From: Agelas oroides
Lineage: Eukaryota; Porifera; Demospongiae; Agelasida; Agelasidae
Direction: 5' to 3'
NCBI GenBank assembly: GCA_949130485.1
Contig: OX422185.1
Span: forward strand, 867,804-931,803
Length of the DNA: 64,000 bases
Part shown: positions 1 to 64,000 of the stretch, piece by piece
How the letters are laid out: each line of letters begins with the position of its first letter
Numbering within the stretch: the stretch's first letter is position 1
Made by a program: the position numbers and the translations under genes
The notes under the pieces: model-generated
The model's input: only the letters and a program-made list of their open reading frames with translations
Database searches by the model: none
What the model was told of the DNA's origin: nothing

Positions 1-99
1 CAGAGAAAATCGCTTAAAATTTTCGACCTTCATCCGCCGCTGAGAAGGTTAGTATCGTTTGTGGTACGAATAATCACGTGAAAAGTGAGATGTTGAGTA

Positions 100-180
100 A
101 CAGACACACACACAGACAGACAGACACACAGACCAAGTACTGTAACCCTCGCTGCGCATGTGCGCCGAGGGTTAATAAGA
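100..180. repeat. Interspersed repeat with GACA-rich core, copy 1
   Basis: A CAGACAGACACACAG simple-sequence core runs into TACTGTAACCCTCG, then a GCGCATGTGCGC palindrome and CGAGGGTTA. A second, diverged copy lies at about 3305-3380 with the same order of parts. I see no coding potential; the apparent reading frames here only translate the simple repeat. Confidence 0.6.
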
Positions 181-185
181 AATGT

Positions 186-289
186 AAAAAAAGATGTAGG
201 GATGGCATGCCAAAAAGTATGCAAACAAGGATGACATAAAAGTGAAGGCAAATATACAAAATCCCTATCCCTACATCTTTTTCCACTAC
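186..289. mobile_element. Foldback MITE (GATGTAGGGATGG ends), copy 1
   Basis: The element begins AAAAAGATGTAGGGATGG and ends CCCTACATCTTTTTCC, so the termini are inverted repeats of about 17 bp. The interior GGCATGCCAAAAAGTATGC is shared with the two copies at 32403-32507 and 32870-32978. It lies directly before a LINE fragment that begins near 296. Non-autonomous; no transposase inside. Confidence 0.7.
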
Positions 290-295
290 AGTTGT

Positions 296-2082
296 ATATA
301 CTCTAGCCTTGTGTGAAAAATTGTTCACAGCAGAGTTTCCAAGCATCTCCAAACACATCATCTACTCTCTAAACGCCAGTTTCGCTTCAGGTCTCAGTGG
401 CGGATTTAGGGGGGGGTAAGGGGGGTGCAAATGCACCCCCCTTTGGCAGCTAGTAATGTACACGAGTCCATCAAATGATTATGCAGCAGTGGCATGCAAC
501 AACAACAACCAGGCACAGTTACACACTCACGTATCAGTTCCTTACTGATCTCCAGACGTTTGACTAGGCCTAGAGTTGCTTCGAGATATTCAGTTCAGCC
601 CGAGGGGTCCGCCACGGCGCGCCTCAGCGTACGAGATTTCGAAATCCACTGGATTTGACGTGGATTTCGGATTTCAGAGTGGATTTCTGGATTTCACAGT
701 GGATTTCTGGACTTCAGTTTGGATTTCTGCCGACAGGTTTCTTCTTGTATGTTCTTGGATATTTTAGTTATAGTTCCCAGCTTAGCAAAAAATTTTTAGT
801 TAGTTGTAGTTTTGGTTAACTAAATTTTAAAAAGGCCATACTAAAATGTACTTAGTTAAAGTTATAGTTAACTAAAACAACACTGTCGGACAGTGTACGA
901 GATTTCTTTTGTGACGGACCCCTCGGTTCGATCGGCCTTCCAGCTATGTAATGCGTTCACGTGACCGAAAGTGGGTGTGGCAACCCAAAAAATTTTCGCG
1001 CCAGTGACTGAACCCCCCTTTCGAAATTTCTAGATCCGCCACTGGGTCTGGTTCTTCTACCCAAGAAGCTCTCCTCTCAATCACCAACGATTGGCATCAA
1101 CATCTATCCAAAAGCCACAGGTTGGAGCCATCTTCTTTGACGTCAAAAAAGCTTTTGACTTAGTGCTTCACAACCATATTCTATCTTCTCTTCGTAAATT
1201 TGGTATCTGTGGCTCAATCCTCTCCTGGTTTTCCAGCTACCTGTCAGATAGGTCCCAGAGAGTTGTTGTTGATGGAGTCACATCAAATGCCTGCCCTGTA
1301 ACTTCAGGTGTGCCACAAGGCTCCATCCTTGGCCCACTGCTATTCTCAGTCTTCATGGACTCAATCACTAATCTTTCCCTTTCCCTAAACAGCAAGCTTG
1401 CCCTACACGCTGATGATATTGTATTGTACAAACTCATCAATTCAACTGACGATGTCAGCTCCTTGCAAGAAGACATAAATATGATCCAACAGTGGACAAA
1501 GCTCATCCTGAATTGCAGCAAGACATGCAATCAACAGATCCTCCCACTTGAACTCTATATTGGTGGTACCTCTATCCCAAAGGTAACACAAGTAAAATAC
1601 CTGGGAGTGATAGTGAGTCCAACCTAAACTGGTCTGAACACATCCTAAACACTACTAAGAAGTGTAAACAACAGATTGGGATGATTCATAGAAAGCTCTT
1701 TCTAGCCACCCCTTCAACAAGAGCCAAGATCTACAGTAGTGTGGTGTTACCCAAACTGGACTACTGTGGAGCAGTGTGGGACCCCCATCAGCCTACTCTG
1801 ATTAATGAACTCGAGAGTGTACAAAAGTTTGCTGGGAAAGTTGTCTGCAAGGACTGGAAAGCATCCTACTCCTCTCTCCTCAATAAATGCAAATGGCAAT
1901 CTCTGTCAACACGGAGAAGATTACAAAAACTAAAGGTGCGCTACAACATCATGAACAACTTATCAATCATTTCATCTTCCACATTCACCCTTCACCCCTC
2001 ACCCTCCCCTAGACACCCCCATAACCGTATTTTGCTTATGCCACTCACTAAGACAAATAGTCATCATTTAGCACTTTTGTGA
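296..2082 (+). pseudogene. CR1/Jockey-like non-LTR retrotransposon RT, broken
   Basis: Reverse transcriptase of an APE-type LINE, decayed. The plus strand reads the early RT region (HHLLSKRQFRFRSGSSTQEA) across a later insertion at 395-1044, then FFDVKKAFDL, GVPQGSILGPLL and the catalytic box HADDIVLY (normally YADD). After 1627 the frame changes and a second piece runs 1681-2082 with the thumb-like motif LPKLDYCGAVWDP. A stop sits near 308, at least two frameshifts are visible, and the endonuclease is missing, so it is dead. The C-terminal pattern (KLDYC..VWDP...L..VQ..A...V) fits CR1/Jockey-type elements; the clade is inferred, not computed. Confidence 0.85.
395..1044. mobile_element. 650-bp non-autonomous DNA transposon inside the LINE RT
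   Basis: Terminal inverted repeats CAGTGGCGGATTTAG / CTAGATCCGCCACTG (one mismatch in 15). The flanking 5 bp GGTCT at 390-394 is repeated at 1045-1049, and removing the element plus one GGTCT restores the LINE reading FRSGSSTQEA. No transposase inside. The interior holds short repeats of GTGGATTTCTGG and a TTAGTTAACTAAAACA motif also found near 28480. A 5-bp duplication with these ends would suit a hAT-like group with short duplications; that class assignment is inference. Confidence 0.85.
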
Positions 2083-2175
2083 CCAAGTTATACAGCTTTT
2101 CCTTAAGTATTGCATATATTGCGCATCCGTGCCATCCCTACATGGAGAGTCTACCGACTCTCTGGCAATGGATAC
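2083..2175 (+). repeat. Repeat with AGAGTCTACCGACTCT hairpin, copy 1
   Basis: Contains AAGTTATACAGCTTTT, TTAAGTATTGCATATATTG, GCCATCCCTACAT and the small palindrome AGAGTCTACCGACTCT. Longer copies lie at 6455-6665 (opposite strand) and 33763-33962. Seen directly as a shared block; the element type is unknown. Confidence 0.65.
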
Positions 2176-2360
2176 TAGTTTCATAAAATATGTATTCATT
2201 ATCATGACTACCAGCACAAGATTGAGACACTGCTGTCAGTTTCCACACTTTAGTGTTTTCTACTTTGCTCTACTTTGTTTGGTGTCGGTATCTCAGGCTA
2301 CTCTATCAGATCCTGACAATAAGGGATAGTCATTTGCATTCCCTATTGTTGGATCCTTAC

Positions 2361-3504
2361 CTCTTGAAAATTGAACATAGTTTCTAGGGAATAGCCCTCG
2401 TCTTCCATTGAGCACACCTTCACACCAACCATCTTCCTCACTCTGGTGGTAGACACAAACATACATGAGGATGAGAGAGTTGGAACTTGGGATCCTCAGT
2501 AACATGGTTTTACCGCTCAGCCCCACTTCACTGTGCTATTAGTGGTCCCCACTTCCTTGACATTAAACTGAGATGGCTAAAATAAGGATGTACACAGGTG
2601 ATGTAGACTAGCACTTGAAACAACAAAGCAAATTCAATGAACAGCACTGAAGTGCAGAACCCTCGGCGCAAGCTAGATGATAAGTGTTTATGCTTGCCAT
2701 ATGTGTTCGGTTCTGTTCTTGCCTGTGCAAAGTCTGCTCACGTGTTTCAGAAGCTTTATTACTCACTTTGCGGACTTTGTCTCTCTCTTTCCTCACTAGT
2801 AACTCTTCCTCAGACAGTAAGGCTTTTCTACGTTTCATTGCGTTCTCAGGCTCCACAACAGCAGTACACCGTGCTTTCCTTTTCTTCGATGCGAAGGCAT
2901 GGCCAGTGGCCACAGTCACTGTGGGCATACCTTTCTCAGATGCATAGACCTATAGCACTCCGTTGCATGCACTACGATATTGCACTGTGGGCATACCTTT
3001 CTGAACCTCTCGTAAAAGACAGTCATAAACGTCTAACAGGTCTAAGTTCGACGGAAAAACCACATTATACCGCGTGCTCCAAGTTACATGATCACACATT
3101 ACCGTTACGTACGTGTTACGGAGAGGTACACGGAAACATTGCACGTGAAGAAAATGGCTGACTTAGTCGCGGTAAGTTTATAACGCTTCTAACTTTTGAA
3201 CTAAGCAATTTTAGAGAAAACGGCTTTTTAATTTTACTGCATTTCCGCGCTGTACCCGCTGATACCTCTCGTTGGACGCCTAAAAGCGCAAGAAGGCAGA
3301 ATAGAGAAAACGGACAGACAGACAGACAGACACACAGGACAACTACTGTAACCATCGTCGCGCATGCGCGCCGAGGGTTAATTATGCCTGGAAGCTCCTA
3401 GGCTTGTCATTCACACACCTGCTTGATGCCTGTGATAACATCTCCCACTTTCAGACAGAGCTCGTCATCCTGTTGCTTCTCATAGTCAAACAAAACCACT
3501 GCTT
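2361..3504 (-). CDS. SH3-domain protein (CIN85/CD2AP-type SH3), two exons
   Basis: A complete SH3 domain encoded on the minus strand in two exons. The first, 3504-3419, gives AVVLFDYEKQQDDELCLKVG, then DVITGIKQ, before a GTGTGT donor. The second, 2442-2361, gives SEEDGWCEGVLNGRRGLFP, then RNYVQFSR, before a GTAAGG donor. Reading phase is continuous across the 976-bp intron. The ALYDY-like, GWxxG and GLFPxNYV motifs are all present, so the proline-binding surface is probably intact, though the usual second Trp of the WW pair is Cys here (GWCEG). The DDEL...KVGD...EEGW.EGVLNG pattern resembles the second SH3 domain of CIN85/CD2AP adaptors (from memory). The remaining exons were not found; the intron contains a Helitron-like remnant. 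Confidence 0.72.
2608..2928 (-). pseudogene. Helitron-like ORF N-terminal remnant
   Basis: The minus strand reads a basic, heptad-like stretch with LLVRKERDKVRKVSNKASET, then REQTLHRQEQNRT. The Arg/Glu-rich 'ASET..Q...RQ' style matches the larger remnant at 15540-16128, which I associate with the N-terminal region of animal Helitron rolling-circle transposons. No Rep or helicase motifs are present. It sits inside the intron of the SH3 gene. Identification is by resemblance only. Confidence 0.4.
3305..3380. repeat. Interspersed repeat with GACA-rich core, copy 2
   Basis: Same part order as the copy at 100-180: CAGACAGACAGACACACAG, ACTGTAACCATCG, a GCGCATGCGCGC palindrome, then CGAGGGTTAAT. 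It ends just before the 3' edge of the upstream SH3 exon. Confidence 0.6.
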
Positions 3505-5749
3505 CTGATGTGTGTGCGTGGGTGTGGATGAGAGGGGAGTGGGGAGAGAAGGGAAGAGGAGGATGTGGTGAACATATAATTGCCGAGTGCAGGGAAGCTC
3601 GTTAATTGTGACAAGCGTAGTGAGACCTGGTAGTCAAATTGCCTTGCATGATAGCCCAATATGTAATGTTAAAAGTATGTCATGTTTTAGGTCCCCGCAA
3701 ATCTGTAGATTATCATCATTGCTGAGCATGAGCATGAGCAAGCGAAGCATTCAGTTCGACGTCCATCACTCATGAACATTCAGCTCGACTTCTATCAGTT
3801 ATATTAAGTCACTTACAGTGTCACCAGTATTAACCAGTAGAGCTTATACTCAGACTCCATCCTTTCACAAAAAGGGTACAGCAAGTTGAATTTCTTGGGC
3901 TAGTGTGGGCTTAGGTGTGATCATGAGATTTTTGTAACCAAAAAATTTTCAATACAATCACTAAATAAAATATTACTAAAGGAAGTGCTAGGCATTAGTT
4001 ACAGACGTTGCTGAATTGTATTGGTCCTTACAATATTCTAGACATAAATGAGCATGAAAAATTACACTTGGTGCATCACTAATTAGCCACTGTATGGGTA
4101 CTGAACTGGTGGTATGGTGAAATAGAGAATAGTGAAAAGCTGGTGGTTGCTTGGGCTGCCAGTATTCTGATTACTGAGCAATGAACACTGGTACAATCTA
4201 CAGTATTAAGATGGTACTGTTTCAGTGGCAACTAATTCACTATGTACCCAGTCTTGTTCCATGGCTATGTGCTGCATACCTATGATTGTACACCCTCTTT
4301 CATAGCTAGGTCCCCACTCAACTTCCATCATTTTGTAGTAACAAACAGCAATACATTGAACTAGGCATACATAGTGCTACTACGATTACATATTCATATT
4401 CCCACTAGGCCATGAATACCGATACAATTTACATATTCATACAGGTCATGTGACATAATTAAGGTCTACACCAACCCCCCCACACCACATAGCAGTCCAA
4501 GCAGTTAGTGTGTTTGTACATGCAGTCAATCCACCCAGGCTCAGGCCAGATCCACAGGGAATTCCACTATGCTGTTTAAGCAGACTCTGGTCAAATGGCT
4601 CAGTGGTAAAAGTGTGCAACTAGCATGCATCCAGAAGGTCATTGCTTTATGAGTTTCAGATTTTGGCAGACATCTTTCTCTTCATACTTTACAAATACTG
4701 TTATCACAGTGTTTAGAATAGACTGGGTATGAAACTATGTTTTTGCACTTGTGTTCTGTTAATTGTGCATCCGCCCACACTGATGTTAAGCTACTTCCAG
4801 GATATTCTGCTGCCTGCTACAAAGTTTGCATTGAGACTCTGTAAGGGCCATGCTTCCTCAGCGAGTTAGAACATGACCACTCTGGATACTATAGAGCTAG
4901 AGAGCTTACAAGATACTCATAAACATCAATCTGGACTCTTTGGTTATGGACTGAATTCGTGTAAGGTTAAGCAATCAGTTCTGTCTGTCTGTTAGTCAAG
5001 TACATCATGACTCCAACAGTTGAGATTGTGACATACAGAAAGTAGTTAAGCCACAGGACGCAAAGGGCTTCTGCACTAAGTGCAGAAGTATCAAGGGAAG
5101 TCTGGGGGCAGAATATAATATTTAGAGTCCCTCAGGTGGTTCAGTGGCTACTTTTGGTGATTGCCATCTGATTCTGTCCTACACTCCCCATGGCATTGCA
5201 GTGGTGATGCGAGTTCATTCCACTGTAAGCGTACATGCAAATTAAGTACTAAAATTACACACAGTCTCGTTGTAGTATTCAAGTTAGTCGGCCTTGCCTG
5301 ACTAGCTAGGCCCATTCCTAACTGATTTGATATCATGACATTAATAATGTATAAAATTTTAGTATCTTTAAATTAATAGTGCTGCACCTGATTTGTGAGC
5401 AATTTAGAATGCTGTTAGCGACAGAACATTATCATCTATATCCTATATTGTACTTCACCCTAACCTAACACTAACGATACAAACCCATACCAAGTGGTGT
5501 ATATCTTACGGACGGGTAAACTTGTGTTGCTGATAGTACAGGTATATGATATTTATTCAACATCAAGGACAGGCACAGTTGACAACTTGTTGGTAAACTT
5601 GACTTACAACATAGCTACCTGAAGAAATTGCCGCAGTGTAGCTACAAATTGCAAAACGATGTTTAGCCAATTATAGAGAACACTGAAAGTGTATCATTGT
5701 TTATCACTGTGATAATTATTATAAACTGCATCACAGTGGCACCATCTTC
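3505..5749. other. No gene recognised
   Basis: AT-rich sequence without exon-like reading frames. Near 4595-4670 and 5124-5215 are stretches with a tRNA A-box-like TGGCTCAGTGGTA or GGTTCAGTGG, and the second also has a weak B-box-like GAGTTCATTCC, so decayed tRNA-derived SINEs are possible. About 4435-4465 and 4730-4800 share sequence with 34000-34060 and 35295-35360, so old interspersed repeats are present. Confidence 0.5.
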
Positions 5750-6345
5750 ATGCAAGCGCTTTTTACCTTCGTTTCTGCTCGAGGGAGGTGGGTCTGGCTG
5801 ACCGAAAGACGCGCCAGGAAACTCCGCCATAGCCCTGACGAGAATGAAGGTAAGTTATATCCGCTTCTGGATCTCCCCCTCAAATCAAAGTTCTAGCTTC
5901 TTTGCGCTTCTTCGCTTCAGTTTTTCTGCCAGAGCAGCAAATTATGCGCCTATCAATATTATGCCCCACTACCCCCCGTACGGGCAGATGGCGGGCAATA
6001 TAGGGGCTTTGACCGAAGGAGGCTGCCCCTATAGTCGGGCATTTGATTACCTCTGAAGACATCTTGAATACGGCAATGGTCTCCGTATACTGCACAGTTA
6101 CACTGAGTGTGTCAAATCCCCAGTAATCCCCCACCTTCTGCAAGGGGATTTGATTATAGGGTATGTCCCGTATATTGGGGCAATTGATATTTAAATTAGT
6201 CAAATCCCCACCTTGCCCCACTATAGCCCGTACAGGGGGTAGTGGGGCGTAACATTGATAGGCGCATTAGGAGTTTATCAGTGACGTCATTCATTCTACT
6301 TGAACGGAAGTAGCTGCCCCGCCCCCCTCCTCTCCAGGCCACTGC
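5750..6345. repeat. Dispersed repeat, interrupted by a MITE
   Basis: Outer parts (ACCTTCGTTTCTGCTCGAGG, TCCGCCATAGCC, GACGTCAT, TGCCCCGCCCCCCTC) recur in the same order at about 35670-35930. The copy here is split by the foldback element at 5944-6268. The right-hand copy has no such insertion, which shows the order of events. Confidence 0.55.
5944..6268. mobile_element. Foldback MITE with about 42-bp terminal inverted repeats
   Basis: Left end ATGCGCCTATCAATATTATG followed by CCCCACTACCCCC; right end is its inverted copy finishing GGGGCGTAAC and ATTGATAGGCGCAT. Related termini bound the element at 43157-43424 inside UBA5 intron 1. No ORF inside and no clear target duplication at this copy. 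Confidence 0.75.
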
Positions 6346-6454
6346 AGGGTCATAGGCGTCGTCAGGGGGGGCCATGGTCCCCCCACTTTTTTAGCCCGAA
6401 AAGTAGGTGAGCGAGCCCCACACTAGTGAGTTGAACGGCGGAATTTTTCTGATA

Positions 6455-6665
6455 TATCAGAGAGTCGGTAGACTCTCTATGTAGGGGATGGCGCCGACGC
6501 GCAATATATGCAATACTTAAGCAAAAGCCGTATAACTTCACCACAAACACGCAAAAAGTTTATTTAAGCATCCAGGCTTCCTCTTTGAGTGCCTTTGTGA
6601 TCAGCAAGACTCATATAAGTGGCCAAAAGCCACGCGGAAGACAGCTAAACGCAAAAGTGTGCTAT
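6455..6665 (-). repeat. Repeat with AGAGAGTCGGTAGACTCTCT hairpin, copy 2
   Basis: Reverse-oriented relative of the block at 33763-33962. Shared parts include the AGAGTCGGTAGACTCT palindrome, CGTATAACTTCACCACAAA, the CTCTTTGAGTGCCTTTGTG stretch and the GCCAAAAGCCACGCGGAAG stretch. No protein is evident. Confidence 0.65.
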
Positions 6666-6791
6666 GAATTTTTAATGAAGCCCGAGGAATCAGCTGGATG
6701 TCACCAGACCCTCTCCTCGCAGGTACAGGTGGGGTCTGGGCACGAGACTACAAAGTCGTCGGTCCGTCGGAGCAGTCACGTACAATATTTA
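6661..6791. repeat. 131-bp direct repeat, left copy
   Basis: Nearly identical (one C/G difference seen) to 7189-7320, offset 528 bp. It contains the right terminus of the TAGTCTC-type MITE (GGTCTGGGCACGAGACTA) and its right flank, so it is a copy of an element-plus-flank junction and not an independent insertion. Confidence 0.8.
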
Positions 6792-6829
6792 ATTGTCACC
6801 GAGCATAATACAGGAATAATCGGAAATAC

Positions 6830-6971
6830 ATGGCGGAAACTGGTGAATTCAGCGGGGAGGAGTCGTCACCTGTTGAACTCGTGGAGTCAGATGAAGAGTC
6901 TGGAGCGCAGAGTTCAAGCAGTTCTGCTACCGCAAGCAGCCTTCTGAACCGTTTGCGTTCCCCAAAGTCGT
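6830..6971 (+). pseudogene. Transposase N-terminus fragment (hAT-like, acidic/Ser-rich)
   Basis: Open frame starting MAETGEFSGEESSPVELV with an acidic, serine-rich run and then SATASSLLNRLRSPK. That 'SATASSLL.RLR.P' start resembles the N-termini of BED/hAT-type transposases in sponge-like genomes (memory-based resemblance). The frame is cut at 6972 by a MITE; the reading resumes after the element as SSVRRSSHVQYL for a few codons. No zinc finger or catalytic part remains. Confidence 0.4.
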
Positions 6972-7278
6972 TAGTCTCGTGCCCAGACCCCGCCCTCTCA
7001 CGAGGAAAAAAAGGGTCTGGTGACCTTCAGCCGATTCCTCGACTTCATTAAGTTGATTGCTTTTCGACGAGTAATTGCCAATCACGTTGTGGTTGCAACA
7101 CCGGAAATTCTTGACTACTTCAACACGATGACACAGCACTTTTTTGGCGCGTAAATTAGTTATCAGTTCGCAACTATGCATACAGTAAGCTATGAATTTT
7201 TAATGAAGCCCGAGGAATCAGCTGGATGTCACCAGACCCTCTCCTCGCAGGTACAGGTGGGGTCTGGGCAGGAGACTA
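6972..7278. mobile_element. TAGTCTC-family foldback MITE, 9-bp target duplication
   Basis: Begins TAGTCTCGTGCCCAGACCCC and ends with the inverted GGTCTGGGCAGGAGACTA. It is flanked on both sides by CAAAGTCGT (6963-6971 and 7279-7287). Terminal inverted repeats extend about 50 bp. No ORF. The 9-bp duplication suggests mobilisation by a Mutator-like transposase. Confidence 0.85.
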
Positions 7279-7320
7279 CAAAGTCGTCGGTCCGTCGGAG
7301 CAGTCACGTACAATATTTAA
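7189..7320. repeat. 131-bp direct repeat, right copy
   Basis: Partner of 6661-6791. Together they imply a tandem duplication of a 528-bp unit that includes the MITE right end and flank. Confidence 0.8.
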
Positions 7321-7401
7321 ACCGTTAACTCCCTCTGGACTGTATGTGTGATGTCATTCGTGTGTCATTGTAAAGTGTCTGTTTTTCTCTATGCATGATG
7401 C

Positions 7402-7696
7402 TAGTCTCGCCGAGCCAGACTCTCGCACGAAAAGCGGGAGAGAGTCTGGTGACACTCGCATATTGAGTTGGTGTTGCACTGTCAGCAAGTCAGTAGGTAA
7501 TTAAGTGGGTGCGAACAAGTGTGCGTTTGACAAGGAAGTCATGGAAGTGACATTGAAGCCAGACTCTCAAACGGGAACCTGCTTATGGTCAATTATCGCC
7601 CCCAGAAATTCCTGGGCCTATTAGCACCAACTCAATATGCGAGTGTCACCAGACTCTCTCCCGCTTTTCGTGTGAGAGTCTGGCTCCGCGAGACTA
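7402..7696. mobile_element. TAGTCTC-family foldback MITE with about 72-bp inverted repeats
   Basis: Starts TAGTCTCGCCGAGCCAGACT and ends with the inverted AGTCTGGCTCCGCGAGACTA. Arms match for about 72 bp with a few mismatches. Perfect 9-bp duplications GCATGATGC flank it at 7393-7401 and 7697-7705. Non-autonomous. Confidence 0.92.
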
Positions 7697-7705
7697 GCAT
7701 GATGC

Positions 7706-7976
7706 ATGGTATAATGAGAATAATAGGGTGATGTTGTGGGAATAATTGGATAAATTGTTAGGAATTTCCAGAAAGAAAAATAGGTCCAATCTTGAGCATA
7801 ATAGGCTCAGGCCTAACATACGTCCATTGCACGCGTATGCGCGCCGCGTACGGACAATATGCGCGTGATCAACAACTTTTTTAAAAATTTTTCTATTTTT
7901 ATTTTTTTATTTTTTTACAAAGATAGACAGTAAGATAGAAGTGATATAGAAATAACAATAGTGCGGACCTAAACAC
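7706..7976. other. No gene recognised
   Basis: AT-rich; includes ATAATAGGCTCAGGCCTAAC near 7800, a motif that also bounds the region 51599-52026, and a poly(T)-rich run near 7880-7920. Nothing coding is seen. Confidence 0.4.
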
Positions 7977-10900
7977 TTACAGTTCAGTTATACGCGGTTG
8001 TTTTGGTATTTGTAGTGAACATAGATACTCTGAATACTTCCAGAAGAGCACCAAAACCATCGCAAGATGAGCAAGACAGGCTACGCTCATTACCGAATGC
8101 TGGAAAGAACGAGAGAGGGCTCGACATGCGGCAGAGACAGCCGAGCATAGGCAGGAAAGATTAATGAAGCACAGGGAGAGATAGATAAGATTAACCTTCT
8201 TATACCATTTCAAGCTACTTTTCCTGTCCACCTCTTCTTGCCAGTCTTCCCAGTTCTGTTTTTCTATTTTCCTCTTCCAGGCTGCTGCTGACCCTGACTC
8301 TTCCTCTTCGGCTTCCTCCAAGCCATACTTTCTTAGCAACATCTCATATTCTTCCCTCCAGCCTACTCCACCTGACTCTTTCAATTTTTCTACTATCAGC
8401 TTCACCAGCCTCTCTTCGCCTAGCTCCCAGAATCTCCGCCCATACAACATCTTCTTCTCCTCTCTTCTTTCTTCTAACTTTCTCCATCCCATTTCCCCAC
8501 GGATTGCCTCCCCTGCCACTGTTCTACTAGCTCCCAACAGTTTTCTTCCCAACCTATCCTGTACAGCCTCCAACCTCTTTCCTACTGTCTTCCCTCCTGG
8601 CCACCACACCTCTGCTGCATGTTCCAGGCCAGGCCTTGCTACTAGGTCCCATATCAATCGACCTCGCTCTGCCTCTAGTTCCCCATCCACCCTTGCCATC
8701 CATTCAACTTTGCCTGCCCATTCCTCAGCCTGTTCCACCACCTTCTCCAGCTGCACATTTCCCCTCATCCTCTGGTCAAACCATACACCCAGGTATTTGA
8801 AGGACTCTACTTCTTCCATCTCTTCATCACCAATTTTCCACTTCTCACCACTGTTCTTTTTACCTACCACCATCACCTTACTCTTCCTTGCATTGAACCT
8901 GAACTTCCACATTTCTGCATATCTTCCTACCATATCCAGCATCTTTTGCAACTCCTCACCTGACTCTGCTATCAGCACAATGTCATCAGCATATAGTAAT
9001 GCTCCACACCATACCCCAGACACTTTCACCCCTAAGTTTTCTCTCTCCAACTCTTCCACCATTCCCATAATATAGACACTATACAAGAGTGGTGACAGGG
9101 GGCAGCCTTGCCGGAGTCCCTCGTCTACTCTAAACCACCTTGACTGTTGCCCATCTACTTGAACACTAGCTTGCACCCCTTCATACAGCCCCTCACACAA
9201 ACTAACAAATGATTCTTCCACACCGTATTCCCGCATTTTCCTCCACAGCCCTTCCCTCCACACTGTATCATATGCTTTACTTACATCCATAAAACCCAGC
9301 CAGGTACTTTTCTTCTTTCTCTTCCTCAACTCACATGCACCCCTCAAGATCATAATCTGGTCTGCACACCTCCGTTTTGCCCTGAAACCTCCCTGGGCAT
9401 CTGTCAATATATTTTCTTCTGCATACTCTCCCAGCCGAACTGTCAAAATCTTTGCCCAAACTTTGGCAACACAGCTTCCCAGTGCAATGCCTCTGTAGTT
9501 GCTCGCACTCTCTGGATCGCCATCCTTAAACAGGGGTATGACAAAACTACTCTTCCAATCCTGTGGGTATACTTGGTTTCTCCTCGTTACATTGAACATG
9601 CACCTCATACTTTCCACCATCCTGCTCCCTCCATAAATTAACATCTCATTTAGAATTCCATCTGGGCCTGGCGCCTTCCCCCTCTTCAGCGTCTTCAAAA
9701 CCCTGACCACTTATTCCCATCCTATCTCTTGGCACAGGTCTGAACTTTCATGAACTAGCTCTGGTTCCTGCTCTGGATCCAAACTATTACGACTCTTCCC
9801 TAGCTCCTCCCAATGTTTAGCCAACACCTCCAGAATCTGTTCTGTTTCTTCAACTACTGCTCCGTCCTTCCCTCTCATCCTTGTGATCCTCCGGTTTTTC
9901 TTTTTCCCTCGCAAGTCTGACCAGAATAACTTGCAACTTGGCCCTCCTTGTTCTTTGATTTTCTGCAACTTGTTCTTCCTATTTTTCTTTTTCTCCTTTC
10001 TAATCACCTTCTTCACCTGTCTCCTCTTCTCTCTGTATGTTTTCCAGCATTCATTAACTGCCTCTCCTCTCCTCCTAGCCTGTCTTAGCCGTTTGCAAGC
10101 TTCCCTTCTTGTTTGGATTGCTTCCTCCACTTCCTTCGACCACCAACCCTTAGACAGCTCTGAAATCCTTTTCTTACCAATCCCTCTTTCCGCTGCTGAC
10201 ATCACCTTTGTTTTCCATTCTCCCCATACTCTCTCAACTAGTTCTTCTCCTACTTCCCTGATTTCCACATCTCTCACCCAGGCCTCCCATCCTTGAAATT
10301 CCTCCTCAATTGCTTCCTGAAACTCATCCCAGCTGCTTCTCCCATCAACCCTCCACTTGAACCTTTCTTCTCTCCTCATCTCCTTAGGGTTTCCCACCTT
10401 AAACACACCCCAAACAACATTGTGATCTGACCCTGTATCGATAACCCCCCTGTCTTCTACTATCATTTCCACCAACTCATGCCTATGCTCTTGTGGGAAT
10501 AACATATAGTCAATCACCGATTTCTTGTCTCCACATTCCCAAGTCCACCTTCCCTTACATACAGGCAGCTCGTTACTAATCACCATATTTCCTACATATG
10601 CTAAATTTAGTAACCTCCGTCCATTCTGGTTTGCGACTTCCTCCTCTCCTCTGCCAATATGTGCATTGAAGTCCCCCATTACCACCACTTTGTACCCCAA
10701 TCTACGCCATTCCAGCAAATCAGCTCCTACCTTTTCAAATTGCACTTCAGTTTCTTCACTCCTCACACCCTCAGGATTTGCATAGACCACTCCAACAGCT
10801 ACCTTCCCCTCATCTTCCAGTTTTACTTCTACCCAAAGAACCCCTTCAGTCTCATCCTTTAAGGTTCTAGCTTGCAAACCATCACGAACTAATAACCCCA

Positions 10901-11087
10901 CACCTCCACTTGCCCTCTTACATGCCTTCCTGTTGTTTCCATACCACTTATATCCACCCACCTGAGGCTCCTCTCCCTTCCGTAGAAATGTTTCTGCCAA
11001 GCCAAATATGTCAAGATCTAGCTGCTGCAACACCAAGTTGACATCAACTTCTCTTGACCACCACCCTCTACAATTCAGGAATCCCAA
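7977..11087 (-). pseudogene. LINE ORF2: APE endonuclease + reverse transcriptase, one stop
   Basis: Target-primed retrotransposition polyprotein. The N-terminal half (11087-9714) is an apurinic-type endonuclease: LNCRGWW, GLAETFL, VVVMGDFNAH and the C-terminal GSDHNVVWG. In the same frame, a single TAA at 9713-9711 separates it from the reverse transcriptase (9710 down), which has GKAPGPDGI, SNYRGIALG, GFRAKRRCADQ, FMDVSKAYDTV, GLRQGCPLSPLLY and the catalytic LLYADDIVL. The frame after about 8190 (LIYLSLCFINLS...) looks unrelated and overlaps an antisense Helitron-like scrap, so the 3' end appears truncated. With the single stop, the element is a recent but inactive copy. Clade not assigned. 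Confidence 0.9.
8070..8175 (+). pseudogene. Short Helitron-like N-terminal scrap
   Basis: The plus strand reads NERARHAAETAEHRQERLMK, closely like the repeating 'RARRASETAEQREERL' pattern of the 15540-16128 remnant. It abuts the truncated 3' end of the LINE. Very short; identification depends on that similarity. Confidence 0.4.
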
Positions 11088-11167
11088 CCGAATTACACCT
11101 ACCTCTAGCTCTTCCCCCCCCTTTCCCCTTCCCCCGGCGCGACCCTCCCCTCCCCCCCTCCCATGAC

Positions 11168-12460
11168 TTACAGGGATTCTTGCTGGCTCAGTAGGGGGAG
11201 TGGTTCCCTCTGAGCCATCATCGATATGCAGTTCCAGAGGACTTGCTGTAACATCATCTGCTGAGCTGGATTGCAGTAAACTTGCCCCTGTCCATAACTG
11301 GGAACCCCTCCTTCGATTCCAGGTGACTCCACTGCTTGACCTCTCACTTCTGTTGCTTGTACTCCTGGCTGCCTCTCCACTGGCTTTTGCGCACTTGTTT
11401 TTGCTTGTCCGTTTTTTGGAGTCTCCCCCTGTGCAACTTGAATCTGTGACTTTACCACTGATGTCTTCTCTTGCGCTCCCCCGTTTTTTGGACTCCCCTG
11501 TGCCTTCCTTCCGCCTTGCCCCTGCATGTTTTTATTTGGTCCTTTAGCAACCCCGTTTATTGACTTCCTACCAGTCTTCTCAGGCCATCCACTCGTGGTC
11601 CTGTACGGCCTCCACCCTTTCCGTTCCCTTTTTAAAATGATGGGTTTGCCAATCAAGTTACTGACGTCGTTTCCTGTGGTAGAGACCTGCACTCCTAGCG
11701 TCTCATGTATTTTCACTGGTGACTGTGCTTGAGCTTGGTTTTCTGTCTGGTTCTCCAACTGAAGGATTTTTCTACTGAGCACCTCCAACCTTCTATCCCT
11801 GTGTTCAACGTCTCTTTCCAGAACTTCTATCCGCTTCATCAGATGAAGTAGCAGCTCCACCATCTGAGGGGGTTGTTCTATCAGCGACTGTTCAACGATG
11901 AAAACGTCTTTGCACTTCCTTGCCCCCAGCTGCGTCATAACTTCCTCCTTCATACTCAGCACCGAATTTGACACGTTGGTATCTGTCACTTCTCTCTCAC
12001 TTCTCGCTTCTCTGTACCGTTCTTTTATCGCCGCCTCAACCTCCTCCCCAGTAAACACGCCTCTCTGTGAGCGAAAATTCTCGACGACGTCTCTCACAGC
12101 CTGTTCACGCGCCGCTTTCCTTTCAGCCCCACCCTTCTTGCTCTCTACTGTTCGCTCAGGGCCGTCACTCTCTCCCTCGCTGAACTTCTGGCGGTCTTCG
12201 CTCACCATCTCATCTGCTCTCCGGTCACTACAAGCTTCCTCTATTCTCTTTAGGTCTTCCTCAAACTCCTTCGCACACTTTTCACACCTCCATTCTTCAT
12301 CCGAACTCCCAAGCTGGCATAGCTCTCCTTCGCTCAGGCCACCACACCCACAATGGTACCATTTCTGACATCTTCCTTCGCAAAAGATACCATTCCTCAC
12401 CGTCTTATTGCACTTTCCACACTTTCCACACGAGTTCACCTGCTTCGCCATGTTCGTCAA
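11168..12460 (-). CDS. LINE ORF1 with PHD-type zinc finger
   Basis: A 430-codon open frame ending 80 bp before the ORF2 frame begins, on the same strand: the usual ORF1-ORF2 order of a non-LTR retrotransposon. The N-terminus carries a Cys4-His-Cys3 PHD-like finger (CGKCGKCNKTVRNGIFCEGR, then WYHCGCGGLSEGE and WRCEKC). It is followed by a charged stretch, a coiled-coil-like LLHLMKRIEVLERDVEHRDR, then RLEVLSRKILQLENQ, and a basic, low-complexity, Gln-rich tail. ORF1 proteins bind the element RNA; PHD fingers in ORF1 are known in CR1-like elements. The frame is intact, in contrast to ORF2. Confidence 0.85.
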   Translation of the reverse strand: MTNMAKQVNSCGKCGKCNKTVRNGIFCEGRCQKWYHCGCGGLSEGELCQLGSSDEEWRCEKCAKEFEEDLKRIEEACSDRRADEMVSEDRQKFSEGESDGPERTVESKKGGAERKAAREQAVRDVVENFRSQRGVFTGEEVEAAIKERYREARSEREVTDTNVSNSVLSMKEEVMTQLGARKCKDVFIVEQSLIEQPPQMVELLLHLMKRIEVLERDVEHRDRRLEVLSRKILQLENQTENQAQAQSPVKIHETLGVQVSTTGNDVSNLIGKPIILKRERKGWRPYRTTSGWPEKTGRKSINGVAKGPNKNMQGQGGRKAQGSPKNGGAQEKTSVVKSQIQVAQGETPKNGQAKTSAQKPVERQPGVQATEVRGQAVESPGIEGGVPSYGQGQVYCNPAQQMMLQQVLWNCISMMAQREPLPLLSQQESL

Positions 12461-12556
12461 TTAGTTGCCGTATTAAAGGCAAAGAGAGATCCATGGGTCT
12501 TTCTGAATTCCGGTCTGTACCAACTAGCTGAGCTCTTGCATTGGAGCAGAGGATAT

Positions 12557-13056
12557 AGGTATCCAACCTGAAATATGAAGTGTGCACATTGATTCCAAAA
12601 CAGTGATTTCATTAAGAGCCAACCCAGGTAGCTAAGAACGAAACAACAGACGGATCAGGTTCACATGACGTGTCAATTTTATTTGGAAACAGCGCACTTT
12701 TCTGGAAGTGGTAGGTCACAAATAATGGTATACGTGACCAACATCAAGGGTCTAGTTATTCAAAGGAAAAACTTACCCTCACAGATGTATTACTCACTGT
12801 CATGTTAACAGTAGTCTCACTTGCAGTGGTCAGTGGTCTGGGAGCGAAGTAATTTTATCGGTTACGGCAAACTTACATTTTTGGGTCACATACCATTTAT
12901 TGGAACTTACCACTTTCGGAAAAGTGCACCAATCCTGAAAAAAATGACATGCAAACCCGATTTGTCTGTGGTTTATTTCTTACTTGGGTGGGCTCTTATG
13001 AAAAGCACTGTTTTGGAATTAATGTGCACACTTTCATATTTCAGGTTGGACACCCT
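12557..13056. mobile_element. 500-bp element with long inverted repeats, copy A
   Basis: Left end GGTATCCAACCTGAAATATG, right end TTTCAGGTTGGACACCCT; arms of about 180 bp are inverted copies (both contain ACCTGGGT / ACCCAGGT, CCAAAACAGTG, and GAAGTGGTA / TACCACTTTC). Closely related to the copy at 36993-37492, which has a 9-bp target duplication. Here no duplication is visible and the left end is altered, adjoining the LINE 5' end. Confidence 0.8.
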
Positions 13057-13134
13057 AACGTTGTTCATTTCTCAAAGCCTTTACTTTGCATAGTGAGTAA
13101 GAAGTACCCACAGTCACATACTGAAGTACCTGCT

Positions 13135-13200
13135 TAGTCTCGTGAGCCAGTCGTATTATCACTGGAAATAAAGATAAAATACAGCTGGCTCGTGAGACTA
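13135..13200. mobile_element. 66-bp TAGTCTC-family foldback element
   Basis: TAGTCTCGTGAGCCAG at the left and CTGGCTCGTGAGACTA at the right form a near-perfect inverted repeat around a short loop. The flanks GTACCTGCT / CTCCCTGCT match at 7 of 9 positions, a worn 9-bp duplication. Confidence 0.75.
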
Positions 13201-14367
13201 CTCCCTGCTCTACCATGAATATGACAGCAGTCAATCTATGAGTAAAGGACTAGCAACCAACAAGATCTATTTCATACAAGGGGATTAGTTGGGTGCTTGT
13301 CCAACTGCAGGGAGAACTCGTCAGTCTCACAGGGTTCAGAGGTATGTATAGGGCTCTCACTTCTGACACCATCACATCTCTCTCACCCTCCCTTTCACAT
13401 TCCTCACAGGGTATTCAATGTAATGTTTACTCTCTCTCTCCATTGTCTCTCCCTTCCTCTGTGTTACTGAGCTGCTGAGTGATGCCCCTTTGTCTTCATA
13501 AGAAAGGGAACAGCAAGTGATACTAGGGGGAGAGGTAAAATCTGTTCATATCATGTCCAACCGAAGGTGACAATGCTCAGCAGGTATGACATGCATGGCT
13601 GGTTTGCTGGTTCAATTTGTTCATGTAATAAGTCACTCTGTCACTGACACTCATTAAGATTTAGTCCCTCCCTGACACACCCTCACACACTCTCAGTCTC
13701 CCTCGGCTCTAGTTTCCAGGAGTCCCTCACTTTTCATCATGAGCAACATAACAGGATGGCACATCACAACTCCCAGGTGAGCAGGCTACAATGGCATATG
13801 GTTCATACCAGCCACCCAACATATACATTGGAAAGGCTTTAGCCTGGGAATGAGGTTACTTGTGTATGCAGCAGCTAGCATGTGTTGACAGCTAGTGACA
13901 AACTCAGATTATGTGTATATACATACACGTTGCCCAGAGACACATGTACTGTATAGGTTTGTGCATGGTGTTTGAGAGTGCATATACAGACATAGAGATC
14001 AACAACGTGAAGAAGAGGGCTCAAAGATGGCATGTAAAGCAGGAGGGAGGAGTAGGCCCCAACCAGATCATGCTGTTGAAGAGACTGCCACATATTGCTT
14101 ACCCTTTCTCCCTGTCTCATCAACATACAATAGTCTTCTGAGTGATTCTTATCCACACACTGAGGGGATTTCTACTCAGAACCAACCCCATGAGAGATTC
14201 CTATGTATTACCTTCCCTTTCTTCCTTTTTCAACTTGCTGGGATCAACATACACTAGTGTCTTGGTGATGTTCACTCCTCCTCCTCCTCTACATGTATGT
14301 GCCTCTTTCAATGGTACAGTTCATAATGTGTGATGTGTCAATATCACTTAGGAATTTGATTGTTATG
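13201..14367. other. No gene recognised
   Basis: CT-rich pieces near 13370-13470 and 13670-13720, and an isolated TTAGCCTGGGAATGAGGTTA near 13838 that looks like one arm of a TAGCCTC-type foldback element. Short open frames here have no domain features. Confidence 0.4.
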
Positions 14368-15531
14368 CAGGGCCGTAGGAAGCTAATTTAGAATGGTCCG
14401 GCCACAAATGAGGGATCATGACACCACAGTTTCCACACAAAGTGTGGAGTGCTAGTGGGGTCCCGCCCAGGAAAATTTTGAGATTTTTATGCTTCGTGAT
14501 CAGTTCTGAGGTTCACTTGAGCTTAAATTACAAAATGTATTGACCTTAGCAAGACAGAGACGGCATGCACGTTATGGCAATACACACCTGACTAAGTGAT
14601 GTGCAGGTAGCACACAAAAAGAATAGTTAGTTATAGGCTTACAAGGTCTGATTCACTTAAGTCTGTGTTCGCGGTTAACAAAAGTATTTGCCACATCAAT
14701 TAAATCCAAATTATCAGTTTTTGCTTTGTGAACATGGAGCACAATTAGATGGTTTAGTCTTTCCTGTCCCATAGTGGCCCGTAAGTAGCTCTTCACTCTT
14801 CTCAGAACAGAAAATGTCCTTTCACTTCCTCCAGCCACTGCTGAACTCTGGAGTCATCTTTACCTCTGAGCTTAAGCACTTGTACAAAGTTGCTCTCAGA
14901 TTCTTTATTGTCACCTCTTAGAGCAATATTTTGGCAAGCCAGGAATCTAATGTTTTGGAGGATTTTCAATAGCAGCCTGTTGTCTCTCTTATCACGGGAA
15001 TGAATTTCAGATAGCTGCTCACCAATGTCTCTCGTTGTTTGAGGACGTACTATCATACCCTGTACAGCTTCTTTGTGACAGTCACTACTCTCATGCCTTG
15101 ACATGCTGATTGTGCCATCCTTCCAGTTCCTAAATCTCCTATAGATGAAGGCAGCGTCCTTGTGGCTCGTTATCAGCTTATTTTTTGGTCTGCTGCACAC
15201 CGACAAACGTGGCAAAAAGCGGTGTCTTGTGCTTCATCGTAATGCAGCCATTTGTAGTGGCCGAACCAGCTAGGGTTGAAAGATCGCTTTATAACAGTCT
15301 TTTTTCCAAACTCTCTTTTTGGAAATTTAAAAGTCCTTGGGTTGATGAGGCTCTGCTGCAAATGTACTATCATGCGCATTACTACTAGTCATGCAATTTA
15401 CTGAAAGGTAGCTACGAGCAAATGAACCTCGTGTTTACGCACGTCCATGTACATGTCAATTTACCCGAGTAGTCGCTCGCAAAAAAGGTCCGGCCAAAAC
15501 CGGACCGGCCGGACCGGTTCCTACGGCCCTG
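14368..15531 (-). mobile_element. hAT transposon, internally deleted
   Basis: Inverted termini CAGGGCCGTAGGAAGC and GGTTCCTACGGCCCTG. On the minus strand: 15379-15173 reads the TTF-type zinc finger start (FGHYKWLHYDEAQDTAFCHV, with a following Cys). 15215-14802 continues through FRNWKDGTISMSRHESSDCHK into the DUF4371-like start. 14838-14653 reads the C-terminal dimerisation signature SERTFSVLRRVKSYLRATMG, then ERLNHLIVLHVHK. Most of the catalytic middle is missing and the frame shifts twice, so no active transposase. No convincing 8-bp duplication is visible. Confidence 0.85.
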
Positions 15532-15539
15532 TTATATCA

Positions 15540-16128
15540 GTATTGCAACAAATATAACTAGGTGAATGCACAGCATTGTGGGGGCGAGCGTGAGCTCGAA
15601 TGCGATGGATGCGCAAGTGCGTGCAGCAGAGTGTGAGCGAAGCTGAAGGCCTGGGAACCGCTCCGAGCATGTAGTACATTTCTGCATTTCCAATGCAGCA
15701 ATCTCTGCATGAAACTTCCGCATCTTAGCCTGAACAGAGGGCTGTTCAAACAAAGGCAGCTGTGACTGTTGTCCTCTTTGCCCTTCCCTGTTACGCTGTA
15801 GTCTGGCCTCTCTCTCACTGCCAGTCTCAGCAGCCAACCTGTCCCTCATCCGCTGAAGCCTAACTGCTCTCTCCTCTTCGCTTTCAGTTGCCAGACTCTG
15901 ACGTCGGTTATCGCGTATTTGCCGCAATCTGGCGTCTCTCTCTTCGGCAGTCTGTGAGGCGCGTCTAGCCCTATCTCTTGCTCTCCGCACTCTCAGCCGT
16001 TCCTCTCTCTGTTCCGCGGTTTCAGAGGCGCGACGAGCTCTCTCTCGCTCTCTTCTACGTTGCAGTCTGTCTTCTCTGTTCCGTGATGACTCGGGGACTC
16101 TTGCTGAAGAATTGCTGTACGACTCCAT
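15540..16128 (-). pseudogene. Helitron-type ORF N-terminal region, truncated
   Basis: About 190 codons rich in Arg/Glu with repeated units such as RARRASETAEQREERL and RDRLAAETGSEREARLQ. These are followed by AKMRKFHAEIAALEMQKC and TTCSERFPGLQL, a Cys-pair region. This order (repetitive basic coil then CxxC..FPG) is what I know from N-termini of animal Helitron Rep-helicase proteins. It ends at the hAT element's right edge (15531), so the hAT probably inserted here and the Rep and helicase parts are gone. Confidence 0.6.
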
Positions 16129-16268
16129 TGTAGAACACGTGGCGTCTGCACTATTATTGACGTTACGTGCGTTAAATTGGATAAGTTTAGGATATGCGGC
16201 ACGACGTACGACACATAATATATAATAATATATATATATAAAAGAAAGTCGCCGTTAGCATCGCTAGA

Positions 16269-17143
16269 CTCAGGCGCGTTAAGGACTGGGTCCAGCTGTT
16301 TTGCGCGCGCTGCCTAAATTACCCTTGAGGCGGGCGTTATCTTACCGTAAACAGGAAGGCGGTTGTATCTATGTAAACAATGCGGAACCTTGGAATGCAA
16401 TTAAGTACCTTCGCTATCACTGTACAGATGCACCGTTCAAGGCGTGTACTCTTCCTAACGGTCTTGTTCTTACCTCGTTCGACTAAACGTGATGCGATAC
16501 GCACGTCTGTAACACTAAAAGTCATTCTAGAAAGCGCTTCCAGCAATTTTCAAAGCGGCTGTAGTGGAGTCACGTGCACCATGTAGGTAGCACGTGCCAG
16601 CTACTCTTGAATAAGCCGCATAATGGCCGCTTGGCAGCTCTTTTTCCGGAAGTAACTCATGCGGAATTCTACAGAAGAGAGCTGGAGTGTACTATTGGGT
16701 TTGATGGAGAAGAAATCTAATTGTCTTTGATTTCACCATGGGAAAAGTTCGTAGCTTACCGCTAAAGGTACGAAGTGAAGCTTTAAATGCCCGGTGGGCG
16801 TGGCATATTTGCCAGTTCTAGCGCTCTAGAAAGCGACATCGACTATTCCCACGGATAAAAAGTTGGGCCAGTTGAAATAGAACGTATTGGTGCAAAAAGA
16901 ATCGTGAAATTTTGCTCGCGCGAATTCCGCATATCACGTTTATTGCATTGATATGCCCTGAGGGAGGGGCTTGGTACAGCTAAGTTTGTGGGCGGGGCCT
17001 AAAATTATGTCCCAGTAAACAATAAGGGTGGGGCTACATGTAACAATACTAAACAATTACTTCTTCATTTGTCATAAAGTTGATTCAAATTTTGCCATAA
17101 TATAGCCTCAGAAGCCCTGGACCCAGTCCTTAATGCTCCTGAG
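16269..17143. mobile_element. TIR element with TTAA at both ends
   Basis: Left: CTCAGGCGCG, TTAA, GGACTGGGTCCAG. Right: CTGGACCCAGTCC, TTAA, TGCTCCTGAG. The GGACTGGGTCCAG ends are exact inverted repeats flanked by TTAA, as in piggyBac or Kolobok elements. The inverted similarity continues outside the TTAA, so the true edge may be about 10 bp further out. No transposase seen in the interior. Confidence 0.6.
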
Positions 17144-17732
17144 GAAGTGGGCTCGCTCACGCTCGCCCCGATTATCCCACCCTGCCTCTTCATCTTTCCC
17201 CCCTTTCCCCCACTCTTCCTGTCTACTCCCCCTTCTCCCCCTCCTTTCCATTTCCAAAAGTGAAATGGTTAACTACTATTACATCATTCTTCAGAGTTAC
17301 TGTTCATGTAAATAGAACATTATTGGTTACATTCTCCCCGGACAGAGCAGCATGAGCCTGAATGCTCAACATCAGTGGGGAGTGTAACGTTAATTATTTG
17401 ATATTACCCAATAATTATTGTTGGACCTCGCAACCTGCTGCCATATCCCTTATCACCTTCACCCTCAACGTTCAAAGATAAATATGTAAGCTTAAGCTCA
17501 GATTTCACCTGAACCATTATACCAACAGTACTAATAATGGGGAAGTCAGTTGAGAAATTACAAACTTAACAATCAGAATTAGTTTTTTTTCCACACAACA
17601 TGTAATGAAGCCCTCATCATGTACAATCATCCAGTATGCAAATTGTAATCATCATGTACCAACAACTCATATTGAAGAATGTACAATCATGCAGTATGAC
17701 AGTAACACACCACTAGTCTTACAATGCTACAT
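17144..17732. other. CT-rich tract and AT-rich spacer, no gene
   Basis: 17160-17250 is pyrimidine-rich on the plus strand. The rest is AT-rich with a repeated CATCATGTAC...TGTACAATCATGCAGTATG motif near 17615-17700. It lies beyond the stop codon of the death-like exon and may be its 3' UTR. Confidence 0.35.
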
Positions 17733-18127
17733 TTACAGTTCATCTTTGACAGTGGTAGAGTAATCTATGTGTTGCATGTGAGCAATGTTGTTAGCAAGTC
17801 TAGCATTATAGAAAGGATAGTCAGCTAAAACCTTCACTACTTGCTCCCAGCAGGCTCTCCCTGTGTCTAGGTATGCCTCCAGGCACCTCCTTTTCTTTAT
17901 GGTACTGTCTGTGTCTATCATGTTACGAAGTCCGTTGATAACAGCTTTTTCTACCCCTAGGTTTTCACAGAGGGTTTCCCAGTTTCCAATCTCTGCCACT
18001 GCCTTTCCAAGTTCTTGCTTGTTTGAGATACTGTGACAGCCCTCTGCAGCTAGAGGAATAAAAGTATAGGAGAATTTCATTCGTGGTGGCCAAATCCAGT
18101 TTAGCCATGCATTTAGGTCATTGGAAA
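17733..18127 (-). CDS. Terminal exon: death-like domain ending in KDEL
   Basis: The minus strand reads from a TACTTGCCAG acceptor through SNDLNAWLNWIWPPRMKF, a spacer, then a six-helix death-domain-like pattern: GNWETLCENLGVEKAVI, RRCLEAYLDTGRACWEQVVK, VLADYPFYNARLANNIAH. The W..L...LG, 'C..Y..TG...W..VV..L' and 'NARLA..I' spacing is typical of death-fold domains that are numerous in sponges and cnidarians (memory-based). The frame ends STTVKDEL-stop, an exact ER-retrieval tetrapeptide. The start phase (two bases) fits both the transmembrane exon at 20527-20447 and the sushi exon at 19543-19367, so it may be the last exon of the Roc-COR/Ig gene. It could also belong to a separate gene. Confidence 0.6.
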
Positions 18128-18371
18128 CTGGCAAGTAGCCAAGTAAATGACAAAAAAATTATTTTCACCACTGTACCCTAATTGGTTAACGATCTCATTA
18201 ACCTTGCCTTTCTGCACTGCAAGCAATAGAAAGCAAGGCACAGCCTAGAAATGGAGCTTTTCTTCTCTCCTGTTCAGGGTCATTGAGGCCAGGTTCAGTC
18301 TCTGCTTGTCATAGATCTACATACCAGCAAGATTTCTCTAACCAGCTTCAAACTTAATGTGAGCATGCATG

Positions 18372-18490
18372 AACAATCAACGAACCACATCTCCCTTATA
18401 AAAACAGGCCTAGATGTTATGCAAAGTCACCCACTGCGCAGGACACGTTTCGGCCAATACCAGGCCTCATCAGCTGCGCTGGGGTGACCG
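18372..18490 (+). repeat. Dispersed repeat (GGCCTAGATGTTAT ... CCAGGCCTCAT)
   Basis: Contains AATCAACGAACCACATCTCC, GGCCTAGATGTTATGCAAAG, TCACCCACTGC and GGCCAATACCAGGCCTCAT. Variants lie at 48465-48545, 51545-51600, 52020-52080, 52795-52925 and, reversed, 42960-43010. The element class is unknown. Confidence 0.55.
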
Positions 18491-18742
18491 GGAGATGGGG
18501 ACTGCCATATCATGCACAGAATGGAGTCAGGTGGCTGGCCTTATTCAAAAGTCGGTAGAGACTCCACATGTCAGACCTTCCTCTGACTTGAATACAAGTA
18601 TGAACTAGAATTTGACAACCTGTGACTTTCATGCATAAAAAAATGCCAAGGAGTTGCAAGACCCATTATAACTATGATCTACTCTACGCAGGATGTGGGT
18701 AGCAATGTATCAAGGCCACAGAAGAGTAGCCCTGTGGGAGAT

Positions 18743-19180
18743 GGTAGTACCAGCCTGGACCAGCCTGGTCTAGAGAAATCTCTATGGTACATGTATGGTA
18801 GTACCAGCCTGGTCTAGAGAAATCTCTATGGTACATGTATGGTAGTACCAGCCTGGACCTGCCTGGTCTAGAGAAATCTCTATGGTACATGTATGGTAGT
18901 ACCAGCCTGGTCTAGAGAAATCTCTATGGTACATGTATGGTAGTACCAGCCTGGTCTAGAGAAATCTCTATGGTACATGTATGGTAGTACCAGCCTGGAC
19001 CTGCCTGGTCTAGAGAAATCTCTATGGTACATGTATGGTAGTACCAGCCTGGTCTAGAGAAATCTCTATGGTACATGTATGGTAGTACCAGCCTGGACCT
19101 GCCTGGTCTAGAGAAATCTCTATGGTACATGTATGGTAGTACCTGCCTGGTCTAGAGAAATCTCTATGGTAAATGTATGC
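18743..19180. repeat. Minisatellite, 44/54-bp units, nine copies
   Basis: Units read TGGTAGTACCAGCCTGGTCT, AGAGAAATCTCTATGGTACATGTA. Longer units carry an extra GGACCTGCCT step. I count nine AGAGAAATCTCTATGG blocks. Each unit contains the self-complementary AGAGAAATCTCT and GGTAGTACC. Long and short units roughly alternate, suggesting higher-order duplication. Confidence 0.9.
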
Positions 19181-19366
19181 ATGTACGTAGTGGGCCAAGC
19201 ATTAATTTCTGTCTGGAATACGCTATCCGAGTATCTGTTTACACATAGTTATCAACAAAACTCCCATTAGTACACTGAGTACACACGAATGTCTACACTA
19301 AGTGTGTGGCAGTGTGAACTGGACCCCAAAAATTGTTCAAAGGGTAATAGGCAGTTTGCAACATAC

Positions 19367-19543
19367 TTTGACAGGTAGGTCCACTCCCAGACCACATTCC
19401 CGTAGGTTGACATGTGCGAATACTGTCTCCCAACAGGTTGTAGCCGGTATTACAGCTGTAGGTAGCTGTCCGTCCAAATGTTGTTCCAGTAGGGTGACTA
19501 ACTCGACCATTGGCTGGGCTGGACAGAGCACCACAGTCCACAA
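19367..19543 (-). CDS. Sushi/CCP-domain exon
   Basis: A 177-bp exon with a TTTTGACAG acceptor and a GTATGT donor, coding one sushi (complement control protein) module: VDCGALSSPANGRVSHPTG, FGRTATYSCNTGYNLLG, DSIRTCQPTGMWSGSGPTCQ. The four cysteines (DCG, YSC, RTC, PTC), the Trp and the GxxP are in canonical spacing, so this is a secreted or ectodomain module stabilised by two disulfides. Both ends have the same phase (symmetric exon). It therefore could be included or skipped between the transmembrane exon upstream and the death-like exon downstream, or it may belong to another gene. Confidence 0.8.
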
Positions 19544-19694
19544 CTGTCAAAATGAGGAACACAACATGTACTTGTAATGTGCACGTGTGAAAAGTGGAAT
19601 AGATGAACTAATGGTAGCCATTGGCTGTGTTAGCCAACACTACATACAACTGTCAAAATAACGTGTTACAAGATGCAAGGGAAAGGCAATGATA

Positions 19695-20234
19695 TACTGT
19701 AGGCACTGGTTGTTAAGTGCAGCTCTTTATAATTTATTGAGGGTTTTAGCCATCATGTGTTAGGTGCATGCGCTTAATAAATGAACTTTGAACTTTAAGC
19801 GAACGTGTCGAGCAAAACGTGTCAAGTAGTACGAAGAACGAAGAGAATGGCTGAACTAGCACTGGGAAGTAGTTTAGTCAGGAAGCGAAAAAGCTACACA
19901 AGAGAAGAGAAACTGAAGATAGTAAACAACTACTACAACAATGGAAAGAACCTATACCAGACGTGAAAGAAGTTCTCGCAAAATATGAAGAGTGTTCAGT
20001 GCCAGATCTGCTTGTAAATGTGATGGCCATGAATGACGCTCTCTAAAGTACTTGCTTGACGCTCTGCCCTGTTGAACGAGCGATATAACGGAAGCAGCGA
20101 AAACACCGCCCACAATTTTCACACCCATTTAATAAGCGACTATTTGTTGTTAAGCACACGTCCACTGTTAAGCGCATATTTCCTTGCTGTCAGCTGTTAT
20201 AAGCGCATGTGCTTAACAACCAGCACCTCTGGTA
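19695..20234 (+). mobile_element. pogo/Tigger-like transposon, deleted
   Basis: Inverted ends: left TACTGTAGGCACTGGTTGTT, right AACAACCAGCACCTCTGGTA. Inside, the plus strand starts MAELALGSSLVRKRKSYTRE followed by EKLKIVNNYYNNGKNLYQT, the N-terminal Psq/CENP-B-type helix-turn-helix of pogo transposases. After a stop, a C-terminal scrap reads CSVPDLLVNVMAMNDAL. The DDE core is missing. It lies between the sushi and transmembrane exons of the minus-strand gene. Confidence 0.75.
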
Positions 20235-20446
20235 TATTAAGCCACACTCGGGTGTCAAGTCAAGTGCATGTGTGCGTTGTACTTCAGGTACATCAAAATC
20301 TAATGGTAGTCCATTTTTGGGAGGCATGTTCGTAATGTATAAGAAGGAAGGGAGGGAGAGGTATGTTGAACGCAGAGCCATATGGTGCTGAAGCTTTAGT
20401 CTTAGTTTAATATGTTGTGTCATTTCTAAAGTAAGCCATGACTTAC

Positions 20447-23400
20447 ATAAAGTGCCAAACAGTGCCAACACCACAGCGGTGATGAGGAAGCCACAGATTT
20501 TGAGTAGCTTCCAATGGCATCTCTCATCTGTAGAAAGAACACAGTGGTGATCAATGATTGCAAACTTTATTCCTTACAGGAAGTATATCCACCAAACTAA
20601 CTTATTATTCCATGACTAAATTAAGAATACACACATTGTTAATCTGATGAAACTCACACACAGTAAGCTGAGCTTCCTCTGAAATTTCCCCATCTTCTTT
20701 CACCTCATTCTTCACTACACATTTGTAGCGACCAGCATCACTCTTGTTCACTTGTCGAATCGTCAGTGTATGGGTGGTAGCTCCATTGTGTCTACTGTCA
20801 TTGGGCACATTACTGCCATTCTTCTGCCATTGATATGTAAGATTATCTCCACCAGCTTTAATGGAAAATGTTGCTTCTTCTCCAGTAGGTATTTGCTGGT
20901 TTTCAGGGTGCTGAGTGATCACGGGTGGATCAACTGAGGGGAAAGAGGGCAGTATTTATAAGCACCAAAAATGCAAATGTTGACAAATCTGATGAAACTC
21001 ACACACAGAAAGTTGAGCCTCCTCTGAAATTTCTCCATCTTCATTCACCTCATTCTTCACTACACATTTGTAGCGACCAGCGTCACTCTTGTTCACTCTT
21101 TCAATCGTCAGTGTGTGGGTGGCAGCTCCATTGTGTCTACTGTCATTGGGCACATTACTGCCATTCTTCTGCCACTGATATGTAAGATTATCTCCAGCAG
21201 CTTTAATAGAAAATGTTGTTTCGGCTCCAGTGGGTATTTGCTGGTTTTCAGGGTGCTTGGTGATCTTGGGTGGATCAACTGAGGTGAAAGAGGGCAGTAT
21301 TTATAAGCACCAAAAATGCAAATGTTGACAAATCTGATGAAACTCACACACAGAAAGCTGAGCCTCCTCTGAAATTTCCCCATCTTCTTTCACCTCATTC
21401 TTCACTACACATTTGTAGCGACCAGCATCACTCTTGTTCATTTGTTGAATCGTCAGGCTGTGGGTGGTAGCTCCATTGTGTCTATTGCCATTGGGCACAT
21501 TACTGCCATTCTTCTGCCACTGATATGTAAGATTATCTCCACCAGCTTTAATACAAAATGTGGTTTCTCTTCCAGTGGGTATTTGCTGGTTTTCTGGGTG
21601 CTGAGTGATCACGGGTGGATCAACTGAGCGGAAAGAGGGCAGTATTTATAAGCACCAAAAATGCAAATGTTGACAAATCTGATGAAACTCACACACAGCA
21701 AGCTGAGCCTCCTCTGAAATTTCCCCATCCTTGTTCACCTCATTCTTCACTACACATTTGTAGCGACCAGCATCACTCTTGTTCACTTGTCGAATCGTCA
21801 GTGTATGGGTGGTAGCTCCATTGTGTCTATTGCCATTGGGCACATTACTGCCATTCTTCTGCCACTGATATGTAAGATTATCTCCACCAGCTTTAATAGA
21901 AAATGTGGTTTCTCCTCCAGTGGGTATTTGCTGGTTTTCTGGGTGCTTGGTGATCTTGGGGGGATGCTTTCCCTCTATGTAATTCTTCACATGGCACCTG
22001 TAGCGACCTTTGTGAGTCTTCTCTGCATCTAAGATACGTAAAGTGTGAGTGTTAGTGCCACGATATCCATCACGATCAGTGATGTCAACGCATTCCTTTT
22101 GCCATTGGAACTGAAGCTTATCTCCCGTCGCTTCAACCTTGAACACTGCTTCTGCTTCAGAAGGCACTAACTCTTCTTCTGGATGTGACTGAATAGTTGG
22201 CTAGTGGAAAGGAAACAATGCTCATCTGATGTATACAGTAGATTTATGTCAGCAGAGTATCCCTAATAATCACAATTCTTAACATTAGACAAAAATGGGA
22301 TGTGCACATTTTTGTCAGCATACAATTGTCTACTCACCTCTGGAAGCCATGCATACCAGCATAGACTTGGCTCCACTTTCTCAAGGGACTGATTACACTG
22401 AAAGGAATGGACTTTTAATAAGTGTTCAAACTTTAGAACCGGTTGTAGCACAACTGGGTGACATTTCTTGCATTCATTGCACCAGCCTTCAAATGAAAGA
22501 AAGTAGTCTTTATGCGCTTTCAGCGAGTAATGTAATGTCTTACATGCTCTGTCAATATTTTCAAAAATCAGTTTGCGAACACCATTACAGAGGATTGACA
22601 GGGTTGACAGAGGTACATTTGGGTGGCAAGGGATAATTTCAATGTAGACATGGGTGGCTCTGACTCTCAAACGAAGAGTACCCTCATTCATTTTGAAACA
22701 GATTTGATCTCGGAAGATTTTTGATTTATCTAAATCAAGTGTAGAATTCACCACTTGTTTGTTTGCAATACAAGCTACAAGTGATCCAAACAGCCCTTTA
22801 GGGCAGTAGCCACACTTGAATGTTATCAGCAGAGGAGGGATGGCACCTGATTGTGTGGAATCACTGGAACTGGCTTCTTCAAGGTGAGTAATGGCACAAG
22901 GCATGAAATACTTTTTCTGGTCACCATTTTTATTTTCACCATCACCAAGTGGTACAATCACATTAAGGTGCTCAAGGAGGTCTAGCAACATTGAGGGAGT
23001 CAGCTTACTACGAGATCCTTTAGTAAGTCTCACATAATCTGCTCTTGTAAATAAACCCCGATTGAAATATTCAGTACATTGGCCAGAAAGAGTCTTTTCA
23101 AATACGAATGTTCTTTCAACTAATTGATTCACCATGCTAAAAACATACTGTGGGTCTCGGATCACAATTGCATTGAGATCAGATGGTTCAGTGTAATAAT
23201 GAAGCACTCCAGTTTGCTTGTGAAGAAACTGGAGAGCTGCTTCAAACTCAGTTGGAGATTTGATGCCACATTCACGGGCAACCTCGAAACAATCATGCTT
23301 GCTGATGACACTATCTTTTGCAAACTCATGCTGCATTAGTGTGCTAAAAATTAGCCATGGAGCAGGAGTGTGGACCTTAAAATCATCAGAAATTATTTGT

Positions 23401-24989
23401 AAAGCATCACGTATCTTTTTTGCATCTTTGTCAGATTCATCATCAGAGGCATTGTTTATAGTAAACACCATCTGTGTTTCAGAGGCATCCAATATCATAC
23501 CCTTACTGTAAGCATCCGTTTTTTTGACCAGTTCTTTAACATCGTCTATTTTTGCCTGACATTCCTCCTGTGAGACTTTGTCTTTGAAAGTGGCAACAAG
23601 CATCACCCTTGGTTTGATTTTGTTTCCATCTTCATCCTTGTACTCAGTAAAAGCAATGCTTCCAAGAGATCGCAACAGATCTTCTTCTACAGTGAGACTG
23701 GAAAGATATTTTCGCATGCACTTCTGTTCATCTGGTCTCACATACTCTACTTCATATCTACTCTTTAGGTCTTTATCAAGGGGAAAGACTATGAAGAAAA
23801 CACAAGGGCCTACTACTAGTGCTGATAAGAGCTCTTGAAACTCAGGTTGGCCCCCCGAGTCAGTTAGGTACAGGGTCCGTTTGTTATCTACATGTTCTTT
23901 CAATCCAGAAACACCTTTTTCCTTCAAAACCTTTCGAAAGAAATCCATGCTCATACTGTACTGGTGAGTTGGAGAATCAGTGCTGAGTTCAGATGAATTC
24001 CCTCCTTCTGCAGGCGAGTAGATCTCAGGGCTATCACTTCGTATTTGTTTGGATACTTGTTCTTTCTTGTTGCTCCCCACGGAATCATTTCCTTGGAATA
24101 CATTTTCCTGTTGTGCAGATGCTTGTTGTACAATTGAATCATCTATTCGTTTTGTAGACAATTGCCTCATTAGTCGAGATTTCCGTGAAATTGAATTCTT
24201 TCTTTTCATCTTCTGTTTTCTAGAGAGCTGCCCAATTAGTCCAGAAGCCTGTGTCTTTGGATCCTCAATTATTTTCCAATCAAAATCTGACACTTGAGCA
24301 ACAGTTGTTGAAACATCCCTGATGATTTCAACTTGTACTGACCTTTCTGCTGCTTGGGTACTAGTGCGTATCTGATTCAACTTCATGCGAAGTAAGCGTT
24401 TTAGTAACGAACTCTTCCCCACTCCAGCTGGTCCCACAAATATACAATGCATGATAGTTTGATCCATTGTTCCAGACTGACGCATTACTTGCTCACATAC
24501 GGATAAGTAATGATCGACATCTGCATTAAAAGTACATATATACACTGTAAGTAAACAAGGGAATATACATCATTTTTCAGTCCCACTTCAGGCTATAGTA
24601 AGTAGATCAATACTTTCACCGTACCCATCACTGGAATTTTGTGTTAACTAGTGGGATGATTCATCATCTTGGGGCGAGCCTGAACAAGCAGCACACTGTT
24701 GTTTTACTAATTTGTCATGGCATATAGCAGGATTTGCCACTATAGCCAAATTTCAAAACACACAAGTAGCTAAGTCCTCACCTGAGATAGCCAAGTATCA
24801 CATATGCCAGCCATTTCTCCAGCCAGGGCAGCTAATGTAGCTACATATGCATGGACTATAGTTTACAATGAAATCATGAGCTGAATTTCTAGCGTTTATG
24901 AGTGCCGTTCATGCCATGCATGACTGACTCTTACCTGAAGCGACCTCAACCACTGTCCATATTTTTACCACCGGTGAGCAGCCTGCCAT
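20447..24989 (-). CDS. Roc-COR GTPase with five Ig-like repeats and a transmembrane segment
   Basis: Start ATG at 24989. Exons (minus): 24989-24935, 24520-22338, 22200-21693, 21623-21348, 21278-21003, 20933-20658, 20527-20447; all junctions keep phase. The large exon holds a ROCO-type GTPase: P-loop GPAGVGKSS, a long Ser-rich insert, switch DSGGQPEFQELL, then a COR-like region (VHTPAPWLIFSTLMQHEF onward). Ig repeats follow (first one QWQKECVDITD...GRYRCHVKN; later ones QWQKNGSNVP...GRYKCVVKN). The B-strand Cys is replaced (FKVEA, FSIKA) except in one repeat (FCIKA), while the F-strand Cys stays, so the canonical disulfide cannot form. The last exon reads YERCHWKLLKICGFLITAVV, LALFGTL: a single membrane helix preceded by basic residues. 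Roc-COR proteins are GTP-regulated dimers; a role in innate signalling is only inference. The 3' exons are uncertain. Confidence 0.85.
20658..21623 (-). repeat. Three tandem 276-bp Ig exons
   Basis: Exons 21623-21348, 21278-21003 and 20933-20658 are each 276 bp, in the same phase. Each has a CTCAG acceptor, TTGATCCACCC at its start and a GTGAGTTTC donor. Intron and exon sequences are almost identical between copies, so they arose by recent unequal duplication or are kept alike by conversion. Each encodes one Ig-like repeat. Confidence 0.9.
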
Positions 24990-25347
24990 TGATAGCACAA
25001 ACCAGAAGTAAGTTGCCACATGCGCTTTAACTTCGCTCCGGGTCAGTGAGCTGCACTCGGGAATGCAGTAGCCCTCATAACATGCTTCGCGCACGAGATA
25101 TAGAGATCAATCTTCATGAAGTGTTTGAATGCACTCATTTAAAATGTAGGTATATGGATGCAAGCAAGCACATACGTACATAAACACACTTCCGCAATGC
25201 AGTCCCGCTAGGGTGGGGCTCGCTCAGGCTCTAGCTAGAAGCATTCTGCTCTTGGTGTTTATAAGCCCCTGGCTCTATTTGTTCTCATCTTTGAATATTG
25301 TTGGGATATATGTCTGTAACTAAACTATGTTTTGAGGGCTACCGTGG

Positions 25348-25866
25348 AATAAAGTATGATGCTACTTCATAAAGTATGATGCTACTTGTTAAAGTATGAT
25401 CCTACTTCATAACGTATGATGCTACTTCATAAAGTATGATGCTACTTCATAACGTATGATGCTACTTCATAACGTATGATGCTGCTTCATAACGTATGAT
25501 GCTGCTTCATAACGTATGATGCTGCTTCATAACGTATGATGCTGCTCCATAACGTATGTTGCTGCTCCATAACGTATGTTGCTGCTCCATAACGTATGAT
25601 GCTGCTTCATAACGTATGATGCTACTTGTTAAAGTATGATGCTACTTCATAACGTATGATGCTGCTTCATAAAGTATGATGCTACTTCATAATGTATGAT
25701 GCTACTTCATAACGTATGATGCTGCTTCATAACGTATGATGCTGCTTCATAATGTATGATGCTACTTGTTAAAGTATGATGCTACTTGTTAAAGTATGAT
25801 GCTACTTGTTAAAGTATGATGCTACTTGTTAAAGTATGATGCTACTTGTTAAAGTATGATGCTACT
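25348..25866. repeat. 20-bp minisatellite, about 26 copies
   Basis: Unit CATAAAGTATGATGCTACTT with variants CATAACG, GTTAAAG and GCTGCTT. Variants are grouped in blocks: GCTG versions in the middle, TTGTTAAAG versions at the right end. Lies upstream (5') of the Roc-COR gene start. Confidence 0.92.
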
Positions 25867-26315
25867 TTATTGCTACTATGTAAACTATGTAAAATAATCT
25901 CCACTTTACCTGTGTACCTTTTACTGTTTCTATAGTAACAGGTGGATATTAAACCACAAAGTTCGTTTCTTAACCTTGTTTCATCGTCTCCCCACAATCT
26001 AATGCAAGCAATGGAAAGCTGGGCGGGACCTGGGATTGAGGCTAAATGTTTAACAGTAGCAGAGTCAGGCCTCATAATTCAGTATCCCTGTAGCATGGTA
26101 TAGTAGTCTGAGTTTAGCTGCGAAGTGACCTGTACGAATAAAATCACCTCAAACTCAAATTCAGTATTTGCGGGATGTGCTGGGTTTTCGTTCAGTGGGT
26201 AACAATTCCTGAGATCAGCAGTGAAGAATTTTCAAGTGGCCTTGCTGTGCTGCCCAATAAATGTGAGTGGCACAAGGAAATTTTTTGATGTTGGATTACA
26301 GTATTCCTGGCTTAC

Positions 26316-26349
26316 CAATGCCTTCTGGTTCAGCTTGCTTCTCATCTCC
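26316..26349 (-). CDS. Candidate 34-bp microexon
   Basis: CACTCATAG acceptor and GTAAGC donor bound GDEKQAEPEGI plus one base. The end phase (a single G) fits the start of the Roc-COR exon at 24520 (AT...), giving an Asp, so it may be an alternative upstream exon of that gene. Very short, so chance splice motifs are possible. Confidence 0.3.
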
Positions 26350-26818
26350 CTATGAGTGAGAAAAGAAAACTATGTATGTAGTGATGCCGAACATTCAAAA
26401 CTTCTTTCATAAAGCACTAGCTATGGTCTTTGCAAAAGTTCTATCATAATTTCAGATGAAAGCTTTCGGCGAGATCTATTGAGTGTTACCACTTTCCAGT
26501 TGTGCATTCAATGTATGTGGAAGTAACACCCATTTAACTTTTTACCGTACAAATTTCCATTGAACAAAAATGCAAAGGTGCCCCCCTTGTACAGCACTAA
26601 TTATCCATGCGTCAGTCCGTTCCAGTTAAGTGCTACGGCACATGACTGACATAATCTTTCCCTTTGAAGTTTACCAATCGTCTTGAACGAGGCAATGCTA
26701 ACAGTTACTGTCAAAGCGATATTATTGTTTCTGACTTCAAAACCGCCCAAAGGTGTCTCACAGGCAATATAACTCGGCAGTGTGGCCTTTCAGCGCCATT
26801 GATTTTAGTGTAGCGGAG

Positions 26819-26935
26819 TACAGTAAAACCTCCGAACAAAGGACACATTGGGGACGGGGCATTTGTCCCTTGTACAAAAGTTGTCCTCTTCTCGGAGGTT
26901 ATCTTTTAAACTTATTGGAAACTTTAAGTCATTAA
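26819..26935. other. Possible transposon end (CAGTAAAACCTCC)
   Basis: TACAGTAAAACCTCCGAACA with a partly inverted partner CTCTTCTCGGAGGTTATC shortly after. CAGTAAAACCTC-like termini are common in Tc1/pogo elements. No matching opposite end found nearby. Confidence 0.3.
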
Positions 26936-27052
26936 AGACAAAAAAACTGAACACTTAAAGGCTTTAAAATATATTCTGTGCATATATTTTTCATTTTGAT
27001 TGCAAGGTGGCAAGAGCAATACTACTTGCATAAAAAATGCAGAATGATGCAA

Positions 27053-27346
27053 TTATGACATATGGTTATACAGTAAACACTCGATTGATATTTGTACGTA
27101 GCTAACCGAAAGTTTTCGTTTGCGAGTACAGTGGAAAGGACCACTGTTGCGTATGCGGAACATTTGGTATACTTCCAGTAGGCGTGGTAATGCGTGAGGT
27201 CGCATTTTCAGACTTCTCCGTTGCTGTACCATGGTGAGAAAGGCTAGCGTGATGAGCAACAGTGCTAATATAATGCCAGGTCTTTGAATCCAGGGACGGT
27301 GGCGCACAATCTTACGTAACAATGACAACAATGATGCTCCCCAATT
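27053..27346 (-). CDS. Candidate terminal exon with a membrane helix
   Basis: A strong acceptor (TTTTCATTTACAG) opens a 97-codon frame: NWGASLLSLLRKIVRHRPWI, then QRPGIILALLLITLAFLTMV (one convincing hydrophobic helix), then a basic tail to a stop at 27053. It starts in phase 0, which matches the end of the exon at 28659-28514 of the PP1 subunit gene on the same strand, so it may be its membrane-anchoring C-terminus. The last 40 residues look non-conserved. Could equally be an unrelated exon or chance. Confidence 0.35.
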   Translation of the reverse strand, partial: NWGASLLSLLRKIVRHRPWIQRPGIILALLLITLAFLTMVQQRRSLKMRPHALPRLLEVYQMFRIRNSGPFHCTRKRKLSVSYVQISIECLLYNHMS

Positions 27347-27923
27347 CTGTAAATGAAAACAATTTGTTGTCATGGCAAGTAATTAACAGCAGCCGCACTC
27401 ATGTATACAAGCCGTTTGTAGCAATAAATACAGCAAAATGCAGAACTGAAGACGTAGCCTGAGAGCTAAGCCACTGTAGCCACTATTACTCATGGTCATG
27501 GTCTAACAGAAACACAGTGGCATGAAACAGCAACCTTTTTACGGCTGCTATATAATTGAAAATAGGCAAAAATTGGGGCATATTCGGGTAGTCCTTAACA
27601 TTTAAACATTAAGGCTTTCACAGCACAGCATTAACAGCACAAATGCCACCTGGTTATGACAACTTCAACTCCTTCTGTACACAGAAAAGCCATCAGATCT
27701 TGGTTCCAAGGCTGGCGAGTGTTCCGCATAAACCGCCAAAGACGATTGGTCTTCGTCGCTCGAAATGACTTGAGCTTTACTTCTCTCTTCTGCTCGCAGA
27801 AACACGCAGCTCTCGGTCTCAGTTCAAAGGGACCGAAACCCGTGGTCATGCGAGGACCGGAAAGGGTACTCCCCTGAAGACCAGTATTTTTTGAGCATAT
27901 CTCCCCAAAAAACAGTAACTAAC

Positions 27924-28062
27924 CGCCCCATCCATTTGAGCCATAAATGCCCCACCCATTTAAGTCATAAATACCACACCCATTTAAGCCATAAAATGCC
28001 CCACCCACCCATTTAAGCCATAAAATGCCCCATCCATCTAAGCCATAAATGCCCCATCCCCA
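27924..28062. repeat. Tandem repeat, about 26-bp unit
   Basis: Five to six copies of CATTTAAGCCATAAATGCCC with CACC spacers, variably diverged. Confidence 0.75.
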
Positions 28063-28299
28063 TCTCCCTTTATGTTTTAACTTCACACTTTATGTATGTG
28101 TGAAATTTTGAACATCGATGTGCCAGCGGTGTTGGTGCTCCCCCACTCGACATACAACTTCTGAAATTCGGACATACCTACTTCACAATCAGCACTAAAA
28201 CAAAGCTATACAGGAAAGACTAACAGTCAGAATAACAAAGCTAAGAAACCTACACTCGGCAGCCATTCACCTTCCGTAAACTATTGCGTACTTCCGTGT

Positions 28300-28500
28300 T
28301 ACAAATAATAAATTTAAGGCCGCCTTAACCGTTCTGAGTAGTTTGATTAGGCTACAGATTGAAATTGTCACTTTAGTTTTAGTTTTGATTACTAAATCTA
28401 GTATTTGGTTAACTACCATTTTTGGATGATTTCAAATGGTTTTATGCCTTACTAAAATGCATTTTAGTTTTGGTTTTAGCTAACTAAAACAATGCTGTCA
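28300..28500. repeat. TTAGTT/AACTAAAACA repeat shared with 755-890
   Basis: TTACTAAAATGCATTTTAGT and AGCTAACTAAAACAATGCTG parallel the interior of the element at 395-1044 (ACTAAAATGTACTTAGTT, AGTTAACTAAAACAACACTG). This suggests a nested or shared repeat family. Confidence 0.5.
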
Positions 28501-28513
28501 ATGGAATGCGTAC

Positions 28514-32089
<3,576 letters not shown>

Positions 32090-32402
32090 CTATGCAGTAA
32101 AAAGAACATTGTCATTGTTGTGCACATGTGCCGAGTTTCGCTCCGGTCACTAACCACTACATGTTTTGCAGACTAACACAAGGAACGTTGTACCAGAACT
32201 CTGTATTATGCAGCTGCTGTAGTGACATCTTTATATGAAATAAAGAAAAGTGAAAAGCTTCAGTTGCCACTACTCCAACTACTGAGCTGTGAAGAACGCC
32301 AGACAATCACCCTTTTGTCAGCAGCCATTAGCATGTCCTTAGGCTTGTTCTATGACTAGCTGCATACTAATATAACAAGACTTAAAAAACACTAAAAATG
32401 TA

Positions 32403-32978
32403 AAAAGATGTAGGGATGGCATGCCAAAAAGTATGCAAACAAGGTAGGGATAATGCATGAAAGCAAAGGTCAACATATTGGCAAAGCCCCATCCCTACAT
32501 CTTTTTCACACTACAGTTAGACAGTGCATGGGTAGTCTTTACTGGCAGTTCATGGGTGTAGCCTCGTTCTCAGGCCATGCACTTTCTAGCTCCCACCACA
32601 TGGCCTGGGAACGAGGCTAATATGAGCGTATAGATATGTGTGCCTTGTAGGTGGCTACCAAGGTTAGTAGTTTTATTGCCAACATACTACTTGTAGTGAC
32701 AGTGGTACCCTTGTTATATGCCTCTGGTATAACCTAGACAGTGAGCTCGAGTGGGCTGCAGACTGGTCATAGTAATCAGTGTGTAAAACTCAAGTACTCA
32801 TGCACAGCGTTAATAACTGCATGGATGGGTGCAGATTCAGCTCTCAAGCACGCTGTCTAACTGTAGTGTGAAAAAGATGTAGGGATGGGGCTTTGCCAAT
32901 ATGTAGACCTTTGCTTTCATGCATTATCCCTACCTTGTTTGCATACTTTTTGGCATGCCATCCCTACATCTTTTACGT
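32403..32978. mobile_element. Composite foldback: two inverted GATGTAGGGATGG MITEs
   Basis: 32403-32507 and 32870-32978 are inverted copies of the MITE also seen at 186-289. The inverted match extends inward (TTTTTCACACTACAGTTAGA versus TCTAACTGTAGTGTGAAAAA), so arms total about 125 bp around a 330-bp centre. The structure could be one large foldback element or two insertions. The spacer holds another small hairpin at 32559-32619. Confidence 0.75.
32559..32619. mobile_element. 61-bp TAGCCTC-type hairpin element
   Basis: TAGCCTCGTTCTCAGGCCATG and CATGGCCTGGGAACGAGGCTA form an imperfect inverted repeat. Flanking 9-mers match poorly, so it is old. Same terminal design as 48662-48756. Confidence 0.6.
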
Positions 32979-32999
32979 TTTATAAGGCTTGTTTCTGTA

Positions 33000-33762
33000 C
33001 TTTTCTGATGTTAATCTCAGTTACAGTTAGACCTAAGCCTAAGAAGAATATTTCAAGTGTAACCACAACACCAGAACTTGAAGCGGCGTTGACAGTTTAG
33101 TAGTGATTCCAGTGTGACATCTGCCCTCCCTGGAGAAAAGTATGTGTAATAATAGCCAGCTAGAACCTGATGAAGGGCCAACCACTCTCCGTACCAAACT
33201 TTGTGAAACCAATTTCATGATTCAGTTGTCAATCACATAACGACTGACCAGCTGCAGCACAGAAAACTATCATACTGACAACTGACCATCCTAGCTTTAC
33301 AGTTCACTGAAGCTGTGAGAAGGCTAATTTTAGTGTAGCTACAAGTAGGCAGCTGAATGCAGCGCCATACCTACGTGGTGTTCATAAGCCTTGCCCAAAG
33401 CCGCAGGGGAAAAAAACCATGCCAACCATGCCCACTCGCTTGTGTACTCTCCCTTCCAGAGCAATGACCGTGGTCTTCGGTCTGGGAACAAGACTTCGTG
33501 TGAGCATGCGTACAAAATTAGAAAATGGCATCCTAAGCAACGGACAGCAGCCTCAGAGTGTTGTGAATGGCCTTTGTTGACCAGGGTGAATTTGAAGCTA
33601 TGAAGACGCTGAGTGGTCGTAGAGCTCCGCGCTGTGATAAGCATCAGTTTCGTACTAAAATGATGGTGAGCACTTAAACTGTTTGCAAGATATCGTTGTT
33701 GAACACAGTGGTCTTAACAAGAAAGAATAAGAAAAATGGCACTTTCCCTACCACACACTTTT
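33000..33762. other. No gene recognised
   Basis: Contains a short plus-strand frame from 33563 (MAFVDQGEFEAMKTLSGRRA...) that meets a GTGAGC donor near 33666. It has no domain and no downstream exon that I could find. Otherwise unremarkable. Confidence 0.3.
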
Positions 33763-33962
33763 GCGTTTAGCTGTCTTCCGCGTGGCTTTTGGCCACTTAT
33801 ATGAGTGTTGCTGATCACAAAGGCACTCAAAGAGGAGGCCTGGGCGCTTAAATAAGCTTTTAACTTATTTGTGGTGAAGTTATACGGCTTTTGCTTAAGT
33901 ATTGCATATATTGTGGCGTCGGCGCCATCCCTACATAGAGAGTCTACCGACTCTCTGATAGT
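33763..33962 (+). repeat. Repeat with AGAGTCTACCGACTCTCT hairpin, copy 3
   Basis: Opposite orientation to 6455-6665 and matching it for roughly 200 bp, including TTAGCTGTCTTCCGCGTGGC, AAGTTATACGGCTTTTGC and CGGCGCCATCCCTACATAG. Confidence 0.7.
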
Positions 33963-34140
33963 CCTTCACATTGATATTCATAGTCCCACACATAATCAAT
34001 ATTCATAACTGTCCTAAGGTCATGTGATATAATTAAGGTCCACTCCATACACCTCTCTTGGTGGTCCAGACTAGGTATGAATAATTCTGTTTGATGTGAT
34101 GAGGTAACTAAATCCCAGTAGTAGCAGGTGTCTAAGTTGC

Positions 34141-34510
34141 TAGTCTCATCCCCAGACACCAAATTTTTCGTGCACGCCCTGCGGCCTTGTCGAAAAATAG
34201 GGTCTGGACACGTTCACTGGTAAAACTGGGGCGTAATCATACGAGCGTATCGGCATGTTGTCGCACCAATCAGATTGCTCAGGTAAAGTAAATTGCGTTA
34301 TGCGTCATCACAAATAGCCAGCTTGCAGATTTTTTGGCGCCAAAGCAAATGCTGCCGGTAGCTGATAATGTAATTAACACCTACAATTACCCAATTTACT
34401 GACCGCTGTATGTAAACTTGCCCCAGTTTTCGTAGTGAAAGTGTCCAGACCCTATTTTTTCGACGAGTCCGAAGGGCGCACACGAAAAATAGGGTCTGGG
34501 GATGAGACTA
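34141..34510. mobile_element. TAGTCTC-family foldback MITE, perfect 9-bp duplication
   Basis: Starts TAGTCTCATCCCCAGACACC; ends GGGTCTGGGGATGAGACTA. CTAAGTTGC flanks both sides (34132-34140, 34511-34519). Arms include TCGAAAAATAGGGTCTGGAC and its inverse. No ORF. Confidence 0.92.
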
Positions 34511-34732
34511 CTAAGTTGCTAGCTTGCCAGGTTACTAAGCATAAACTTAGACACTCTAATTAGCAAGAAAGCAATTTTAAAGGAAACCACAAAGTAAGAA
34601 GGTATGCAATTAGCGGTGATGTTACAAGTAGACCAAGCAAAAACCAATGTGTGTATATACAGTTGTACAAAAACATAACTCTTGAAGTTTACAGTGCAGC
34701 CATACCACTGGCCATTTAACTAACACTGCTTT

Positions 34733-34870
34733 CACAGTGCCTTCACAAATGTTCTGTTCTCGGGCACAAAAGTTGAGAAATTTTCAGCCTGTGTATTGCT
34801 GCGAGGGCCTGTAGTAAATTCGTCCAATTCTTCACGACTTCCAGGTGCTTCAACTGTCCGCTCACTTGTC
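34733..34870 (-). CDS. Candidate C-terminal exon, unknown protein
   Basis: After a TTTTGCAG acceptor the minus strand reads SRTSERTVEAPGSREELDEF, then TTGPRSNTQAENFSTFVPEN and a stop at 34733. It is hydrophilic, with no recognisable domain. It lies upstream of the PP1 subunit gene on the same strand and would be the end of another gene whose other exons I could not find. Confidence 0.25.
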
Positions 34871-35104
34871 CTGCTGCAAAACCTGGGATTAGCAACCCTT
34901 CGGAACTTTTATCCAACAATGTTGTCGCCTAAACCCAGACAAAATTGAGGCGGCCAAAGCCACTCGGGTGGCGGTTTTCACAAAGTAGCCACGTCCTTCC
35001 GTATAACCATCCACTTGCTATCTCTTTCAAACTCGGTCTAAGCCAGTTAGTGACTAATGTGAGTCACTACGAGATTTTTGAAACCATGTGGTTGGGTCTA
35101 TTGT

Positions 35105-35190
35105 TAGTCTATCAAGCTAGACCATCTCTCACCCTACAGAAAAGTGAGAGAGGGTCTGGAGGGTGAGAGAGGGTCTAGATTGATAGACTA
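35105..35190. mobile_element. 86-bp TAGTCTA foldback element, perfect 9-bp duplication
   Basis: TAGTCTATCAAGCTAGACC at the left, GGTCTAGATTGATAGACTA at the right, GTCTATTGT on both flanks (35096-35104, 35191-35199). It is among the smallest members and has a diverged TAGTCTA terminus. Confidence 0.9.
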
Positions 35191-35669
35191 GTCTATTGTG
35201 CGAGGCAGAGCCGAGGTTGCTATTGTGCAATTCTCGTCTGTCCCCCCTCCCCCCCTACTTGAGTTTCTAAAATCTCATAGTGGTCACTAACGTTCTAGTT
35301 TTTACACTTGTGTTTTGTTAACTGTGCACCTAACCCACACTCTTGTTCTTCCAGGATATTTCATCACCTTTCATGGTTGCAGAGGTCAAAGGTCAAATTA
35401 CTGCTGTTTCTTCTTGATCCATTGATTTTAGCAGTGCAGAGGTTCTTTGATTCCTTGATGGGCTCTATAAAAGGGCTTTGATCATTTGACTGAATTTTGA
35501 TAGCAGTTGCAAACGTTTCTACATGGAACATATAAGTGACTACTCCTTTCGGACAGACATGGTAGTTGGAAAAACTAACTGTCCAAAATGTCGCACAACC
35601 ACACAAGGAATACCCTCGCGGTCTTTAAAACACTGTCATGTATGACGCTAGCTTTGTGTACTGTAAACT

Positions 35670-35930
35670 AACGCACCTTCATTTCCACTCGAGGGGGGTG
35701 GATCTTGCCGGGAGGAGGAGCCTGGATAATCCGCCATAGCCTGCCCAGTCAGATCGGCGTGAGGAAATCCCAGGCCGCGCTCTCAGAGCAGAGTTTGTAC
35801 AATTTTCTTCGCTTAGCAGAGGAGTGCCTGATCAGCGACTTCATACGATCGCGCGTTTATTAAAGACGTCATCATAACCTGCATAGGTGCCCCGCCCCCC
35901 TCATCCAGTCTAGTATCCAGGTGAATACAA
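35670..35930. repeat. Dispersed repeat related to 5750-6345
   Basis: Shares CACCTTCATTTCCACTCGAGG, ATCCGCCATAGCC, GACGTCATCA and GTGCCCCGCCCCCCTC in the same order, without the MITE that splits the other copy. Confidence 0.55.
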
Positions 35931-36377
35931 CTCCACATTCTTCAGCCCTTGGCAAAACTTGTTACGAATGCAAGTCAGATACACTGGACAGGCTTGCTAG
36001 TATCAGTTACCAGTAGTAGACCATCCCTCACACTTCCTAGGCCTTTAATGCAGTAGAAGCAGGAGCAGTGAAGGATTGGGTGTGGCCACGAGAAAACACG
36101 GTTATTAACAAAACTGAATGAATTCAAATCATGACACAACACTATAGTAGGAAGTCACTTATCCGAACTTCAGTCACTTCACTTATCTGAATAATGATAT
36201 TTCGCTGGAAAGTTGTTCTGCTTTGTATACAATTCACTTATCTGATTATCTGAACAACCCTTGGTCCCAGCATGTTTGGATAAGTGACTTCCTACTGTAT
36301 TCTCAGACTAATCTCAGTGGCTACAAGTTCTTCAGTTGTTGTGCCAACTGTTCTACACTCATACCCTCAGTGTCAGT

Positions 36378-36381
36378 AACC

Positions 36382-36412
<31 letters not shown>

Positions 36413-36660
36413 GGGTGGGGGAGGGAGTGTGTGTGTGTGTGTGGGTGGGGAGAGGGAGTGTGTGTGTGGGAGGTGGGTGGGTGAGGGAGTGTGTGTGTGG
36501 GGGGTGGGTGGGTGGGAGGAGGGAGTGTGTGTGTGTGTGGGTGTGGGTGGGTGGGGAGAGTGTGTGTGTGTGTGTGTGCGGATAGGTAGGAGAGGGAGTG
36601 TGTGTGTGTGTGGGGGGGTGGGTGGGTGGGGGGAGGGAGTGTGTGTGTGTGTGTGTGAGT
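36378..36660. repeat. GT/GTGGG-rich microsatellite block
   Basis: About 280 bp of (GT)n interrupted by GGGTGGGTGGG and GGGAGAGGGAGTG segments, several roughly 50-60 bp repeats. Reading frames through it are artefacts. Confidence 0.9.
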
Positions 36661-36675
36661 ATTAGGGGTTGGGGA

Positions 36676-37733
36676 TAGGGATGGGCGATATCCAGAATTC
36701 ATACAACGATTAATGTCAACTATATATATAATCACGATTATCACGATTATCGGCATGCAAATACATGTGTATAAGTGACTTGTTGATTTCTGGGTTCAAC
36801 CATGCAATTCAAAAACTAACAAACAAGCATGTTGACATTCTTTGCACTGTAATAAGGCTTATTGGCTACAGTGTGCAAAAATGTTCTCTGTAAAGACACG
36901 CTGGTTCCCAAAAATTATACAAAGATACTTTTTGTTTGCTTTCACTAAAACGCTTCACCATGGGCCCTGCAAAGAGCTCACTGATAACCATTAGGGTGTC
37001 CAACCTGAAAAATGAAAGTGTGCGCATTGATTCCAAAACAGTGGTTTTTTATAAGAGCTAACCCAGGAAAGAAAGAAACCACAGAAGGATCGGGTTCGAA
37101 TGTCAATTTTATTCAGAAACAGTGCACTTTTCCGGAAGTGGTAAGTCCCACAAAATGGTACGTGACCAATATCAAGCCATGGGCCTAGTTATCTCCCAAA
37201 ACACTTACCCTCACAGATCTAATGTACAACTCACTGCCACGTTTAAAGTAGCCTCGCTGGCAGTGGTCAGTGGTTTAGGAACGAAATAATCTTACCGGTT
37301 ACGGCGAACTTAAATTTTTGGTCACGTGCCATTTTTCGGAATTTACCACTTCCGGAAAAGTGCGCCGATCCCAAAAGAAATGACATGCGAACCCAATCCG
37401 TCTGTGGTTTCTTTCTTACCTGGGTTGGCTCTTATGAAAACCACTGTTTTGGAACCAATGCGCACACTTTTGTAATTCAGGTTGGACACCCTATAACCAC
37501 TGCGCTGTCTTCGGTAGCTTTCAGACTAAAATGATCTTAGTGTACTATGTTCCGACTGTTGGCGTAGACACACGCTCACGGCAGCCATCTTCAAAATCTG
37601 AAATCTGGTTGTAATAAAATGCCCATGCGCAGAACATCGCGATAATCGCCAAATGTAGAAATTACTTCGATTCGGTAATTGGAATAAGTAAAATCTGGAT
37701 ATAACCATCACACCGGTTAATCACCCATCCCTA
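36676..37733. mobile_element. hAT-like non-autonomous element, 8-bp duplication
   Basis: Left TAGGGATGGGCGATATCCAG, right inverted CTGGATATAACC...CACCCATCCCTA. Flanks GTTGGGGA and GTTGGGGG agree at 7 of 8. It contains the nested 500-bp element at 36993-37492. No transposase ORF. Confidence 0.7.
36993..37492. mobile_element. 500-bp element with long inverted repeats, copy B
   Basis: AGGGTGTCCAACCTGAAAAA at left, TTCAGGTTGGACACCCT at right, arms about 180 bp. Flanks ATAACCATT and ATAACCACT (8 of 9 match). Relative of 12557-13056. The 9-bp duplication again suits a Mutator-like mechanism. Confidence 0.85.
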
Positions 37734-37918
37734 GTTGGGGGAGGGTGGGAGATGAAAGATGCAATGGTGACAAGATACAGGGCATTGCTAACAATCCTCC
37801 ACGACTCTAATCTACAAGTGTGCTCAGGTGAGGTCAATAGCACAAATAAACAATTGCTTCACCCACCCACTATTACGTTCCAATGTGTTCCTACACACTC
37901 AATACATACACAAACACC

Positions 37919-38342
37919 ATACCGTATAGCGCAAAAATTTTGCGGGTCTTAATTTCGCGAATTTTCAACCGTTCGCGAAATTATTTAAACGAAAATTTTT
38001 GACGCGTGAACCAGAGTTTTCACGCTCTGACTGTAAGAGATTCGATGGACATCCCGGGACTATGCCATTGTTGTCGAATCCGCAAGGGACGCTCTCCAAA
38101 GAGATATCTTCGAAGTAGGCACTGCCTTGCTCAATTGCTGACAGCTGCGAGTTCAAGCGGACGACGGCGTGACAGTGCATATTAGATAGAACTATGCTTG
38201 TATATATACCACGCCCGTATACATTGCGTTTGTGGCATGTGAGCGGTTTAGACGAGCGAATTCGCGAAATTATTTAAACGAAATGCTCAAAAACTGCTAT
38301 TTGCGAAAATTTAGACCCTTGAAAATTTAGCGCTATACGGTA
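37919..38342. mobile_element. TACCGTATAGCG-ended TIR element
   Basis: Left ATACCGTATAGCGCAAAAAT, right inverted ATTTAGCGCTATACGGTAT. Interior has two copies of CGCGAAATTATTTAAACGAAA. Probably TA-target; no ORF. It lies just beyond the last recognised UBA5 exon. Confidence 0.75.
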
Positions 38343-38404
38343 TACTCCACAGTTTACACATAAACATGCACACAAATATGCACACACAGATGATGAACAC
38401 ACAC

Positions 38405-41400
38405 CAGTGCTGTGTCATCTTGATTGTCCTGTTGTGGTAGTGTGTATGCAAACTTGACTCCTTCTGCAACTTGATCACTGCTAGAGGGTTCCTCAACTGG
38501 AGACGTCTCGTCTACCAATGTGATACCTGGGAGGAAGGGAGGGAGGAGGAAGATGGGAGGAAGGGAGGGATGGGAGGGACAGCAAGGTATGTTGTGTAAC
38601 ATACGAAGAGGGGTGTGATGAATGTATAGAGGGAGGGAGGGAGGGGGAGGGAGGGGGTATACATGTCCAGGTTTGCCAACAATGCATTGTTAGGAGGTGG
38701 GGTTAGGGTTAGGGTTGTGATTAGAGAACAAAGAACAAAAGAAGATCAAAGGCACTACTAAGCCTGTCCCCAGACTCCACCTCTCACGAGGAGAAAAGGT
38801 CTGGTGAACCAAGTCGAATTTCTTGGGCTAGCGCACGCTTTTGCGACAATGTAACCTAGCAACATTCAAAACATTTTGCGGCCAACCCACTCAAAAAAGG
38901 TACGGATACTCGAACTGTTGTAAGGAAGTGCTATGTAATAATTACTGATCTCAGAATTTCATTGGCACTTTTGGGGAATAAGCCCAAGGGATTCGACTTC
39001 GTTCACCAGACTGTTTCTTGACGAGAGGCATGCACGGGCTGGGCACACCTCTCGGCGGGCAATGAGGGAGGGACAGAGAGAGGGAGGGAGGGAGGGAGGG
39101 AGGGGGGCAGGCATGAGGGAGGGGAGGCATGAGAGAGGGAGGGAGGAGGTTGGTTCTTACCCCAGTCATTGCTCTCATGTATGACCTCATCTGATTGGTT
39201 GGTTTGTGGTGTCTCTTCAGGAGGAGGATGGGAAGCCAGATACGCCTGTGAGGGGTTGAGAGGATTATGATTATGTTAGGGAGTGATGGTGTGAGGGGGT
39301 GATGGTGTGAGGAGTGATGGCAGAGGGGGTGATGGTGTGAGGGAATGATGGGACAGTACCTATACCTGTACCTGATGTTCCTGTTGTCTGAGTCGACAGT
39401 GCTGGTTGTCACACTGAGGGTTTGGTTTCATAGACCAGCTGGGGAAGAAGTCACTCATTGCATTGTAGCCAACGTACTGAGACACTGTGCCAAACTTGAG
39501 GAGATATCTGGAGAGAGGAAGGAGGGAGGAGAGAGGGAGGAGGGAGACAGGAGGGAGAGAGGAGGGAGGAAAGAAGGAGAGGGAACAAAGGAGGCGGGAA
39601 AGAGGGAGAGAGGGAGGAGGGAGGAGGGAGGAGGGAGAGAGGAGGGAGGGAGATAGGAGGGAGTGGAGAGAGGAGGGAGTGGAGAGGGAGAGCAGGAGAG
39701 GAAGGAATGGGGAGAGGAGTTGAGGACGGGGAGCTCACTTGAGGGTGTTTTGCACCAGTAGTCCTGCTACCACAGCCATAGTGGTGGGGAGGGAAGCCGC
39801 ACACACTCCCTCACGTTTCAACGTCTTTTCATCAATACCAGACGCCACCACCAGCGGAGGGGCACACTGAGGAGATGGGAAGAGAGAATTTTAAGACAGG
39901 AGGGGAAGAAGGGATCAGTTATCAGGTAGACATACACATGAACTAAAGGTACTTTTGTTTAACCTCTGCTTAACAACAACCTTCACAAGTTGACATCTAC
40001 ATACATGTATAAGTTAGATACTGAGACCAAGGGATCTACGGTATTTAGAAACCGAGGGTCCTGGGCTGTAGCGACCCGAGCGCAGCGGCGAGGGTTTCTA
40101 AATACCGTAGATCCCGTTGGTCGAGGTATCTAAGTTATTTAGAGTGTAGCCTCCCTAGAGTGTATTCCTTGCTTACATTATAAACAATTCTTGTGTACTA
40201 AACAACATAAAAATTGCTATTGTAGTAAACAATTTTGATAGCCTCAGAGACGGGTCTCTATTGCAATAGAGACCTACAAAGCAGGTCTCTATTGCATTTA
40301 GAGACCGACCAATCAAATTCATGAATAGATGCAAAGCAGCAAACCGGTCTTGACCATGATGTACTAGTGATATGTCTGTAGCACAGGACAATCCCATACG
40401 TATGTGACAGTCCCGTGTAGAATATGCGCTTCGTAGATGTATCTATGAATCACGTATGAGCCCCGCCCTTAACGAAAGGTCAGTGATACGGTGCTTTGAA
40501 CCTTTGAACGCGGTGATAGGGTCGAAATACATGACGGAATAATCTTTGATTTCTACACGGGACTGCCACATACACATGTACATCTCAAAGTTTCTAGAAG
40601 GTTAATCCACACACATCTCAATTTTTCTGAGGACCTTGACATGCATGAGAAACCATATAAATGTATGTATTCACAAACAACACTCAAATTAACACACACA
40701 CAAATCCCTCCCCCTCTCACTGCAAAGCAGGCAGTTTCTCCTGGTTTCACGAGCTGAATATGTCCAGACACGGCGTTCTCACTCACTCCACTCTCCACCC
40801 AGACCTGCCCCAGCTCATTGCACGCCTGGTTGATGGCCATACGTGCCTCAAAGTTGTCCACACAGCTCAGAACCAGGTCCACAGCACGACCATCACATAG
40901 GTGACCTTGACTGGGAGAGGACAAGGGAGGGAGGGAGAGGTGGAGGGCGGAGAGGGAGGACAGGTGAGAGGAGTGAGCATCTTCTTATGAGAAGTTAGTC
41001 TCGCTAGCCACACCCCTCTTTCACTAAGTGTGACATTGTGCAAACGATCATGGTATTTTGTACATTATCATGTGCACATCAGGGGGAAGGAGACGAGGGG
41101 GAGGGAGACGAGGGGGAGAGAGAAGGGTGGAATAGCATGCCATAATGACCACCACTGTAGCTGAGAGTGGACAGGGGAAAGCGGGGTACTGTACGTTTAT
41201 CTCTGTGCATCCATAATACAAGTACATGTACATTGACAGTGCCATTACAATTTATATGGTACATGAAAATATACAAGGCTATGCATATACCTGATTCGTC
41301 CCATGAAGTGTTGGAAATTGTCGACTGTTGTAATGTTGTAGTTGTACACTTCAATTTCCACATCTGGGTTGATCCCACTGTGAGGAGAGATGGAGGGACG

Positions 41401-42242
41401 AGAGGAGGAGGGAGGAGAGATGGAGGGTGGAGAGAGATGGAGGGTGGAGAGAGATGGAGGGTGGAGAGGTGGAGGGAGGAGAGGAGGAGGGAGGAGAGGA
41501 GGAGGGAGGAGAGGTGGAGGGTGGAGAGGTGGAGGGAGGAGAGGAGGAGGGAGGAGAGATGGAGGGTGGAGAGATGGAGGGAGGAGAGGAGGAGGGAGGA
41601 GAGGAGGAGGGAGGAGAGATGGAGGGTGGAGAGGTGGAGGGAGGAGAGGAGGAGGGAGGAGAGATGGAGGGAGGAGAGGTGGAGGGAGGAGAGGTGGAGG
41701 GAGGAGAGGAGGAGGGAGGAGAGGAGGAGGGAGGAGAGATGGAAGGAGGAGAGGTGGAGGGAGGAGAGGTGAAGGGAGGTGGAGAAGGATGAAAGGAGAA
41801 GAGGTGGGAAGTGGAGGAAGGGAGAGGAGAGATGGGATAGGGCAAAGGGAGTATAAAAACAGTTACAGTAGCAACTTCACAAGCACCCTCTTCTCACTCT
41901 CTCTCTTCCACCCTCCCTCCTTCCTCTCTTCTCCCTTCCTCCTCCCTCTGTCCATCCGTCCGTCCGTCCGTCCGTCCGTCCCCTCCCTCCCTCCCTCCGT
42001 CCCCTCCCTCCCTCCCTCCCTCCCTCCCTCCCTCCCATCCCTCCCTCCCTCCCTCCCTCCCTCCCTCCCTCCCTCCCCTACCCCCCCCCCTCCCCTCCAC
42101 TCACAGCAGTGTGGGTCCTGGCAGCCTCCACCTTGCTCAGACCTGACTGGTGAGGTTGGAAGAAGAGACGGTTCATGTTAGCTAGCTCCACTTTGTCATA
42201 GTCGAATAACAACAGCTGTGGTGTGTGTGTGTATGTATGTAT

Positions 42243-42289
<47 letters not shown>

Positions 42290-44877
42290 GGGAGGGTGGA
42301 AATGAGCAGAATTATAACATGTACAGGAAGAGAATCACCCTTCCCTCATCCTCCCCCTTCTCCTTTCCACTCTTTCTCATCTTTCCCCTCTCCCACCCTC
42401 CCCCACCTCCCCACTCCCCTTTCTTCCTCTCCTCACCTTCCCAATGCCACATCTTGTCAGCATCTCTGCCGTCACACTTCCCACTCCTCCCACCCCCACC
42501 ACAGCCACCGTGCACTCACGAATACGCTCATAGTTATCAACAATGCCCATATGCTTCAGGGCCATTAGACGACTGTGTTGTGTACACATGTAGGTGTATG
42601 TGTGTGTGTGTGCGTACATGTGTTTGAGCCGGCATACTCATACATTGTATATACCGTAGATCGGGAAATTTTCACTATAAAAAATAATTTGCGTGAAAAA
42701 TTTTCGTGATGTTAAATTGTCGCGGTTTCGTTCGATCCACGAATCTTTTTTAACGGTTGACGGTTACAATATGGACAAGCGCCTGGAGCGTTCCTAGCGT
42801 TTAGTCTACTACCAGGTATCGGGAGAGCCAGCTGTAGTCGTCGATTGGACATTTAATTTAACAGCGAAATTTTCCTGATCTACGGTATGAGTACATTTTT
42901 TTCCTTAATCAAGATTGTTGCGTAGAAACAAAAAAAAACTGTTTGTATTAAGTACATGGAGATGTACATCTAGGCCTGTTTTATAAGGGAGATGTGGTTC
43001 GTTGATTGTTCATGTACGTAGGTATGCATGCATTTATGAGTGTAGTTTTGCTAGCCTTCTCTCTTCAGGGCATGGGATACTCCCTATTCGCCTACTTCAG
43101 GGTATGGGATACTCCCTATTCGCCTACCCCTTCTCTCTTTGGGGTACATTTAGCTTATGCAGCCATCACTGTTATGCCCCACCCTCCCAGGTTGGTAGGA
43201 GGTAGGATGTAATAGGGGATTTGAACAGGGCAATTAACTAATTCCCTTCTACAGGGGCAATCTCGTTCATCAATCGGGAATACACAAATATGTGAATGTG
43301 CAGTAAAATCCTCCATATATGGTAAATGCCCCTCCCAATGGGCGTGCTGCTGGGGGTCAAACCCCCTTTAAATCTCCACCCACCACCAACCTGGGAGGGT
43401 GGGGCATAATAGTGATAGGGGCATTAGCTTGCAAAGCCAGACTCTAAAAGTGAAGAGCCTACACTACACATGTACATGTGGCTAGCAAGACAACGACGTA
43501 ACACAAACCACAAACATTCACACAATCTACATTAGCTGGTGGCACCTCCTAACTTGAACACACACGCATGAACAAGGTATGGCCACTCCAAATGAGACTA
43601 TAGTTTCCCGTCCTCCGCCCGCCCCATCCGGAGTCTACCGCCCCACTTGACCATTATGGCCATTATTATCCTAAATACCCGAAATATTTCAAAAGTATCT
43701 GCAATGTCATCCAACACACACAAGTACGTAGTACAAAATAGCAAACATAGGGTTAACATACTAGACTCGTGTAAAAGCAGACATAGTGCCAACGTCACCC
43801 GATTCAGTGGAACGCTAATAGTGTGAATGTGTCTGACAGCTCCAGGATGTGGACATTCCGACGCAGCTAATGGACATACTCCGGTAGTTTCCTTTCAGGG
43901 GGGTGTCACTCCCATAGACTCTACAGTCACAGCTGTGACCGTGGGTCAAAACTTTGACCGGCTCTCTTCGGTGGATTGACCGTTGACCTTTGACCGTTGA
44001 CTGTACCGATCCATCAGTCCCCTTTAAGTAGCGGTTACACTCTGAGTTGCATGCTGGACTGAAGACCTCTACTGCATCAAAAGACTATGGCTGCTGTGAA
44101 GGAGTGTTGTTCTTTGGAAGGATTTATCAAAGGGATTAAGTTCTATGGGGGGTTCGCAGGCATACATGCCATGATGGATGTCCGCCTGTCTCATGTCATG
44201 AGCAATCGACCGAAAAACCAATCGAATCTTCACCAGATCGATTCCTAGCACCATTCTCACTCCAACTTCTCAAGTAACACTTCACAGACAGTCGCTCTAG
44301 TACATGCATGTGTAACCCCACCTACTATTACGTTCCTGCAATCCGTTCCGGTTCGGAGCGAATTGCAGCACTGTAATCTGGATACGTTCCGCACTGGGAT
44401 CTGAATGTTGACCGTCTTTTTGAGCCGCTTTGACTATTGACTGCACCTATTCGGGTGGTTTGACCGTTGACTGAGTGCGGTTGCAGCTGTGACTATAGAG
44501 CCTATGGGAGTGACACTGTCCTTTGCACAAATTTACATATTTATGTTATAATAATGAGATTCATAGTATTGGTATATTCATTGTACTTATAAGTTATAAT
44601 GAGATTGGTTAATGGTAATAGACCGCCCCTCGTGTAAGATGACAGAAGTCAGGAAAAACTACAGCTCATTTGGAGTGGCCTATTTCCCACTGGCTACCAC
44701 CCCCAATTATCGCCCTCCTCACCTATACGGATTGGAGTCCACTACCTCTGCACTCATGTGCTCGATCTTCTCCCTGTGCGGCCTCTCGCGCCGCGCCTCT
44801 CCCAGCTCCCTTTCCAACTCAGTCACTCGAGCCTTCAAACGAGCAATCTCTTGATCTGCAGTGCTGCTAGCGGCCAT
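38405..44877 (-). CDS. UBA5: UFM1-activating enzyme (UBA5 orthologue)
   Basis: E1-like enzyme that adenylates UFM1 and passes it to UFC1 in ufmylation (cytosol/ER surface). Nine exons (minus): 44877-44723, 42572-42437, 42215-42105, 41377-41291, 40910-40721, 39866-39739, 39507-39372, 39245-39161, 38526-38405. Start [20 protein letters not shown] with the family motif [20 protein letters not shown]. The ATP site [31 protein letters not shown], and catalytic-cysteine loop [19 protein letters not shown] (Cys as in human Cys250) are all there. So are the zinc-binding CAP and CDN..C pairs, and the acidic UFM1-interacting stretch [12 protein letters not shown]. Chosen splice sites keep phase everywhere except 42105/41377, which is two bases off; a small exon or sequence error is likely. 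A final short exon after 38405 was not found. Intron 1 carries three MITEs. Confidence 0.95.
38527..38660. repeat. GGGA-rich tract abutting a UBA5 3' splice site
   Basis: GGGAGGAAGGGAGGGAGGAG and similar on the plus strand; on the sense strand it is a long pyrimidine tract directly before the 38526 acceptor. Confidence 0.85.
38695..38717. repeat. Short interstitial telomere-like repeat
   Basis: GGGGTTAGGGTTAGGGTTGTG: about three TTAGGG units. Too short to indicate a chromosome end. Confidence 0.6.
38759..39050. mobile_element. Old TAGTCTC-family MITE, related to 29696-30009
   Basis: Shares GAGGAGAAAAGGTCTGGTGA, TTTCTTGGGCTAGCGCACGC and TTCGTTCACCAGAC with the younger copy; termini are eroded and no duplication remains. 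Lies in a UBA5 intron. Confidence 0.7.
39508..39720. repeat. Purine tract abutting a UBA5 3' splice site
   Basis: GGAGGGAGGAGAGAGGGAGG-type repeats. On the sense strand a 200-bp pyrimidine tract ends at the 39507 acceptor. Confidence 0.85.
40010..40138. mobile_element. Foldback element (ATCTACGGTATTTAGAAACC)
   Basis: Arms GGGATCTACGGTATTTAGAAACC and its inverse around a GCGACCCGAGCGCAGC centre; flanking AAGTTAGATAC / GTATCTAAGTT extends the inverted match. Near-complete hairpin in UBA5 intron 5. Confidence 0.7.
40400..40573. mobile_element. 174-bp TIR element (GTATGTGACAGTCCCGTGTAGAA)
   Basis: Left GTATGTGACAGTCCCGTGT and right inverted ACACGGGACTGCCACATAC. A smaller GGTCTCTATTGCA inverted/direct motif lies just before it at 40254-40305. 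No ORF. Confidence 0.65.
41378..41830. repeat. Purine minisatellite abutting a UBA5 3' splice site
   Basis: Units GGAGGGAGGAGAGGTGGA and GGAGGGTGGAGAGATGGA, each about 18 bp, roughly 24 copies. The sense strand is pyrimidine and runs straight into the acceptor at 41377. Reading frames through it are artefacts. Confidence 0.93.
41940..42088. repeat. (CCCT)n tract just after a UBA5 5' splice site
   Basis: CCGTCCGTCC and CCCTCCCTCC repeats, then C-runs. On the sense strand this is GGGA/G-rich and follows the 42105 donor. It is complementary to the pyrimidine-sense tract in the same intron. Confidence 0.92.
42652..42887. mobile_element. 236-bp TACCGTAGATC-ended TIR element
   Basis: TACCGTAGATCGGGAAATTT at left and inverted AAATTTTCCTGATCTACGGTA at right; TA flanks. 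Inside UBA5 intron 1. Confidence 0.75.
43157..43424. mobile_element. 268-bp foldback MITE with TAGCTT duplication
   Basis: Left ATGCAGCCATCACTGTTATG then CCCCACCCTCCCAGGTTGG; right inverted copy ending GTGATAGGGGCAT. TAGCTT occurs on both flanks (43151-43156, 43425-43430). Related to 5944-6268. In UBA5 intron 1. Confidence 0.8.
43904..44516. mobile_element. About 610-bp TIR element (GTGTCACTCCCATAG)
   Basis: GTGTCACTCCCATAGACTCT and ACAGTCACAGCTGTGACC at left; inverted AGCTGTGACTATAGAGCC and TATGGGAGTGACAC at right. TTGACCGTTGAC motifs lie subterminally in both halves. No ORF. Third element in UBA5 intron 1. Confidence 0.75.
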
Positions 44878-45108
44878 GGCTTTTCAAAATTACAGTACAA
44901 CAGAGGTCAGATACGAATAATTAGAACAGGATGTACTACTGAGCCCCGCCTTCAATTTTCTGCATCGCGCAATATATTTCACTCTGCAGCTTAGTGAGAA
45001 GTGATTCTACGTGCGAGAGAGGATTTGAACACAGATAATACACCCTCTCACAAGCAAACAACAGCAGACAACGCGTGAAAGGCACAGCCGGAAAGCAACC
45101 GTAGATAC
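44878..45108. promoter_or_regulatory. Shared promoter between UBA5 and the CRD gene
   Basis: Only 231 bp separate the UBA5 start codon (minus strand) from the double-CRD start codon (plus strand), so transcription must start divergently from this stretch. It contains a CCCCGCC box near 44945 and GCGCAATATATTTCACTC near 44966; no TATA box is placed convincingly for either gene. Transcription start sites cannot be fixed from sequence alone. Confidence 0.65.
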
Positions 45109-46152
45109 ATGATGGTGCGTACAGCAGGCGTTCTGCTGGTAGTGTGGCTCTCGATTTCAGCCATCAAAGCGCAGAGAGATGACAGGCAGGTGCGCCCTCC
45201 TGTGAATGGAGACGAGCGAACGTGTGAAGTGATCAACGTGAATCTCTGTCGGGGACTTGGACTCAACGGCTCGCTACCCAATCCGCGTGGACACACAACA
45301 CAAGATGCGGCTGGTGCCGAACTCAATGACTTTCAAATTCTAGTCAACACTAGCTGCTCGACCGTGCTACTGCATTTCCTTTGCAGTTTTTACCTGCCTA
45401 CCTGCACGATCTTTAATGGTATGATTTTTACTCTCAGACCGTGCAGAAGTTTGTGCGAGTCTGTCAGAAGTAGCTGCGAATCCGAATACGATAATTTCCC
45501 CAACCTCAACTGGCCAACGTTCTTCAATTGCTCCACTGACAATTTTGGAGATGACCCTGAAAACTTTGGAGATCCACCCTGTTTTGGGCCTGATGTTCCC
45601 ACTACGCTCCCCCCCTCCACCTCTCCTCCCACCACCACCACCACAGCAGTCAGTACAGCTCCCCCAACCACTAGCACACAGTGCGAGAGAATCCAGATAT
45701 CCTTCTGTCAGAATGTTGGCTACAATTGGACCAGTCAAGCTTGGCGTGAACAGCAAAACTCTTTAGCAGAACTTGAGACATTTGTACCCTTGGTACGAGC
45801 AAGATGCTCACAAGCAATTGTCCATTTTCTCTGTGCGTTTCATGTTCCTGAATGTCAAGCACAGCGGACAGTCTTGCAGCCTTGCAGAGACATGTGTGAG
45901 TTTGTTCAAGAAGGGTGTTTAGCAACATTTGAAAGGGCAGGCATTTCCTGGCCTGTTAACTGTGACCGTCTACCCACAAGGTCGCAATCCTGCAGTGGTC
46001 CCACGGACTTAACAGCAGTGTCCATACCTCTCATACCAGGTATTACAGACACTGTCGAACCTCCCACAAGTGGTTCACGCGTTATTTCCCCCTCCCAGGT
46101 AGTTATTATGACTATGAGTATTCTGTTAGTTCCTTTGTTTAGTCTCAACTGA
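45109..46152 (+). CDS. Secreted/GPI-type protein with two Frizzled cysteine-rich domains
   Basis: Intronless frame of 347 codons. Signal peptide MMVRTAGVLLVVWLSISAIK, then CRD1 (about residues 38-157, from TCEVINVNLCRGLG to FGDPPCFG) and a Pro/Thr linker (STSPPTTTTTAVSTAPPTTS). CRD2 (about 190-295) runs from QCERIQISFCQNVGYNW to SQSCSG. Each CRD has exactly ten cysteines in the Frizzled/sFRP order. The C-terminus VVIMTMSILLVPLFSLN is a short hydrophobic tail after a small-residue region, which fits a GPI-anchor signal better than a seven-pass receptor. CRDs bind lipidated Wnt or sterol-like ligands, so an extracellular ligand-binding or antagonist role is inferred. A similar arrangement is not known to me among vertebrate sFRPs, which have one CRD plus a netrin-like domain. 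Confidence 0.93.
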   Translation: MMVRTAGVLLVVWLSISAIKAQRDDRQVRPPVNGDERTCEVINVNLCRGLGLNGSLPNPRGHTTQDAAGAELNDFQILVNTSCSTVLLHFLCSFYLPTCTIFNGMIFTLRPCRSLCESVRSSCESEYDNFPNLNWPTFFNCSTDNFGDDPENFGDPPCFGPDVPTTLPPSTSPPTTTTTAVSTAPPTTSTQCERIQISFCQNVGYNWTSQAWREQQNSLAELETFVPLVRARCSQAIVHFLCAFHVPECQAQRTVLQPCRDMCEFVQEGCLATFERAGISWPVNCDRLPTRSQSCSGPTDLTAVSIPLIPGITDTVEPPTSGSRVISPSQVVIMTMSILLVPLFSLN

Positions 46153-46485
46153 CCTTTGAGGCCTTATTTAATGCATCCGGTATGCTGCACTGTATGTATT
46201 CCAGTGGAAAAAATTTAGCAGTGCCAACAAACTGTTCTTTGTTTCGCAGTACATTTTGTCGAATGCCTACCACAGTCATGGTTGTACATGCTTATTTGTA
46301 TAAGTTATTCTATTCTTTCAATGACAGTTACTGTATATTGTTGTTTGATTGTGTGTACATCACCATGCATGCATGGTATTTTACGCCTTATTCTACAGTC
46401 AGCTAATTTTTTTACTGTCACTTATTGTTCAACACATTGTTTCTCCTATATTGTAATACACTACATCTATGTCATTGTATTACTA

Positions 46486-46491
46486 ATAAAA
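46486..46491 (+). terminator. AATAAA polyadenylation signal
   Basis: AATAAA 334 bp after the CRD gene stop codon, followed by AACAACAACAAC; the first convincing signal downstream. Confidence 0.6.
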
Positions 46492-46499
46492 CAAAACAA

Positions 46500-48464
46500 C
46501 AACAACATGCTGGTGATGATTGATGATGGAGTTAGTTGAATGTACAAAATGCCAACAGCTGATGAGGCCTAACTATGTGTGATGGTGAACTCTACAATAT
46601 AGGAACAATTCACCCTTGGGACAAGGAGCATCGATCTCTTGGGACAAGGAGCATCGATCCATGGCTCTGTTCTGCTTGTTCAGCATTCACTTTGCTCCGG
46701 GAACCAGGCTATGGATACTAGTCAACAGTTGAACACTCTTCGCAGGCTTACACACATGCATGTGCTGGTTGTGACCAAAAGAGCATTGCATGTGATGATC
46801 TGCATAACATCAAAGCCTGCCTGTTTACTGGTTCATTGAATGTTCATGGATGGCTTCATGTACGTGCAGCCTCATTATCATCTATTGGCTTTTGTAATGC
46901 ATGCAATGGCCATAATGAGTTCATTCAGTACTACGTAATTTAGCTACAGGATGTCCAGGAACAAACAACAGCAAAGGTAGAGCAAGAGAGCTCTGCCTTT
47001 GCTATTGCTCGTTTTTTTTTTCTTCCTTCTCCTACGTAGCTTCCTGAAGTACTAGGGATGGAATCTATGCTACAATATTTAACAATATATGTCAGCATAT
47101 GAAGTTCATTATTTGACAGCAAAGATGCGTTGTATGGCCTCAGTCAGTAACACAGGCACATTCTCAGACCAATCTAGCTTGACTATATAAAGAATAGGCT
47201 ATAGTCTTCCAAGTGTACATGGGAGAGAGAGACTAGAATGTTTGGTGGACGGGACGGAGAGAGAAAAAGAAGGAATGGGAGAGAGGTGGTGAGATGTATA
47301 ATAGCACGTATGTCTCCCCTCAGTTTAACACTATACACTTACAAGTTTTTCACCCCCAGACGCTCTAATATGCCCAGTCGAATTTTACGAATGGGTATCA
47401 TGTGGAGAGTCTAGATCTGGGGGCAAGATGAACTTGTATGAATTGGTTGTGTATATATATGTAGACAACCATAGTATAATTATAGTCAGTCACTCCAGCT
47501 GGAGTGTTTGCTATATGTTCCCCCTCCCACTTCTGGTTTAAGTGCTGCATGCCTGAAATACGAACTTTCTTTTTTCCATGGTTGATTAAGAGTGCAGGTT
47601 TCGTATTCCTGTTACCATGGTTCAGGACTTGTTTCATGTCAACACAGACTTTTCGGCTACATTGACGACAAAGTATGGATATTGCCAGATTCCACACATG
47701 CACTGTTAATCACATACCACAGCTACTAGGTGACAGACCAATTAAACGAATTCCAAGCCCTAATAGCAACTTCCTGTATTAACATCACATGGGCTGATCA
47801 CTAACTATGTTGTTCTCTTAACTTTCATGTATAAGATTCAGCCAGACTTGCACCCATACTACCATCTGAATATTGTATGTAGACCACATGATATTTTCAG
47901 ATGTGGTTCATTACTTGTTAATTAACCCCAGCGTGACTGAGGTAGCCTTGAACTCAGGCATTCAGTTCTGGAATGGAAAACCTGGTTTCGAGGATACATC
48001 GGAGGAGGCCTGGTATGGGCCGAGACGTGTCTTGCATCGTGGATGACAGATGATGGCTGTATAGTAATTGGGTATATTTAGACTATGGAAGCAGCGTATT
48101 TAGCGTAGGTATGCACACATGGTACACATGGGCTGACCCACTTTACAATTAGACATCAAAAGTACGAAAGTAGATACACCTAAAACATGGTTTGTCCTGG
48201 TATGTTGGGTAAATTGTTTAACACAGTTTAAGTAGGAGTGTTAGATACCACACTGCAATTACTGCATGAAAATATTCCACGCCTTACAGAATCTAAATTA
48301 GTGTTAACTCTAGTGGCTGTCACATGGCTAACAGTTATGTAAGAGTGATGTAAGAGCTGGATCGGGAGTACGTGAGAAATACTTAGTCTAGCTAATGGTG
48401 TTTCCAACTCAATGTGAATTTGTTTGCAGACGGTGCGAGTTTTTGTGGACATATTGAGACTTAA
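46500..48464. other. No gene recognised
   Basis: AT-rich. Small direct duplication GGGACAAGGAGCATCGATC at 46617-46660. A worn foldback (ACAAGTTTTTCACCCCCAGA ... TCTGGGGGCAAGATGAACTTGT) at about 47340-47437. Nothing exon-like. Confidence 0.45.
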
Positions 48465-48545
48465 GTACAATCAATGAACCACTGTCATCTCCCTGAAAAA
48501 AGGCAGGCCTAGATGTTATACAAAGTCACCAACTGCACATGTGAG
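48465..48545 (+). repeat. Dispersed repeat (GGCCTAGATGTTAT), second copy
   Basis: AATCAATGAACCACTGTCAT, GGCAGGCCTAGATGTTATAC and TCACCAACTGCAC follow the same order as at 18372-18440. Confidence 0.55.
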
Positions 48546-48661
48546 AGGTTTTGTGGGAACAGTAATTAGAATTCTTTCATGCAAGAAACAGTTGCAACTT
48601 TGCCATCTATTGCCTAATTAAAATTCTTGCTACCTGCTTTGTAAACAACACAGGAGGACCT

Positions 48662-48756
48662 TAGCCTCATTCCCAGGCTCTCCCTGCGCGCGAACAAACA
48701 CCGCTTTTCCGTACTGCAAGCGATGGAAAGCTGGGCGGGGCCTGGGAACGAGGCTA
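48662..48756. mobile_element. 95-bp TAGCCTC foldback element, perfect 9-bp duplication
   Basis: TAGCCTCATTCCCAGGC at left, GCCTGGGAACGAGGCTA at right. GGAGGACCT on both flanks. Partial relatives occur near 25980-26045 and 59545-59622. Confidence 0.9.
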
Positions 48757-48789
48757 GGAGGACCTATGCACCAAGAGATGGGCTAAATA

Positions 48790-49500
48790 ACAGTATCAGT
48801 TCATACAAAGTGTGTGAGTCATGCAATCTGCCTTGTTTGTGATGCTACAAGCACTCACAAAGTTTGCATGAGTGAAAATAGTATATTAGAAATTTCAGAC
48901 AATACTGGGAGGAAGAGAGGAGAGAAGGGGCATTATCTCTTGTAGGCAATGTTTTAAAAAAAACCCGTTTTATCCAGCTCCCCACTTTTTCATCACTGTT
49001 AGTTAGCTATTGTATGTGTGCATGGAAGAGGCTAAATGAGAATTGTTAAATCTTGAAAATAGTGTTGCTGTTGATGAAAATTTCAGACAATGCTGGGAGG
49101 AAGGGAGGAGAGAAGGGGCGTCTTCTCTTGTAGACAATGTCATAAACTTCATCCAGCTCAGCAGTTTACTGTTAGTTAGCTATTGTATGTGTATATGGAA
49201 GAGGCTAAATCTTGACCCCTCTCCACGATGGGTAACAGATTCTATTCAGACGGTGAGAATTGCAAACTTGTCTTGTTTGTGATGCTATAAGCAAAGTTTG
49301 GACGAGTAACAAAATATTGCAGCTGTTAATGGAATTTCAGAAATATCAGACAATGTAGGGAGGAAAGGAGGATATGCGTGGGGCTACAGACAACCTGTGT
49401 CTCACTTATCTTGTAGACAATGGTTTAAAACAAAACTGTTTTGTCCAGCTCAGCACTAATATATCATTGTTAATTAGCTAATGTAGGAGTGTCGAATTCC
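48790..49500. repeat. Three imperfect tandem copies, about 200-250 bp each
   Basis: Each copy contains TTTCAGACAAT..TGGGAGGAA, CTTGTAGACAATG, a TCCAGCTC block and GTTAGTTAGCTATTGTATG; anchors fall near 48895, 49080 and 49345. CTTGTTTGTGATGCTA recurs between them. No coding sign. Confidence 0.7.
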
Positions 49501-49529
49501 AGGAATTCTACACTGGCACATCTAATATT

Positions 49530-49660
49530 ACTAGGGAGGGAGGAGGTTTGGAGGGGAGGGAGGAGGTACGGAAGGAAAAGAGAGGAGGTTTGGAGGGGAG
49601 GGAGGAGGTACGGAAGGAAAAGAGAGGAGGTATGGAAGGGAGGGAGGAGGAAGGAGGGAG
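49530..49660. repeat. Purine minisatellite
   Basis: Two near-identical GGGAGGAGGTACGGAAGGAA, AAGAGAGGAGGTTTGGAGG units plus partial copies. Confidence 0.85.
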
Positions 49661-49825
49661 TAAGAACATATTACAAGAAAGGTATGCTATACGCATCAGG
49701 AGAAAGTTTGATGCACTTCTCTTGGCAGCATGACATAATGCTATGAACCTCTATAGTAACACGTCACATAAGTTTTTGCCCACTAACCTCATTGTCTATA
49801 ATTATGTAACTCTTTGAAGAGGAAT

Positions 49826-50160
49826 TGCTGAAGGAGAGACATAAAGGAGGAGGACGTAAAGGAGGAGGACATAAAGGAGGAGAGACGTAAAGGAGGAGGA
49901 CATAAAGGAGGAGTACGGAGAGGAGGAGGACATAAAGGAGGAGTATGGAGAGGAGGAGGATGTAAAGGAGGAGTACGGAGAGGAGGAGGATGTAAAGGAG
50001 GAGGACATAAAGGAGGAGTACGTAAAGGAGGAGAGATGTAAAGGAGGAGGAAGGGGAGGAGGAGGACGTACAGGAGGAGGAAGGGAAGGAGGAGAGATGT
50101 AAAGGAGGAGGAAGGGGAGGAGGAGAGACAGAGAGGAGGAGGATGTACAGGAGGAGGATG
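49826..50160. repeat. AAAGGAGGAGGA minisatellite
   Basis: About 27 units of 11-13 bp such as CATAAAGGAGGAG and CGTAAAGGAGGAG with blocks of GTACGGAGAGGAGGAGG. Not coding. Confidence 0.9.
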
Positions 50161-50837
50161 TAGTCAACAGTCAAAGATAAACAATTGAATATTGCTAAAT
50201 GCACTTGAAACCATTATCACATTCTCATGTTACTGCTATGTCATTACGGCTCACTCTTTACTGAGTTAGCCATTAAATAAGTTAGCCAGTGAACGTACCG
50301 AGATATCACTGGATGATACCACTATAACTTAACTAAGGATATATTCCATTGCAATACTACACTACTAGCATAGGCTTGGAGAAAGTTTTTCTTGGCAAAA
50401 TATTCTGGCATAAATAATTATTGCAGCTTTATTTTCATCAAGCAATCATTGACAAAACCCTCTTAGTGTTTACTACGTTACTATAGCAACATGGTACGTT
50501 ACTATAGCAACATGGTATAGTCCTAGAGTGAAGAGAAACATGGAAGGTGCTCAGGAAGTTTTAGTGACAGGATACCAAACAGCTCAGAGCATAGCCTTAC
50601 TTGTTTTGGAGCCATCACACATTTACAGTATGAGGGGGAATGACTAGGAGCATTTGAATGACATTGACGTCTAGATCTACGTACCTGGGTAGACAGAGAG
50701 GGGGACGGATCCCCGATCAAAAGAACAAGATTGAAGTCTTAAAGTTCTTCATAGCGTCTTCAAGTTGTGGAGTTCCAAAACGTTCATACCCAATCAATTC
50801 CACCAATATATACTTCTTACAGTTCAAAGACTACACC

Positions 50838-51600
50838 ATGTTGCTATAGTAACATGGTATACTAAACACAATTAAAGGGGTGGGGGAGTTAAACATTACT
50901 GGAATGCAGACATTGAAGTGAACTTCTCAGCATTAAACAAGACTGGCTGAAACCACCAATGCAGCACACAACAGCTGCCTGCCTGCCAACTTCAATGGAT
51001 GTATATAAATTGCCATGTCATGGTACTCTGGCCGATAAACTCTCCCTAAATAAGAAAAGCAGCCTAAATGTTGCACAGTCGCACATGCACACACACACAT
51101 CCCACCCTCATGCACTCTGCTCTCTAGCCTTCCTATCCTCACTCCCTCACTATCCTCCATGCACCCCTCCTTCCTATACCTGCACACCCCTCACACTCAC
51201 TTCCCCTCCTTCCTACCTGCACACCCCTCACACTCCCACTCCCCCTCCTTCCTACCTGCACACCTGGCCCTCACATCCTCACTCCCCTCACACCCTGCAT
51301 GGAGTCACACACACACACACACACACACACACCAATCATTAGACCCAGCTAATGCTTGGGTCTTCCAAAAATTTGTCTTATTGAAGGACGACCCGGCTGG
51401 GGCAAAACGTTCAATGTCATCTCCCAGCAGCTGTTCTTAAATACCCTTGGCTTGTTCGAAACACTTATGGGTTTAGTCAGATATTCATTGACAATATTTG
51501 ACAATATTCATTGAGCTGTGAATAATTTACTACAAGCTCGAAAATCAATAAACCACATCTCTGAGTAAAAAGGCAGCAGGCGAAGATGTTATGTAAGTAG
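50838..51600 (+). repeat. Segmental duplication, left copy
   Basis: Shares with 52143-52870, in the same order: ACTAAACACAATTAAA and GGTGGGGGAGTTAAACATTA, GAAGTGAACTTCTCA, CACACAACAGCTGCCTGCC, ACTTCAATGGATGTATA, a (CA)n region after CATGGAGTCAC, and CAAAAATTTGTCTT. It then shares GCAGCTGTTCTTAAATACC and CAATAAACCACAT. The offset is about 1.3 kb. The element type is unknown; no protein recognised. Confidence 0.8.
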
Positions 51601-51715
51601 GCCTGAGCCTATTATTCCCAAAAGAACACGTGATATTCTCTTCAGAATTTTCCTAAATTAATTCCTCTTAAAATGACCCATTATTCCTTAAAGTTTTAGT
51701 GCAACACTGAGCCCA

Positions 51716-51800
51716 AAAAAATGACAAAATACAAGCAAAAAATGACAAAATACAAGCAAAAAATGACAAAATACAAGCAAAAAATGACAAAATACAAACA
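51716..51800. repeat. 21-bp tandem repeat, four copies
   Basis: AAAAAATGACAAAATACAAGC repeated four times, the last copy with AAC for AGC. Confidence 0.9.
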
Positions 51801-52142
51801 AAACAATTAAGTTTACTCATTTTGGGCAGAACAACTAGTAAACTAGAACCGGCAGTAGGCTCGGCGCATGTCTCAGCGGTAGTAGACGGGGGCACTCAGA
51901 GTCCACAGACTCGATCACATACAGAGCTACCAGCACGTGGCCGACTCAGTAAACGTCCGTTTATTCTCAGAATTATTCGTATTCCCAGTAGCACCTCAAA
52001 TTCTTCGAGAATAATAGGCGCAGGCCTAATGTGCACAAGACGCAGTTTGGCCTATACCATGCCTGATGTGATTCAGTGATTCGGTAGTTCCTGTAAGCAT
52101 CTATACACATCTTACTACTGTTCGAAGACTATGTAACATATC

Positions 52143-52561
52143 ATGTTGCTATATAGTGACATACTGTACTAAACACAATTAAAATGGTGGGGGAGTTAAA
52201 CATTAATGGAATGGAATGTGGACATAGATTATCACATGTACCGGCTGGCTTCAAAATCATTGAAGTGAACTTCTCAATGTTAAACAAGACTGTTGACTGG
52301 TTTGATGGCTTCAGATGTGAAGCACACAACAGCTGCCTGCCAACTTCAATGGATGTATACACATATACATGGTACCCTGTATAAATAACTGATAATCCAC
52401 GTCTCTCTGAATAAGAAAACTGGCCGTGTTGCATGGAGTCACACACACACATACACACACACATCCCACCCTCCCTTTCCTGTCCTCACTCCCTTCTATA
52501 CACCCCCTCCTTCCTCCTACTTGCACACCCCTCATACCCTCACATCCTGCATAGTCACACA

Positions 52562-52592
<31 letters not shown>

Positions 52593-52870
52593 TAATCAAG
52601 ACAATAGACCCAACTAATGATTGGGTCTTCCAAAAATTTGTCTTTCGAAGGTCGACCGGGCTGTGGGAAAACGTTCTATGTCATCTCCTAGCAGCTGTTC
52701 TTAAATACCTTGGCTTGTTCAGAACAGTTATGGGTTTAGGCAGATATTCATTGACAATATTCATTGAGCTGTGAATAATTTTACTACAAGATCAATAAAC
52801 CACATGTCAGTAAGGTAGGCACACGACTGTACCAGGGTAGGCAGGCCAAGATGTTCTGTAAAGTCACCCC
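52143..52870 (+). repeat. Segmental duplication, right copy
   Basis: Partner of 50838-51600, moderately diverged; here the GTCACACACACACATACACA microsatellite and the ending differ. Confidence 0.8.
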
Positions 52871-53220
52871 CTGCACAAGACGCAGTTTGGCCTATACCAG
52901 GCCTCATCCACAAGTGATATGATTCAGTGGAACAAACTTCAGGTAGCTACTGTAAGCCTTTATGGAGAACGGAGCTGTTTATTTCAAAAAAGGTCAATCT
53001 TCCGGAATTGCTAATGTAAGATTCATGTATCATTAAAATTTCATTGGAGCTCAAAAGAAGGAATTATTTCTACTTTCCATAGAACAAAAGAAAAATGACA
53101 CTGGTCTGTATAATTAGAACATGAATACACATATCAATTTCCATGGATACGTAACATACGCACATGTATTAAGAATGGTGTTAGTAGCACAACATATGTA
53201 TGTATGTGATGAACACAGGT

Positions 53221-56200
53221 TTAATGGTGTTTCATGATTCGCTGGATGTAGCTCACGACAGACGTCACAGGCTGCGAGGAGTCATACTCGGCAAAGAGAA
53301 GACAGGAGAATCCATGACCGTCTTGTGGGCGATAAAAGATACCAAAACACCTGGAGAGGAGGGAGAAAGGAAGGGGGAGAGGAGAGGGAGAAGAGGGGGA
53401 GAGGAGAGGGAGAAGAGGGGGATAGGAGGGGGAGAGGAGGGAAAAAGGAGGGGGAGAGGAGGGAGAAAGGAGGGAGAGAGGAGGGAGAAAGGAGGGGGAG
53501 AGGAGGGAGAAAGGAGGGAGAAGAGGGGGAGAGGACAGGAGAAGAGAGGGAGAGAGGACAGGAGAAGAGAGGGGGAGAGGAGGGAGAAAGGAGGAAGAAA
53601 GGAGAGGGAGAAGAGGGGGAGAGGAGAGGGAGAGAGGACAGGAGAAGAGAGGGGGAGAGGAGGGGGAAAGGGGAGAGGAGAGAGGAGAGAGGGGGAATAT
53701 GAGACACCAAGGGTAGTCTGTCGGTCAATAACTGCAACAAATCGACAGTAGTGACTTGCAGTCAGTGACAACACCGGCGTTCGGACAGTTTGGCCGACTA
53801 GAAGTAGTTTGCTCACACAAAACCAAGAAATGGTCGTATGTCCGACTGCTATTTCAAGCTCTGGGTATGGCAAAATGTCATGCTCACTTGTTCCTAATTG
53901 ATATGCAACACCCTAAACCTCTGTTAATCTCTTCGTTGCCAATTGCTTCAATGTACTGCAAATGTACTATCTAATTACAGTAACACGCCACACCAATCCA
54001 TATTATTTCACCATTGTCCAACTTTGGAACATGATATATTGTGCACATGAGCTTGTCCTACCTGAATAAGCCCCACCCTTCACAAAAGTTCACTTGGCGA
54101 TTCGATTGAAATACGTGACGAAAATTCTACATGTGACTTTTACCCATACATTGTAAATCTGCAACATTCATTGCTGCAGTATTATTGTGAATGTCAACCA
54201 CAAGTACATTCAAAGTGTTGTATCATTGTAGTTTCATTGGAGCCGACATATTCTGTCATGTGAATCAATACCTATGTAGTATGTATGTGGCCCACCCTTA
54301 ATGGCATTTCAGTAATATAGTTGTCTCATACACAGCATTGCAAACTAATTAAGTGTGAAACCATTTTACCACATAGTATCATGACATGCATGTATCAGAT
54401 GCCGCGGCTACTATTGTTTTTGCTGCTTGTTTTGAGTGGTGGCTACTGTTCAAGGGCGGCGCTTAATTCTGTGGAAAGCCCGCAGACATCAACGACGGCT
54501 AGATAAGGTACATGTACGTATGATACAGTGACGATCAATGTTACGAACACAAACAGTCCTAGCCCATTAACTGTCGTCTGAAAAAATTTACATACGTGTG
54601 CATGTGCTGCATATACTAGCTGTGGCTGCTATTTGAGGGTGGCGTCTATTCCAAGGAATACGAGTGAATGTTATGATACTTACGGTTTGTGTTTGAGGTT
54701 GTCTCCATGATGTTGCAAGTGAGGAAAATCCCATCTGACGGAGGGAGAGGGAGGGAGGGAGGGAGGGAGGGAGGGAGGGAGGGAGGGAGGGAGGGAGGGA
54801 GGGAGGGAGGGAGGGAGAGGGGAAGGAGGGAGGGAGGGAGGGAGGGAGGGAGGGAGGGAGGGAGGGAGGGAGGGAGGGAGGGAGGGAGGGAGGGAGGGAG
54901 GGAGGGAGGGAGAGGGGAAGGAGGGAGGGAGAGGGGAAGGAGGGAGGGAGGGAGGGAGGGAGGGAGGGAGGGAGGGAGGGAGGGAGGGAGGGAGGGAGGG
55001 AGGGAGGGAGGGAGAGGGGAAGGAGGGAGGGAGGGAGGGAGGGAGGGAGAGGGGAAGGAGGGAGGGAGGGAGGGAGGGAGGGAGGGAGGGAGGGAGGGAG
55101 GGAGGGAGGGAGGGAGGGAGGGAGGGAGAGACATTGAGAAACTCTTTAATATAACTTTATTTACCTTATCCTAATTTCTAAACTGTTCTATCTTCTTATT
55201 CTAGCCCTAGAGACAGCCAATTTATTTGTGCCATGCAATAGCTCAGCCGTATCTCTAGGCCTCCTTGTATGTACCCTCACATGCAAAAAGGAGATGTTTA
55301 TAAAAAAAAAAGGGAGGGAGGGAGGGAGAAAAATAAATATACCTTAGTTAGCGCGCAATAACGCGAGTTATCATACGTCTAACTCACGCTAATGTATGGG
55401 AGTCAATGGGGAAGCCTTCCAGCTGCGTGCAGTTTATAAAAAGCCGTATTTTTTACTACAAGTCATGCGAGAATCCGTATCAGATACTACAAGTCACGCA
55501 AGAATCCGTATCAGGTACTACAAGTCACGTGCGTGCAACGTGCAATGAAATCGAAGGTTCGTATGATAAAATCATTATCACCATAGTACCAAGCTATACC
55601 GGAAAAAACCTGCGCACTCGTAACAATACAGACGGCAACAAACTCGTGATATTTTCCGGTATAGCTTCGTACTATGGTGATAATTATATATTAATGCACG
55701 AGCAGGCATGGTATTTTCACGAGTCAAAGGTGAGTGAAAAATGAGTGCAACAACCACAGTATGCATGCTAACGAGTGTATATTATCCATTACTACAACAG
55801 TGTCGTGTCTCTTCTCACACAAAGTACCGAGTAAATTGCCGCTTGAATGCTAATTAAAAGCGCATCGTGGTTGCTATGATACAGCATAGCCATGCAATAT
55901 TGTGTGATATTGCACGGCTTGGGAATAAGAAAATACTGTTGTACGTAGAAATATCAACTGCCACACAACGACACATATTTCTGAAGGGAGGAAAATGTTA
56001 AAATGTTATTCATTCATTGCTACATGACTACAGCAGGGCGTGGAAGATTCACGTTAAACAAAGATCAAACGCTAAAAATGCTTAAAACAGGTGTTTGCAC
56101 AGGACTGGTCGACACTCAGCTTTACACTCCATTAATGCACAGAACAAATGCTAATATAGTGGTCAGTTAATTTTACACTAAATATTTCTGGCATGCTTTA

Positions 56201-58164
56201 CTGTATTAGCATACCCACTTAGCAATCTTTTAGGTACGATAATGTTTTGTGACCTTTGTGACCTTTGTGTGTGCTCAGCTGTGCATGTGTGCCGGCCACA
56301 NNNNNNNNNNNNNNNNNNNNNNNNNNNNNNNNNNNNNNNNNNNNNNNNNNNNNNNNNNNNNNNNNNNNNNNNNNNNNNNNNNNNNNNNNNNNNNNNNNNN
56401 NNNNNNNNNNNNNNNNNNNNNNNNNNNNNNNNNNNNNNNNNNNNNNNNNNNNNNNNNNNNNNNNNNNNNNNNNNNNNNNNNNNNNNNNNNNNNNNNNNNN
56501 GGAGGTAGAAAGGGATCGAGGGAGGAAGGAAAGGAGGGAGAGGAAATGTTTTCTCTAACTACTGAAGCTTTGTAACTATTCCCTATCTTCTTCCTCCCCA
56601 CTCCCTTCCTCTGTCCCCACTCACCCTTTGTCCTTCTCCCAGGTATCTGCGATGGATCAACTGAGCTAGACGCTTGCAGTTTCTGGTGGACGTGATGAGG
56701 TTTGGGTGCAGTAGTAGGGGCTGAGGGCTTCTTCACCAGAGGAGGGTGGACCGGGTGCCTTTTACCCGGCAGGGGGGGAATGATTCTTTGCAGCGGGGAG
56801 AAAGGGCACGATCGGGAGGCGAGAGAAGTGGAGGGTTTGATGGAGGAAGGAGAGGGAGTTTTTTGTGTTTGCGTTGCACTGGAGGACTCGGTTTCGTGGC
56901 TGCCATCTTCTCTTCCGCCTCTGTGGAAGGCTCTTTACTTATATGAGGTTGGGACTTCTTGAACGGATCCGGAGTAGCTTGAAACTCTGCCGCTTTCGTT
57001 CCTTCTGTCACTGATTGTGGGTGTGAACCCCATGCACTTTCGTTCCTAAAAAACGCCTCATAGTCTCGACCGACTTGGGACACGCCCGACAGCTCAAAAG
57101 GAGCTAGCGTCTTTTGTCGCTCTTCGTCTGTGATATTAGCCGAGTGAATTTCTTGCATTTTTGGTTTACCAAAGGCAGCAGCAAATGGTGGTTTAAAAAA
57201 CTTGATAATTCCGGCTTTAATGGAAGACTGGTTTTGTTGAGGAGGAGGGTCCGTACCATCGGAGGTCTTGGTGTTGAGTTCTGGTACTGGCAGGTTTTTA
57301 GCTCGCATCTGGAAGACGAGAAAGAAGGGGGAAGGACGTGGTGAGGGAGATGAGGGAAGGGTGTTAAATGGTATATACATCTACATTAGAGGACATGCAA
57401 AGAAGTAGTTACAACATAGTCAAGGCTTGTTCATGGTAACCTACAACCTCCATCCCCATTCCTGTCCCCGTCCCCTTCTCCCCTCCTCCTCCTCCCTCTC
57501 TCCAGAACTTGCTCATCAGGTTGTCTACAGGCTAATTAAACCCCTCTACCCTCTCCCTCATCTCCCATCCCTTCCCACTATTCCCCACCCCCCATTCCCT
57601 CCTTTCTGTCCTCTTTGTCCTAACCTGTTGCATGAGGTCATCCTGATTGCTGTATGTATGAAACAGTCCCTGTGGATCCTGGTTCATGTAGTCCTCATCA
57701 CGTGACCTTCCCTCCTCCACACCACCATTCAGCACTGTGTTCTCATAGGTAGGTGGATTAAAATTGGCCTTTGGACCGGCTGCCGACAAGTCTTTGCCTG
57801 GTTCTGCGTAGATGAAACCGCTCTGTGGTACCATGTTTAGTGGTCCCACTGGGATGATGGAATCCCTGTTGGAGGGAAGGAGGGAAGAGGGAGGAAGGAG
57901 AGGAGGGAGGAGGGGAGGGGAGGGGAGGGAGGGGAGGGGAGGGGAGGGGAGGGGAGGGGAGGGGAGGGGAGGGGAGGGGGAGGGGAGGGGAGGGGAGGGG
58001 AGGGGAGGGGAGGGGAGGGAGGAGAGGAGGGAGGGAGGAGAGGAGGGGAGGGCAGGAGGGAGGAGAGGAGGGAGGAGAGGAGGGAGGAGAGGAGGAGGGA
58101 GGGCAGGAGGGAGGTGAGGAGGGAGGAGAGGAGGAAGGATGTACACTAACTGTATGGGTCAACA

Positions 58165-58211
<47 letters not shown>

Positions 58212-61200
58212 AAACTCACACACACACACACACACCTGTTAGCTGTTCCTTTCACAACTATCAACCTCTCCTCTCCCTCAGAGAATGAGTGTCGTCTAAG
58301 CTGGTGAAGTGAAGACGAGGACGACGCCAGCATCTCCCCTGAGGACCCCACGCCCACAGTAATGTCGGCCAAGTTAGAGTAATAATCGGAGGAAGAACAA
58401 GTTGTGAGATTACTGGAGGAAGTTGAGCGACGAGACAGACTGTCGGAACGAGGCATCGGTAACGTTTGGAACTTAAATTGTGCCCACATATCGTTGTCGT
58501 GGGCGCTTTGTCTTGGGGGCAAAGGTTCTACGACAATGTGCTGGTCAGGAACGATTTCATCATAAGACGCAAGCTGACGCCTGGCACGCGCATTTTGTGG
58601 CTTGTCAAACAGATCTGGGGGCTTTTTGCCAGCATTTTGGGTCGGTTTTGCAGCCGCCCTCGTAACTCTCTCTTCCCTCCCTCTGTCAACTCTTGTTTCT
58701 CTCACGGGAGGTAAATCATCATCGGCAACTTCGTCGTAATCCACGTCTGTTTCCTCAAACGGCACTTTAGGTCGAGCTGGCTTGAAGGGTGGTGGTGGAC
58801 GGGGGCGATTCTGACGAGAAGACGGAGAGAATTTATTTAAAACGTTAGTAGGTGGGGGAGGTCTTGTGGGGATGGAAACTGGCTGAGAAGGATTGAATGG
58901 AGGGGATTTACTGGAACGTGGAGGAGGGTTGCGTGAAGGGGGTGTAGGTTTGTTGTGGACTTTTCGATTGGTGGTTGGGTCCGGAGTGATGGAACGCTTT
59001 GTGACAACTGTGTACACCTGAGGAATGGTATATACACACGTATTCGTACCTTCAACCTACATGTACTAACCCACGCTAGCTCAAACTAACTCCCACTAAA
59101 ATAACACTGTTTGACGCGAAAATAGAAAAGTTAAAAGGCCAGCAGTTGCCAGGAGTCGAATCCAGGACACCCCTGGCTTGAACCACCAGTACTCTGCCAC
59201 TGAGCTACGACAACCCAACCCTCACAACCCTCATGTCCAGTACATGTTACTATTTTTAGTACTGGTAGTAAATTCCGACCGGTTTCAATTTTGTGGAGTT
59301 TACTGTACACGCTCTTACTCTAGCCGCCCGTTCTTATGCACTCAGAGTAAGGTTGTTCCTCCTTAACTTGCATAGCACTACCCTCTACGGTTTGTGTCTC
59401 CACACATAACAATGATCACGCTAACATGTGGAGTCCAAACTGCCATAGAGTGCTCGAACGGATGATCCAGTGTGTTGTTTTGGCGGTTAGGCCCCTCCCC
59501 CCCTACGTCCACCTCACGTCCACCTGACGTCATTCACGTGATGAATGCTTCCAGGCCTTCCCCGTTTTCGCCAGCCGTGTATTATTGTTAACGCAAACGG
59601 GGGAAGCCTGGGAGTGAGGCTAATACTTTCTGCCACACACAACATGAAGAAATGGGAAGAAGAAGAAGAACAAACCTGGTCGCTGGAGGGATGTTTGACT
59701 CGCTCGATCCTGTCTGGATCCATGTGATAGCTGTCAACACTCATGCTTCGTTCAATCCTCATCTCCTCTTCTTCATGTGGATCAAATGTGATCAGATCTG
59801 CAACTGTACCATCCCCTGGACGACCTGAGTCATAACCACCCTGGAGAGAAGGGTGACGGGAGGAGATCGAGGAGGACAAGGTGAATTGGAGAAGGGAGAG
59901 AATTACACCGTCACCCATTAGTCTTCAGCCCTTACTCCCTCCCTCCCTCCCTCCCTCCCACACTCACTTCAAAGGAAGCGTAGGAGTCTCTCTTTGCCAA
60001 TGGATCTTTCAGTAGTTGACCTCCATTGTTCTTACCATCCAGGAGGGAGGTACGGATGTCAGCAGGCTGCTGAGGTGGGCCTGGAGAGAGAGATATTGAT
60101 GGGGAACAGTGTGTGTTGATTGAAATAATGTCATTCTTACATTGTACCCTTCCATTCCTTCCTCCACCTTCCCCTCTTTCACCCCTCTCCACCTCACCTC
60201 ACGATCACGCATCAAATAGCTGCTCAAGTTTAGTGCCTTTGTTTCATCTCCTTCCTTCCTCCCTCCCTCCCTCCCTCCCTCCCTCCCTCCCTCTTCCTCG
60301 ATCCCCTCCCCTCTTTCACCTCTCTCCATGTCACTCTGAGGCGACCATGTTTCAAACAGCAGCTCCACTTTAGTCCCATCAGGAAAACGCTTGTCCTGCG
60401 TAGAAAACAAGACACGAAGTTAACAAAAACAAAACAGGAGGGGAGGAGGGGAGGAGGGGAGGAGGGGAGGAGGGGAGGAGGGGAGGAGGGGAGGAGGGGA
60501 GGAGGGGAGGAGGGGAGGAGGGGAGGAGGGGAGGAGGGGAGGAGGGAAGGAGGGGAGGAGGGAAGGAGGGGAGGAGAAGGAGGGAGGAGGGGAGGAGGGG
60601 AGGAGGGGAGGAGGGGAGGAGGGGAGGAGGGGAGGAGGGGAGGAGGGGAGGAGGGGAGGAGGGGAGGAGGGGAGGAGGGAGGAGGGAAGGAGGGGAGGAG
60701 GAGAGGGAGGAATAGAAGAGCAGAAGGAAGGAGGGGAGGGAGGAAGGGAGGAGTTCATGAAGTTGATTGTGAAGTAATATTGAAGAAATGGAATGCAAGG
60801 GTCCTACCTTGAAAGCATCATCGAGGTCTTGTTTCCCAAGCACAAGCCGAAAGTCTTTCTGCACCACGGCTGAGTGGAACTGGCAGCGGAAGATGGAGTC
60901 TATTCCCTTGTGAGTCCTCTTATGGAAACATTTCACCTGGAGGGGAGGAGGGGAGGAAAGGAGGGAGGATGGGGAGGAGGGGAGGAGGGGAAGAGGGGAG
61001 GAAGGGAGATGGGGAGGAGGGGAGGAGGGGAGGAGGGGAGGAGGGGAGGAGGGGAGGATCGGAGGGGAGGATCGGAGGGGAGGAGGGGAGTAGGAGAAGG
61101 AGGAAGGAGGGGAGGAGGGAAGGAGGGAGGAGGGAAGGATGGGAGGAGGGAAGGAGTGGAGGAGGAGAGGGAGGTTTAGAAGAGCAGAAGGAAGGAGGGG

Positions 61201-63156
61201 AGGGAGGAAGGGAGGAAGTGAAGAGAGGAGAGGAGGAGGAGAGGAGGAGAGGAAAGAAGAGACAAAGAGAAGAGAGGAGGAGGGAGAGAGGAAGAGAAGA
61301 GAGGAGGGGAGGGAGGAGGAGGGGAGGAGGGAAGGGAGGAGGAGGGGAGGAGGGAAGGGAGGAGGAGGAGGAGGGAAGGGAGGAGGAGGGGAGGAGGGAG
61401 GGAGGAAGAGAAGAGAGGGGAGGAGGAGGGGAGGAGGAGGGAAAGAGATGGACAGAAGGAAGGAGAGAGAAGGGAGTGAACAAGAGAGGGGAAAGACAAA
61501 GGGAGATGAGGAGGGAGAGGAGGGGAGAGGAGGGAAAGAAGGAGAGGGAGTGGAGGGAAAGGAGGGGAGGGAGAGGAGAGGAGGGAGAGGAGGGGAGAGG
61601 AGGGGAGAGGAGGGGAGAGGAGGGAAAGAAGGATAGGGAGTGGAGGGAAAGGAGGGGAGGGAGAGGAGAGAAGGGAGGAGGAGGGAGGAGGGAAGGGAGG
61701 AGGAGGGAGAGGAGGAGTGAAAGGTGGCAGAGAGAGTAAGGAGGAGGAAAGAAGTGGAAAGACAGACAGACGGTGTTCAACGTACCAGAACCTCCCCCTG
61801 CAGCTTCAGTCCACTGTACACCGATAACTTCACTCTCTCCTTCTCAGCTGAACACACACTGGGGAACACAATGATAGTGTCAGTAAATATACATGTACAT
61901 GTAGTGAAAAATGTTCTCGTCAAAAATACATAATTGCACAAGTGCCTTAAGTGATGTTATTGAGTCACTGAATGCATTGGCCAACACTGGGATTCATTAG
62001 CACACCCTCACAGCACACCCTCACACACACACCCTCACCATGCACACCCTCACACATGCACACCCTCACGCACACACACACCCTCACCATGCACACCCTC
62101 ACACACCCTCACACATGCACACCCTCACACACACCCTCACACACACACTACTCACTATAGTCCTGACGTGTGCACAAGTCTCATATTCTCGTAAACTTTC
62201 ATAAAGGGTCGACATCCTCCCTTGCCATCAAAGTTAGGAATACTGTGGATGATGACGTGGTTCAGGACGATTGGACTGTGGGGGTGTGCATGGGGAGGGT
62301 GGGAGGAGAGAGGGGGAAAATAAACGGATCGATACATCGAACATACATTGGATATCCTCCCAATTCCCTTCCATATCCTCCCACATGTACTTCTCTTCTT
62401 TCCTACACTCTCCTCTGCCCTTCCATCTCCATTTTCCCCTTCTGTACCCCCTCCTCCTCCTTCTCCACCTCTCCTCCTCCTTCCTCCCCTCTCCTCTCCT
62501 CCTCCTCCTCCTCCTTCTCCTCCTCCTCCTTCTCCTCCTCCCCCTCCTCCTCCTCCTCCTCCTCTCCCACCGCCACTAATTTCTCCACAGATTCCACTCT
62601 CCACACCCAATACAACATATTTACATGTACATCATCCTACCCCCCACAACAAACCTCCCCTACCACGCCCCTCCTTCATACACTGTACTCACGGGGAATG
62701 AAGGTCAATCTTCCCGGCCAGCAGGTCTGAGAAGTAGTGGACGTATTTCCTCTGGGATGGTTGTGTCACCCCGCCCAGCTTGTTGTCATAGAAACGCTTC
62801 ATGGCAAACCTGTCAAGCGCTGCTGCAGCACTGTGTGAGTGTGTGTGTGTGTAATAGACACAAATTGTTTCCAGTTCTTCTCCTTTCCTTCCTCTCCCTC
62901 CTTTTCTATCCTGACACCAACCCCTTTTCTCTCCTTCCCCTCCTCCTCTTCCCTCCTCTTCCCACCCCTCTCCCTCCCTCCCCCCTCCTCTTCCCACCCC
63001 TCATCTCCCCTTCCCTCCTCCCTACCTCTGACAAATCTCAGAGTAGTGCATGAAAGCAGCAATGACACAGCCGGTCCTCCCCTTCCCTCCCTTACAGTGC
63101 ACCACAGCAACGTGAAGCGGGTCAGAGTCCAACCATGACTTCATGGACTTACACAC

Positions 63157-63244
<88 letters not shown>

Positions 63245-63802
63245 TGGGTAGTGTGGGAGGAATGGAGGGGAAGAGGAGGAGGGAGGGGAGAAAAAAATTC
63301 AAGGGAAGATGAGGAGGGAGGAGAGAGGAGGGAGGAGAGAGGAGGGAGGAGAGAGGAGAGAGGAGGGAGGAGAGAGGAGGGAGGAGAGAGGAGGGAGGAG
63401 AGAGGAGGGAGGAGAGAGGAGGGAGGAGAGAGGAGGGAGGAGAGAGGAGGGAGGAGAGAGGAGGGAGGAGATTGGAGGGAGGAGAGAGGAGGGAGGAGAG
63501 AGGAGGGAGGAGAGAGGAGGGAGGAGAGAGGAGGGAGGAGAGAGGAGGGAGGAGAGAGGAGGGAGGAGAGTGGAGATGCACATTTGTGCATGTAAGAGGG
63601 TGTGTGACAGAAGGAGGAAGCAGAGAAGGGGTGAGAGCAAGGAGCAAGTGAAGGAAGGAGAGAAGGATGATGAGGAGCAAGGAGGGAAGAGCTACCTGCT
63701 GAGTCTCTCCAGGGAGGGTGCGAGGTGATCAGGCCAACCGAAGTCCAGGACCTGGTTGTTGAACTTGGAAATGTCATAGCTTCGCTCAGAGAGGTTGAAG
63801 AT
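53221..63802 (-). CDS. Tensin (PTEN-like + C2 + linker + PTB), 5' end off window
   Basis: Focal-adhesion adaptor linking integrins to actin. Exons (minus): 63802-63696, 63157-63026, 62830-62693, 62275-62156, 61858-61786, 60936-60808, 60395-60320, 60080-59968, 59840-59676, 59017-58236, 57865-57625, 57308-56625, (gap), 54734-54684, 53350-53221; phases fit across the N-terminal series. PTP-like part: [20 protein letters not shown], then [15 protein letters not shown]-loop [20 protein letters not shown], and [21 protein letters not shown]2 part: [63 protein letters not shown] long Pro/Ser linker follows. The last exons read [16 protein letters not shown] and [20 protein letters not shown], then [13 protein letters not shown]: the end of a tensin PTB domain. 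The P-loop keeps both the Cys and Arg of active PTPs. SH2 was not found. Confidence 0.93.
53351..53700. repeat. Purine tract abutting the last tensin 3' splice site
   Basis: GGAGAGGAGGGAGAAAGGAG-type repeats. On the sense strand a 350-bp pyrimidine tract leads directly to the 53350 acceptor. Confidence 0.9.
53760..54660. other. Tensin intron, no further exon seen
   Basis: Short plus-strand frame near 54400 ([17 protein letters not shown]) resembles a signal peptide. The DNA (GGCTACTGTTCAAGGGCGGC) is echoed at 54620-54655 (GGCTGCTATTTGAGGGTGGC), so it is repeat sequence. Confidence 0.4.
54742..55130. repeat. (GGGA)n microsatellite abutting a tensin 3' splice site
   Basis: About 390 bp of GGGA units with five or so AGGGGAAGGA interruptions. 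Sense strand (CCCT)n ends at CCGTCAG before the 54734 exon. Confidence 0.97.
55444..55530. repeat. 31-bp triple repeat
   Basis: Three units of CCGTATCAGATACTACAAGT, CACGCAAGAAT starting at 55444, 55475 and 55506; the first has TTTTT in place of CAGA. It lies 45 bp before a long inverted repeat. Confidence 0.85.
55574..55684. mobile_element. Hairpin with 33-bp arms
   Basis: 55574-55606 (ATTATCACCATAGTACCAAG, CTATACCGGAAAA) and its inverted copy at 55652-55684 differ at one base; the loop is 45 bp. Probably a small foldback element; no clear duplication. Confidence 0.8.
56301..56500. other. Assembly gap (200 N)
   Basis: Exactly 200 unknown bases between the tensin linker and PTB exons. The round number suggests a placeholder, so the true length is unknown. 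Confidence 0.98.
57880..58140. repeat. GGGGA-rich tract abutting a tensin 3' splice site
   Basis: (GGGGA)n and GGAGGGAGGAGA units. Sense pyrimidine tract runs into the 57865 acceptor. Confidence 0.93.
58161..58235. repeat. (CA)n directly after a tensin 5' splice site
   Basis: On the sense strand the exon ends AACAG and continues GTGTGTGTGTGTG for about 70 bp, so the donor is the first unit of the microsatellite. Confidence 0.93.
59150..59222 (-). repeat. tRNA-derived SINE-like sequence
   Basis: The minus strand has an A-box-like GTAGCTCAGTGGCAGAGTA and a B-box-like GGATTCGACTCC at tRNA spacing. The T-arm and acceptor stem do not pair properly, so it is a tRNA-like promoter remnant and not a functional tRNA. 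Lies in a tensin intron. Confidence 0.45.
60430..60720. repeat. GGGGAGGA minisatellite in tensin intron
   Basis: About thirty GGGGAGGAG units, nearly uniform. Confidence 0.95.
60937..61740. repeat. 800-bp purine tract abutting a tensin 3' splice site
   Basis: GGAGGGGAGG, GGAGGAGAGG and AAGAGAGGAG units of variable purity. Sense pyrimidine tract ends at the 60936 acceptor. Confidence 0.93.
61990..62155. repeat. CACACCCTCA microsatellite beside a tensin donor
   Basis: Repeats of CACACCCTCA with ATGCA interruptions. On the sense strand it follows the 62156 donor, as GTGAGTAGTGTGTGTGTGAG. Confidence 0.9.
62440..62565. repeat. (CTC)n tract in tensin intron
   Basis: CCTCCTCCTTCTCC-type triplets on the plus strand. 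Confidence 0.9.
63158..63241. repeat. (TG)n directly before the tensin P-loop exon
   Basis: About 40 TG units. The sense strand is (CA)n ending CACACACAG, the acceptor of the catalytic-loop exon. Confidence 0.97.
63300..63575. repeat. GGAGGGAGGAGAGA minisatellite
   Basis: About 19 copies of GAGGGAGGAGAGAG, highly uniform, in the intron before the P-loop exon. Confidence 0.95.
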
Positions 63803-64000
63803 CTGTGAGCAAAGGGAGAAGAAAGGAAGAGGAGAGAAAAGAGATGGCAAGAGAGAAAGAGGAAGAGAAAAAAGGGGAGAGCAGGGAAGGGAGAGGAGGG
63901 CGGAGAAGGAGAGAGATGGGGGAGGGAGAAGAGGGAGAGAAGAAGAAGACGAGGAAAGAGGAGGGGAGGGAGGCAAGGGGGTAAAGAGGGGAGAAGATAA
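63803..64000. repeat. Purine-rich tensin intron to window edge
   Basis: GGGAGAAGAA-type sequence upstream of the 63802 acceptor; on the sense strand pyrimidine-rich. The 5' exons of tensin lie beyond the window. Confidence 0.7.

What the first reader, a model, noticed from the sequence alone, without database searches (positions are those of the whole stretch)
17733..24989. Membrane-anchored Roc-COR GTPase with a disulfide-free Ig array
The sequence shows a ROCO-type GTPase (GPAGVGKSS, DSGGQPEF) spliced in phase to five Ig-like repeats and one membrane helix. All but one repeat lack the B-strand Cys, and basic residues (ERCHWKLLK) precede the helix. Both fit a cytosolic GTPase + Ig array held at a membrane with its C-terminus outside or lumenal. 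Extracellular Ig repeats are not expected on a Roc-COR protein. I do not know a described protein with this order, and a sensor or receptor-like role is speculation.
Basis: partly seen in the sequence, partly recalled or inferred. Interest (0 to 1): 0.75.

Follow-up and report, generated by a model that had tools for sequence, protein, structure and literature searches.

The report
Membrane-anchored ROCO GTPase with Death domain
An animal gene appears to join a ROCO GTPase (the family of the Parkinson's protein LRRK2) and five immunoglobulin repeats to a membrane helix, a sushi module and a Death domain that ends in KDEL, the tag that keeps proteins in the endoplasmic reticulum; if so it is a new design of membrane switch.

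Summary
On the minus strand a Roc-COR exon joins in phase to five Cys-poor Ig repeats and one membrane helix.

The genome holds 132 COR-A matches; 15 of 132 have a same-strand Ig match within 4 kb downstream, none upstream or antisense. Seven of 13 inspected COR-Ig loci have a membrane-helix exon after the Ig array; five have sushi too. In a hand-made table, seven of seven helix- or signal-linked Death exons end in -EL, three as KDEL.

Best reading: an ER membrane protein with ROCO-Ig in the cytosol and sushi-Death-KDEL in the lumen. Architecture is well supported, topology moderately, function inferred. A lumenal Death domain would be new to me; skipping of the symmetric helix and sushi exons is the main rival.

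The parts
22338..24520 (-). Roc-COR GTPase exon (about 728 codons; P-loop GPAGVGKSS, DSGGQ, TFKD; long low-complexity insert between P-loop and DSGGQ)
   Evidence: Pfam COR-A 3.1e-10; open frame with acceptor and GAG|GTGAGT donor; dN/dS 0.17-0.38 among A, B, C and D1
21693..22200 (-). Ig1+Ig2 exon, entry phase 0, exit phase 1
   Evidence: Pfam Ig_3 8.5e-27; Ig matches also found after other COR loci
21348..21623 (-). Ig3 exon (phase 1-1), the one repeat with a B-strand Cys
21003..21278 (-). Ig4 exon (phase 1-1)
20658..20933 (-). Ig5 exon (phase 1-1)
20447..20527 (-). membrane-helix exon, 81 nt, phase 1-1; basic residues (ERCHWKLLK) before the helix
   Evidence: hydropathy 2.27; 96% nt identity in B and C, same frame and splice sites; helix exons at the same place at D3, E, L101, L102
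   Evidence: Pfam Sushi 1.1e-11; in frame with helix and last exon; two copies in B and in C; also at D3 and E
17733..18049 (-). terminal exon: Death-fold domain with four conserved Cys, stop at 17735-17733
17736..17747 (-). C-terminal KDEL (AAA GAT GAA CTG) before TAA
   Evidence: exact KDEL at two other loci with 68% and 76% identical domains

Best explanation
The gene encodes a single-pass membrane protein of the ER (N-terminus in the cytosol, C-terminus in the lumen). Shown by sequence: exon order Roc-COR, five Ig, membrane helix, sushi, Death fold, KDEL, all in phase, and kept in whole or part at several paralogous loci. Inferred: the helix acts as a signal anchor, so Roc-COR and the disulfide-free Ig array stay in the cytosol while sushi and the Death fold enter the lumen, where KDEL receptors return the protein to the ER. 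Inferred with less support: the lumenal sushi-Death part binds or oligomerises on a lumenal signal, the Ig array is a cytosolic spacer or scaffold, and the Roc-COR GTPase is the dimerising switch that passes the signal on; the large, tandemly duplicated, exon-swapping family suggests an innate-immune or ER-stress sensor. Confidence is for architecture plus topology together; architecture alone I put near 0.9 and the sensor role near 0.3.
For: Same order at near paralogs B and C and at E, a compact locus with Roc-COR 52% identical, four Ig, helix, sushi and a Pfam Death domain (2e-5, above cut-off). D3, L101 and L102 have a helix after the Ig array with basic WK-type residues before it. No phase 1-1 helix exon was found between sushi and the last exon in A, B, C4 or D3 or E. 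KDEL is exact at three loci (window, C4:5106317, C3:12989690), the other two 76% and 68% identical to the window, with synonymous codon changes inside the motif; seven of seven helix- or signal-linked ends tabulated are -EL. C4 has a signal-peptide-like exon, at least 12 intact sushi exons, then Death-KDEL. B-strand Cys is absent in 34 of 35 distinct Ig repeats, F-strand Cys present in 35 of 35. dN/dS is below 1 in the pairs computed: Roc-COR 0.17-0.38, last exon 0.10-0.70, sushi 0.18-0.88.
Against: Known Death domains act in the cytosol (recalled). No transcript or protein data. Helix and sushi exons are symmetric, so they may be skipped. E has no basic residues before its helix. KHEL, RGEL and SGEL do not fit the strict KDEL pattern, and the table of ends was made by hand after the pattern was noticed. 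In B a 5-bp insertion breaks the last exon near its start, and in C a frameshift removes KDEL. D3 has a hydrophobic peak of 2.03 between sushi and the last exon, though no fitting exon was found there. Six of 13 inspected COR-Ig loci show no helix in the fetched 5-6 kb, and B and C are near copies of the window, so the seven positives are five independent ones. Helix exons were sought under a phase 1-1 assumption. Whether the cysteines pair was not tested. The 5' exon is unknown.
Confidence: 0.55

Rival explanations
1. Alternative splicing decides the place: helix and sushi exons are cassettes, the main product is a soluble cytosolic Roc-COR-Ig-Death protein (DAPK-like order with an Ig spacer), and the membrane form is minor. 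KDEL would then be incidental in the soluble form.
For: The exons Ig3, Ig4, Ig5, helix and sushi are all phase 1-1, so skipping the helix keeps the frame. Locus C11:250819 has Roc-COR, Ig and a Death match 43% identical to that of E with no helix exon found, and ends FILE. Death domains normally work in the cytosol (recalled).
Against: Exact KDEL at three loci and -EL at the seven helix- or signal-linked ends tabulated would have no role in the cytosol. Sushi exons keep four Cys and have dN/dS below 1 in the pairs computed, though up to 0.88.
Confidence: 0.25
2. Two genes are read as one: a ROCO-Ig gene and a separate sushi-Death gene that lie in line by duplication.
For: Sushi-Death-KDEL exists without a Roc-COR or Ig match in the fetched stretch at C4. 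In the window 2.4 kb with a tandem repeat lie between helix and last exon.
Against: At E everything from Roc-COR to Death lies within about 5.3 kb with introns down to about 170 bp. The order recurs at B, C, D3 and E. The window helix exon and its open frame hold no Met, and it has an acceptor in phase with Ig5.
Confidence: 0.1
3. A decaying copy: the window gene is a pseudogene of a once functional family.
For: B and C have frameshifts in the last exon; the window copy does not share the 5' flank that B and C have in common and has a repeat there.
Against: The window chain has no internal stop; Roc-COR dN/dS is 0.17 (A-B) and 0.35 (A-C).
Confidence: 0.1

Closest known systems
DAPK1-type ROCO proteins (kinase, ankyrin, Roc-COR, Death; order recalled)
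   Same: Roc-COR followed by a C-terminal Death domain
   Different: Here Ig repeats, a membrane helix and sushi lie between, and KDEL ends the chain; no kinase was found upstream and the ankyrin exons at 32.1-30.2 kb read like a MYPT1-type gene
Placozoan ROCO expansion (Trichoplax, at least 17 genes; PMC4104024, passages and section 5 part 1 of 2)
   Same: Roc-COR with Death or CARD partners; lineage-specific expansion
   Different: Partners named in the part read are CARD, Death, TPR, LRR, AAA and Ras-like; no Ig, sushi, membrane helix or KDEL named there (its Figure 1 not seen)
Aplysia TLRs and MyD88-like proteins with ROC and COR domains (PMC9334734, passages)
   Same: ROCO joined to immune-receptor parts, including TLRs
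   Different: LRR/TIR partners; no Ig array, sushi and KDEL in the passages seen
Brown-algal LRR-ROC-COR expansion (PMC11378527, abstract and section 14)
   Same: Large ROCO family with repeats in separate exons that shuffle; proposed immune receptors
   Different: LRR before Roc, not Ig after COR
ATF6-type ER sensors (recalled)
   Same: Cytosolic N-terminal effector, one helix, lumenal C-terminal part
   Different: No sequence relation tested or expected; effector is a GTPase here

Membership tests
ROCO (Roc-COR) proteins | Ras-like GTPase directly followed by COR | tested here: met
   Ras 22.2 bits (cut-off 21.6), Roc 26.5 bits (cut-off 27, just missed), COR-A 40.5 bits (cut-off 35.3) in one exon; P-loop, DSGGQ and TFKD present, T310 and D313 invariant in an alignment of nine ROCO proteins of this genome
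ROCO (Roc-COR) proteins | Complete COR with its second half (COR-B) | tested here: inconclusive
Death domain superfamily | Six-helix Death fold | tested here: met
Death domain superfamily | Acts in cytosolic signalling complexes (recalled) | not testable with these tools
   KDEL and sushi argue for the lumen here
DAPK family | N-terminal kinase and ankyrin repeats (recalled) | tested here: inconclusive
   Pfam frame scan of the minus strand 34.8-24.9 kb listed only ankyrin families up to E 0.05, in exons that read like MYPT1; the 5' exon of this gene is unknown
KDEL-retrieved ER proteins | C-terminal [KRHQSA][DENQ]EL (pattern recalled) | tested here: met
   KDEL before the stop
KDEL-retrieved ER proteins | C-terminus in the lumen, ER residence | not testable with these tools
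   Supported indirectly by sushi, basic residues before the helix and paralog C4
Extracellular Ig receptors | Ig domains with B-F disulfide, array led by a signal peptide | tested here: not met
   34 of 35 distinct repeats lack the B-strand Cys; Ig1 follows COR in phase

The most novel reading that the evidence does not exclude
A family of ER-resident receptors that carries a Death domain inside the ER lumen, tethered through sushi modules and one helix to a cytosolic Ig array and a ROCO GTPase switch. Death-fold assembly would then take place in an oxidising compartment (four conserved Cys in the domain) and be read out by GTPase dimerisation across the membrane.
Probability: 0.4. Interest if true: 0.88.

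Novelty: new variant of a known kind. Interest (0 to 1): 0.7.

Why it matters
ROCO proteins such as LRRK2 and DAPK1 are known as cytosolic or peripheral switches (recalled). A ROCO built into the ER membrane with a lumenal Death fold would show that evolution has wired this GTPase to a lumenal sensor, and would give a natural test of how Roc-COR dimerisation can be driven from across a membrane. It would also be, as far as I can recall, the first Death domain with an ER-retrieval tag. The family is large (132 COR-A matches in this genome) and in part tandemly duplicated, with Ig and sushi exons gained and lost, which fits an immune repertoire.

Tried and rejected
Ankyrin-Roc-COR: the ankyrin exons at 32.1-30.2 kb read like a MYPT1-type gene (recalled) and were not joined to this gene. 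A common 5' exon among A-E was sought and not found. A second helix between sushi and the last exon, which would bring the Death part back to the cytosol: no phase 1-1 exon found (A, B, C4, D3; E). Raw hydropathy: D3 has a peak of 2.03 there; stretches first pass 1.6 in A (three), C4 (two) and D3 (two), none in E; these lie in frames without fitting splice sites and were judged intronic. Bacterial and viral relatives: Roc-COR gave none, the last exon none in viral contigs, Ig only bacterial and viral Ig-like hits of no use here (48 and 3 loci). PDB sequence search of Roc-COR found nothing; of the last exon only a chance barstar hit; the profile of ten family members nothing. NCBIfam gave only generic GTPase or P-loop hits below cut-off. 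Upstream of the C3:12989690 helix Pfam listed nothing in 7.5 kb. Ig exons versus introns: copies Ig2-Ig4 differ at 31 of 273 exon sites but 2 of 69 intron sites (p 0.04, sites not independent); not pursued. In print: of the rows shown by searches (20 of 58; 1; none; 1; 20 of 84; none; 3; 8 of 25), I recognised no paper on a Roc-COR, Ig, membrane helix, sushi and Death chain; the library holds open-licence papers only. Taxonomy of the host was not tested.

Errors of mine: searches used exon ends off by one or two (corrected); the Ig1 rows are out of frame and not used; one search used an out-of-frame sushi query and is used for no count; the W36 column is misplaced, and that call lists one repeat of locus E twice (36 rows, 35 repeats). 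One search used the 132 COR places but only the 85 best Ig places, typed by hand, so 15 of 132 is a lower bound in that respect; but two of the 15 (C1:6064517, C1:6061891) share one Ig match. One search used C-terminal tetrapeptides typed by hand, after the pattern was noticed. Left out of it: B and C (frameshifted), L067, L068, L072, L074, L075 (no clear end) and L069 (broken, ends IIEL in another frame). A weak Death match at L105 (26%, E 0.001) was not counted.
Full report
What is there. A sushi exon at 19543-19367 is also in phase between helix and last exon. Pfam recognises COR-A (3.1e-10), Ras just above its cut-off, Roc just below, the Ig repeats and the sushi module.

The start. Near paralogs B and C are 99% identical to the window over the Roc-COR exon but unrelated upstream of its acceptor, while B and C resemble each other there. 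The acceptor before Roc-COR and the first codons after it have counterparts at D1 and E, so an upstream coding exon is likely, but none was found.

The family. COR-A has 132 matches in the 259-Mb genome, 98 over the cut-off. Of these 132, 15 have an Ig match on the same strand within 4 kb downstream, none upstream and none on the other strand (85 Ig places used; two of the 15 share one Ig match). This makes the Roc-COR-Ig junction a family trait and not a chance of this window. Downstream stretches of 13 COR-Ig loci were read (A, B, C, D3, E, L096, L097, L100-L105: twelve of the fifteen, plus D3). A helix exon follows the Ig array in seven (A, B, C, D3, E, L101, L102; B and C are near copies of A), sushi follows the helix in five (A, B, C, D3, E), and a Death-type last exon is seen in eight (those seven and L097). 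Six show no helix in the 5-6 kb fetched. D3 is less certain than the others: the nearest Roc-COR (32% identical) lies about 6 kb before its Ig array, in a locus with further ROCO pieces.

The clearest relative. Locus E (C3, about 4055.2-4060.5 kb) is compact: Roc-COR 52% identical over its length, four Ig, helix, sushi, and a last exon that Pfam calls Death (2e-5, 25.1 bits against 22.6). The same order with a different Death sequence makes a chance alignment of exons very unlikely.

The ER tag. The window protein ends VKDEL. So do the related exons at C4:5106317 and C3:12989690, although the domains are only 76% and 68% identical to the window, with synonymous changes within the motif. Other ends are KHEL (D3), REEL (L066), SEEL (L101), RGEL (L102) and SGEL (E); those at C11, C18 and two C2 loci are not -EL. 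In a table of twelve loci, typed by hand after the pattern was noticed, seven of seven linked to a helix or signal-peptide exon end in -EL, against one of five of the rest, where helices were looked for only in part. Locus C4 has a signal-peptide-like exon (MLNVIGLLLLCVLCAVG, by eye), at least twelve intact sushi exons beside two broken ones, then Death-KDEL, with no helix exon found between. This is the best evidence that this Death module sits in the lumen.

Topology. Residues before the helix are basic in A (ERCHWKLLK), D3 (GHKWKK), L101 (GQNWKK) and L102 (GRNWKYLLK), but not in E (YNWTQL). Cys is missing at the B-strand place in 34 of 35 distinct Ig repeats. Both fit cytosolic Roc-COR and Ig. 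Sushi and KDEL fit a lumenal C-terminus. With one helix, the Death part must lie opposite the GTPase if all exons are joined. The alternative is that helix and sushi exons are skipped, which keeps the frame.

Selection and decay. Roc-COR dN/dS is 0.17 to 0.38 among A, B, C and D1; last exon 0.21 (A-C4), 0.27 (A-C3:12989690) and 0.45 (A-D3), range over the 15 pairs 0.10 to 0.70; sushi 0.35 (A-D3), range 0.18 to 0.88. B has a 5-bp insertion near the start of its last exon and C a frameshift that removes KDEL, so this part is not kept in all copies.

Literature. ROCO with Death or CARD partners is described in Trichoplax (PMC4104024, section 5 part 1 of 2), ROC-COR in Aplysia TLRs and MyD88-like proteins (PMC9334734, passages), shuffled LRR exons in brown-algal ROCO (PMC11378527, abstract and section 14), and AP-GTPase-COR with variable C-terminal domains in bacteria (PMC8195603, passages). 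A type II ER membrane protein with both cytosolic and lumenal signals is described in plants (PMC2799409, outline and abstract). PMC12909245 (outline and passages) mentions Ig-TIR and sushi-NACHT combinations in a sponge. None of the passages seen describes the chain reported here.

Verdict. Architecture well supported; ER type II topology more likely than not; function as a cross-membrane GTPase sensor is a proposal. New variant of a known kind, because each module is known and only the combination and the compartment are new.

Noticed in passing
20658-21966: Ig2-Ig5 are 345-bp tandem units; among Ig2-Ig4 the exons differ at 31 of 273 sites but the introns at 2 of 69, as if exons diversify or introns are homogenised.
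   Followed up: partly
30208-32089: Ankyrin-repeat exons on the minus strand that read like the start of a MYPT1 (PPP1R12A)-type gene (name recalled).
   Followed up: partly
24645-25231: Dispersed repeat (51 matches listed, itself included) just upstream of the Roc-COR exon.
   Followed up: yes
45079-46149: Frizzled-type Fz domain (Pfam 6.7e-44) on the plus strand.
   Followed up: no
40556-40984: ThiF-family exon on the minus strand (Pfam ThiF 5.1e-12), UBA5-like by recall.
   Followed up: no
7980-11531: Retrotransposon-like open frames: reverse transcriptase and endonuclease domains; a further reverse-transcriptase frame at 1034-1624.
   Followed up: no
25349-25867: 20-bp tandem repeat, 26 copies.
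   Followed up: no
L052, L053 (C2, C14): Frames with LRR-like, Roc-COR and kinase-like stretches, LRRK-like by eye, among the other ROCO genes of this genome.
   Followed up: no
L063, L089, L094 (C4:5104817-5122500): Locus with a signal-peptide-like exon, at least 12 intact sushi exons and a Death-KDEL exon, without a Roc-COR match.
   Followed up: partly
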